Below, piece by piece: positions 1 through 64,000 of a DNA stretch of 64,000 nucleotides (the first letter of the stretch is position 1; every line of letters begins with the position of its first letter). The notes under the pieces are model-generated. The model was not told the DNA's origin and made no database searches. It saw only the letters and a program-made list of their open reading frames with translations. The translations under genes and the position numbers were made by a program. Source of the DNA: Caenorhabditis elegans (taxonomy: Eukaryota; Nematoda; Chromadorea; Rhabditida; Rhabditidae). The DNA lies in contig NC_003284.9 of NCBI RefSeq assembly GCF_000002985.6, positions 11,718,001 to 11,782,000 of the forward strand, written 5' to 3'.

Positions 1-3000
1 AAAAAGCACAACATATGAAACTAAAAATCGAAGCGGATGTTGGAAAAAAACAACGTTTTCATTAATAATTAATAATGTCAAAAATAAATTTTCGTTATAT
101 TTTAAAAAGTGATACACCCCCGAAAAGTCTCGTAATTTTTCATTAACCAATACTCTTCTCCCTTTTCCCATCCCAATCGAATATTTATTACAAGGAACGG
201 GGGAAACGCCTATACGCCCCCCGAAATACCCAAGGAATTTGTTTGAATTTCTTGGTAAACGTTAGATGGTTTAGGGGTTGTGTGAGTCACAAGGCCTTTT
301 CAATTTAGGCGATCAAAAACTAGATTCTTATTAGGCGCTATCATTCACAAAATTTTGACGGCGATTGAAGATATTTGATATAGTGTTGAAAGTGAAATGT
401 TCAGGTACTTTTGCTTGAATTCCAAAAAAATGATAAATTGTAGGAACGGGTGTTTAGACAAACGGCGTTAATGTTATGATTTATTATGATACCAAATTGA
501 CAAATATTAGCAAAATCAGACTTAAAAATAAATATCTTCTATCACAATAGAACCAAGCTCAACTTAACTCAGTAACATCACACGAACTTCAAGAGATTTT
601 CCTTACTGTAATACATATTTCATTCTTCCAAAATGGTTACGATATAATATAACATTACAAGAACATTCAATAAGAGAAAATATTAATCAACTCCGAAGTA
701 TCATTGCAAAGATGTTTCAAAAACAATAATGGGTCAAATCAACTTAGAGATTTTTTCACAGTTTTCACGCGTTGACTTCAAAATAAATTCTTGTGCAAAA
801 AAAAAAGAAAAACTTGAGAAAAATGAATGCAGGAAGAAATAGAAGTGTAAGGACAAACAAATCAGTAGGAGGGAAACTAAGAAATAGAGGGAGGAAAGAA
901 AAATGTTTTATTTGGAAGGTAAGGGGATGAAAACTGTGAGCGCCCAAGCCGACTGGCATAAGTGCGTAGGTGATTCTTTTTGCCGAGTGGAGCAAACATG
1001 AAACAACTTTTTGTCTCTATCTATTTTCTTTTTTCTCTGCTCCCCTTCTTACAGGTATTTCTCTTTCCCTCTCCCATTGCGCAGTTTTTGTCTCCTGAGC
1101 CAATCAACTCAAATGCACTAAAGAGCATAGTTACGAGAAGAAAAATGTGTGTTTGTACCACGGTGGCCACGCGGGGATTATCTAATTTCTTACATGCACA
1201 AGGACTAGGTGTTTGTGTAGTTGGTTACCAACTTGTAAGAAATTGAAAGTTGATAAAAATAAATTGCCCTAAGGTTTATAGCAATATTTAGAAACAAGTA
1301 AGAACGTAAACCAAGTAAAAAATCATCCGCAAAAATCTAAACTCGACATTTAATGGCAGATGTATGTGAACTTTGATAGGAACTTCAAGAAACTGAAAAA
1401 ATTAAACAAAAAAGATGTCACTTTTTGGATGGTTCCAGTCGTTTTTTCCACAATTTAAAAAAATTTCTGAGCTGCCCGATGTAGTTGAATTTCATATTTA
1501 TTTGATAGTCTTTTATGCAGCTGGGCCTCCCTTTTTGAAAGAAGTTTAAAACTATCAGTTAAAGTTAATATGTAATAGAATTCTGACATGTTCCTTTGTT
1601 TTTGGACAAAGGCCAGTATTGTGTAAAAGTAACTAATTGGACTCGTCGTGGCCTGAATTAAAAACTAATTGAAACTAGTTCTGTTTGTGAACTATACTTC
1701 CGTTTTTTGTTTGTTCAAAATTTAAAAATTCATCCATTGTCGATCATGATACTGTGAAATAATAAAATAGGTAGAATAATCGAATTTGAGATAGGTGTGA
1801 AGTCACGAATTTTCTTATTTTGTGAAACAAAAATTTCCTCTATTAGTCCTGCATGCAAAACTATTTTCAATTTGTTCGCAGGAGAGAAACTTTTAAGTTA
1901 TTAGAGACTGCCAGGCTATGTTTGAATGTCCCATTATTCGAAAAAAGTTCATATTCTAAAACATGAAAAAAATCATTAAACTTTACCGTTTTTGCCAATG
2001 CGCATGCTTACAATTAAATTTATGCGGTATTAACATGAAAGTCATACATTGAAAACACAAACATTATTACCATCTATGAAAACGACAAAACTAAAAGTGG
2101 AACAAATAGTTTTCAAAATGATTTGATTTGGAACCGAGGTCGATGGTTAATGGTTTTGCCAGCCCTTCCATCACTTCCATCCGTCTCTCACCACAATATG
2201 TCGAGGACACGTTGAGTTAATGAAAAAAGCGCCGAGAACCAGTCCTGCGTGAGGGGGTATGGCGCCGTGAAAAAACAATAGCCATTTGTAAATGGCTGAT
2301 GATCAAAACGGGGACAGAAATGGCAGTGAAATGAAAATTTCTTTTCGTTGTTTCAAATGGTGGACAAGGTCGGCGCCGTAAATTATATGTTTTTTGTTTG
2401 TCTCTGTTGATAAGCTGATTGTAATATGTACACATATATCAATCTAGCGCCAAGGCTGTTTATTAACTGAAAGTGAAGCGCGAAGAGTTGTTTTAAAGCT
2501 GAGTCAATCGAGAAAAAAACTAATGTTAAAACAAAGTGAGGATCAATCGTGGAATATCAGTTTTAAAATCATGATATTATTTATTTCAGAATTCTTTAGT
2601 TAAAAACCAGGTTAAAAATACTGATACTTGTGTATTTCACGTCCTCATTTCGATGATGGTTTTTCACACATAAATTATCATTTACCGCGGCCGAACGTTA
2701 AAAAGACTTCTCTCTAAAAAATTATATTTATTATTTTTTAACGTGAAATGGTGATAAGTTTCGTTCTCATTTTTGAGGTTAATCACTTTTTTTTCAATTT
2801 TCTTTTTGATCTGTTTATATAATAATGTAGAAAAGATAGGAAGTTCCAAAACATCTCTGGAACAAAAAAATTTTCTAAAGAATCCCAATGAAACGTTCAA
2901 GAAATAATGAGACGGAGAAAAATAATTCTGAGAAGTAGAAAGTGTACTTGTAGCATCGAGAAAATGATTGAAATTTTTTTTAATGAATGAAAAACGTAAT

Positions 3001-3972
3001 CAAACTCGTCAAAACAATTATTGAAAAAGATCACTGTGCTCAAGTAAAAAAGTCATTTTGAAAATGAGGGCATGTAATACACAAGTACCACAATACCCAA
3101 ACAGTTAAACCGTGTTTTTTGTGTTTTATTTATATTATCATGTTTCATTAATAAGTATTGTAGTTTATAATAATTTGACGCGGACCAAACTTGTCAAACT
3201 GTTGAATTTTGGTTAACATTTGGTAGAACCGTAATTTTAAGAAGTAAAGCTCATTTTGGTCATTTTCAAACACACTAAAACAAATGTCACTTTGTTTTCA
3301 ATGTATTATATTAGTGTTGCTTTTACTTTTGAATACGCAAAATAGAAACTATCGCACCAATTTCAAAAGACCAAGGCGCTGCACTAACAGAGAATATACG
3401 GTAGATAAATTTTTGAAATGTTTTCAAACAAAATAATTCAATCATTGCAGATTATTTGAAAGGGGACCAAGGTTTGTAGATTTTATTTGACAGCCTGGTT
3501 CGCAACAACAGAATTTCATAATGAAATTTCTCAGAATATGTATTTTTAGAAATTTTGAGGAAAAACGTACAGAATTAGGCTTAAACCTAAATATTTTCTA
3601 ACTGATGATTAAAACAATTCACCTGTTCATCATTTTTATTTGACTATTCATTTGACAAAATTTCACCAAGTATCATCGTCGAACTTCATTTACTTTTTTT
3701 GGAAACTGGGTTTCCATTTTTATACAAGTTGAACTATTTATTAATTGTATGATTATCACAGTGTAAGTAGAAAGAATGAGCAAAAGCAAGGACACCAATA
3801 ACAAATAAATTAGCAACTAATATTGTTTAAAATAAAATAGTGAACATAATAGGAACCCGTTCTAAAGAGCCTGTCTTAATTTGAAGTAAGTGTAACAAAA
3901 TCTGTGTTAACAAATAAAAAGATCGATTTGTAATAATGGTACAGAGAAAAAGATGAAAAAATAGGGCTGAAT
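1..3972. other. AT-rich intergenic stretch, no gene seen
   Basis: Short open frames occur on both strands (for example 980-1246 plus, 2217-2435 minus, 2682-2900 minus), but none has a recognisable domain, good codon choice or a splice chain. The only structured piece is a MITE-like end near 3372-3414. A short inverted repeat (AGCCATTT/AAATGGCT) sits at about 2280-2299. Confidence 0.5.
3372..3414 (+). repeat. Solo end of the TACCGTAT-type MITE
   Basis: The text GAGAATATACGGTA preceded by a GGCGCTGCACTAACA stretch closely resembles the right end of the complete element at 18482-18919. No matching left end is visible nearby, so this looks like a deleted or solo terminus. Confidence 0.5.
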
Positions 3973-5771
3973 TTAAAATACATCTAAACCTAAGACTACA
4001 AAAACAACAAAGAATGAAATAGTTAAAGATTGAAGTAAAGCAGAGTTGCAGAAATCTCTCTCGTTACAAACACACATCAACTCAGCGCCACCTTCTTCAA
4101 GCGGTCGACGTGTGCATTTTCCAACCTGAAGTTAATCGCATTAGGATAATTTTTTTTTAAGATGTAGTATCGGAGCTTGTTCAAAGCCCATCCAATGGTT
4201 CAAAGAAACCAATCATAGTAAAAGTTTAGAAATGTACTTTTTGAAAGTAAAATATTCGGTGACTAATTGTTCGACTTTTGGAAGCAAACAGAAAATTTGT
4301 TCTATGATTGAATCTTTGTCATTTTTGTATTCAAAAATTAATAGATTCAAATTCATAACGATGATCGAAATTTCTACTGGCGTTCAATTGTTTATTAATA
4401 ATTTGGCTTTTTCTCAAAACAATTCAAGCAACTTCAAACATTATAGAGTATCTAGTTAACATATTCAAACAATTTGACTTCGAAGAAAATATCATTGACG
4501 GCACTCTACGCCACTCCACTCTCCATTAGTAAACTCACTTCAGTTTGGGCATCAGCTGCGTTCATGCACCCTTTTTTCACAATTCCATCGACTGTCGTAT
4601 CATCTGAAAATAAAAAAATGTTGAAAAGAATTTTTATTTCCACAATCATACCGGGTGTGTGCATTTTGTAGCAATATTTTCCTTGACAAGAACTGAAGCT
4701 GTTCCCAATTTCCTTATTACATCTGACCATCCCATCTGAAAAAAGTTATAAACTGAAACATTGTTAACACTAATGGGATTATGGGATACTATCATATTCA
4801 TGAAAAGTTTAAAAAGTTTTTGTGTTTTGCATCCGTTTTTAAACACCGAAATACGTTTTTCTCAACAAAAAAAAACCATACTATGCAAAACAGAGACACA
4901 ATTAGCATTTTTTATTTTTTTTAAATGGAATCTTTTGTTTTTCAGATTGTCTTTCAAAATTGTTGATACGTTTTGGATTAAATAAATTAATCTCAAGACA
5001 AAGTAAATTTACTTGTGTGTTCCTGATAGTTTTAACAACAAGCTTTGAAAATTCATGGATTATAATGGAACGATTACAGCAAATTTGAATTATTCTTATC
5101 ATTCGTAAACTTTTAAACTTTTTTTTTAGAATTTTGCCCAATATATTTCCAATGGATCCTGGTATGCATGATGGATAATGAGTTAATACTTATTATAACA
5201 CTCTTTTTATGTTTAGATTTTTTCGTGGTTCAGCTACTACTGAAGTACAAAAAATCGTTTTTAAAAATTACATTCGGATGTCAAAATTGAGACACACAGT
5301 TTTATATAATGTCACAAATGCATCTTTTTTATTTTAATTATTTTTTGCCCAATGCATACAATTCATCATTTGATTACTGTTGTTAAAACTTTAAAAATGT
5401 TTAATACTTTTTTTATTGTCCCACTCGTTACGATTTTTTTATTTTACTTGTAAGTTTCTCAATAGGTAGAAAAATGCATTCCTCATTAGTACCACCAAGC
5501 ACTGTACGGCACGGTTAAAGTTACGAAATTTCCTTTGAGTGTTTGATAGCAATTTTGCAACAGTAAACGCAGTGGGTGGTAAATAAATCTCAAGGTACTC
5601 TGTGAAGAAATCTAATTTTTGCGTAGGATGCACGGTTCTGGCTTTTCTTTGTCATGGTTCTCTTGTTGTTTCGAACAAATAAAACTCACTGTTTCGCTGT
5701 CGGGACGATTGTGCATTGGCGAGAAAACTGACAGTCGTGAGCAGCAGAAAGCATCTCCAGATTGAAGCCAT
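3973..5771 (-). CDS. Secreted three-finger (Ly6/activin-receptor-like) protein, probably GPI-anchored
   Basis: Four exons join in phase: 5771-5690, 4735-4652, 4603-4539 and 4125-3973, giving 127 residues. Residues 1-21 form a signal peptide (basic/hydrophobic start, cleavage near Asn-Ala-Gln). The mature part has eight cysteines spaced as in three-finger domains and ends with the family hallmark Cys-Val-Cys-x4-Phe-Cys-Asn. A hydrophobic tail of about 17 residues follows immediately and stops, as in a GPI-attachment signal or a very short membrane anchor. The start ATG lies about 15 nt behind a TTTTGCAG acceptor, consistent with SL1 trans-splicing. The long first intron (4736-5689) has other open frames that fit worse. 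The family includes cell-surface modulators of ion channels and receptors; the partner here cannot be inferred. I do not recognise the individual gene. Confidence 0.8.
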
Positions 5772-8493
5772 TGTTATATATTGTTGGATCAAACTGCAAA
5801 ATTATCGATGAATCATTCAACTATTTACTCAACATAACGTTGTGTAAAGAATTGACGCGAAATACATTTTAAATGTGAAAACAATAAATTATCGACAACG
5901 TGGCCGCGAAGGTAAAGTTTTCATAACTGATAAAGCACAAAAAGCACATCGAATTAATGAGGCAACAACTAAAAACGAATTCAGTGCAAACAAAATGATG
6001 GAGTAAGGGTTTATCAAGAAAAGGACAAGATGGAAGAAGAGAGGCATCACTGAACATGCGAGGTTTAGAGAAAATGGAAAACCCTTCATCGTCTCCTATT
6101 TGATTCAATTATTGAACAGCATAGAGAAAGGAATGATGAAAACGTAATTAGAAACGAACCGCCTGATAATAAATAAAATGAAAAATGAAATCACTGGAAT
6201 GCAATTTCGCATAGTGGTCGAGAGTCCGGTATCAATGATTTCTGTGAAAAAGCGGTTTACAGAATGTTTGCTGAACATAACCTAGTGTAAAAGAAAAAGC
6301 GTTTTTGGCATGAAAAACAGAAGAAAAAATCATAATATCCACATCTTAAAAGTGTTTCAAAAACATTATAACTCCGTGAAGGTTTTGTAATAAATCTCAA
6401 ATATTTGTTTGACAGTATTTTTTTCAAAAAAAAAGAACTCTGCCATATATGAATGATAAGAACTAAAGCAAGCTTATCACTTCTACATATTAATTCTAAA
6501 ATAAGTTTTTTTAACTTCAAAATATTCAAGCAGTTTGTTAACAGTCATAACACTGAAAAAATTAGGTTACTCAAAAAAATTGGAAAAAATAAAACGTTAG
6601 TAAACTTTTGTTTCTAATATTTCAATTTTTACTTTTTAAAACATCAAAATAGTGTTTTTAAATACTTTCAATTCACAAATGGAAAAAATCGTCAATTGCA
6701 AAATTCCGAATGTAAGTTGAAATTGAAGTGAGTAATAGTTTTAATAGAAAACACAGCATATTGCAAGAAAAATCGAGAAACAGTGGACATTGCATTGACT
6801 GACCTGTACCATGTCGAACCTCTTTCTCAGACTAAGTCTCTGCTATATTTGTATGAGTGGTAGTCTTCCGAAAGCTTATTAGATCGACTGCGCAGGAGGA
6901 CGGGAACCTTTATGTTTGTTCAAAGAGTCACTTAAGAAAAGACTGCAGAAAATGAGGAAAGGTGAGCGAAAATGGAAGAATGATGAGAAATTGAGACGAG
7001 AAGGAGGTCAACTGAGTTCGTATGGTGTATCTTGACAACGAAATTTTAGAGCATTAAAAATCAAAAATGTACTGTGAATATAAAGGTATGTACTGAGAAT
7101 ATCTAATTTACTCAATTAAACATGTAAAAATTGAAACAATTGATGTGCTTACAAGTACCCTAAAATTCAAAGTTAAAATAATACCAAAAATTAGAAGAAA
7201 AACTTTTAAGTAATATTTGAATCATTTCAAATAAAAAGTGTATTGGATGAGAAAAAAAAACTGCAAAAAAAATTGTTGATAACAAAAGTGAGTTAATTGC
7301 AAAACGGGACAAGATGTTTTTTCCAAAACCAGGCAGCAGCAATATATCATCAACAGTTTCTCAACAAAACCGATTCTCAATAATGTTAACTTTTCACTTC
7401 AAACCAACGTCATTTTTATTTCACACTATGAGAAAAGTATGAATCATAAGTATTGTCCAGCAATTGAAAAAGAGAGAAGTATTGCACACTTGAAATTTAT
7501 TGTACAAATAATTTGTAACTTCACTTGACAAAATGATTCCAAAATAATTTGATGTTCAAATCAATAAATGTGTTGTGTTTTCTTTTATATATAGCATTTT
7601 TATCAGTGCAGGCGTAACTTAAAAATGCCTTGACAACGGGAGGTATACACTTTGACAAAGTTGTCAAACATCACCCTTTATTAAACCTAATTCGTCACTC
7701 TTTTCCTCTTGATTCTGGTTGCATAAAGACAAAAAAAGCAGAAAAGGAGCTGCGAAGAGCGAGCCAGAGATAGAGAAAATGAGAAAAGTTGGAAATTGAA
7801 CTTTGCAGACCACACTGACAAAGAAAAGAGGGGGAGAATGCGGGAGGAGAAGAGTGAAAAAAACGGATACTTTGATGAATCGAAAGGCCGGCTTGTGTTG
7901 TGGGTGGCAACCAACTAGTACTATGACTATGCCAACCTCGCCCGTAAAAACACGTTCTCTTTGCACGGAAGTCTTCCGAAAGTTCTCTAAAAGTTTCCAT
8001 GACACAACATTGCCGATTGGGTTTTCAGATGCTAATCCCCAGGGATTGAGTTTGGTCATGAAGAGGAGGACAAAAAAATGACTTTTGGAGGCTTCCGGTC
8101 TGCAACTGTTTAACTTGAATTTCGAAACATACTTCTAAATAGGTAAACATCAAAAATTCTGTCTTCAAAGCAGGACATTTTTTTTGAACGCAAAAAAGTT
8201 ATCAGTGGAACTCGCATACTAAAAAATTTTCCATTGGATATTTCGTTTGAATAAAGTTCAAAATATTTTTAAGAAATTAATTTATTTGAAAAAAAAACAC
8301 TCAGTATGAAAACGAGAAAAGTTAGTTTACAAAGTTAAAAAAAGCAACTTGCTTTAGGATATCGCGGACATTTTCTGTTGTAAATTTATTATTACTTTTG
8401 TGCTAATTTAAGAGACAAAGAAACATTTTTTTTTAATTCTCAAATAGTTAACTCTTGTATGTCCAATCCAATAACGCAATCATTCATAAGAAT
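5772..8493. other. Intergenic stretch with one GC-richer block
   Basis: No gene was resolved. The block 7664-8081 is open on both strands (131 codons minus, 92 codons plus), has higher GC than its surroundings and contains several AG-type acceptors, so an unrecognised exon or a promoter is possible. Minus-strand poly(A) signals for gst-42 (plus-strand TTTATT) lie at 8385-8390. Confidence 0.4.
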
Positions 8494-9796
8494 CTAAGCA
8501 TTGAGTCCGGTATCTGGTTGATTATCAGGATGAGCGGCAATAAAGGCGGGGATATCAGCAAGAGTCTCATTGATACGATTCACTGTTGGGTATGGCGACA
8601 AATCGAGGTTGAATCTGAAATGACGGTTTGATTGCGATCGGAACGATTTGGAAGGGAGGTTATTCTGATGGTTATCTGTGAATCTCTCATGTCTCATCCT
8701 AAACGCTCATCGCTTCCAATTCATGTTTGTTGAATGACTAATACATTTTGTTTGAATCAGGAATCCGATAAAAAGGTTGTTGCCACACAAGTGGATGTTG
8801 TTTTCAATAGGAATGTGTTTTCGTTTAAATCACTTGCTAAGATGATTCAGTAACTGTCTATGAAAAATTGGTCAGTGTTGTTTGAGGGTAACCCAAAAGG
8901 TGTTCAAATTTTCGAGGTTTTGAATACGCAAAATGTCAAACTAATACATTGAAATTCTGGATAGATTACTAAAACATAATAAATTTTCTCAAAAAGTTAT
9001 CTATGTCCAAAATTCCCTGACCCTCCCTATAATCATACCGGTTAGCTGAGTAGATAAGTGGCGGGATGGAGAGATCCGCAATCGTGACGTCATCTCCGAC
9101 AGCATACTTCCCAGAATGTTGCTTTAGAAGAATTTCAAGAGCAGTGAGACCTTCGACAACAAACTGTTTGGCAAACTGAAATTTTAAAAATTGAAAACAT
9201 ACATTGAAGATTCTGAAATTAAACCTGTCCTCCGAATCCTGCTTCTTTTTTATTCAAAAGTTGAAGAACCTTCAAATTGTGAAGAGGTTGAATTCCAGAA
9301 GCAACCTGTAAACCTCAAAACATAATTGTTACAGTTTTTGTAAAACAATAGCAGTATAAAGTTAAGAAAAAAACCAACTAAATACGTAAAACTTACCAAA
9401 AGAGAAATAGCTCTAGCGTGAGCTCTCTTGATTGGATCTTTTGGCAAAAGTGGAACGTCTGGATGCGTTTCTTCCAAATACTCAATAATCGCAAGACTTT
9501 CAGTAATTACTTGACCATCCACAACAAATGTTGGTACTTTTGCAGCTGGGTTGATTTCTTTCAGTTTGCTCTAAATTTTAAAATAATTTAAAGAACCGCT
9601 TGATTTTCTCTTACCTTAGCCTCTTCGGACAGCAAGTCGACAGTTTTGTATTCGTAGTCCACGTTTTTCAAAGCAAGCGCTGAAAATAACATTTTTGCTA
9701 GTTAAAATTGATATAATTAAAATACCAACCGATGCGAACTCTCCATGAGCACGATGATCTCCAATAAGAATACAGAACTGGCTTTTGGTTGGACAT
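8494..9796 (-). CDS. gst-42: Maleylacetoacetate isomerase / zeta-class glutathione S-transferase
   Basis: Six exons join in phase: 9796-9730, 9679-9615, 9570-9397, 9305-9225, 9175-9039 and 8614-8494, giving 214 residues, the usual length for the family. The enzyme isomerises maleylacetoacetate to fumarylacetoacetate in tyrosine breakdown, using glutathione, in the cytosol. The zeta-class signature SSCSWRVR is at residues 14-21, with the catalytic serine in it, within the N-terminal thioredoxin-like domain. The Glu-Ser of the glutathione-binding loop lies in a VITESLAIIEYL segment, and the C-terminal all-helical domain ends in PDTGLNA. The sequence matches what I remember of C. elegans GST-42 (D1053.1). 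The start is the first ATG of the chain. It is divergent from the DOT1 fragment, with about 350 bp between the starts. It appears intact. Confidence 0.95.
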
Positions 9797-10150
9797 GTCT
9801 ACAAGCAGAAAATAATTTTGTAAATTCTCAGAAAGAATAACTGATGATAATGACTAGTTGAAAAATAAACAAAAAGGGTCAAAGACGGAATGATGTCGAA
9901 CTAACTGATAAGATTGGACGGTGTATGTCGACGAAATGGTTTTGTTGTTGTATATTGCAGACGCAGAACACTAGAGATAGTGTAATTGTGCAGACACACG
10001 TGGTCTTCTACTATACATTACCAACATCATATGTAGACCAAGAGAGAAATGCAGATTCAAAAAACATTAGAAGGAATAAGAAGAAGTAGACAAAACTATG
10101 GTAAGCCTTGGGCGATGCCTTGAGAGAACAAGCAGCCCACGACTTTTTTT
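9797..10150. promoter_or_regulatory. Shared upstream region between gst-42 and the DOT1 fragment
   Basis: This 354-bp gap separates two divergent starts. No clear TATA or trans-splice acceptor stands out. It must hold the gst-42 promoter if gene order is as read; whether it also drives the DOT1 fragment is unknown. Confidence 0.4.
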
Positions 10151-10743
10151 ATGAGGCTGCTCCCAACTCTTGCCCAAGCTGTACCCAAGTCATTTTTTCA
10201 AAGACAATATAAAAATACACAGTGCACTTTGATGTGCTTAAATGAAATTGAGAGCATCCAGGAACTATTTTTCAATTTAAACGACGTTGAGACACGTTCA
10301 TTAAAAGCATATCTGGTGGATCGTATTAATGAGATCCAGACCCAAGCCACGGTGATTGTGGTGAACAACGTTCGTTTTTCGCCGGAGCTCAAGTTGGAGC
10401 TGAAAGAGATCTTGTCGAAATGCATTGACGGAACGCGGATCATTTCATCAGAGTCGATTGTTCCACGTCCCCGTTCTCAAAGCTCGACTTCTCGTCGTAT
10501 CGATGGTAAGTTGAAACTAGGTGTTAGGTACATCAAAATACTAATTATATCTTTTTCAGATTTTGTGAAAATCACGGACGAGCGTCTTCTTCATCTTGTG
10601 GAAAACAATACGTCTTGGACTGGTGACAAAGTTCCGTTTTATCTCACTGAGATCAACCGCAATAAGGTAAGTTCGTGAATATGAGAAATATTTGCGGTTA
10701 TGGGTTAAAATCAGAACTAATATTAATTAACTTTTTACAGTGA
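10151..10743 (+). CDS. Truncated DOT1-family (H3K79 methyltransferase) fragment
   Basis: Two exons, 10151-10505 and 10560-10666, join in phase. The third exon opens directly with the stop codon TGA at 10741, giving 154 residues. The second half aligns with the end of the DOT1 catalytic fold: a VIVVNN strand followed by FSPEL (the VNNFAFGPE region of DOT1L), a GTRIISSE strand (GGRIVSSKPF) and SWTGDKVPFYL (SWTGKPVSYYL). The N-terminal part of the fold, including the glycine-rich S-adenosylmethionine motif (DLGSGVGQ in DOT1L), is absent. The piece therefore cannot be a working methyltransferase alone. C. elegans has several DOT-1 paralogues, and this looks like a partial duplicate. A poly(A) signal at 10973-10978 suggests transcription can end normally. 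Upstream exons could exist but I see none. Confidence 0.7.
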
Positions 10744-10972
10744 TCGTCGACGCCCTTTCTTCTTCCCAACTCCTCTCTCATCAACGTGTCTTCGTGCTCG
10801 GGTCAACTTCTGATTTTCCGGTGTATTTTCTATTTAAGATCTCCCCTTCACTCCCTATAGATCTTTCATCTCCTTTGTTTTCCCCTCAGTCTCTTCTCAG
10901 TGCGTCAATGTAGCACGTTTATGATTTAAAAAACCAACTTCTTGCAATCTGTACTATCACTCAAGTTGGTCC

Positions 10973-10978
10973 AATAAA
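10973..10978 (+). terminator. AATAAA poly(A) signal of the DOT1 fragment
   Basis: A perfect AATAAA lies about 230 nt after the stop, behind a pyrimidine-rich 3' UTR. Confidence 0.55.
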
Positions 10979-11097
10979 TTGTTGTTTTTAAATCAACCGT
11001 CCTATTTATAAAACGTTTCAAAATGTCCTTCCATGTTAGTCTGTCCGTTCTCTGCTGTCCTCGCAAGTCTCTGAATCCCTCGTCGTTGTGATCCTAA

Positions 11098-11350
11098 AAT
11101 CCGTCATCGATTTGTCCATTGAGTATTCTCAAAAAAGTTCCCATCAACGACATTTCTATTTCTGACCTGAATCAGTCGAAACGCAAGAGAGGTAAAGATC
11201 AGTCGACTAGGGATTGGGATGAAGCTGGTTCTAAAAACTGGTCTTTTGATAATCTGTCATTTTTCAGTGATCAATCCTATGTCATCCGTCTGGCTGCTTC
11301 AACAATGTCTACGCTGTAACTTCACAGTATACAACAAACTCTTGAAAAAA
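11098..11350 (+). pseudogene. Possible orphan exon pair (gene fragment)
   Basis: An open block from 11098 ends at a good donor (AGAG|GTAAAG, exon end 11192). A block starting behind ATTTTTCAG at 11269 continues in the same frame to another donor (AAAAA|GTATGT) at about 11350. The joined peptide reads ...DLNQSKRKRV then NPMSSVWLLQQCLRC, which looks like protein, but no start, no downstream exon and no family are evident. It could be a remnant of the duplication that brought the DOT1 fragment, or chance. Confidence 0.3.
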
Positions 11351-11862
11351 GTATGTTCCATTAGGTTATTCATTAGTTGGTATTGAGCTTTTCTTCTAAT
11401 TGGACTGTAAAGTAATATGCAAAAAGTGATTAATGGATTTTTTTAGTCTTGTAAAATATTAATACAGTGAACTACCGCGCAAAATTTTACACATTTCAAG
11501 CATCGAAATGCTATTTTCAAATTGTTTTTGAATCCCTCTTTTAGTTAAGATTTCATCCAAAAATGTAATAGTGGAGAAAATGTTTATTTACAAATTATTT
11601 ATTCCAATCTCAAAAATTAATAAAACACAAATACACAAACTACTGTTATAAAATCCAATTATCATCAATATCACAAGTTCACTGGAAACATACATTTCAA
11701 AATTACCGGGAGGTTCGGGGAGCTGACTAGAACTGAAAAGTTCACCAAGAAAAGAAACATTAAAATTTAAGTACAGTTGTGTTTCAGTAATTTTTCCATA
11801 ATACGAAACAATGCATTATCTATTCCCATTTGAGATCAAACGACATTCCATATTTCCTCACA

Positions 11863-14800
11863 TTACATTATGATGCACACTTTTGAATCTTCAACTTTCT
11901 CTCCTTTTTCTTTTTTACCATTTTTCTTTTTCTCATTCACTGCCTCGAATATCATATTCTCTCCCGATTTGTCGGATGATTTCGATCGTAGAATGCTGCA
12001 AAAAAAAATGAATTTTGGTGTTTACCAGCTTGTTCGCAGAAGTGAACAATATTTTTTGTTAAGTTTTCGTGACCATCTTCAAGTACTTGTTTGTTCTTAA
12101 TTGTAAACTTGTTCAGTAAAAATTAAGAAATTCCAGGGGCCTTTAATATCAATTAAGTTAGAACAAAACATCAAGTAGCTCCGTTAATATTGATATTAGT
12201 ATTATTTATGAATATAAAGGCAAACTTTCTGCCTATTTTTGAGAATATTTTGGCATATATTGAAAGTTTCTTACAATATTTTCTTGTTTAGAAAACTAAA
12301 TTTTGACTTCCTGGCAAAAACTTTGAGCAGCTTTAAAAAATGTTTGCAAAAATTTCTCGGATAAGTTTGAGAGTTATTTAAAATACTTGCCTTGCAATTT
12401 TAGACATTCTCCGATTTCGCGTGGGACCAGATTTGTTGATGGACATAATCATTTGTGTTAATACTTTCTTTGCATCTGAAGAGCTACTGGAACTTATTTG
12501 CATAAATGAACACCGACTTCCAAGTTCCTGCGCCAGTTGTTCGCCCTGAAATTGAATATCAGCAGTTATAATAAACAATAAGTGCATTTATCTTGTCCTA
12601 GGGCATTGGACATTTTAACATAAGACTGCTCGCGACTATAAAATTTGATTGGATTTTTCACAAGTTTCTATTATAGGAAAAAATTTGATATCAAACTTTA
12701 AAAGCATATATTTTTTGCGGTGCTTCAAGTTTAGAGTAATCACGAGCGGTGAATAACCGCGATACGAGTCCACATAAATATGACCCACCCTATAAATTTC
12801 AATTTTCAGTTGGAATTTTTTTTGTTCATTAAATTCATATTTTTAAAAATACTGTATGCTTTTCTCTATCATAGCTCCAGAGACTATAATCACTTTATTG
12901 TGGCAAGTGCCAACAAAACAATTAAATATATATTTTGTTCCATGTGTGACTATTACGTATCTTCAACTAACTCAAAATAAAATATTTAAAAATATACTCG
13001 CATTTTCTATCGGTGTGTTTTAACTGCAACTCGGAAGTTTTTCAAAAATAAGATTACTATTACACACAATACATATTCATGCAGAATATGTGTGGCTATT
13101 ATAATAATTAATCAGCAATTAGGCGTCACGTTTTTAACAGAAGGATATACATGTAGTACTGCTTGTTTTATTCTCAGTTTGACAGCCTTACGTTAAAAAT
13201 GCCCTACTCACCTGATCTGCAACTGAAGTAGATATGTTATCATCCAATCCCTTACGAATTTGTTCCATTGAATAGTGTCTTTTCATACCATCTCGGTCAT
13301 CTGACTCATACCCTGAAATTGTGTGAAATGATGTGGAACATCTTTCCTCCGTGACTCATTTTTACCTTCCGACGTGGAACTTGTATGTGCTGATGCAGTT
13401 TCTTCTGGTATCACTTCGTCTGAATCACATACAAGAAGAATGTGAAGCTGAAATATGTTTTGTTTCATTTATGGACTGTTTGGTTTTTTGTCTCATTTTT
13501 TGCTGATATTACCCATTTCCATATTGGGTTACCAATTTCCAATAGTTTCATGTTTCCCGATTCTAGGTAAATATCATCTTACATCTACAGAATACTCCGA
13601 ATAAAGTGTTTCAACATCTCATGTTTACATTTCCTTTTTTCCAAGTCACATTCTTCAAAGTTCCAGACTACCAATAGTCCGACATCAGCTGTTGGACACA
13701 AAAATATAATAGGAGATGAAAGAGAAAAATCATTTTTCTCAAGCATCGGCTGTATCTATTTGCACAAAGAGCAACCCGTTCAAACTCGCAAACTTTCGGC
13801 GTCTTGGTAGGCAAATAACAAGAGTGGCACAGAGGTTTTTTACAGCTCTCTCTGTTACTATTCTTGTGGCACTACGCATTTTTTTCACAGCTGTCACCAT
13901 CGGTCTTGCAGAGCATTTCGTTTAACCAATTCGATTTTCGTACTACCCTGGGAAACGGAAATCTATTTTTTGTCTAGCAACAGCAAAATCATGCGCACGT
14001 TGTGCTTCTATGAGAAAATAACTGGGGGAGAAATCATACACCTAATCCGTTTCATTTCCGCTGCCATTCGATAGGCTGAAGCCCCTGGATTGTCAATCAA
14101 AAAATAAATTGTCTCACGTTTTTTCGATTTTGGAGAGGTTGGACAAGTGACTGAAGAGCTTGAAGAGAATCAATGTTTAGTGCAGAATAGTATAGAATCG
14201 CATAATCAGCTGCTGTCAGAGCCATTTCCCGATTTCCTGTGCGAGCCTGAAACAATTTGTGGAATCAAAAGTGCAACTTTGATATTGGAACAAAACTATG
14301 AAAATGTGAAAGTTGTAGTTTAATTAATATAATCACAAGTTTGTATTATTCGTCGTGCCCAGACAAAAACTTATTAAGATCAAAAGATCTAAAGGGAGCA
14401 AACTCTATACTAAAAATCTATTACATTTGTTTAAATTTTTGATGGGATCCAGATCAGCTTTTAAAATTTCAAACAGCAAAACATAACTAGAAAAACAAGT
14501 TTGAAAGTGATTCAAACCATTTGCAAATTATGGGATTAAAAATTACCTACTTAGAGTATGTTGTTACAGTTTTACTCAGGTTTAAGCACAATTTGGAGTT
14601 CACTCACAACTGAAAAACTGGTTAAATTAGAGAATTGCAAGAATACTAACTGTGATCTTAAAATTTATCTAAATTTCCGGTTTATAAAAACTTTATGCTT
14701 TGCTTTTTTGTATTTGAGGATTTGAATATTAATAAATTATGATATGGAGCCTTTTTTTATGATCATCTTTTTTTTTAAGTTTCTGACTAATCCTGATCAC

Positions 14801-17800
14801 TTTGGTGTAGTTCTAACGACTTCTTTGATCTAACCCAAATTCCAACAAAACCAACTTTTTTGTCTTGTTCCCACTTGACTGTACTCTTGTGTGAATTTCG
14901 CTACTGATCATTCATTAGCAGAGCCGTTAACCGGTAAATGTTCCTTGTCTTTGCGGTGGCACAAGTGTTTCTCACATTACCCTCGCGCCCTACTTTTCCA
15001 ATTTTTTTGTATACCATGAGACAACCGGCTGACTGCTCCGACCCATCAAATAAACACGTGTTGTGAAAACCCAATTTTCTTCCGACAATAAAAGAAAACG
15101 GTAGCTGAATAACAGAAAACAACAGGAAAAGATCACTAACCAATCCTGGATCGGTGATTTCCACCACATGCTCTGTTCCCATGTGATCGATGGTAAGGTA
15201 GTGAACATCTGGATAATGGACATGTTTTTCATAATTGGATGCTGCATCACAGAGTTGTTTGAACTGAAAATACAATATTCAAACTACTGAAAAATACAAA
15301 AAAACTCGGAAAACTGTGTATGGGGGAAGTAGTGATTTGCATCAATTGAACTTTGTGACCACACACGATCAATGAACAGTTTGACAGTTTCAGACAAAAA
15401 AACATTATTTTCTCTTAACAATTTTAAATTCAAAAACTTTGTTAACAATTGAAATAGTCGATTCTGACTTACTCACGTTTAAGACTTTTTGAACTACGAT
15501 GTTCCAAATTAAACAAAAACAACGCAAACGTAATATCAGTAAAAAATTTGATGCATGTTCAAGTTGTCATAACTTTAGTGTGAAAAATAAGTATTGATAA
15601 AATATTCCAACTTACAAATAAAGCTTTGTGTCCTGATCCAAGAATCACAGCCTTCCGTTCGTTTCTTGTTTCTTCTTTCTGATTAGTCATATCGGTCTGA
15701 AATAGTTGGACTTTTTTTCTGAGAAAGCTCTCCTTAAAGCGAAAATTTTAAAAACAGAACTTAGAAACAAGAGTGAATGAAAATTTCGATGGACTTTGTG
15801 AATCTCCGAGGGCAACCACGATGACAAAAAATTCCTCTCTTTGCCGAGAGGGTCGCCAGGAAGACGCATCAAAAAGAGAGAGGAACAGAGATCTAGCCCC
15901 GCCCATTTTTCGCGTAGTCTCGTTTTTTTCTCATTTTTGCACGAGTTTAGGGTTTCATTTAGCTCCTTATGTTAGGATTGTACATTTTAAAAATGATATC
16001 AACTTTAAAAATCGGGATAGATATTTGATCGGTTGCAAAAAATGAATCACGTTGTGGGGATGATCTGTGGGTTAGGTTAGAGTGTGAATTCGCCACACAA
16101 AAGTTCTGATTACAAAAAACTAGTTTCTCTTGGTCATTGTTCATATTTTAGATTACCGTTGTTAGCCATACAGTTTAAATATAATCATAATTTTCTGATG
16201 TTTTCATAACAAAGTTTTTTATTCAAAAAGCTGCACACCTTTAATGAACAAATAGTTCTTTGAACTCAGCACAATTACAGTTTAGTGATAAAAATCATAG
16301 AGAATTGATAAGAATACTATTGAATATTGGTGACGTTTCGAAAGTTCTGCAATTGCTCGTAAATGGAATGGGAATTCTTGTGAAATCATCACTAACAGAT
16401 TGCAATCCGAAAAAATTAGTTGCATCACTATTATATTCGAAATGCAAAAAATCAGAACTTCTGGTGATGGATCAGCAAATTTGAAAATCAAATTTAATAT
16501 CTAACGATGAAAGTTGGAAGAGATCGTAGGAGAAAAATTGAATATTTAAACATACGTTCATGTTTAGTTTAAATGTGATACAGTACAACTGAATAAAACA
16601 ATTGGGGGTTTATAATTTTTTTTGAAAATTAAAAAATTAACTGGAATTCAATTTCTAACGATGTTTTTGTGTAGCTTCTTATGCCAACATTTTCTCAGTA
16701 ACGGAACAGATCGTAGTTTAATATTCAAGAGCAAGGAGAAAAATTGTTAAATGAGCGTATAGGTTTTGAATCCTAAAAGTGTCACATTTGTGGCAACTTT
16801 CGAAAGAGAACAAAATTCGACACAAAAGAAAGAATGACAAAAGACAATGAATTTCGACTTTATCTGTTTTTATCAAAGTTGAATGTAATTTGATTAATAA
16901 GTTGTTAAAATGAACTAAAATTTCATACAAAAAAACCGAACTCTTATTTTTTCAAAATTGTTTCAACGTTTTAATTGAATTCTGATATCATTTTATTCGA
17001 ATTGCTATATAAACTGAAGAAACCAATGGTTCTTTCTTCTGCTTACTACTTCTAGCGTTCAAACTGCAACAAAAATATGTTTTGCTGGGGAAAAACATAA
17101 TCCGATCAACGAATGCAATGTATTTTTCATGAATAAGATCAGCGAACCCGAACCGATTGAAAATAAATCATTGGAAAATAAAAAACGCGTGGGAGAATGT
17201 GGACTGAAGATAAATAAGTAAACAAAAACATCTACCGCAGAACGACATTTTTCGAATTTTTTTGCTCCAAAAGATGGGAAAATGAAACGTTTTGAATTTT
17301 CAAGAATGGAAAAATGAGATTCATCAAAAGATACTATTTAAAACGGGCTACATACTTCCAAATATTTTCCAGATGTTTTAAATTGTGTGTTTTTACTGTG
17401 GTTTCTATTGATAAAATATCAATAAAATTCGAATAGTCTGCACAATGTGTTATGACTGTGTAGATCAAATACAAAAGTCACAAAGCACGCTGTGGAAAGT
17501 CAAAAAACTGTAGGTCACAACGTTTGTTGACCCAAGTGAAGTGAAAGTGAGGAGAAGGGTTTTAACTTTGTTATCCGACAACTAAAAGGAAGTACAGGAA
17601 GGAAAATGTCTGACCAAACAAAAAATTCGAAACTTTGATTATCTTCAATTATTAAAAACAAACAGTGCATTGGTGGAAATGAGCAACTTTTAAACTGTAT
17701 AAATTTGTTGGTTTTATCATAATACATTTGAGATTTTTGAAGAGTCTGAATAGAATTTTTGGTAAGTGGCCAAATTAAAAGAATTGGGATTTTTGAGAAA

Positions 17801-19133
17801 TTTAAAGCAAAGTCGCATGTTGAAATCCGAAAATCTTTAAATATAAACATTCGGAACAAACTGAAAACATAAAATTCATAGAAAACTTTTTTCTCGAATT
17901 CCAAAAGTATGAGTGGCCAAATCTGAGCATTTTACACTTTTTTGACTAGAACAATTTCAATAAATTGTTCTTAGTGTTCATGATATACATGTGAGAAAAT
18001 CCCAAGAAAGTTTTAACAAATTTCTCACTGCCGCACCTTTTTGGTACTATTCAAGCAAATTTTTATGTTTTCATGTTTACATTTGGATAGTGGAATTGAT
18101 TTTCCTGGTTATTCTGAAAATCGACCAAAAAATTGTCTACTAGTTTTTAGTTTATTTCTTTGATTTGCATACATTGTAAAATATGAAAAAAAAAACCAGT
18201 CAACTGCTCTAGTTTTCTGAAAAAAATTAAAAAATGTTTCAATAGTTCGTTAAATACCGAGGATACGTAACCACAGTTTCTGGATAAAAAAGTATTCCAG
18301 AAAAAAAAAGTTAAAACTATAAAATGAAATTTCAGAAAAAAAACTGTTCCTCTCAGTTTTTTTACTAAATTAAGTTACAAAATGAGCAAACAAATGAAAA
18401 AACTATAAAACATAACGCGTTTTTAAAATCTAAACAAAAAATATAAAATTTTGTTTAAAAATCACGCTTATCGTTTTTAGTTACCGTATATCCTCTATTA
18501 GTAAGGCGTGCAAAACTAATTTTCGGACACCTAATTTGATGCAAAACTAATTTTCCAACAGGTTTTTTCTCATGTTTCCCATTAAGTTATGGCAAATATC
18601 ATCAATTTCAGTAACACCTTATGAACCAAAATGGACGAACTTTAAAGCTGATACACAAAAACTGTCCGAGTTGTACTCATATTTTGCCAATTTTGACTTG
18701 TTATACCAAGTCTGTAATAATTTTCCTAATTATTAGAACGATTTTATAATGCAAATTTTGAATTCCTAAAAATAGGGAACAAGTAAAGGGGTGCAAAACT
18801 ATTAGAGGTGCAAAACTAATAGAGAGTGCAAAACTAATTTTCGATGAGTGATTTTAGATGCAAAACTAATAGAGGTGCAAAACTAATAAAGGCGCCTTAC
18901 TAATAGAGAATATACGGTACCTTGCATAGACAGATTGTTTGCGTAGGTTGAGAATTTACTGAAAATGGGTGCAGTTTTTTAAAAAAATGCAAAAAGAATT
19001 AATAACTCACACAGCGTGAGGAATTAGTTCGGAAACAAACGCTGTCATTTTCAAAACATTTATTAAATTTATTTCGAAAACGAACCTCTGTATAATCATT
19101 GCTCTCTTCTCCGTCGCTGGATGACATCCTCAT
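11863..19133 (-). CDS. Divergent Ras-like small GTPase with CaaX tail
   Basis: Eight exons close in phase: 19133-19086, 15696-15616, 15263-15141, 14246-14118, 13447-13366, 13312-13212, 12545-12391 and 11995-11863, giving 283 residues. A shorter form could start at the in-frame ATG 15690-15688, just behind an acceptor. The order of segments follows a G domain: a beta-1/P-loop-like AVILGSGHKALF (residues 32-43), a switch region ending EITDPG (78-83) in place of LDTAG, an AILYYSALN strand like LLVFAINN of Ras, LLVCDSDE in place of VGNKCD, and CSFMQISSSSSSD in place of the ETSA loop. The P-loop lacks a standard GxxxxGK[ST], and the NKxD asparagine/lysine are missing, so nucleotide binding may be weak or absent. 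The C terminus is lysine-rich and ends CIIM, a prenylation (CaaX) box, which implies membrane attachment. Reaching it requires a GC-AG intron (donor AAG|GCAAGT at 12391/12390). I cannot assign a subfamily. Confidence 0.75.
15697..19085. other. 3.4 kb first intron of the Ras-like gene
   Basis: This is intron 1 if the 19133-19086 exon is used; otherwise it is promoter for the shorter form. It contains a 129-codon minus-strand open frame (17515-17904) without recognisable features and a complete MITE at 18482-18919. The rest is AT-rich with no clear signals. Confidence 0.5.
18482..18919. mobile_element. MITE-like element with TACCGTATA terminal inverted repeats
   Basis: The left end reads TACCGTATATCCTCTATTAG followed by TAAGGCG; the right end is CGCCTTACTAATAGAGAATATACGGTA, its near-perfect reverse complement over about 27 bp. 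The interior repeats GTGCAAAACTAAT about seven times. There is no coding capacity, so it is non-autonomous. The outer TA could be a TA target duplication as in Tc1/mariner elements, but I cannot prove it. Related copies or ends lie at about 3372, 24535 and 61482. Confidence 0.75.
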
Positions 19134-21049
19134 TTTGCACTTTGTAACTAAAAAACTATGAAAATTTTAGTGCGTGAGAAAACTAATTAACATAAAAGTT
19201 CGAGTGGAAACATCAAAGAAAATTAGAATTTTTACAAGATTCAATTAGAACGGAAAACTAACAAAAACTAAAATTTGAAGGTTCAAACACTGTCCCTTTA
19301 AGAGAATAAAATTTCATTGAACTGAATGAAATTATTAATATCAATAATTTTCCCTCGCTATTGTGCAATTTCCTCTTTTGTGACCACCGTGACAAAAAAA
19401 CCAAGGACATAAAAAGAAAACAAAGAACAAAACTGTCGTCATCTATTTTTGACGTTTCCATAGTGAATTTTCAGACGCGACATGACAAAATAGGAAATAT
19501 GCACATTTTTGAGAGAGATGAGAGAGAAGTTTTGTGCCCTTGCTTCAGATGAAGAAAAATTTAAATTTAAAAATATTTCGGGAATTCAAATTTGTAATGT
19601 TTAACTTTACAAATAGAAACTTACAAGAATATGTTTTATTTTGCTTATAAATAAGAAAAAAACAATGTGAAACACTGCAAAGTTTAAAAAACTGCAAAGT
19701 TTAAAAACGGAAAAAAACGGTACTTCTGTTTTTGAATGTATACTTCAAAAATCCCGTTTCCAAACCATTGGAGTAAAATTTGTATCATTATCAATTTAAG
19801 AAAATTAATTGATAAAACGGAAATTTATTTTTTTATTAAGACAGGGGTATAGACACAAATCGAATCAAAAATATAAGAAAACTATTTTCTTAGAAAAAAA
19901 GAAAAATCTTAGAAAAGAAAAAAGTAAATTAATAATATGTTAACCAAAAAAATATCCAAACTAGATTTGACCACCTTGCCAAGACAAAACAAGAACGTGA
20001 AATGAAAATGAACGTTCAAACTATGTAGAAAATACTTTTTTCACAGAAAACTTTTCAATTCAGATTCTTTGGAAAACTGTACTTTTGTTCCGGGTTTTGC
20101 TTAGAATACATTTTTCAAATATTTTTTTTTAATTAGAAAAAAGTGAATGGAGTCACTGTCATTTCTTGAAATGAAACTAAAATGGCATTTATTATTGTTT
20201 CTAGAACCACAAAAACTTTTAAGCAAATTAAATAGGAAAGATCATTGAGTTTTATTCAAAATATATCACTGTCTGTGCACAATGAATAATAAGTTTCCAA
20301 TTTTGTAAGGTAAAACATAAAATAATCATAAAATTGAAAAAAATGTGTCCATGAAATTAAAATATTTTTGGTTTTAGTTGCCAAGTCAATTATGAAAAGA
20401 AGGTTGGTATTTTTGATATTTAATCAAATCACGTTGTTTCAAATTTAGCTGTCACAAGTTTTGCAAGAAAAAAAATATAATTTAAAAAATATGCCAACTG
20501 AAAGTAGCAGCAAAATAAAAATGAGCGGAAGAAAATGGAGTGTGACTGATTTCTGTTTTGTGATAAAGATATATCACAAAACTGCACGCTTATTTATGGC
20601 AGCTGACAGACTGAAAACCAACAAATCATATTTCCAAGACTTCTCCAACGTGAAATTTTAATGTGAAACGCGCATGGATCAAATGAAAAAGCCAAGAAAC
20701 ATGTGTGAAGAAAACTTGAGTCGGGTATATTGACATGGTGACTGATAACGCGCAATTGCACACACACTCACACAGACACATTTGCACGTGCTTTAACTCA
20801 TGAAATACACTGACCTGCGTTTTTTTCTTATCTATAATTATAAACGTTTAATTTTTGATTTGACATCGAAAATCAAAGCATGGAAAATGAAAGTCTTTGT
20901 AGTTTACCGATAGGAATCAAAAATCTAATACTCACAGAACCGAAACATTTAATAGTTTAAGGAAATGCTCAACTTGTATTCAATTTTTATTAAAATAACA
21001 TATAGTTCGATCAATCAGATCCCAACAACTCTCCCAACAACACCACAAA
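19134..21049. other. Intergenic stretch, no gene resolved
   Basis: AT-rich DNA upstream of the Ras-like gene (minus) and the micropeptide (plus). Two GATA-type sites near the right end are listed separately. Open frames at 19361-19552 and 20461-20661 show no recognisable protein features. Confidence 0.4.
20742..20832. promoter_or_regulatory. Two GATA-factor-like sites upstream of the micropeptide
   Basis: CTGATAA lies at 20742-20748 and CTTATC (GATAAG on the other strand) at 20827-20832. TGATAA/GATAAG are the motifs used by intestinal GATA factors such as ELT-2 in C. elegans. They lie about 220-310 bp ahead of the start codon. Short motifs like these occur by chance in AT-rich DNA. Confidence 0.3.
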
Positions 21050-21154
21050 ATGAACGCTATCTACACTGCCGTCCTTGTTGCTTCAACTCTTGTCTACACT
21101 GCATTGGCTTGGATTGGACTCAGCATTGAAGCCGCCAATGTGGATATGATCTGA
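21050..21154 (+). CDS. 34-residue single-span hydrophobic micropeptide
   Basis: A single exon encodes 34 residues. After Met-Asn-Ala, residues 4-27 are almost all hydrophobic or small (IYTAVLVASTLVYTALAWIG), then a short acidic tail follows and the protein ends. It could be a membrane micropeptide or a signal peptide with a tiny remnant. Support for a real gene: an ACAAAATG start context, a codon choice (GCC, GTC, CTT, ACT, TAC) much better than the surrounding DNA, and an AATAAA at 21237-21242, about 80 nt after the stop. No family is recognised. A spliced extension was looked for and none was convincing. Confidence 0.5.
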   Translation: MNAIYTAVLVASTLVYTALAWIGLSIEAANVDMI

Positions 21155-21236
21155 AGTGGCCTCCATCATAGTGCACTGGGCATAATCCTCTTAACCAATA
21201 TAGTTTATAGGAAAATTGGCAAGACGGGTAGGATCA

Positions 21237-21242
21237 AATAAA
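21237..21242 (+). terminator. AATAAA poly(A) signal of the micropeptide
   Basis: A perfect hexamer about 83 nt behind the stop codon. Confidence 0.45.
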
Positions 21243-21622
21243 TACATATTTACATCGCTCTTGGAGAAATGCTGATTAATACCATTAAAACTATTCCGGA
21301 AATCATAATCAGACTTATGGGTTGATGAAATTAAGTGGTGAAGTTTTCTGAATCAGACTTCGAGAAAAGTGGAATGTAATTTGGGCCTTTATCATTACTT
21401 TTTTTCAAACAAAATTAAAAACATGAATATTGAAGCTACTTTTTCTAACATCCTAGCAAGCAGATTTCTTTTTTTTTTCAGAGAGTAAAATCATTTTTAA
21501 TTATAATTTGCAAAACAATTATTTTATAAAACTTTGATTGGGTTCTTGCAGTTTGGATTAGCCTTTTTTATAGTTGTTTTGTTATTTGTTATTTTGAATT
21601 TACAAAAAAAAAATTTAATTTA

Positions 21623-22093
21623 TTGATCTATTTTTTTTTCGATCTAAATTTACAACGTTTCAATATCAGGCATTTTAGCATAGTGATTTTTACTTTTTTT
21701 AGCTTACTTTTTTTCGTAATATTAACAGTCATAAAAACTTTATTGGTAAGTTACACAACGAAATTTGTTTATTTGAGCACATTTTGGGCCAAAACGTGCG
21801 AAATACCCAAAACTAGGGCTACAAAAAAGCAAACCGCTAAAAAAAAGTTTGGTGGCAATTGGCAAACAACCTTTAACCTTCTCACGACCAGTTTTCAGAT
21901 TACGTTATTTAAACATGATTTTTTACTGAAAAAGCGTTCCATGTTTTTTTTTGACAATTACGTATTTTTAAATATATTCGCTATTGAGCCATTCGTATGT
22001 CTTCAGAATGCTTTTGGAAATTTCAATTTCTCTGCCGGATCCCAAATTATTGAATTCAAATTTTTAAAGGACATTTGTAAACAAATCTGTTAA
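21623..22093 (+). CDS. Uncertain 156-codon open frame
   Basis: This is the longest intact single frame in a gene-poor stretch. The first 50 residues are Phe/Ile/Leu-rich and could form a membrane segment; the middle is lysine-rich (KKQTAKKKFGG). The Phe-heavy composition follows the T-rich DNA, so it may be chance. No domain, no clear splice sites and no poly(A) signal close behind. Reported because its length is unusual here, not because a function is suspected. Confidence 0.2.
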   Translation: MIYFFFDLNLQRFNIRHFSIVIFTFFSLLFFVILTVIKTLLVSYTTKFVYLSTFWAKTCEIPKTRATKKQTAKKKFGGNWQTTFNLLTTSFQITLFKHDFLLKKRSMFFFDNYVFLNIFAIEPFVCLQNAFGNFNFSAGSQIIEFKFLKDICKQIC

Positions 22094-23468
22094 CTCTTTG
22101 TGGTTTGCATTTCTTTCTTTTCAATGTTCATTCATCCGTAGCTTCATTGCTGTCTTTTCTGTAGAATGGCTCAATTAGGGTCATAGGAAGGACAAAACAA
22201 GTTTTGAAACAAATACACATCTTTAAGAAGAAAAAGGAAGAGTAGAAGACATTTCCTTCCCTTCATCATCTTTTCCTTCAATTCAGTCGACTCCTAGAGC
22301 CTATGCTCCGGTTCCTATGCCCCCTCCACATTCGTCTGTTTCCCTGTTTTATTGAAAGAAAGGACGTCGTCCAAGAGTGCTTCTGTGTGTGTCCCTTCTT
22401 CTCATCTTCATGTTTTTGGAAAGGAGGAGTAAGGGACTGGTGGAAAACTACAAAAAATAGGATTATGATGAGAGCAGTGTCGATTTCCTCAGACACTTTT
22501 CAGTTTCTGTTCCGTTTTTAAAATGAGCCTAACCGCATTACTAACTGAAAATTTATTACAACAAATCATTTTCTTGTTGAAATCTGATGTATTATTGAAC
22601 TAAAAATAGAAAATATGCCTGAGCTTCATCAGGCATACGTACCTGACTGACTGGAGTAGTCTGGCGTAGGTCCCCTTGAAGAAATAAATATTTGCCACTC
22701 CACGGAAAGTTCATTTTGTTTGTTGTAAGATACTCGTTTAATTTTATTGTTGTTTTGTTCCCTTGAGCACAAGTAAGTTTCTGGCAGAAATTTCACTTTA
22801 AAAAATCTTCTAATAATTTTGAAGTATTTTTTACCAAATAACTACTTTGTCAGGACTTTGTCAGGACACACCACTACATCCTTTTTACACAAAAATCCAA
22901 GAATCTTGTGTAAACCAGAGCCCATCTCACAAATCTAACGTTTTACGATGCAACACCAGGAATAATCGGTGTCAACCTTTTTGACGGACACCCACAATAA
23001 AGTCAGAAGTTTTGAGGGACGGCCATAAAAAATGGGAGTAGAAGACAAAAAGAAAAGGACAACAACTCATAGCCGTATCACTATTTATCGCTCCCAGGAG
23101 ACATCTGCTGTCCAGGAGATGTCACAAAAACCAAATGGGGACAAGAAAGGAATACCTAAGCATATGCTGATGAAGTTTCAGTGAGGATTTTTTTGAGATG
23201 TAGCAAATTCGGAATGCTAAGAGGTTTTTTAAACTTTTGAAATTTCTCCCCATTTTTTGGCACTGAAAACTGAAAAATTTAGTGATTGAAACTGAAAGGC
23301 GCAAGAATTCCTGCATATGGAAATTTTCATTGCCTTGAAAAAAACCTTTTAATTTGAAATGTACCTTTCTTGCAAATTAAATCCGTATTGCGAGCACTGG
23401 TGTTTTTGGTGCCTACCTGTATTTTATAATATTTAAAATTACACTGATATTGCCATAATTTTAGTCAG
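22094..23468. other. Intergenic, one short hairpin and a proline-rich exon-like block
   Basis: At 22616-22639 a perfect 9-bp inverted repeat (TATGCCTGA / TCAGGCATA) with a 6-nt loop is present. At about 22288 a TCAATTCAG acceptor leads into an open block reading STPRAYAPVPMPPPHSS before a stop; no partner exon was found. Otherwise nothing recognisable. Confidence 0.3.
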
Positions 23469-23733
23469 AGGGGACAGAGAGCTCAGTCGGTAGTGGTGGC
23501 CGCTAGCAGTCTGGAGGTCACGAGTTCAAGCCCGGCCTCACCCCCTAGGTTCACCCAGCCTCTATTGGGAAGTGGAGCAATCCACGACTGGATTATCGGC
23601 CACAGTCCCCGGCTAGGACGTGGCTTAAATTACAGCCCAGAGGGATCACCACCAGGCAGTGTACCTGAATCCCAGATCCGCAGTGCATAGCATTTGAAGA
23701 ACGGATCGTCCTTTAATCCTTTAATCCTTTTTT
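23469..23733 (+). mobile_element. tRNA-derived SINE
   Basis: An A-box-like AGCTCAGTCGGTAG (23480-23493) and a B-box-like GAGTTCAAGCC (23522-23532) have the spacing of a tRNA internal promoter. They are followed by an unrelated GC-rich body and a simple repeat tail of CCTTTAAT units at about 23710-23730. That arrangement (tRNA-like head, unrelated body, repetitive tail) is diagnostic of SINEs. The block is strikingly GC-rich against its AT-rich surroundings. It does not fold as a tRNA, so it is not a tRNA gene. An open frame across it is incidental. Confidence 0.7.
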
Positions 23734-24534
23734 AAACGTTATACAATTTTTTTTGCATTTTGTTGTATTGTTTCGTAATCGAATTGTATAAATTTGATAT
23801 ACTTTTCACTTCCCTCATGTTCCCATGATATAGTTGTGTTTGATCGGATTTTCCAAAAACCATTTTTCTCTGAATTCTCATTTAGTCCATAACTTCCTAT
23901 CTTTCGTTGCAAGAAAAATAACTTGTTGTTCATCATGTTCCTAAAATAATTACTGGACCTCTAATTTCCGTTGACTGCTCAAGAAAGAAAGAGTTGTTGG
24001 AAAAAGAAAACGCTGGGAAAAGAAACCTATATACTGAAAATAACAAAAGAACCGAGCATACACAAAAGGAAAGTCATCGAACTTATTTTTGTCAAGGTAA
24101 TACTTGTTTCTTTTCTGAAAATATTTTTGAATAAATAATGATTGGTTTCGTGAGAATTTTCAATAGAGTTTTGACAATAAATTTGAAACCAATTTGAGCT
24201 TAGTTATTCTCGTGGGAAAAAAAGTAAAATTCACAGGAAAAAATGTCATTCAAAATTTTATTAAAACTTTTGAAAAAAAAAAGTATAGGGTGTTTGAGGA
24301 TTTTAAAAATTTGGTATTTCTTATTAGGCCACAAATTGTAATACAATAGAAGTGTCGGCAGCCTGATTTTTTTAATTGCCACCCTAAACAATTTTCAAAT
24401 AAAATTACTGTTCAAAATTCAATTTTCAACTGTCATTCTCATCATCGAAACAGTACTTTTCTAAAAAAAACTCGTAGAATTTGAAAATTATTCTGAATAA
24501 GAATTAAGACAAGAAAGAACACGGCTTATGAATA

Positions 24535-24900
24535 CCTTATGCCCTCTAATAGTCTTGCGCCCTTAAAATTCAATCGAAAACTAGTCTTGAAGCATCTATT
24601 AGTATTGCAGTCTCAAATAGTCTTGTATTGAATTTTTTTTCTTACCAGCAATACTTTGTAGGAACTTCAAAAAATTTTTCATCTTTTGGTAAGCTGAACG
24701 TAAAGGCGTTAACATAGCTGATGACATATTTAAAATGTTTGTATTTTTCATAGTTCAAATTTTATCATGTTGAGTTTTTGACGTAAATTGGTATTTTTTA
24801 AAATTATGGGGCATTCGAAAAATAGTTATTGGTTTTGCACCCCAAAGGACCAATAAACAAATAATTTTGCATGCGACATTAATAGGAGAAATACGGTTTT
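24535..24900. mobile_element. Degenerate relative of the TACCGTAT MITE
   Basis: The left side has CCCTCTAATAGTCTTGCGCCC and the right side TAATAGGAGAAATACGGTTTT, in the same inverted arrangement as the element at 18482. The interior again has repeated TAGTCTTG/TTTTGCAC words. The left terminus has lost its TACCGTAT, so it is decayed. Confidence 0.5.
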
Positions 24901-26692
24901 TCAAATAATTTATTGGGGTACTGAGAATGTGAAATTATTCCCAAAATTTATCAACGAAATGTATCACCATGTCGAGCAATTATCAGTTGTTGTTTTCTAA
25001 AATCCGCAAATCTCGTTGTTCAGCAATTCTCATACAATGATTCTTCCAATCTTGAATTTTCTCTCTTAGGCCAAAGATACAACATAGTTGTAATCTTTTG
25101 TTTTGAACTACCCCGGAAAAACCAGTGGCCAACCTGCCACTCACTACGTAAAATGGTCCCATAGGAAATGAACGATTATTATGTCATGGTGAGCGAAATA
25201 TTGCAACGTAAATGATCTCCAAAAATTTGCTTGCTTTGTATTTGCAAGTTTTTTTTGACAAGGAGTTTGTTGAAGCGTTCTCACCAATTTCATTGATTTC
25301 CAAGGACCTTATTGTTCAATAATTAGTTGACTAATTTATGTGCAAAAGTACAACTTGTTGCGTTAGCTTCAAAAAATCTTTTTCAATCTTCAAAAGCAAT
25401 TAAATTGCAGAAAAGGTATTTTGAGGGGGAGATTTTTTTATCAAAGTTTTGCACTTGTTTTCAGATAATAGTTTTAAGGGAGAACATATAATTTTCAAAA
25501 CCTTATTAATAATACATTATATTTCTCTAGTTCTTATGTTTCTACTTTAAAACAAAATAAACACAATTCAGTTCTTTATTTTCGTTTACTCTGCGAGGAA
25601 ACGGTAGTTTGTCCTCTATTCCTCACTCGACACGTTGACGAACACATTTGAACGACACCTCTCAAATCTGTTTGTGAAGTGGCACTAAGAATGGCTTCTT
25701 TTTATGCGTCCACAATTTTTTACACATGACAAATCTGAATCTAGATTTGAATCTCTGTTGTCCTTTTTTCCAGTTTCATTGTTTTCCGAATTTTTCGTTG
25801 TACTTACTAATTGAAAACAGTTTAGTGGCATTAATCTGAAAATCGTGATATCATAAATTTTGTTAAAAGAACCTAAACCTGAATTCTTAATTAAATCTAA
25901 TTTTCTAATCCAATTCTTCTGCGTCTTCTATGTTTCTTATATGTGATTTTCGGAAAGCCTCAATTTCTTTATTGCCTATGTGTTTCTTCTACTCATTCAT
26001 TTAGTTTCACCTCGCAGCTTTCATTGTACTACTTTTGTTACTCAATGGAAATTGTGTTATCAATGTACGCAACGTTGTTTCTCCAATGAATGATCTAAGC
26101 AGAAGTATTGAAGAATTTTTCAAAATTGATTATTTCACCAGTTTTCCTTTTTTTCCTAAATTAAAATAGAGTTTAAAAATGAGTGGTTTTTTGAATCTAA
26201 ACATACAACATGTTACACATGAAAATCATAAACTCTTCTACTTTAACGACGTGTTTCTAAGGAACCGATGTAAAGTTGTACGAAAATATACGTTTTTAAA
26301 ACGATTGAATGCTTGAATCTGGATTCATGTTTCAAAGAATAATGTACTTATTTTAAACATGAAGTTATATTTCTGAAGATTTCTTCCGCTATAAAAAAAT
26401 TCTTTTTGGCGCAATAAGGTTTAACAATACAATTTTTCAAAGTTTTTGATGAAAGAAGATCTTTTGAAAAGTCAAGAGCAGGATTTAATATAGAAGGAGA
26501 TTAATTTCGAACCGATTTCCGTTAACGTCCAAGCCATATTTCACCATTTCACACGCCTTCCCCATATCCATGTGCTTGCCGCCAACAATTTCTGTTCAAC
26601 GCCCGCCAGCAGCTTCTTCTCCGGAGCAGCCGCCAAAAATTTTCTCGTTTACACATGCCTACGGCTCCTTTGTCTTTTGTTCGCCCCGTACG

Positions 26693-26703
26693 CCCCCCCC
26701 CCC
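26693..26703. repeat. Poly(C)/poly(G) tract of 11 bp
   Basis: Eleven cytosines in a row lie in a locally proline-codon-rich, GC-rich block (26570-26752). In C. elegans, G tracts are deletion-prone without the DOG-1 helicase, though mostly longer ones than this. Confidence 0.6.
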
Positions 26704-27151
26704 ACTCCAACTGCTACCACCAACTACTAATCTCATAAGAGAAGCAAATTAATTTTGTTTGTATTCCATTCCATGTGTAAATGAATTTGTCAATTTTGTC
26801 TATGAGGAAGACGTCAAATTGTTGTGTTCGTACTATGTGCTAGCTGATCCTTTCTACAATATGCACGAGACTGACTGTGGAATCTAAAATGTAGACTCCG
26901 GAATTTTTTTTTCCGGAATCTGATCTAAACATTTTCAAATTATCGTTTATCATCTCAGTTTATTGGTGTGAAATTTAGTAATTTTTGTTGCTCTTGGCAA
27001 TACTGTGATGTTTTAATGAAAATTATGTGTAGATTTACGCCACCATCGTTAGAACTACCAAAAACTAATAATCAGTGTTCAGTAAGGTCATGCATTGACA
27101 AGAAATTATTTGGTTCTGGTGCTCTAGCTGGAAAATCCTTTCATAAACTTG

Positions 27152-27393
27152 GTCAGTGCAAAGTGTCACTTTTGTCAGTGCAAAGTGACAATTATGTCAG
27201 TGCAAAGTTTCACGTTTGTCAGTGCAAAGTGTCACTTTTGTCAGTGCAAAGTGACACTTTTGTCAGTGCTAAGTGGCACTTTTGTTAGTGCAAAGTGTCA
27301 CTTTTGTCGGTGCAAAGTGACACTTTTGTCAGTGCAAAGTGACAATTTTGTCAGTGCAAATTGGCAGATTTATCAGTGCAAATTGGCAGATTT
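27152..27393. repeat. 22-bp minisatellite, 11 copies
   Basis: Eleven consecutive 22-bp units of the type GTCAGTGCAAAGTGTCACTT+TT fill exactly 242 bp. A partial twelfth unit follows. Most units contain the near-palindrome AAAGTGNCACTTT. The last two full units have shifted to a GCAAATTGGCAGAT variant, so the array is wearing at its right end. Open frames through it are a by-product of the repeat. Confidence 0.85.
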
Positions 27394-28107
27394 GTCAGAG
27401 CCAGTGTCGAAATAAACCGACTTGATTTCTGGCTAGCTCAATGAAAAATACATTGATAATCTAAAATTCTAATACTACTCGTCTGGTTTTGTATTTTCAT
27501 TCTACCCGATTCCAACGTCGTCTCATATTCTTAGTACCACAATTGTTCTCAATGATGTTGTTGTTGTTCCATGTTTTCTTTTTTGTCTTGTTTTTTCAAG
27601 ATCTACTCCATTCTTACACTGAAATACCAATGTAACGTTTTTTTTATAGCTTTTGATATTTGTATTTGTCAAAGAAATCATGTCAAGCGAGGCTTTGAAA
27701 TCAAGCATTCAGAAGATATATAATAATGAATAAATTATCCTTTAACACGCCAACAATGGTGTTCTTCATTCCATCATCTTTTTTTAGCTGTGAAAAATGA
27801 AAAAAAAAATTACGATTTACTAAAGTAGATCTTTGTATTTACGTTCTTCTAATGCCACATTTTTCAACCAATTATTATAAAAATTCCGATAGTATGCTAG
27901 CACGTAGGTACTTGAGATAATAAATTGTCATATTATAATAAAGTGCCGTTGTCCATTCTCTTTCTTTTTATTCTTCCCGACACTCCCGGCTGCAATCTCA
28001 TCTTTGTTGCGATTGTACTCTTAATCCTGTTCATTCACTTTTTATCGAATTACGTTATTTTAGTTCCTTATTTCTAGGTTTTCTTCATAGGCAGGCAACG
28101 TTATAGA

Positions 28108-28131
28108 ATGCGACAATGGCGATTACTGTGA
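28108..28131 (+). promoter_or_regulatory. Short upstream ORF overlapping the EGF gene start
   Basis: The first ATG behind the TTCTTCATAG acceptor starts an 8-codon frame (7 residues plus TGA) that overlaps the proposed start at 28116 in another frame. It may lower initiation at 28116, or it may hint that the 5' end is read incorrectly. Confidence 0.35.
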
Positions 28132-31100
28132 GCGAATTGTTAAATGGAGTGGCTTCAAGGATGATATACGGTAAGTTATTTATAAAGGAGGAATGGTTTT
28201 GCTTACTTTCTAACTTATAGTTTTTGGTATTTAAAACTACTGGTAATTGAAAAATAAACATTTTTGAATTATGAAACAGTATGTTGGTATGTATTTTTCC
28301 AAACTTATTGAAAAATGTGATACGACCTAGCCCTTTTTAGACAAAAATAACTGACAATCAAAATAATCGAACTTTTACAAAATCTTCTTGTCAGAACATA
28401 TCACTGAATATTATTTCAGAAGGGTCACCTTGCGATAGTCATCCGTGCTGGAATGAAGGGAAGTGTCTGTTGAACGGGTCGTCAAACTATTTCTGCGAGT
28501 GTCCACCAGCGTTTATAGGTTTTCAATGTGAATATAGGGTGAGTCCAATAAAATAAAATTCAGCGTGGTTGTCAGGGATGATACAAAAATTGTAACTGAT
28601 TCGAAATTGTGACTAGCTTCTTTGTAACGACGATTTTTTTTGAAGCAATACAGTCAATTAGGTACACAAATAAAACGTGAACAAAAAACGGCAAATTATT
28701 ACATTTTGTTAATCGCTTGGTATATTAGTTTGGTTTTTCAGAGATTTGAGAAATGTATCAATACTTTAGAATTATTCAGGGAACGTAAATCAAGCAAATC
28801 TACATTCTAAAAACTTGTCGAGTTCGATAAATTTGTCACTTTTCTCAAATTTCTGATAATTTCACATCACTTTCAAAATAATTTTCAAGAAGTTCTCAAA
28901 TGTTTTCTGAAAAGAATTCAAGACTGTTGTTAACAAGTGAACAATTTCTCAATGATACTGTATAGAGAGATTTCAGTTTTTAAAATTGTAAACTTGCGGT
29001 TAAAATAAGGTTTTCTAGAAATATTACGTCCATTTAGAACCTAGCATAAAATTTCTAATAATGTGATCCGAAACAAAAAATGTCAAAACCACATATCACA
29101 TGTCATATACAGTATTCCATTAAAGTACACAGTTGTTTCAGCTATTCGAAATATGCCGGTCTGTTCAATGCCGAACATCTCCAACCCCCATTTGCGATAT
29201 AGGAACTTTCTTTGCCAACTGCTCATTTGTCAATCAGCAAGGTACATGAAAACACAGAGCAGGAACCAAAATGCACACAATAAAACTCCCCGTACCCATT
29301 GTGTGGTACGCAGTACAAAATGACTGACAATAAGAAAGGGAGAGAGGGATTGAGGCGCCGAATACTTGATGAACCCCTTGTCTCTCTTACAACATCCTCT
29401 TTTATCCATTCCTCTGATGTCTTGCAAAGTTCGGAAAAGCATCTAACTTGACGCGTCCTCTTATCAGCCTTTTCTGTTTTTTTTTTCGTTTTTTTTTTCT
29501 TTTTTATTTTGACACTTCGCACGCTTGAACATGTTGATTTTTAAATTTTTCAAATAACGCCCTCGTATGTGTCAAGAAAACGAGCACATAGGGCGACTTC
29601 TTAAAGTGGATAGCATGGCAAGACAAGTAGGACGACTTGTGTTTATCTGAATTGAAGACTCTTGAAATATGTTTTTACGTGCTAAGTCGGGTGATTTTTG
29701 AATGTGTATTCGGTTTTAAATGTTCAAAAAGGTCAAATATTTGCTGAAATGTGTTTAAAAATGTTTTAAAAATTTGTTTTTTCATGAACGGCTTAGAATG
29801 GTAAGTGCTTGATGTTTCATTTTCTCTTCCTCAAATCCTAATATAACTTTATTTTAACGTTATTATGATAATATTCACTATTTTCCCACTTTTTTCAAAA
29901 TTATACAAAGAATTCATTTGCTTTTTCAAAAATATGGAGGCTTTTAGAATATCCCCAAATTTTGGAAAATTATATTTTTTAGAGTTCAAGCTAAAAGAAA
30001 CATAAAAACAAAATCGCACGCTTCTCTATACTTTTTGCAGAAATAGCGTCAATTACTTTCAATTTCACTTCAAATTTTTTATTTGTTCTTATTCCTCATT
30101 TTAGTTATGTATTCTTTGGAACATAATGAAATTGTATACCCAGCATTTTCAATTCTCTAGAAACTAACACAATTAACTGCATATGATGAATTTCAAATTT
30201 GCCCATGAAAATGAAAAAATTGTTCAGTTTTACATTCTCTAACACAAAATATGATGTTTTTAGTATATAAATTCAAGAACGTTCCTTTACCTCGCCAATG
30301 AAGGGATTTTCTTCACCAATCCCTGACGCAGTTCTAAATTTTCATTTAGTTACGTAGACATCGTATTACTTTAAAATCTCTTCATCCTACTTTCATTACG
30401 TGTATATATATATGACCCCTCGAATGAATTAGTTTTAAGCAACCCGGAGATTTCCTCCTCGAGTTTTGGAGTATTGTGTTTTGCTTCTTGGAATTGTTTC
30501 GTTTTCTTCTTTGTTATAGGTCGTCATCTTGTTTTTACAAACACACAGCACAATTATTTCCGCATTGCCTCCGTTTTATATCCATTCCTAACTTCCTCCA
30601 GTCTACATTCACCCTACCGTATTTCGTACACTAATTAGGCAGAATTCTCGAAACTTTTATTTTGAATCAAAGAAAAGAGTGACAACTCTTTTTGACAACT
30701 ATTCTTCTTCAGTTTCTGTTTGAATTCTTCAAAACAGCAATTGAGCTGCTGATATAGGAGAGAATGCGAGGGAAATAATAGAAAGAGCCTCAATCGAGAT
30801 CCGAGACATTTGTGAACACAAAAAGGTGCTCAATCCTTTTGCTTCACTCAAGCAAAAACAAAACATCAGATCCATTAGTGAAATCTGGAAGAAGAAAAAA
30901 GAGAATACGACCTAGAATAACTTGCTGGTTAATCGAAGAACCTTTTATTCCAAACAATGGCTTTTGCTTATACCCCTTACCATCTTTTCTTCAACCTTCC
31001 GCCTAGACGATGTAAGTTCTGTTAATGTTTTTGTTTGGTTTTTTTTGCTTTTTTAATGTTATTGTGGTTGTTGTCGTAACCACAATTTCATTGAAACTTT

Positions 31101-34100
31101 AATTGAAAAAAAAAGTTTTTTTTCGAAACACTCATAATGTAGACAAATGTCACAACAGTAAATTAACGTAGCTTGAAAAAATAAAACGGTATGTTCTTTT
31201 TTAATTATTAGTGAGTTAATGTTTTATATTATTATAATATTAAAATAAATTCCATAGCAAACCTTGAAATCCAGATATATCTGTGTGTGTATGTATACAA
31301 ATTGTACATCACTAGTTGAAACTTTGACCTCATGTTTCACCGCTGACAAGTATGTTGGAAAAATCAACTTTCTGGAAACTTTTTGATGAGAACACTCTTG
31401 AGACTGCTCCATTGTTAGTCAGCGCAAAATATAATAGTTCCGCTTTGAAAAAATCAAGCGGATTACTTATCAGGAGACTTGAGTTTGTGTTTTCTGGTAT
31501 GTTAATTGAAAAAAAAAATTACTTTCACTTCTCAAAAAGGATTTCTATATTATTATTTTGAAATCTGAATTATGAAATGTTATTTGTAATGTCTTTCCTG
31601 ATCCATTTTTTTGGCGATAATTCAATTTAGTTTCCAATAAAAAACAGATAAGCGGTATCAATGTGTTTCCTTCGGTTGATAATCCAAAGCCAATCCTAAA
31701 AGATTTACTTATATCGTTTGTTGAGCATGGCAATAAGAATAATTAGAAAAATGAAAAAAACTAAAAGAGTATCAGTCATAAATATTGAACATTTTGCTAA
31801 ATAGAGTTGTTTTCAACTTGGAGTCTTATAAATTTCAGTTAGAAAATAAACAAACAATACTTTTTTGTAATTCTAGTTTACGTAAAACTACTGGTCTTAA
31901 GTTTCTCAGCCTTTCTAACATTATTAGGTAAGAAGAACGAACAAATTTCGTTAATTCTGCAGAAAAACTAATCTGAATGTTTTTGTAAATATGTAATCTT
32001 TCGAGCGTTTTCTAAAATCCTGTTTTCAATCCATTTGATAATTTAATTATTAGATGAATACACAAAGATAAATTCTGAAAAAAATTGTTTACACCAAAGG
32101 AGCATGGCTCTAATTCAAACTTTGTTGTTATTTGAGCTCAGTTTTTCCACCGAAATTCCAATTTTTTTTTTCAATTTTCATATGTTTACGCGTCTTATTT
32201 TTAAGTTATAATTATTGAGTAAAGAACACACAACATGATATACAATAGCTCATTTTCCAGAATATTGAGAGAATTCGACATGTCTCCGTTTTTGAAATTT
32301 GTTTTACAAATTTACAAATTAAAAGTAGGAGATGAGTGTTACATTAATTTAAAGCAAGTTTCCAACTAGACTACATCCGCGGACTTGCGTGTGAGCATGA
32401 AATCCACAAATATATCGTTTCGTTATTATTAGTCTATGAATTTTATTTTCGTGTTACACCTGGTTCAGCTGGATTAAAAGAATTTTGAAAGAATAGTTTT
32501 TGACGGCTCGAACTATACAAGATTTGCCAGTATGAGCTTTTGATTTTCTTGTTTTACACTTTGAAAATTAATCGTTTTCCTTTCCTCTCCGTATTTGAAA
32601 GTCAAATTTCCTTTTTTTTTGTTACGAGCTCTCCCATGAGATTTCAAAGATTTCAACCAAATTCACTTTCCGTCTAGAAGTCAACGGAAACAGGCAAAGA
32701 ATTTATGAATTCCCATGGAGTCACTGTGTCGAAACTAGCACTGGTGTCTTTCTGATACTTTGCCGTAATCTTATTTCTTGTCTTCTGTCCAGTCTTCTCC
32801 ACTGAAAGAAATTGGAATTTCGGGTTTCCATTTTTCTGTGTCGGGTCCCGCGTCTCAGCCCATAATGGGTTCATTTGTTGTCATTTTCTTGTCTTCATTT
32901 GCAAGTCGCTGAGTTGACTTGTCGCGGCAAAAGCCAGGAGATCTGAAAACACGATTGGAAAACACAATACGAAACGTGTTAAAACAAGACCCATTAAGAA
33001 CAATTCTGTCTTATATCCTTCTATTTTCTATTTCAATACTTTAACACCCTCATCATGATGTATTTGCTAGCTAAATGTGAGTTATTTTTCTTTCAGAATG
33101 ATTCTTGTGAGTGCACGTGGGCGTCTGAAATGGCTCCAGCAATATGGACATACTTTAAAAGGTCCCGCGTTTTTTTATTTCTCCGCAGAAAAAAAGAAAC
33201 AATTCAATTTGCATTCAATCATTGCAAATTGGAAGTAAACCGAAAACTTGGTACAACACTGACCAAAAGTTTACAAATCATTGGAACAATATTAAAGAAC
33301 AATTTTTGGTTAAATAATTACTAGTTATGTCTATTCCTCGTTATGCAAATATTTATGTAAAATAGTTTTAGTGCTTCATTAACTTTTTAATGTGTGATAC
33401 TCAGATGTTGTAGTATGAATTCGTGATTTTGAGTAGTTGACTATAAATTAAGTCTGTTGTGACAAGGAAGCCGAATACTGATTATAGAGTCTGAATAAAT
33501 TGTGTTTAATGTCTTATAACAATCTAACTCTTATCATTTTTGTAAAAAAATGTGTGATTCTTAACTTTCCTGTACCTTTAAAGTATGCCGCGTTCATAAC
33601 AGGTATACTTCTAATAGTTCTTCCTTTAGACTTTCAGACGTTCTTCCTTGCTTTTCTAATGAATTATTCACGTACTTGATTAATGCGTTTTAGTGTTATT
33701 ACGTCTATTGCAAATTTCTCTGCACGTGAAGTTGTAGATCACTAACACTAAGATAATCTATGATTAATCTGGGAATCTTCAAAAACAGAAAGGTTTCAGT
33801 TATACGAATATTTAGTCTTGTCTGGCAAAGTTTATGGCTCATTGGCTTCTGAATTGACGAAAGTGGCTAAATGTTTAGTTCCTTATCGCCGACGTGAACT
33901 AGTTTTAAATTTAAATTCCCTTTGCTTCAACTCGTTGTGGTTTATTAAGTTGTTTTCGATTTTAAAGCATTTCATTTTTGTTTGAAATTTTTTTAAACTC
34001 TAAGTGAATCTCACGTTCATTTTTCGAAAAAATCCTAGTCTCAACAAAACAAGTAATTGATAATATATTTAAAATATACCAAATTACTGTTGTCTTATAA

Positions 34101-37100
34101 ATAGAGTTTTTTTGAAATATTAAAATTCGAAGTTGTACTAAGCAGATGAAGAAATCATTTTTTCAAAACTGTAAACTTCAATATTTTAAGATCCTAAGAA
34201 TATTGTACTTTTAGTTCAACTATTCAAATTTCACAAATCTTTTTGAGTTTCTCGATTATTTTTCTCTTTGCGGAAGCAAGTAATTATAAACCATATTCAT
34301 CATCCCTTCACGCACGTATTCACATAATTCAAGAGCACAGCATTGATCCATAATTATCTCTGGTGACTGTCTAAGACAAGTCCACCTCCTTACTCATTTT
34401 AATTCTCATATTCCGTTTATTCTGGGAATGTGATTGCTGCATTGACCTTAAAAGATTTTCTGTTGACTTTATATACTTGGATATATTTTAACATCTTAAA
34501 AGTCGAACAGAAAAGCTGTGAAAACGAAGCACAATACATTTCAAACTACATATAGGAACAGTAGAAAAATATAGTATTTTGTCGCTGTACACATATAGAT
34601 TTGAGATATTCTATCACTAATGAGATTCCAAGAAAATTAATTCTTAGGATTACAAAATACAATATGTTTTGTTATTGTCTCATCATTTTAGCGTCATATT
34701 TTTTTGTACTGGAAGTGTCCGGCTTCAAATCACCTGAGGCTAATTTTGTAAGCTCAAAATAATTTTTGGAGCTGAAAAACTTAATAGCAAACATTCTTAT
34801 AAATGTGCCTAAAATGAATTAGAATAGCTGAATATTCAAAAACAATTTGCTCTTCATTAATGCAATAATGCTAAAATTCTTACTTTTGAAAAATGCCTTT
34901 TCGTGTTTTTTATGGGAAAAAAGTCACGCTTTTTGAGGGATAATTTTGTTCACTGTAAAGAACGCGTAGTTCACTTTCAAATAAAATAAAGCCCATGTGG
35001 AAGCAATCTGGCTTTTTTTCTACTTCAAACTATTTATCATGTTTTTTCTTTTTGCTAATAGCATAACAACAGTGTTTCAAAAGCGAATATAAAGAATGTA
35101 AGATCACAACTGAATTATGTATATTCTACTGCTGAATTTTAAAGTTAGAACGAGGAAGCTGTATTCCAACTTTCCCGTCCTTGGTTTTTGATGCTGTAGT
35201 GATATCATCCCAGGCATATAGCTACGTTTTTATTTTTTATTTAAAAATTAGTGGTTCACAGTAATTTTTAATTTTTGCTCCGTGCTCTTTTCCCATTCGT
35301 TACGCATTCACACATCTTTTTTCCATTATCTCATTTCCGGTGCCCCAAAACTGATCGGATGAGGATGGAGGGGCACATTGGATTTGACTCTTCCATTGCT
35401 CCCTTCTTCCCCATCACTTATTTCTGCTCTGAGGTCTTGTTTTTATTTCTTTTTTGCTTTTGTTCCCTTTTAATTCCCAAAAGTTTTCCACAAATTTGAG
35501 AACTAGTTGATGTGTGAAAAAGAAAAAGAAAACGCAGATAAAATAAAGAATCAAAATTCGAGATGAACCCCATCACCCTTCATCCTCGAAATATTTCATG
35601 TGTGTATGAATGTGTGGCTCCTTTCTGAGCACTTTCTAAAAACTATCCCTTGGGAGGTTGAAGGCATTTTTCGCGCCTTTTGCTCCCCGCAAAATGTCTT
35701 GTTTTCCCCAGATTTGAGCTTCTACTTTTTCCTTTGCTGCTCCATATGATTTTTTTGTTGGGAAAAATGAGTAATTGGCAAGATGCGAATAGGGAATTTG
35801 CACATTTGTCTAGTTTAGAGAAACGGAGGTTTTTCGAAAACAAGAATAAAACTAGAATTCGCAAATAGCAGAAAAATTAGAGCAGAACATTTTTTCTCAA
35901 ACTTCGGCGTTGTCGTGTATATATCTGAAATGGAAATACACTCGACAGAGATTCATTTCAAATTTCATTCTGGAAATGTTTCAAAAATTACTTTTCAAGA
36001 TTCCGTTTCAACCGATAGAAAGTAACGAACCTCCAAACTAACAAAGTTAAGCATCAATTTGCGAGACTAAAAATATTTATCGATTTAGAAAAAACACATT
36101 AATTCGATATCCTCGATTTTTTATTTTCTATGTTATCTAAACTCCTGCCTATTCAAGGTAAATTAGGCAAAACTGATTATAGGAGTGATTTAATTTTCTT
36201 ACATGATTATAACATAGGATTTGTACTAACATTTATTTTATAAATCAGATGAAGAATTCAAGTTATTTTTATGTCTAAATTGTTAAAACCTACATAGTTA
36301 TTTACGGTTTTTTTTTCAAGAAATCGTCTTCTAGTCTTCTATAAGGTCAAAAATCTTTCCACTTTAATATTCCACAGAAGAACAAAAAAATCGTGAGGTC
36401 TCTGTTTCAATAAACAAATTTTTCCAGTTGATGAGGTTCTTTTAAATTTTTCCACCGCTTTTTCTACCACTTCTTCTCTTCTTTCAATTTTTCCACATCT
36501 GATTTCATTGGGAGATCTTAATAATTTATTCACATTTTTCAAAAAATTTGCATTTGGACTCGAAAATGAGACCACCCCCGTAATTTTTTTTGTTTTTTTT
36601 TCTATCTCTCAACCAAGTAACAACAAAAGCGAATACAATTAGTTCCATTCGACTAAATGAAAAGTCTGTGACTTCATTTTATTAATGTTTTCCGTATCTA
36701 TTTTCTTCCTCTATTGCACTTCTTATTTTTCGCAAAATTTAATGTTCAATCCTTAAGAGTAAGAGTGTGAGGGAATAAAAGTGCAAACATCGCTTGTCCA
36801 GGCAATGATCAACGATGTACGCCTTATCTCGTATGTATTTCATTAACTCATTCGGTAAGATTTCTTGTCTCTTCGCTTTTTTTTTCTTCACGTCAAAAGT
36901 GGAAAACTAAAAAGCAGAAATCGAGCGTAGGAGGTCAAAAGATGAATGACGAATTAGTAAATTTTAATGGAAAAGGGGTTTAAATCTGAAAATCAGATTG
37001 TTAAAGATGAATAGGTTAATATACCTATTAAACTTGTGGCGCCTATCACAGTTAATCTTGGTTCTCACTGGTTCTATTAAAAACCTGTCGCCCGGCAAAA

Positions 37101-38542
37101 CACGTGCAAAATATTTTTCTATATTCGAATAGTAAAACAGTGTATGTCTTATGAAAAAAATACGGTAACTAAAATTTCCACTATTGATGTGATATGTGAT
37201 TCTTAATTCATAAAATAAGATCATTTTTATTTTTTCCTGTTTAAATGTTTTAATCAATTATTTGAAGTGCACTTTGAATACAAACACCAATACTAATAAG
37301 GAAAATACAATAATAAACTTTACGAAATTATTCGTAGTGATTGGACGCAAAGAAGCTTACACGGTTCAGCCTTCTTGGCAGTATTAATATGCAGTGCGAT
37401 TGTATATTTTCAAAAAAGCAAGGTGTCAAAATGTTAAAATAAAACCTCTCATATAGTTATCTATTTCAAACGTGTTAGTCGTTTTTCAAACAATTTAATT
37501 TTTCAGATTTCCTCAGTTCGTGCGTGTCAACGCATTGCCTCAACAACGGCACATGTTCCAATGCGACTGGTTCGTACCGCTGTATGTGTCCTCCAACGTT
37601 CCACGGCCCGTTTTGTCAATGTAAGTCTAACAGCCATTATAAAAGAAACACTCAAAAAGAGCCATCGAATGGATGAGCAAAATGTAAGAATGCGCAAAGA
37701 AAGGAGGGGTTTAACACAAGTGTTTTGGGAATCAGCGTTTGTTTTTGGAGAGTGAAAAAGGTGGCCTTCCCTTTTTGGAGTTGTAAAATGCCGGCATTTA
37801 ATGTACGTGAGCGTATTCAATCGATTATTCCAGTTGATGTCAATGCAACAAACTACAGTTGGAGTGCTCTGGAAATTGCTCTACTATTCTTTGTTGTCTT
37901 CATGATTGCATTTGCTATTTTTATCGTGTGTTGCGCGTAAGTTCTTTAAATTTCCCATCACAAATAATTTAAGTTTCAACAGAAGTATTTTTTTTGTATT
38001 AAGACCATTGCAAAATTGTTTCAAAATGCTAAAATTTTCAACGTACTTAACAAAACGTTAACATTTTTCCAGGTCATCTAATAAAATGGGTTTCTACATC
38101 AGTGTTCCAAATAAACATTATAACAGGTTAGTGCATTTGTTGAAAACCGCCTCAAGCTAAATAAAACGCGAGCTGGTCAAGCAATCCAACTTATCTAACA
38201 CGTGATTTGATTGAAAAACGTCAAAGATCAGTTTTGATCTCCGAACATTTGATGCAATAACTTTTGTTTTAACAGATGGGCCGAAGAAGACGATATGTTT
38301 GATGACCTCCCTACGGAGAATGGAGAGCAACTTATGGCAATGGCTGACATAAGAAAGTTAGTTTTTGTCTATTTTTTTCGGATTTTTTTTGTTCGGACTA
38401 CGTGTTAGATCTGTGGATGTTCATAGAAGTCGAGTTTTTAAAATAAAATAACAAAAATGAATATTTCAGAGGAATAGTGGTATCGAAAACACGCGAAACG
38501 GTTCTGGAAGATCTTGAAGACTCTGCCATTCTCCAATTATGA
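28116..38542 (+). CDS. Small single-pass membrane protein with two EGF domains
   Basis: Eight exons close in phase: 28116-28170, 28420-28538, 29142-29241, 37507-37620, 37834-37936, 38073-38126, 38276-38356 and 38470-38542, giving 232 residues. EGF domain 1 is at about residues 23-56 (CDSHPCWNEGKC ... CECPPAFIGFQC). A four-cysteine linker exon follows (59-91). EGF domain 2 is at about 97-129 (CVSTHCLNNGTC ... CMCPPTFHGPFC). There are glycosylation sequons at Asn133 and Asn136, a membrane span at about 141-163 and an acidic cytoplasmic tail of about 69 residues. The third exon was found only because exons 2 and 4 are out of phase without it. No signal peptide is visible at the proposed start, and an in-frame stop lies just upstream, so a 5' exon may be missing. 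Intron 3 is about 8.3 kb. I do not recognise the individual gene; Notch-ligand-like or similar adhesion roles would be speculation. Confidence 0.75.
29242..37506. other. 8.3 kb intron of the EGF gene
   Basis: No nested gene could be proven. A minus-strand open block at 32674-32874 and plus-strand blocks at 30812-31006, 33055-33324 and 35275-35499 have no recognisable features. Introns this long are uncommon in C. elegans and often hold regulatory elements. Confidence 0.5.
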
Positions 38543-39821
38543 TTTTTAATTAATTTCAATATGTACCCAAATTTTCATGTATACTTTTCATATATTCATT
38601 GATATACCTTCAATCTCCCTGTGATTTGATCTCAAGAGCAATTTTTGGAATGTAGTGTAATATTTTGTAAGAATATTAATAGCATTCAGTACACTGAACT
38701 ATTTATTGATCTACCCAGTAATGTACAGACTCAACAACTACGGGGTTCTTTTTTATGCTTACCTTTTCACCCGGCATGATTTGTTTTGAAAGAGTTCTGT
38801 AGATCAATTATGAATTTTAGTGAAAAATTGCTCTTGTTTCTTTGGAATAATACAAATTATAAACTTCTGATGACTCAGTTTGATTGAAATTGTAACGACG
38901 TATTTGAATTGCAATCCCTTTGTATTTAAATTGTATCCGATTTTGACCAGATTGTCAGCGTTTTCCATTGTTTTCTTACGGCATAAAATGTGAGCATTTT
39001 TATTTTTTATTTTTCTATACTTGATCTCACATCGGTAGATTTTTGCGGAAAATCATGAAATGTGAAGTACATTTCAAAAGTATGAATCACAAAGAAGAAA
39101 TCTGATACCCACACATGCTTTGATGACCGTGTGATGATCGCTCAGCGATTTCCCTGTTTTTTCACCTGTTTGCTCGCGTATCGTTCAGGCTCAATGAGCC
39201 ACCGCCAAAACAAACAATTGGGGAATCCAGGCATTTTTTCTGAGTAGAAAATGAAATCTGCAAGGTGTTAGTTTGATACATGGAACCGATTAGAGAGGAA
39301 ACGTGCACTTTTGCGTTAGAGCTGTCAAAATGCACCGATTTACGCATGTATCATAAAGACCAAAAAGTTTTGAGTGTCTGTGGCACTAAAAGCACATTTC
39401 ACTGGACGGAAATATGTTATGTTCATGCAAGCTGACATAACTTAGAGTAGAGAAAAATAAACATGAAAAGGAATTCTATTTTTACAAGACTTATAAACTT
39501 TGGCTCAGTATTTTTGATATCCTGGAAATCTTCTAATTTACGTGTGATGTCTAATTTTTGAATGTGATTCTTGCGTTATTAACAAATTTAGTTATGATTC
39601 ACTTTTTTAGCTTTTTTTTAAGCTCCTCTTCCGAAAAATTACATTCCATTCTCTTTCGACGTCAATGAAGGTTAGAACAAATGCTCTTTAATTTCCTTTT
39701 TTAGTTCAAAATGCATTTTTTATCCGTGCAATTTCTTAAGAATCGGAGTAGGCAACAGTGACGAAATATTTCTACTCACATAAAAAAGCTATAATTTATA
39801 AAACCACAAATCAATTTCAAC

Positions 39822-39827
39822 AAAAAA
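39822..39827 (-). terminator. RNA polymerase III terminator of tRNA-Leu
   Basis: Six T residues on the minus strand, 3 nt after the discriminator base. Confidence 0.85.
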
Positions 39828-39830
39828 CTT

Positions 39831-39914
39831 TAGCACGAGTGGGGTTCGAACCCACGAGGTGTTATCCACCATTGGAACTTAAGTCCAACGCCTTAACCAC
39901 TCGGCCATCGTGCT
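39831..39914 (-). tRNA. tRNA-Leu (anticodon UAA)
   Basis: Read on the minus strand it folds fully: acceptor AGCACGA pairs with TCGTGCT, then TG, a D arm with GAGTGGTTAAGGC, an anticodon stem TTGGA/TCCAA with loop CTTAAGT (anticodon TAA), a long variable arm typical of class II tRNAs, and a T arm GTGGG-TTCGAAC-CCCAC. The discriminator base is A, the leucine identity base. There is no intron. CCA is not encoded. A six-T terminator follows at once. Confidence 0.95.
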
Positions 39915-41261
39915 GTCCGCCTACTGCGTCCGAAGTGGTTGCTATCTCACACCTCCCCCTTTCCTTGCGCTCTCGTTCTTCTCTATTTCTCTCGTTTATT
40001 CCATAGAAGGAAACATCGAAAACAGAAAAAAAAACGAACACCCATAATTATTTTTATTCTCAACGAGAAAAAGGAAGTGAAAAAAATATTGAAAAAACCA
40101 AAACATGGAAAATGAACGGATTGGTGCAAGGATGACAAAAGATCGAATAGATCTCGAAATATTTATATAGGTTTGTAGGCCACAAACATACTAAACTGCA
40201 AAATTAATTTCGCTTAAGTTAATGGATTAAGTTGAAATAGTATTAATGAATATTGTGTCAAAATATACTCAACATGAGTCACGGAGTATAAAACTATAAA
40301 AAAACACTCTAAAATATTTCACAATTTAAAAAATTTTCAGCCAACGTTTTCACAACTCATCAAATTTCCCAATAACTTTGACCCTTTTAGAAATGTTTTG
40401 CAAATGGTTCAAAAAATTACTAGCACTTAAAGTTTGCCATTTGAAAAACTGTTATCTTGGTAGAGCTCCAAAGTGATAAAATGCAAAATTGAGTAATTAC
40501 AATTTTTTTCCACTGAATAAAAAATGTATAAGTACCTTGGAAGGTTTTATTACTGTTTTTAGTTAATCAACACCATGAGAGTGATTTAATTAATTTTCCC
40601 CACTAATTTAAAATCCTAAAGCTCACTTAACTTTGCAATATTAGGCTGTTTGTATTCTCAAAAATCCTAGATCCTAGGACATTTTCAAATATTTATATGA
40701 AGTTTAATCTTTATTCTGAGAATTTTATTTACCGAGTAAACTAGATATAACTCTTTTTGGGAGAAGATATCACGTGACACAAATATTGACTTGTTGACTT
40801 GCTTCTTACCTTTTTTGTAAACACAATTAAAACCACTCAAACTTTAATAGATCTTTTTTATGGACAGTTTGTTCACTTCTCATACCACTTAAATGAAAAA
40901 CATGAAACACTTCAATTCTGTTCATTCACACTGTTTTATGAACAACAAAAAAGTCAAAAGAAGTTCATAAGTACGAAGAATCGGTTGTTCCCTCCGTCAC
41001 CCTCTCCTTCCGCCTCATCGTGTTCATTGTGATTCTGTTGCCACACCGACTCGAAGTGTGTCTGTTTGGTAGGGGTCTCTATGTTTTGTCATGTTTGTTT
41101 GCGATTTACGTGTGTTGCTGAAGAAAGTGCGAGAGAGCTCTAGCGTCCGTCCGCCTACCGTACGGACGCCGCGGCGGCAACGGGTGCGGTCTTTGGCATA
41201 AAGACGGCGCGGCGGCTCAACGTGTGTTGCTTCGGTTTTCCACCATTTGGTTTCTACGAGA

Positions 41262-44200
41262 ATGCGACTGCCGCTCCTGCCATTATCACCTACCATTGGA
41301 GTGTTGATTTTTGTTTTTTTATCGATTAAGGTGAATTTCTCAAACTGGTTGAATCTTACTAAAATTAATTTACCGTGTAAAATCATTTTTCGGTTAGTTA
41401 ATAGTGAACTAGTTAGTTTGATTTTCACAACTCTCGTTACGATAGTCTTAGTAAATATTTTTTTAAAAGTGGAGAAAAATTGCTCATATAACTCCTATGT
41501 ATTGTTCAAAATCTTGGAAAGAAACTTACTAAAACATTTGGAGTATTAATTCAGTGAGTACTCATACAAAATCCGCACTGACCATACTCGACCTAGCAAA
41601 ACTATGTGATATTTTTTGTTTCGTTGCAGTTTGAAATCTAGATATCTTAGCCACACTTTCTCACACTTTCTAATAGAATTATAAATAAGAATAAACTCCT
41701 TATGAATACTCAAAGTTTCCTTTTTCAAATTTCAGGCAGGGACTGCAGAACAATTAGACTTAAACGCACACTACCATGGCTTTGCGAGTAGTAAACGAAT
41801 TAATGCGTGAGTAATTTCAGAGTTTTACTTACAATTCAAACAAATGTAAAATAATCATCATTTGATTTTAGATATCCTTATACAGCCCCCGAACGAGTAG
41901 TAGAGAAAGCAATTTCTCGAAAGCATAAAAAGCCACAAGCAACATCGCCACGTCAACCACATGAAGCCTCATCTACAGTACCAAGTGGTGCAGCGGCAGA
42001 TCCAGCAAACACTGCAGCAGATTGTAAGTTACAAAGCGAAGTTGATGAAGTATTATGTATTGTTCCAGTTGGCATGCAAGGAGGTATGCAAGGAGGACCA
42101 ATGAATCCAGGGATGATGTCAAACAGACTTCCACCTTTGCAAACAGTACACCCACCTGCACCAAATGAAAAAGACTGGGTTCTGACTGCAGGAAACGAGA
42201 GTTTGGTTGACAATGTTTTGGCGATTTCTTTACAGTATGGAGGAAGACTGGTATCAATGGGATATTATTTACGCGGTCAAGACGTGAACTATTATGCTAT
42301 CATGCACAAGTACACAGGTATTAAATTTGACTATATTTACTAATTTGAATTCCAAAACTTTAGGACCAGTCTTCATCAAGCCAGCACCAATGACATTTGA
42401 TGAGCTCATCAAAGCCGTCAGAGAAAACGAAGCTCGAGACTTGGCACTAACACAAGTTTGCGGGCAAGAAGGAAAGCCCGGTGAAATCACATTTACCACT
42501 TATTGGGAACGCGTTCCAGGAGTCGAATTTCATGTAGCTATATTTTTATTTATTTATTCATTATTGTATTTTGATTACTTCAAAGGAATAATTTCAGATT
42601 TGGTTTCCTGGACAACCACATGCAGACGAGCAGAAAGAGCATTTCGAAAATAATGGCTATCGTTTGACGTACCTCTGTGGTTACTCGGAGGCTGGCAAAG
42701 GGAAGTATGTTGGAGTGTGGCAGAAACCTGTGAAATCAGAAGCACAATATGAAGCTCACTATGGGCTCACGATGGAAGCATGTATGCAAAAAGATAAAAT
42801 CCTTGTACAAAAGGGTTTTGTGGCCACTTCTCTTCGAGTTTTCAACAATAAGAATCAAGTGCTTTGTACTGGAATTTGGGAAAATCGAAACGGTAGAAGT
42901 AGTGTACAAGTGGGACAAAACTTAGAAACTATGTACAGGTAAATAACTATATTTTTATTCATAAAATTATACAACAAGTTTTAAGGAATATGCAGCGCAA
43001 CCCTAACATGATTCCAAGACAAATGTCTCACTACTTTGATAATTATCAAAACGTAAGTTTGAAGTGATTGGCGGGTTTGAAATACCGTGCTTTATTATTA
43101 TAAAAAATTATCAACCATTATAAAACAAAATATTAAGTCTTTATAGTTCGATACTTTTCGATTATTTTAAAGAAAACTGATGGTTTTCTAAAATAGTGTT
43201 GGACAAGAGAGTGTTGGTAGTTGACATACAATGTATGAAATTTCATTCATGTTAAGTTATTCTTTTTCAAAAAAAAAAAACAAAATTTAGATTGTATACG
43301 TTGTATTATGGAGTGATGTTGATATTAACCGATATCCAAACCCGGCACCACTTTGGGATGAAGCGTACGTTGTTTTTTTCAAAATCAACTTCTAAAATTG
43401 TTTTACTTTAGCCCGATCCCAGTTCGATTCCTAAAAGGAACGCCTGAACTGCTCTCCGATGATCAGATGGAGTTTCTCATCAAACGTGTTGAGCACTTCA
43501 TGAAAGATCTGAATATTCCTGGTTTGTCCATTGCAATCGCCAAAAAAGAGCAACTCAAATTTGCGGCAGGTATGTTTGTTCATTGTATCAGAACCTCTTC
43601 CCGTCTGTTCTTGTTTTTTGCTTCTTGGACGGAGGTGCTAAACTGGCTCCTTCAGAGATTTTCGGTGGTTCTTATTTTGTCGAACAATTGGATTAGGTAA
43701 TGTGCTAGAAACAATTAGTGCTTCGAGAAATATAAAAACATAGGCATGCAAAAAGTGATGTTAGATTGGAAATAAAACTTGAAACAAAACTATTCACACG
43801 AAACTAGTAGCATGTAAATATGGAAAAACCCTACATCTGACAAATTTTTTTAATTTCTTTTCGATAAAAAAATCGAAAAATAAACGTTCCCTCGAAATTT
43901 GATACATCAATGTTTCCATGATGTCTAGTCAACGTCATGAATAAACATGGAGAAAGTTCTTTCTATTCAATGAATCATAAACGTTCTAGTTGGCTAAGTG
44001 TATCATCTTTCCAGGTTTCGGCTACACTGACATTCGACAACAAGAGCCCGTCACTCCAAATCATCAATTCCGGTTTGATTATGAAATATTTTCAATTCAA
44101 TAACTTATTGTGACTGTAGATAGCATATTGCAAGAAAGTTATTTTAGAGTGGGCTCTGTATCCAAACCTGTTACCGCAGCGGCTATCATGTTGCTTATCG

Positions 44201-46244
44201 ATAAAGGCCACTTCACACTCGATTCCAAGCTGTTCGGCAAGGATTCAATATTTGGCAGCGAGTTTAGCAAAAAGTATCAATATCCAAGATATGTAACGGA
44301 AATCACAGTTCGCCATTTATTGGAACATACTGCAGGTGAGGCAGGGGGATAGAAAGAAGATAATTGTTTATTGAAACATTTTTGGAAATTGATACACATG
44401 CCAACATCTGAAATAAAATACAAAAAAAACAGTCGAGCTTCCGGACAGGCAAAACTGGTAGTGAGAGTAACTAGGGCTTAGTGTCAAAAAACAGAGTTCG
44501 TTTTTGTAAGCAGACGGGTAGGCCGTGTCTTGAAACCGTAAAACAAATATACTCCGAAACCATTTCTTCAGTTCACAAAAGATTGACAATATATGCCATG
44601 GTATTTTCAAGCGACAATAATACTCCGAAAGCAATTTTAGGATGGATTTGCATTACTTAACAATTTTGCAGGTGGCTGGGATAACTTGCAATCTGACGCT
44701 GCTTGGGTTCAACCTGAAATGACCACTAAAGAGCTCATCGAGTATGTGCTCACTAATGTGCCCCTTGAGTATAAGCCAGGGACAATGTGGATTTATTCTA
44801 ATTTCGGATACCAGTTGTTGGGTTAGTTTTTAAGAACATGATACATTTTAACAAAATGAGCGGTATGCAAAAATCAAATTTCACTTAATAATTTATTGTA
44901 AACATAATTTTCATTTCTTTGATACCGTTCTAGAGAAATTCCAACCCTTTGAATCGTTTGCTGGTTTTAAATTTCAAAATTCTTTCAACTTTGATAGTGG
45001 CCCATAAACTTCTTTTCTTGCAGGATATCTTATTGAAACGACCACCGGCATGTCCTACGAGGCGTTTGTCAAGAAGAATATATTCGCACCATCTGGCGTT
45101 TACGATATTCAAGTGGCGAGACCGAGCATCAGCGAGCGGGCACCGTAAGATTTTATGCACTTTCCGACAGAGTCATACCTCAGAATTTGTGGTACCCAGA
45201 TTTACATCTGTCAATTCACGCCGATTTTTTTTTTTGAAAATCAACATAACTTATTGTTTTATTTTAGACGAGAAGTTATGTATTACATGTCTGGAAATGG
45301 ACTGGGTTTCAATCCATACGAGATGCTTCCACCTGAGAGAATCGGTCCATGGGGTGGATGGATTGCGAGTCCTATTCAGCTGCTTATGTTTATGAGCCGA
45401 ATCGATGGGTTCTCAAACCGTGAAGATATTTTGAGCGACGTGGCCATTGCCGAACTTGCCACACCATCTCCTGCCTCAAACGATACCTATGGTTTGATTT
45501 TTAATGTTTCAAATTTAATAAATTCTCTGTGTAACTATTAAACTTTTGAAGGATTGGGCTGGTCTTTGAACATCATGGGATTCAACGGCTGGCAGCATGA
45601 CGGGCGGATGCCGGGTAGTGCTGCTATGTTGGTCAGGCTGGATAATGGATTGGAAATGGCAGTCACTGTTAACAAGGTAGTAAAATAAATTATGGATGTT
45701 CTTATAAATTTTGAATAGAGAAAATAGTTTAGTTCTCAATTAAAGTTGTATTACAGTTTGAAATTGAAAAACTAGCTACAACCATGTAGCCCATGATAGC
45801 CCAGGTTGGACTAAAATATTTTACTATAAGTCTATGATGGGTGAACCTCATTGGAGGATTCAAGTAATTCTATTGCTATTCGATATTTAAAAATCGGGGA
45901 AAAGGTATTATTGAATTGTCTGCAAAAGCACTTGAAAATTTGAAATACCGAAAAAGTTTTCGGCGGCACTCTTGAGTTTTCGTACCATTTATTATTTAAT
46001 GCACTATTATTTAATACATTTATTATTTAATCAGGAATACTCGGAACGCGATTTCTTCCATGAACTCGGCTATGTCCTCCATCACGTTGGAAATAACTGC
46101 GACTGGTGGAATGATGACTACGACCTCTTCCAAAAATCGAGACGATCGTCTCGTAGTGCAACATCAACGAAACGGCATTTATTCAATGCACAAAGAACGA
46201 CTATTCACAATACAACAAATCCACATGTTATTCGCTTTGTTTAG
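41262..46244 (+). CDS. Secreted beta-lactamase-like serine hydrolase with BTRD1-like N-terminal region
   Basis: Sixteen exons close in phase: 41262-41330, 41736-41806, 41872-42023, 42069-42317, 42364-42533, 42598-42938, 42986-43052, 43291-43364, 43412-43569, 44015-44072, 44148-44335, 44672-44821, 45024-45144, 45268-45491, 45552-45676 and 46035-46244, giving 808 residues. Residues 1-23 form a hydrophobic signal peptide or anchor. Residues ~134-395 resemble BTRD1 repeats (GGRLVSMGYYLRGQDVNYYAI; GYRLTYLCGY ... YVGVW; GFVATSLRVF), the module seen beside serine beta-lactamase domains in fungal polyglycine hydrolases. The catalytic domain at ~405-740 has S473-V-S-K476 (SxxK nucleophile), Y574-S-N576 (YxN) and H713-D-G715 (HxG), so the active site is complete. 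C. elegans has a LACT family of such proteins; I cannot say which member this is. The substrate is unknown; peptidase or esterase activity is as likely as beta-lactam hydrolysis. It converges on ttx-3. Confidence 0.85.
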
Positions 46245-46516
46245 AACATATTTATTGTTCCCCCTTGTTTGTCATATTTTCTCACTGCAAAAAGTATTAA
46301 ACCCGCATCGTATTTTGTACTGAACCAGTATTTTCATGCGTGATTGCTATATTTTCATTCTTAACTTATTTTTAGCTTCTATTTTGCTTTTGTCTTCATA
46401 TTTTTATTTATTTATGTCTATCTATCATATTATTTTGCTTCTTGCGGGTTGAGCTATTATGTATTATTTGGAAGAGTATGACAGTCTATGTATTAAAACT
46501 GATATTGATTATTGAT

Positions 46517-46522
46517 AATAAA
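46517..46522 (+). terminator. AATAAA poly(A) signal of the hydrolase gene
   Basis: A perfect hexamer about 270 nt behind the stop codon and about 145 nt before the end of the converging ttx-3 coding region. Confidence 0.5.
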
Positions 46523-46666
46523 AAATTGCAAAGAAGTTCAAGAACTCATCAAAATGGCAAAGTCGGATTCAGAATACCAATTAAAGAGTGACTGAGATCA
46601 GAAATGTACAAAGAAAAAATTATGAAGGAGGGAATATAGCCCTTTTTAAACAAATTATAAAGAATT

Positions 46667-49600
46667 CTAGAGATGTGTATAATTTGAATTTGGCGAGTAA
46701 ATCTCAGAGGACAGAGGTGGTGTGTTGAGCTGGTATCCATCTGTTGAGTGTCCGGATGATGAAGAAGAGAGTGGCTAAAACAATTCTTCAGATTTTGTTT
46801 GGAAAATTAAAATTTGAGAATGCCGTGTAGGCTTTGGCTTACCGGATTCATATCCATTGATGCCAATGGGGCAGAGACACAAAGTGGACTAGAACTTCGG
46901 CCACCATCGTGAAGCTCTCGACGGTATTTTGCACGAGCATTTTGAAACCAAACCTGGAAACAAAAGTAGTTCTGGATGATATTGCATTTTTAAGTGAAAA
47001 TACCTGCAGAACCCTTTTTGTCAAATTTGTTTTAGCGGCTAGCTGCTTCAAGTCTTTAGCATCTGGGTTATGGTTAAGGGCAAAGTATGTTTTCATAGCA
47101 CGTAGCTGGTGATGTTTAAATGATGTCCGCATGCGTTTCGATCGTTGGCTTCCGCTACCATTTCCATCTTCATCGGTAGACGCTACAAAGTGAAAAGGTA
47201 TACGTTTGAAAAATGTAATAATTCTACTCGGTACAAAGCGGGTTAAGTTTATGTGGTGTTCGCAAAAGGTTTTAACTGCTATATAGAGAAAGTGTTCAAA
47301 TAAAAAAGAAGCTATTTGATGAAGTATTGTACTCAATATTTAGACAAATTCTATCAAAAGTAAACTTATTGAGAAGTGGTGTAAACGGAAGTTACTAACA
47401 CTGAACACTGATAATATGTGTACAAGTTACCTAGTTAAGAGTACTCATAAAGTTCAATTCATCAATAACTTTCGAAAACGATTTATTTTTTGTGTGTCTA
47501 CTGAAATTCTTCTTAATAAACACTAATATATAATTTCAAATTAAAAAATACGTACATATGTATTCCCCTATCATTTGATAGTATTTCGTATCACTTATTG
47601 GCAGAAAAACAAAAAAAACAAACTTTTGCAACTTTTAAAAACATTTATACAACTTTGTAAACAGCTAATTATTATAAAATTGCAGTATTCTATGTAGTTG
47701 TGGACAAAATGTAGCTTAATGCCTGCTAAGAAACTGCAGCAGTTTCTTAAAGCAACTAATTCGTATAACGGTTGGTAAGAAGATGAGTGTGCTATGAAGT
47801 TGACCCGTTTTGCCGAGTTAGTATTACGTATAAACCATTTTTAAAACTTTTTTATCATTCTCAAAAGTTTTACTATAAAACATTTAACGAAAATTCTTTT
47901 AAATAAATATTAATAATTCCCCTATTTGTACATATGCTCTTTAGCAATTATTGAACCGAGGATTAGCGGGTCAGTGGGTTTCTTACAACATCTCACTCTT
48001 GAAATTTGATTCCATCTAGGTATCACATCTCTCCCCCTCTCTTTCCCTTTTTCTGCTTTTCCATGCCACCTGTGGCCATGCTTCTTTTTATGCGCCACCG
48101 ACTAATTATTTACTTATCATTCGAAATGCACCAGACGATAGGGGATTACATTTCGGGTTGAGATTTTGAAGGCGGTTCAGGTTCATTGATGTTAATTTTG
48201 TATAGTTGGTCAAAGCACTAAACAAGGCAGCAAACAATATAGAAAAAAATACAGCGGAAAAAAGAAAATTAGGAGTATTTGAAAAGTATGTTTTAAAGTC
48301 TTTGTGAATTTTCAATTTCAAAAATAAATTGATCTACGAACTCTGAAATTTTGCTACAATGTTTCTCATGCACATACATATACCGCTTTCCGGAATATAA
48401 TTGTTCATGTTTGCATCAAAACATAGACATGCATCCTCTTATGTTATTATAATGAGACTCCTCGAGTCCCCTATAGCTTGCTCAGCAGTCAAGTGTACGG
48501 TAGCTTTTCACCCAATTATAAGTGCCCCAGTTTTGAGGATTCCCCTCTAGCTAACCTTCCGCTTCCGTCGATGCCTCCCTGGGTGGTTGTTCCGGTGCCG
48601 CTGGTGGTGGTGCTGTTGTTGTCGTCGGTGGCGGTGGCGGCGGAGCCACAACAGCAGGTACCGTAGCTACTGCCGCCTCTTCGCATAACACCGTTGAACG
48701 AACTGCATTGTAATGAGCTGAAAAACATGACGTTGTTTGTTTTTGATTTCAAAAAAAAATATTTAAAAAAGAAAAAAGACGTGAAAATGTTCAGTTACCA
48801 TGACAATATAAATGACCTTGCGGAGACATTGTGTAATAATCTCCCGGGTTTAATTTGATTCCGCAAATCTGAAAATTCAGATGTTTCATAAGCGAACAAT
48901 TTGTTTAAAATTGTTAAAAACTCACAAAACATACGAAACACGCATGATGAAAAATCATTTCTTTCGCTTTCATTACCATGTCTTCTCGATTCAATGGGAT
49001 TTCGCATTTTCGACAACATTTCTGATATCGTCTGAAAAACGGATGTAAAATAGTAGAAAGATGGTTTGGAGGTGTTACTATACTACAAAAGTTTTATTTC
49101 AGATGCTTTGTTTAAATAAAGATCTGAGAAATATAACACAGGTTATGAAAAATGCTGTCCAAACCTAACGACAATCACTCAAGTTGCCAAAATTTAAGGA
49201 AATCTCGTGCAGCACAACTTGACTGTTGCAAATTTAATTGGAGACTAAATTAACAAGTAGGTATTATATTATATGAACAACTCTGATTCTATTTTGCAAA
49301 AAAAATACTTGATTGAAAAGTCATAAATTAAAACTCACTTTGCATGGTCAGCTCTACAAAGAAACACCCCATCCCGAACATAACATTTGTCGCTATATTC
49401 GAAGGGAATCTGAAAATAATAACTTCAAACTTTCTACACAAGCCATCAGATTCAATACTTACGTCGCACATTTGACACCGAAGACAATTATTATGATAAT
49501 ATTTTCCGTCAACAACACTGATTTCTTTATCGACAATTGCAAATGTGCAGAGACAACACTGATCTGTAAAGTTAAAGCAGTAAATCTTTGAAAAAAAAAC

Positions 49601-51516
49601 ATTTTCGTCAAATAATTTGTTTCTCAAGACTTGAAATAAGTGGCATTGTTATTGGCTTCGTTAAGAAAAATAGCGACATGATAAAATACACGACCTTGCT
49701 ATTTTTATTCTCAACTCTGTATTCGAGAAAAATGAGTCATTTTCGAAAAAAAAACAGGTTATAATTTCGGGTTAAATTAGAGAAAATCGCTGTAATAGAT
49801 GCTCACTCAAAAGTGCCGGCTCAATCTTCGGTATCTGAATTTGCCGTAGAATTAAGTTGTTGGAATCAGTTGATGAGGAAGGGGATATGGACGTTAAGTT
49901 GGTATATTGCGGGGAGTTCAACTTTTCCACCAAATCATATTCTTCTTTGAAATGTGAGCTCCAATCAAACTGGAATGCAGAAGGCACCGAGTTTGTAACA
50001 ACATGGGTGGCAATAGTCTCCTTTGAGGAAGAGTTGGTAAGCATCAGCAGCAATTGTCTGAAGTAAAAAAAAGTTTAGGGAAAATTTAACAACGTCTGAA
50101 TAGATAAGTGATATAATCGGGTCATAAAAAAAACACAATTTTAATATATTAAATTATTTCATTAAAAAAAATGTTTTCAAAAAAATACTGCTACGTCTTC
50201 CAAATCAAACATTCTTCTGGTTTTTACGTGTTCACTATTGAACTGGAAAACATGTGTTTTTATGACACATCATTGATAACAAAGATCGTTTCAAAAAAGC
50301 TTTAAGAAAAGTTGATCAGTTCCATGTTGAACAGTTTCAGATCAATCCGGACCAGTCCGAACCAGTAGACAATACACTTTAAATGACTTGAATTTGAAAA
50401 AAAGCAAATAATCAATAAATCTTAATTTAAATTTTTTTGAAACAGTATGTACATAGTAATCTATGCCTAGTAAGCTATCTCATTTGTGGGATGTTTCTTT
50501 AAAAACTGCTTTAGACAACAGAGTTGGTGAAATTTGAGTTAACTATATATTTGAATTTAAATATTTGAACTACTGTTTTCAGATCAAAAGGTTACTAGGA
50601 ATTGTTATCAAACTGTTTTTTTCACAAAACTAATACAACAGCAATTGAGATTATGTAACTATTTGTATATTTTAGTTCCGTGGGGGTTTTCTATTTTGTA
50701 ATATGCAAAACTAATTAGAACCTATGAAGTAATAATAATTATTGACAAAAAAGGAACAAAAATTCAAAAAATGAAATCCAAACAGTTAAAGGTTAGAACA
50801 TGAGAAAAATTGAATCGCCTTCAAATGCCTTTGCAGAACTAGGCTCCTCTTTCTCTTGTTTTTCGTCGCCTCTCCGTCGAGGCGCACAGTGGATCTCGAA
50901 TCTTTTATTTTACTCTTCCCCGTATCCCCACACTCAACAAACTCTTTTTTTCATATTTCTCTGTTTACAGTAATCCGGCTTTGTGTCGACGCCGGCCGCA
51001 AAAAAACCGAAAAAATTGATTTTTGCCTAGGTATATATTGTGTTATGAAAATAGGAGCGAACGGGTAGGTGTCAAAACAATGTTTTCGCGGGTTTTGTTA
51101 CGAGAATGATACAAACGTGTTTTTGTATTTCAGAGTTCTGCAGGGTATCTTCATGGTCTACTAAACAAAACAAGACTAGGAAAGAAGCTGGAGAAATTTT
51201 TATTTGTAAAGTTGAACTCTGTGAATGAAAGTTACTGGACTGCTTACAAACACTAAATGCTTGCTAGAATCTATACAATTTTGCTTTTTGAAATGTTTCT
51301 CACTTACGCAAGTTGATTGAAATCAGTTGTTGTATTGACAGAATCCAGAGGATCAGCTGATAAGGATTGAAAGTACATTTGAAAAGTAGGAAGCATTGAT
51401 ATCCAAGCATATGGAAAGTCATGTTGCGCGAGAGGGAGAGATAGAGGTGCAGGAAGAATACTCAAGCTTGAAGACTTTGTCAAACTTGTGATAATGTCAG
51501 TTGAATATACGGACAT
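46667..51516 (-). CDS. ttx-3: LIM-homeodomain transcription factor TTX-3 (LHX2/LHX9 class)
   Basis: Ten exons close in phase: 51516-51308, 50057-49807, 49563-49463, 49409-49339, 49031-48926, 48868-48799, 48717-48556, 47182-47004, 46953-46843 and 46774-46667, giving 455 residues. The LIM1 zinc-binding region begins at about Cys156 (CCLCTFAI) and LIM2 at about Cys217 (CCRKCEIP); both keep their Cys/His pairs. A linker with six prolines, a run of threonines and more prolines follows. The homeodomain is at about 337-396, from QRSKRMRTSF to WFQNARAKYRR, almost identical to LHX2/LHX9. TTX-3 is a nuclear terminal selector of the AIY interneuron, working with the Paired-like factor CEH-10. The sequence matches my memory of C. 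elegans C40H5.5. Shorter forms that skip exon 1 are possible. Intron 2 holds an AIY-type site, and intron 7 is 1.4 kb. Confidence 0.93.
49649..49665 (+). promoter_or_regulatory. AIY-motif-like site in ttx-3 intron 2
   Basis: The sequence TTATTGGCTTCGTTAAG resembles the 16-bp AIY motif bound by the TTX-3/CEH-10 heterodimer in AIY-expressed genes (Wenick and Hobert, as I recall it). It lies in intron 2 (49564-49806), where a ttx-3 autoregulatory element is expected. The match rests on memory of the consensus. Confidence 0.6.
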
Positions 51517-52781
51517 GTCGCGGGGTTGGAAGTGTAAAAGTTTTCACGTTACAGATCAATGAGCGGGATTGGAATTTAGTCCGACGAAGCGTATGCTCAG
51601 TTATGGCAAAAGAGACTACTGACTTGTTTACGTCAATTGATTGTTAGTTATCATCATTAACTTTTTTTCGTGTCATTTGGGATTTGAATATAAACTGCAG
51701 CTGACCAGAACATAATGAGGTGATTAGAAATCATAAATGCTGACGATAAGTTGTGAAAAAACCAAAAATTATATAAAAGCAAGCCGAAACATAAAAAATG
51801 TTTGAACAATTTTTAAGAAAAATGTTATACAGAAAAAGGAAACATAATACAAATGTTTTAGTAGTTCTCCAAAATACAAATGCCGAAAATTCATTTGCAC
51901 TATATGAACTTATTTAAAAGTTAAAAATAAACGTTACAGACTTTTACTTTTATTTTTATATGTATTATAGAAATAATTCTATATGGCAATATATGTGCAG
52001 TTGTGCGTGCATCTAGGTTTCAACGACCACGTATCAATTTTATTGGATTTAGGTCCAGTCACAACATTTCAAAAAAAAAGGTGTGCGGGAAATTGTCGAT
52101 CATCGAAGACCTTTTGGTGGATTATTAAAAACTTAAAAACTTGGTGAAAGTTTACATCGAAACTATAAATGTTCAGGTCTTCCAAAAAAATTATGCATAA
52201 TTAGAGGCAAGATAAGCACAAGTGTTGGTTTATATTCAAGAGGGAAGTGCACCTGCTTATTGTCAGCGGGGTGCATATATGAGTGAATGGTACGGTATCA
52301 CTATTAAGTATGAATCTAAACATGTGTTATATAATTGTGCAAAACACCATTTCTGTTGTAGAAGTATATTATTGTTTAAATGGCAAATAAACATTTGGTT
52401 TTTATGTGACTTGGAACAGTTTACACTGACAATACCAATTGAACATATTAAAAACAAACATTGAATCAAATATTGAACTGAAAATTATTCGAGAAGTAGA
52501 TAAACTTTTGATCCCATCAAAAAACTTTAACGCCGAAAATTATAAAGATAGAAGGAAAGAGGAAAAATTCGAGATTTGTTTATTTCACTCTCCAATGATT
52601 TTCAAATTTCAAGACTTTTGATACAATCAGATTCTGTTCCAGTTCATTCAATTTTTTCCTTGTGAACTGAGATTGCATCAAACAACTTTTTGATTTGCGG
52701 AAAGGTTTACTGTTTATAAAACGTTTCTGACAAAATTGTTTTAGAAAAATCGAAATTGATATAATTAAAAAATAAAATAAA

Positions 52782-52982
52782 ATGCAGCTACGCAGAATAT
52801 CTAACTATAAGAATGTTGGTAACAAGGAAAGAAAAAAGAGCCGGGATTACAGTAGGATTACGTTGAATAACAAGAATGTAGGCGGAGCCAAATCAGTGGG
52901 TGGCTTGAGGAAGCAGCGAAGAATGAAATTGGAGATGAAGAAAACGGGAAAGAGACGCAGATCTCGTAAACTACATATGTAA
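52782..52982 (+). CDS. Possible small, very basic protein (66 residues)
   Basis: A single frame from ATG to TAA is dominated by Lys and Arg (KERKKSR, LRKQRRMKLEMKKTGKRRRSRK) with two similar segments, NYKNVGNK and NNKNVGGA. GC content is higher than the flanks. Such a protein would bind nucleic acid if made. No family, no poly(A) signal close by; an A/G-rich strand can give this composition by chance. Confidence 0.25.
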   Translation: MQLRRISNYKNVGNKERKKSRDYSRITLNNKNVGGAKSVGGLRKQRRMKLEMKKTGKRRRSRKLHM

Positions 52983-54557
52983 GATATAAAACATGGCAAA
53001 AATGACCTGTTATAGTCGAGTTATGGAAAATGGTTTTTGAGATTGAATTTTGTTTTAAGTATGGTTAATCATCGAGTTTCTTGAAGTTATACCGTGAGTT
53101 TTAATTGAAAACGAACAGATTCAGTCTATAAGTTCAATTAAATTTCAATTACACCTGCAAAATGATTTTAAATAAAATGTATCCCCGTGTCAGTTTTAGC
53201 TCACTAGTTAGAAGATATAATTATTTTAAAATCACTCACCAAAAAATAAAATGTTTAATTTCATGACGATCATTTCTTCGCTGCGTTTATTGCAGACGCA
53301 AAATCATGGATTTCAGAAATAGCGCAAATTTTTTATTAGATTTAAGGCAATAATACATTTTGAAATATTACTTTCTCCCCTTTTCTTTAGAGACCCGTTG
53401 CTATTTGTGAGCATTTTTCAGTAATTTTTTAATGGTTTTTTTATTGAACGTAATATTAATATCCGTAACATCTTGGAAACACTTTTGAAACTTATTTTAA
53501 AAGATTAAAGATCAAAAGATGAAAAATGTAACTTACAATGTTATGTCGAAGGTAATTGACTTAGTTGATAATAGTCATTTTAATTCCTTCCATTGTTTTC
53601 TGCTCATCATCTGATTGCTGGCCAAATTCGCGTGGCTCTGGAAGCAGTTGGGCCTGTATTGAACGCTTTTACGTTTTGAACAGGTCTTCACTGTAAATCT
53701 AACAAGACGAAGTCTGTCTAATGAGTCGAGTTCGTTCTTCTCATTTGCATCAAGAAATAAACAACACAAGCTGCTTTAATTTCGAAGTCATGACATTCTG
53801 AAATTTATCTCAAAAATTGTGTTTTCTCTATAATTTTTTATCAAATAACATTTGGTTAGTTATCGGTTATTTTTCCATTAAAGTAAACGTAGTACTTTTT
53901 CGACTCGCCCATCAATATGTAAAAGTGTTAGTGAAATTGGAGGGCCAAGATGATTTTTCAAAAATGCACACTGAAAGCCTTTCAAACGTTTCTTGGCCTG
54001 ACAATCACGCAGATAGTAGGCAAATAATAGAGATTGAAAAAATTTCAGAATGTTTTTTTTGAACCGCATTATGTTGTCTGCTTTTTACTTGTGTCCAATT
54101 ATTTTTGACTGATTGATATCTGAAAAATTATTCGAATAACCCAACGCTTTAGAAAACTTTTGAGTAAATTTTTCCAATAATGAGCATGACCTTGACAAAT
54201 AACATAAACATTGCTCATGTCCGAGAGATCAGATAATCTGATAATGGGACAGATCATGTTTGTCAGATCTAAGAAAATATTGTCAAAAAGGTGTTTGGGA
54301 AGACCGTAAATTGGTTCATTACTGATTGCAAACAATTTATAAACCTACTTAACTTATCACATTTTATGTAACCATGTAAATATTTTTAGGTTTAAGAATG
54401 TCATTTTTCCGTAGAGCAATGGTCTGAAATAAACATTCAATTTTCATGTCGTTTACTGAAAAAATCGAATATGCATGAACTAAACTTTATCACTAGTATT
54501 GTTATACTCCGCTCATCTTAGACTTTTTTCTTTACAACTTATTTACTATGCGAGTAC

Positions 54558-54563
54558 TTTATT
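54558..54563 (-). terminator. AATAAA poly(A) signal of the unrecognised minus-strand gene
   Basis: TTTATT on the plus strand, 11-16 nt past the TAA stop of the last exon. Confidence 0.5.
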
Positions 54564-54573
54564 CAATCCAAAA

Positions 54574-55679
54574 TTATCCCAAAATGCCTTGACTTGCTAA
54601 TTTGTTGTCTTGTGAATCATCTGCTATCTGAAAATAAACAATCAATGAAGTGGGGCATTTTAAATTTTGCTCAAAATCTGAGTTTTATTACAAATGTAGC
54701 ACTAAACTAAACTGATATTTTTTTTTTAATTTGTACAAACACTCAAGTTATAATTTGGAATCTGTTCGTTTATTTTCTGTAAGAGTATCTTAAACTAAAA
54801 TAGTTTTTAGAAGTTTCATCCAGTATTTTAACTCAATAAGAAGTACACTTAAAAATCAACGATTCAGTGGAATGTGTGAATTCATTTATGGTTGATAGTC
54901 AAAGTAAAAAACTTTGAATATTAAAGTTTTGGGTAAAAGATAAGAAGGTAATAGAAAAAAAGAGTTGAAGTAATAAAATCACAGGAGAGTTTACACAAGA
55001 GTGGCAAAATTAAATAAACCTAGGAAAGTGAAGTATACTTAAAATACAGAAAAGACTTATTTGGTGGATAATTTCAGAAACAGTTGTTCTCAAAATTTTC
55101 TCTTTAAAAAAAACAAAAAAGGTTTGATGAATTAAAACAAAATATTAATCACGTGTCAGATGATTTTCTAGATATACAATTGAATTGAATTTTTACAAGA
55201 GATCTGAATTTTTCACAATATTCATTACCGACTATTCCATTTAATTATTCGGTATTCAAACAAGGAAAGGGTGGATTCCGGACAGGTGCATGAAATAATT
55301 GTGAAAAATTTTGAAAAAATTTCTTAGTAGGATGGGTCTTACAATAGAGATTAAAAAAAGAGGAGTATTGGTTGAACGATTTGAGCAATTATGTGTGCAG
55401 GTTTAGATGCTGCTGTTGTACTGAAATTGTTTGATTTGAGTGATATAAAAAAATTCACCGTTCATTTTTTTTACCCATTCAGTGAACAGAAAACGGATCC
55501 CGAACTCCATACTGCGACGAATAGCAGACTCGTTAGCCTAGAAAAATAGTTTAATTGCCTGGTGTATTATTGAATTTGAATACCTCGTTGATCCCAACAC
55601 GGAAAGTTTGTTTGATTTCTTCAATGGCTTCAAACAAGTAGTAAATTTTTAAAAAATCGGAGATTTTTGAAATTTTCAG
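54574..55679 (-). CDS. 3' exons of an unrecognised gene (5' part not found)
   Basis: Three exons close in phase: 55679-55584, 55537-55475 and 54627-54574. The 70 residues include a protein-like stretch (FEAIEEIKQTFRVGINEANE, then AIRRSMEFGIRFLFTEW) and end at TAA, with a minus-strand AATAAA only about 10 nt behind (54558-54563). Splice sites are good (TTTTTCTAG and TATTTTCAG acceptors). The left edge of the first exon is uncertain. No start codon is visible before the inverted-repeat element begins 104 bp further upstream. Either the 5' exons lie beyond the element, or the element's insertion cut the gene. Family unknown. Confidence 0.5.
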
Positions 55680-55782
55680 CTATAGAAGTTAGATTTATAA
55701 AACTGCTATACTGGTATACACTAACAATACAAAAAATAGTTTTTTTTTGAATTTTTGAAAAGTTTTTATATGCTTCCCTTAC

Positions 55783-55935
55783 CTACTCGGTAGTTGGCTC
55801 CTCCTGGGGCGCGCAGGGGGTCGACTGGCGCGCGAAAAGAGGTGAAATGCGCCTGGCGCGAGGATAGGGCGTGACTGGAGTGCGGAACAGACGCGCTCGG
55901 ATTGTGAAAAGAGTATTCTGAAACTGCCAAAGTGT
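55783..55935 (+). repeat. Left terminal inverted repeat
   Basis: A GC-rich arm, inverted relative to 59013-59173. Best match over the outer 60 bp; further in, both arms share GCGCTCGG- and GCGCGC-type words but diverge. Confidence 0.7.
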
Positions 55936-56266
55936 CTACATAAGATGTATTAATCAATTTCTTGCGAACATATTATTGCTTTGAGACATATTTTCACACA
56001 AAAGTGAATTTTGTTCGTTCTATACTCTAATTGTAAACGTTTTGCAGCCATGCTATTTACTGAAAAACCAAAACTTCAATTTAAATTCTTATATGAGGTT
56101 AGAAGAGAACAATATGGTTCATCTTACAAGGAAATTGTATTAAAATCTATCAATAATCGTACTGTTATCTAATGATGTTACGTTTTAAAATATGTTCATT
56201 TTACCTATGCAGATAAAGTTAAGGGGCCTCAAATATATCAAGAATTACAATTAGTCGGAAGTCGTT

Positions 56267-56393
56267 TCAACACCATTCATCAAGTCCTGGTTCTGCTACT
56301 TGACCGTTACACAACGTATATCGCGATGTCTTGAGAATGTCTCCATTAGGAAACTCGCAGCATTGGCATTGTGGAGGCACGATGCACACATCC
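56267..56393 (-). pseudogene. Cysteine-rich terminal exon-like block inside the element
   Basis: On the minus strand a TTTCTTAG acceptor leads into [18 protein letters not shown], continues to GLDEWC and a stop. Six cysteines in 41 residues and balanced composition suggest a secreted-protein exon. No upstream partner exon and no family are recognised. It is probably a third captured host piece. Confidence 0.4.
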
Positions 56394-56607
56394 CTAAGAA
56401 AGTTGCCCCTAAATGCCAGGTTTATTTTCCAATAGAAAGATATAAAAGATATGTGTAGTTTGTGTGAACATCTTCAAACTAATTTTCTGGATCACATGTC
56501 TCGTTGTTGTATTTTATACGTTTAGTATTGTGACACCATATTACTGAAAGCTGAAAGAGACTAGATTGGCAATTATTATATATCAACTACATCATTCATA
56601 CATATGT

Positions 56608-56610
<3 letters not shown>

Positions 56611-56664
<54 letters not shown>
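56611..56664. repeat. (AT)27 microsatellite
   Basis: Fifty-four bp of uninterrupted AT dinucleotides inside the element. Confidence 0.95.
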
Positions 56665-56666
<2 letters not shown>

Positions 56667-57187
56667 ACCTGTTTTGGAAATGAGGCTGTCTGAAAGTAAC
56701 AGGTTCGCGAAGAGAAACTGTTTTTGCACGCCGTCCGCGTTCTGACCGCGCCCCATCCGCGCCCATTCCGCACTCCTTCCGCACCCCTTCCGCGCCCCGT
56801 CCGCGCAACACGAACGACAATCCGTTATTACGCTTGCAGTTTATAATTTTACCACGCGGGCAGCGTTTCGAAATAAATATTTTATTTTGTGATTTATTTT
56901 TCGACTATTTTCGCGAGTTTTTGTGCGATTTTTGCAATCTTTTCTCGATTTTCTGTTAGAATAACGTTGAAATACGTTATTTTCGCATATTTTGGTTAAT
57001 ATCGACCATTATTTTCATGAAAAATACGGAAAAATGGGAGAATTCAAGTGATTCCGCAGTTTATGTTAGCAATTGCTGTTGAATGATTAAAAATTACATT
57101 TTACTCTTTTAATTTTGTTTATTCTCTAAAGCAGACCGCTTCAATTCACTCTCTTCCTGTATTAATAATCACTAAATTCGTTTTCAG

Positions 57188-57407
57188 AGATGGTAATTGA
57201 AGAAAGGGTGGAAATGCTTGGCTTGCGACGTGTTGGATGGATCTTCACAGATTGTTGGACAGCTTATAGTGCTGAAGAAACTGTACATTATACAAAGCAC
57301 AAGGTGAGAACAATCTAGAAGAGAAGCCCAAAAAACGAATAATTTTTCAGGATTCCTTCTTCCTATCAGCTGAGGAGTGCATCACCGCAGCAATGCTTCA
57401 AAATTAA
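57188..57407 (+). pseudogene. NPL4 fragment, first part
   Basis: Two exon pieces, 57188-57303 and 57351-57407, join across a normal 47-bp intron and read RVGWIFTD ... HYTKHK then DSFFLSAEECITAAMLQN, the MPN-like core of NPL4 ([20 protein letters not shown]). A TAA replaces the glutamine or lysine codon expected after LQN. The rest of this segment is deleted and shifted in frame before the piece resumes at about 57441. The kept intron shows DNA-level copying rather than retrotransposition. Confidence 0.8.
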
Positions 57408-57434
57408 CATCCAAGTACTCGATGGATCGTCACT

Positions 57435-58077
57435 ATGGATCCAAAATTGGCTTATGTTCGAGAAACACCATTATCCGAAGAAAATTATATAACTGATGTT
57501 CAATTTTCGATGAAAAATGAGTATGGAGCCGAGGTTATGAAGCACGGACGACCACTTCCAGTTGAATATTTGCTGGTGGATGTTCCTGCCGGAATGCCAA
57601 AAGAGCCTCACTACACGTTCCACGTTGGCACATCTAATAAATCGAAGAGTGCCAAATTTAATGTTGAAAATCGACAAGCAATTGGACAACTTCAAGGATG
57701 TGCAAATTTGATTCAATACTCATCCGAACCTCGAATGGTTGCACCGCCGGCGGCTCCATTGCCGAAAAAGAAGAAGTATGCGGATAAATGTATTCACCCA
57801 AAGGTTTTTATTTATTCTTTTGTCGGAAATTTAAATTTTTAATTTTCAGATTTGCAATCTCGAGCCAGACGCAGAAAACTACATGGCAATCCTGGCCGAA
57901 GCTTTGAAACGCCCGAGTAAAGCCAAGAAGCGTCTTCGAATTTACATTTCACACACTTTTATCGAAGAGAGGCAACCGGAGCAGGATACCGATGAAGCTT
58001 CTCTTCCGATGTGGGAACTTCGTGTCGAAGGACGACTTCTCGATGAGCAGCCTGCGGCTCCTGCTATTCCAGAGTGA
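57435..58077 (+). CDS. Chimeric NPL4-BAF60 open frame (198 residues)
   Basis: Exons 57435-57803 and 57850-58077 join in phase. Residues 3-98 match the C-terminal half of NPL4 ([36 protein letters not shown]). From about residue 99 the sequence becomes the region before the SWIB domain of BAF60/SMARCD ([47 protein letters not shown]) and stops. A short loop is lost inside the BAF60 part (around [11 protein letters not shown]), and the SWIB domain is missing. The start ATG is created by the frame shift in the NPL4 part (TATGGATCC). In C. elegans the likely parents are npl-4 and swsn-2 genes on autosomes (from memory). Whether it is expressed is unknown; treat it as a chimeric pseudogene with coding potential. 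Confidence 0.7.
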
Positions 58078-58097
58078 ATAGAATGAGATTAATGGAA

Positions 58098-58505
58098 GTG
58101 ATTTATGGAATGATATTCAAACTCTTGATCAAAAGTGTTATGATATTATCGAACAGATCAACGAACTGAAGGCTCGCCGCGATTTCTACGCAAGATTCTA
58201 CACCGAGCCCGCAGAATTCATCAAAAGCTGGGTGATGAGCCAGAATTCGGACCTGAAGACTATGAACGAGCTGAGCGGGGATCTTGAAGCCGAAAGATTC
58301 GCTGGATCCTACGTGAGACCTGAAACAGAGGAAGGAGTTCAAAGGTATTAATGTTTTTCGGGGGTTCTAGAAATTAAAAAGTTTTTTTTTCAGATACATG
58401 TTCCAAAAGGTGAACCAGAAGCGACATGAATTGGAGCAAATCTTGGTGTTCGATCAAATTAAGGCTCCATTGCCAAAAAAGAAGAAGTATGTGGACTCAA
58501 AACAG
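58098..58505 (+). pseudogene. BAF60 (SWSN-2-like) C-terminal fragment
   Basis: Pieces 58098-58345 and 58395-58505, split by a normal intron, read YDIIEQINELKARRDF, FIKSWVMSQNSDLKTMNELS and QRYMFQKVNQKRHELEQIL, the C terminus of BAF60 proteins. They lie directly behind the stop of the chimeric frame; the whole SWIB-domain part between them is missing. At the end the true C terminus is replaced by a second copy of APLPKKKKY, followed by a donor. No start codon of its own. Confidence 0.8.
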
Positions 58506-59012
58506 GTAAAGAAAAAACAAATTATTGCTAAAGAAAACCAGTTAGTAAAACAATGTAAAATATTAAACGAATAACAAAATGACATATAGGAAACCATGAA
58601 ATGATAACTTTGAATTAAATTAAGTAACAAAAAATTGATGAGACTATTTTTGAGCTTTGAAGATGCGAAGCTACATATTTGCAAATACGTAGCTTTTGAT
58701 CAAAACATTTTTGAAGCAATAGGTTGCTCTAGTTGCCGTTTCACGGGCATAATTGTGTAAGTCTATTTTTAAAGATATTTCATTGATTTTTTCAATATAC
58801 TGACTTAATTAAATAGATTAATTTGAGCTTTTCAGAGAGGATGATGATCAGCACCACCAGTCTCCCGCCGTCTACGGATCAATTGGCCTGCAGCCAAGCT
58901 GTCTTCAATCTGTTTTATTTATTTTTTAAATTGTTTTTCCATTGTTCGTTGTTGTAATAAACGCAATTCTTATTAATCTAAGATTTCAATTTTAATATGA
59001 AAATCGGCGGGA

Positions 59013-59173
59013 GCGAGAAAAAAAATCGAACCGGGCGCGTAGTGTGAGCGAAAGAAATGCGCTCGGCGCGCGAAAATTGTGCGACTAGATCGCGAGACAG
59101 TAGTCTAGTCGCGCCCCGTCCGCGCGCCAGTCGCACCCTCAACGCGCGCCAAGCGAGCCAAACTACCGAGTAG
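59013..59173 (-). repeat. Right terminal inverted repeat
   Basis: A GC-rich arm ending AAACTACCGAGTAG, the counterpart of the left arm. Confidence 0.7.
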
Positions 59174-60241
59174 CTCCCTCAAAATCCTATATTTTTCAAA
59201 ATTGAAAGATTTATTTATTAACAAGACAACAATGCCTCTGAGAATATCGTAAACTTAAAAAATCTCGTTTCTAAGAAAGTTTATTAAAATGTAGATGGGA
59301 TTGATAAAAGCTATCAGTATTAGTTAAATCGATGCGTTGCTCTTATAAATTCCAATATTTCAACCGAACGACGTTTGCGTTGATACGTTTGCTCGTTTGA
59401 AACAATTCAATGTTCTACACTAGATGTCTAGTTGCCCCAAGTGATACTCTCGTTACAATCCAGATTTGAAGTAGATAGTTTATCAATTGTTGGGTTTTTA
59501 TCTGACAATCAGTAATGTCAGTAAGAATATATGTAGAAGCAAGCACCAAAATATTTGATGTATTTCAGGGAAATTCAGTGAAGAAACGTAAAAAGGGCCA
59601 GATAGAGGCGAAACCTAATAATTTTTCAAATCCACCTACTTAAATTGTAAATTAAAACACTCTAAATAACGAGAAGTGATGCTGGTCAGATGCAAAGTAT
59701 GAAACATACAAAGAAAAATAGAACGAACTGATGCCGATAAAGCCCGACGGAATAATGTTCAATAACAAGGTCACCCCATGTATGTTTTTTTTTCGTTTTT
59801 CTAAAGAGTTGTTCAACTTCTCAAAAACGTACGGTTCTGCGACATGTACCATGTCACAGTTTCTCAATGCTGGCTATTGATGCTACTCATCCTCCCTTTG
59901 CGTCTTCATGGTGACTATTGATTAATTGTCTCTTACTGAAAATGAAAACTAAGTTTAAATTTAACCGAGAGCTGATAAGCGAACGTACCGGAATGAAAAC
60001 CAGGAAAAATGGGCGGGGTTTGCAGCGGAGACTTCTTCACAATTGGCTGGGCACAAGGGAACAAAGGCAAATAATCCTACCATTTCTATATCAATTCACA
60101 ATACACATGGCTTTTCAAAGAGTCTGACAATAAATTTTACAGGAAAGGGTCCGTTGTTATACAAACTTTTTGTAAATTTTGATTTTTTTTTTGATAATCA
60201 TTTCGATACTATTCGAGGCTTTAAAAAAAAATTCTGGTGGA

Positions 60242-60340
60242 ATGGCGCCAAAATTATTAGACAGTGTTGACAAAATATTACGATACCAAAAAGCATTCGA
60301 TGATACTGACGACGTATTGGAAATTGATAATCACGAGTGA
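60242..60340 (+). pseudogene. Possible short gene fragment
   Basis: ATG GCG CCA starts 32 protein-like codons (LLDSVDKILRYQKAFDDTDD) ending in TGA. The same frame continues after the TGA with acidic, protein-like codons (DFYNDNEGAICTQ) up to a GTAAGA donor. That looks like an exon with a nonsense change. Family unknown. Confidence 0.25.
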
Positions 60341-61481
60341 GATTTTTACAATGACAACGAAGGAGCTATATGCACGCAGGTAAGACCAGAAAAAGATGCG
60401 GTATCATCTCTTTCTACGAACTTCTACAATTTTTCAAAGCGTACACCAGTTCACTAACCCTATCATCTTCGAAGCCTTTCTCAAAAATGGAACAGTGTGG
60501 AATTGATATTTAAAAAAAGTAATAGGGATCTACGCCAACAGAACCATTTAGTTTAGATAAACTTTTTCAAACAAACAGTACTCAGAAACATGCAAGCTAC
60601 ACTGAAAAAAGCAACGGTCGGCCAAACCGGAGAGACGAGTTGGGGACCGGCCGCCCACTGCAGATAAATGTGTTCGAATGAATTGGTTGGCACAGATAGA
60701 GTCAGAGAAACCAGAGTCTGGTATGGTACGAGGACTCAATTTCTAGCGACCAATAATTGGGATGAAAAACGCGTACCTATTCTCTAAGCCGCGTATCTAA
60801 GAATTCCTGAATAAATCACTAGTTCGAATCCAAAAATTGCAGTGAATTCACTCATTGGAAAAAATAATTCGTGTCAAATTATATCAGTTTTATAAAACCT
60901 TTAGTATTAACTATGATATACAGTTTTCATTGTGATTCCGAATACCGACTTCCCGTTTAAATGTGAAGCAGAATAAGTGATTTTGATGATTGAAACCACT
61001 TTTATGACGGTTGATCATTTAAAATTTTGGAAGTTGACCAAAAAAAATTCTACATATAACGCTATCGTATTTTTGATCGCACCATAGGACCGGTTAATAG
61101 TAGCTTCCAATACGTATCAGGGCCCCTTAATTTAAATTAACTTTCTATTAATTTTAATTTAATTTAACACTAAGAATTTGAAAACCATTTTTGTTACGTT
61201 GAGAAATGACACAGAAAACTTTTTTTTGCCAGAGAAAGTTATACTAAATATTAAGAAACATACCGTTGCATATGACCCCCACACAACAGAATGTTGGGGA
61301 GGAAACTAGCACGAGCTTTTCTCCAATGAGAATGTTATCGGTAAAATAAACGGAAAGAACACATATGGCAACTACAAATGGCAAGGTCACTCTGAACATA
61401 ACTCTCTGCGGTTTCATAAGTGAAAGCTTTCTTTTGAACAACAGATGTTATTTTCACGTTTTTGAGGTATCCGAAAATAAC

Positions 61482-61567
61482 TACCGTATTTTCTTTCATA
61501 GTCTTGCACCCCTACGGACAAATTGAACACTACTCTTGCATGCAACACTAATAGAGGAAATACGGTA
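61482..61567. mobile_element. Short 86-bp copy of the TACCGTAT MITE
   Basis: TACCGTATTTTCTTTCATAG at the left and CTAATAGAGGAAATACGGTA at the right are inverted copies, with CTTGCA words between. It is an internally deleted member of the family at 18482-18919. Confidence 0.65.
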
Positions 61568-63642
61568 AATTTTTATATACAGTTTTCCAGTATTGGTTTT
61601 TCTATGACTGATTTGGACCAGCCGACGGGGTTTACAGACTGTGCCGGCAAGCTGGCAGTTCCTGGCGTAGTTAATTTTGCCTGAGACGTCCTAGACGTTT
61701 TGTATAGGTACATACTTTACAATTCTGAATAATTATAGTTTAAAAAATCTTTAAAAAAGTTTTTATATGGCACTGATCACTTTACCAAAGCTATGCATCA
61801 CTTTAAGATTAGTGAGAAAGCTTTTAATAACATTTTCACTATTATTATTGCAATTCTATTCACAAATTAGTTTGGAAAAGAATTCCTGATCCATACAAAA
61901 CACTTCATTGCATTAAAAAACACTTTATTGCAAAAAAAAGAAACACATTATTTTCGACAATCACAAGGTCCTATGCACATGGACAACGAGGAGTACGGTA
62001 GACGTGACATAGGTTTTTCTGTTAAAAGTGTGAATGGAAAGGGAAAAACAAACAGAAATGTTTTTCTTCTGTAAGAAGAAATGTCATGATGTAAGAGGGA
62101 TGTGCATAGAGAGTGAAGAAAATTGTGAATCAATTTTGAAGGAAACAAAACAGGACAATTCATAATATTACCAAATTAAGTAATACAAATAAGCCACTCG
62201 AACGCAGAAGAGAATGTTACACTATGCTTGTATAACAACCATTTAAGGGCTTAAAAATAAAAAATTCCAATCCCTTAACAATAGATTTGGTTTTGAATTT
62301 GAGAAGTTTTTTTTAAAGTTAAAAATAAAACGAAGTAACGAAAGAGGTAGTGAGCTAGGGCTGGTAAACGCGCGACTAATGCCGCTAGGACACTGTTCTT
62401 GCAGGGCACTTTCCGGTCTGACTAGGGAATACATAATCTACTAAGTGGCGTTTTAGAACATACGTAGTGGCCTAATACAAGTAAGTTGCAATGGAAACTG
62501 CGACCTCACTTCGTACGATGCTCTGAGTATGTCGACCTCTTTGTGTGAAGAAAGTTTGTCTGTAAGAGTGCTTCAGAATTATGGTGATTCAAGAAAAGTG
62601 AGTTATTTTTTTGAAAATATATCATCCAAATATGGTGATAAAGACGATACCTATGAAAAAGAACTAAATTAACAATTTTTTAGCGTTTTTTTTGTTGAAT
62701 TTAATGTTTATGGGAGAGTGCGTGTTTTTTCCCTTCGCTTTGTTGTTTATGAAACCCGGTCGGTCGGAAAACGATACAAAGGGTCAGCAATAACTTTGCA
62801 CATTAAAATGGTTGAAATCGCAATAAGCACACGTATTAAAATTGTAATTAATTGCACCGTTCACAATACCATGGGAAAGTTATTTTTTAGAACAAAGAAA
62901 AAAAAAGATGAATGAATGACTGAATGACTAGCCTTTTTTAAATTTTGGGAAGTATCTCTATTTCATAAAAAGAAAATGTTCTTCTCTTATATCCCAAAAT
63001 TGAATCTCTCTGTGAATATCTTCACTTTTTATACTGTTATCACCAGTTTCTAAATTTATATTTTATCAATATCATTTATTCAAAGCATGCAAAACTATGT
63101 GATTTTTTGAAACAAACTAGCAAAATTATACGAATGTTTTTGTGAATGAAAAAGTTAAAGGGGATGGCAATTCAATAAAAATCTCAGCATCGTAAAATTG
63201 AAGTTATAAGTTTTGACATAAAATGAATACTTTGAAAAAATAAAAATTGTTATAAATGAACAATAAAATGGGAATCATTTAATTTTTTGTGTGCTTGAAA
63301 TTGAACATAGTGGATTTGTGAGTTTCATTCTTCTTGAACAGCTGCAAATTTTTATTATTAGTTTATTGTATAACTGTGTGTTTTACCATGTTTCACGTTA
63401 CTGTTAGTATTACGTATGCATGATATACTTTAAAATATTAAACAACACACTATATAATATAATCAAGATAGTTTATAACCATAGCTATCATTTTTCTTTT
63501 GCAATTCTCCACGACCATTTGAATAACTTTTCAAACTTTCAACTCGTTGCATGTATACCAAATAATTTTTTGCATATTTTTCCATTTGAACTTTGTTCAC
63601 TTAAAATAGGCTCTGAAATAGTGTTTCCTATAACTTGAAAAA

Positions 63643-63959
63643 TTACATACATTTTGTGATAATTTGAAGAACATGAGATGGAATGAAATGATGGTACTCA
63701 AAACTGGCAAAGCGGCGAGTGTGTAGAGGTTTGCTGATGTCTTCAATTAGCCATTTTGAAATGGTTGCATCTTTGGCGCCCATGTCTTGCCAACCCCGAA
63801 TATACTGAAAATAGAAAATGTAGAAAAGTTGAAATATACCAGTTTAAAACTGAATCACATGTTGTATCAAGAGAAGACGTTGCCGGATTTTGATTTCCAC
63901 TAATGTTGCTTTATCTTCATCAGTAACTCGGCACCATTCACTTGCTTTGAGAAGTCGTT
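63643..63959 (-). CDS. 3' end of an unrecognised gene running off the right edge
   Basis: The last two exons, 63959-63859 and 63804-63643, close in phase and give 86 residues: KASEWCRVTDEDKATLVEIK, a leucine-rich RQRLLLIQHYIRGWQDMG, then WLIEDISKPLHTRRFASFEY to the TAA at 63643. Composition and splice sites (TTTTCAG acceptors) are those of a real gene. The beginning lies outside the window or in its last 40 bp. I do not recognise the family. Confidence 0.65.
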
Positions 63960-64000
63960 CTGAATTTTAAAACATGTAAAACATGTAAAACATGTGTATG

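Follow-up and report, generated by a model that had tools for sequence, protein, structure and literature searches.

Pieces of npl-4, BAF60, and miro-1 within a family of inverted-repeat elements in Caenorhabditis elegans

Gene capture by inverted-repeat transposons has already been published for C. elegans and other animals. In plants, Pack-MULE and Pack-CACTA elements are nonautonomous elements with terminal inverted repeats (TIRs) that carry gene fragments and are easily mistaken for genes (PMC8903248). In animals, 370 Pack-TIRs have been reported, four of them in the worm and one of these beside rpb-4 (PMC8277862). Pack-TIRs hold non-TE host DNA between TIR ends and gain it by microhomology template switching; multicopy cases, with families described in frogs, an alligator, and a fly, spread by transposition, whereas for single-copy cases the main model is gap filling independent of transposition. 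The same source describes Ssk-FB4 of Drosophila, a nonautonomous element with repetitive arms and a transposase unknown there, which carries a captured gene in several copies (PMC8277862). Turmoil-1, a C. elegans DNA transposon of the Harbinger type with its own transposase, holds pieces of rsp-2 and cpg-3, of 205 and 131 bases, in its long inverted repeats, an arrangement called transduplication (PMC2572040).

Here, we analyzed a window of 64 kb on chromosome X (C6:11718001-11782000; positions without a contig label refer to this window), with whole-genome searches covering 100.29 Mb in 7 contigs (C1, C4, and C5 are the contigs of the copies named I, IV, and V below, and C6 is chromosome X). 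An earlier note had proposed that a nonautonomous DNA transposon in the window had picked up pieces of host genes, and the TIR-bounded copies, 2-base target duplication, retained introns, and a copy on contig V that moved with its cargo support this proposal. We regard it as very probable that the element is a nonautonomous TIR DNA transposon of the Pack-TIR type that was loaded with host npl-4 and BAF60 DNA and mobilized. The further remark that such capture is little described in nematodes needs qualifying, given the published accounts of Turmoil-1 (PMC2572040) and of the four worm Pack-TIRs (PMC8277862), and one copy of the present family may be among those four. Compared with the published Pack-TIRs, this one small worm family has three or more separate loads, and two of these occur in multiple copies. 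It resembles Turmoil-1 as a C. elegans DNA transposon bearing two host-gene pieces, but its cargo is central, longer, and drawn from more genes, and no transposase was found. The 2-base target duplications differ from those of 5 bases in Pack-CACTA (PMC8903248) and of 9 to 10 bases in Ssk-FB4, which also has arms of about 700 bases (PMC8277862). The family itself is real and well supported, is rich in loads, and helps to explain two worm genes that already have names. It is an example of one small transposon family taking up and multiplying several host genes in the best-studied nematode, which makes mechanisms of capture testable in a laboratory animal.

Ends and cargo of the element in the window

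The element in the window (copy A, at about 11.774 Mb) spans 55786-59170 and has terminal inverted repeats and GC-rich arms, with TA outside each end. The earlier note had placed its inverted repeats and its borders at 55783 and 59173. The repeats are indeed there (55783-55821 and 59135-59173; 39 nt, 74% complementary, outermost 11 nt perfect), whereas the true termini, CTCGG...CCGAG, lie three bases further in, at 55786 and 59170. The arms are GC rich as had been claimed (65% GC across the first 110 nt counted from 55783).

From left to right, the left 2-base copy of the target duplication (TA, 55784-55785), recognized from the flanks and from the comparison of filled and empty sites, is followed by the left TIR and GC-rich arm (55786-55892, + strand). 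This arm belongs to a left family module (55786-56850, +) that is matched in whole or in part by the V, X (7.76 Mb), I, and IV copies and that includes an AT microsatellite (56611-56664) and, further in, a GC-rich block built of 11-base units (56726-56817) in inverted orientation with respect to the outer arm. The next stretch (56851-57208, +) had no further DNA match in a genome search with 56000-57180 and 57150-58900 as queries, and an ATG at 57190 is in frame with the npl-4 piece behind it. The cargo consists of the npl-4 piece (57209-57728, +), BAF60 piece 1 (57729-58072, +), BAF60 pieces 2 and 3 (58072-58462, +), and the second copy of a repeated 32-base BAF60 piece (58464-58495, +), which reflects a backward jump in the donor. 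It is followed by a segment common to copies A and V only, with no further genomic match (58496-58736, +), and by a right family module (58737-59170, +), which includes the right GC-rich arm and the right inverted repeat (59135-59170). Flank comparison places the right TA copy of the duplication at 59171-59172.

Both donor loci were found. The npl-4 piece is 92 to 97% identical to two near-identical loci (C2:5623617-5624271 and C2:5632079-5632733) and matches Pfam NPL4 (E = 2.4e-25). The BAF60 donor (C1:4211185-4212512) is presumably swsn-2.1; the two long pieces are 80 and 93% identical to it and the short ones 94 to 97%. Since the two BAF60 peptides of copy A had no Pfam match, the BAF60 name follows from DNA identity to this locus, where a SWIB domain and matches to solved SMARCD chains were found. 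The claim of intron-containing NPL4 and BAF60 segments was therefore borne out by donor identities of 92 to 97% and 80 to 97% and by the introns: the npl-4 intron at 57304-57350 is retained with 1 difference from the donor in 47 bases, as are the BAF60 introns at 57804-57849 (in piece 1) and 58345-58393 (in 58072-58462), the one BAF60 intron compared with the donor being retained but diverged.

Internal deletions, also proposed earlier, are present in both kinds of cargo. The npl-4 piece lacks about 120 bases near 57445, BAF60 piece 1 has a 51-base exon deletion (by eye), and about 372 and 174 donor bases are missing from BAF60 pieces 2/3, the 372-base stretch containing most of the SWIB domain. 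Missing donor stretches would fit retrocopies of spliced mRNA placed in a transposon, but by our reading the missing npl-4 and BAF60 stretches fall inside exons; because the introns are retained, such an origin is refuted for npl-4 and BAF60, and we consider it next to impossible. BAF60 pieces 2 and 3 are linked by a short filler near 58101-58108 that is similar to nearby donor sequence. The npl-4 frame of copy A runs into a TAA stop at 57405-57407 (counted by eye). A two-exon open frame of 198 aa starting from the ATG at 57435 (57435-57803 and 57850-58077, +; the exon borders are our judgement) is predicted to span the NPL4/BAF60 fusion in frame.

Related copies, target sites, and movement of the cargo

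As points that would speak against capture, the earlier note had named a lack of other genomic copies of the arms and gene pieces already adjacent in a nonrepeat context in related species. Five two-ended copies with these arms occur in the genome, so that copy A has at least four others, and the npl-4 and BAF60 donors sit on different contigs (C2 versus C1), an observation that covers this genome alone. The other copies are V (C5:11394190-11396321), X2 (C6:7756408-7759377), I (C1:3552324-3557692), and IV (C4:9402405-9405601). All five have extra DNA placed between the left module (about 1,040 to 1,070 bases in copy A; V and IV have lost part of it) and the right module (about 320 to 440 bases across the copies). 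At the npl-4 edge, V keeps 26 to 31 bases; its BAF60 load comprises the later pieces, and V has lost three stretches still present in A. The X2 and I copies carry 1,433 and 1,664 bases of miro-1 (summed aligned blocks; donor C4:4713045-4715587, match about 95.5 to 98%), and the I copy also holds a nested repetitive element. The 882-base load of the IV copy has an 86% match to C4:991840-992767, which we take to be lep-2, the worm makorin, and its CCCH zinc finger scores weakly in the contiguous frame and more strongly in a partly hand-joined peptide. In the literature, lep-2 is called a Makorin. A left-end-like site with 3 mismatches lies 3.3 kb from this zinc-finger source.

The family has further remains. 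A 28-base left-end pattern, with up to 2 mismatches allowed, matched 45 genomic sites versus 0 for the reversed control, and a shorter pattern, with up to 3 mismatches, matched 87 versus 5. Related elements of about 1.3 kb have the terminal ~80 bases in common and diverged right ends. Right-arm remains occur at C1:3.112, C3:4.026, and C1:12.114 Mb; no cargo was recognized upstream of the fragments at C3:4.026 and C1:12.11 Mb in comparisons with the analyzed loci. A lone left end at C4:10.071 Mb, beside seemingly ordinary gene frames (by eye), was dropped as a further copy. A match of the IV copy at C4:5.96 Mb (69 to 80%) was not counted as a further donor gene because a left-end-like site lies 1.7 kb away in a fitting orientation; it is more likely an older related element. 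The DNA upstream of the C3:4.026 fragment gave a single 76% match over 200 bases, to a place some 2.5 kb beyond the second of the npl-4 matches (L053:5211-5405).

A target-site duplication, which had been suggested as a check, was found: it is 2 bases long and reads TA at copy A. At locus L048, a relative of about 1.33 kb has inserted into another copy's right arm; here the empty site reads TGCGAC-TA-GATCGCG and the filled one TGCGAC-TA-[CTCGG...CCGAG]-TA-GATCGCG, the proxy for the empty site being copy A, a related copy and not the same locus. Identical 2-base flanks were present in 18 of 19 copies with both ends readable (12 TA, 2 CA, 2 GA, 1 TG, and 1 TT; the exception, L060, has TA/TG); many of the 19 are related, and they do not represent 19 independent families. 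When right ends were shuffled, none of 200,000 trials reached 18 (mean = 8.8). The dinucleotide lies outside the TIR, because only 12 of the 19 would match if read as inverted repeats. The base before the duplication was C in 13/19 copies and the base after it G in 12/19, and an exact 8-base duplication occurred in none of the 19 (2/19 right ends were misplaced in these two tests, but neither is followed by G under either placement). Tc1/mariner elements follow a strict TA target rule; TA stands at both ends in 12 of the 19 copies, and 6 of the 18 identical pairs depart from the rule. Harbinger elements usually make 3-base duplications. Rolling-circle, Helitron-like capture would explain an initial flank test at another boundary that showed no duplication, and Helitrons are known gene capturers. 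However, they make no target duplication and have no terminal inverted repeats, against the inverted termini at both ends and the 2-base duplication found here, and we hold this route to be highly improbable.

Several lines of evidence bear on whether the cargo moved after capture. Copies A and V have the npl-4 edge and three BAF60 junctions in common, and in one BAF60 block 20 of 26 variable sites are shared by the two copies relative to the donor (private sites: 1 in A and 5 in V). Likewise, the internal load junctions are common to X2 and I, which share 43 of 54 variable sites across three miro blocks (5 private to X2 and 6 to I). Between loci, no similarity was seen in the 500 bases flanking A, V, X2, and I; flank matches were confined to single loci (24 bases in V and a 102-base inverted repeat in I). 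Because junctions and derived sites are shared, the ends are the same repeats, and the flanks are unrelated, these loads are read as having moved, and the npl-4/BAF60 load and the miro load each appear, from these sequence comparisons, to have been captured once and then moved.

The junctions, examined by eye, have 0 to 5 shared bases, one short filler, and a backward jump repeating 32 bases, and at one of them the sequence switches from one EF-hand repeat of miro-1 to the other. Template switching is inferred because it leaves such a pattern. These junctions would also fit gap filling inside elements already inserted, each locus being loaded in place without transposition, as would the IV zinc-finger cargo, which among the matches listed matches only its putative source. 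Since the A/V and miro pairs have both junctions and derived sites in common although their loci are unlinked, and thus moved after capture, we consider loading in place unlikely as the general explanation. Under the preferred reading of a mobilized Pack-TIR, host npl-4 and BAF60 genomic DNA would have been copied between the left and right modules, via template switches while DNA was being replicated or gaps were being repaired; a transposase made elsewhere would act on the TIRs, perhaps on the GC-rich arms; the loaded element would have moved to new, mostly TA, sites; and later internal deletions would have trimmed the copies.

miro-2 and miro-3 as copies of the family

Two of the copies correspond to named genes. 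A published study gives miro-1 as K08F11.5, miro-2 as C47C12.4, and miro-3 as Y47G6A.27 and describes miro-2 and miro-3 as more than 90% identical to miro-1, with deletions, as probably recent duplicates, and as possibly nonfunctional (PMC4827821). We sought the published primers of PMC5997755 in six sequences. TT193 and TT194 (miro-2) match X2 only and lie 1482 bases apart, the printed size; the miro-3 primer TT195 has a match in I alone; and TT196 matches I at 935 bases from TT195, again the printed size, as well as X2 and miro-1. The TT193 site is in the right module of the transposon. These matches identify X2 as miro-2 and I as miro-3, and the two annotated genes are therefore two copies of the transposon family. 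In both, the Miro frame departs from that of miro-1 after ...AAIVALAG and ends in a transposon-encoded LQHQSLAV-stop, so that the predicted C-terminus of miro-2 and miro-3 is transposon sequence.

Deletion strains of miro-2 and miro-3 have been made (PMC5997755, PMC10369933), and both genes have been considered unlikely to be functional (PMC4827821, PMC11012113). Their reading as miro-1 fragments inside a transposon agrees with the published view of nonfunction and supplies a mechanism for it, and primers and RNAi against them need reinterpretation given the transposon tails. The main texts of PMC4827821, PMC10369933, and PMC11012113 contain no word starting with "transpos", and neither "transposon" nor "transposable" occurs in PMC5997755. 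PMC4827821 alone contained C47C12.4/Y47G6A.27 in the searched literature, and no publication linking miro-2 or miro-3 with a transposon was found among titles and abstract openings, in a coverage that leaves out most subscription journals.

Partial and chimeric duplications occur in worms. A segmental duplication or rearrangement could thus have joined npl-4 and BAF60, with inverted repeats inserted nearby by chance; the donors are ordinary host loci, and miro-2 and miro-3 have been explained as recent gene duplications (PMC4827821). Against this, copies with either type of cargo stop at the TIRs and show the 2-base duplication and unrelated flanks, and the 200 kb on either side of the npl-4, BAF60, and miro-1 donors contain neither an arm match nor any of the 87 left-end-like sites. 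Such a duplication therefore seems very unlikely to us. The Pack-TIR reading accommodates these observations: the elements have TIRs, a target duplication, and multicopy movement, none of the frames examined was recognized as a transposase of their own, and their interior is of host origin, with parental loci elsewhere and without a flanking element (npl-4, BAF60, and miro-1).

Transposase search and the right module

The claim that copy A has no transposase frame was borne out for the frames examined: its longest stop-to-stop frame, of 144 codons, is cargo, and Pfam gave no match for 8 of the 34 listed noncargo frames of copy A, for one frame of a sister copy, or for a short peptide joined by hand from a ~1.3-kb relative. 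By eye, no transposase was recognized in the frames of one ~1.3-kb relative (L057) or in the DNA inward of the ends L055, L058, and L051; a reverse-transcriptase-like frame at L051 was set aside as a partner, as it looks like another element. An autonomous relative, which the arms had been expected to reveal, was not found. The MULE profile PF10551, the sole family profile run, had 0 matches in the genome, and the same model matched in 3 of 14 control genomes. MULE target duplications are 9 to 10 bases long, and with a 2-base duplication and no PF10551 match, the family is not assigned to the MULEs.

The right module has features of a terminal exon. In copy A, a splice-acceptor-like site precedes 58836, and the module also has a stop codon and an AATAAA at 58956-58961. 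AATAAA is present in the right module of all five two-ended copies, and the acceptor-like site is present in three of them (A, V, and, slightly changed, IV). With a stop, a poly(A) signal, and an acceptor-like site, 58737-59170 is, as judged from these motifs, a possible ready-made last exon that captured exons could reach by splicing or by reading through. On this basis one may speculate that the family is a specialized gene-capturing nematode lineage, with a portable last exon that yields transcribed chimeric genes (miro-2, miro-3, and NPL4-BAF60) and a transposase group whose 2-base target is TA leaning, not TA strict (often C-TA-G), though we think this extended scenario rather doubtful. 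X2 and I enter the right module beyond the acceptor site, and their Miro frame therefore simply reads on.

Miro genes and miro-1-like DNA

Two sister copies of the transposon that carry miro-1 pieces enclose annotated genes: the X2 copy (C6:7756408-7759377) encloses miro-2 (C47C12.4), and the I copy (C1:3552324-3557692) encloses miro-3 (Y47G6A.27). The final codons of both genes, as these are predicted, are transposon-derived sequence. Within the I copy there is also a nested repetitive element, and the copy is itself enclosed by an inverted repeat of a different kind (102 bases, 84%). Another miro-1-like stretch (about 310 bases, 92%) lies at C4:8393675-8393984; among the matches listed, there was no end-like site near it.

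Nested insertion and left-end-like sites

At about positions 2098-3431 of the stretch C1:3109500-3115000, a relative of about 1.33 kb sits within the right arm of another copy; the insertion allows an empty site to be compared with a filled one and shows a target duplication of 2 bases. C4:5961865-5962301 has interior sequence in common with the IV copy (C4:9402405-9405601), and, together with the left-end-like site at C4:5963996, may represent an older, diverged element. The locus from which the IV copy's zinc-finger load came (C4:991840-992767) has another left-end-like site, with 3 mismatches, at a distance of 3.3 kb (C4:996049); the position of this site could be due to chance or could be connected with the capture.

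Window RNA genes and the right-arm hairpin

Rfam (gathering threshold) and ARAGORN identified nothing in the window beyond a tRNA-Leu (TAA) at 39831-39914 on the minus strand. A section of the right arm (window 59058-59135) is a hairpin in its own right and is similar to short palindromic repeats dispersed through the genome (about 67 bases, 78-84%).
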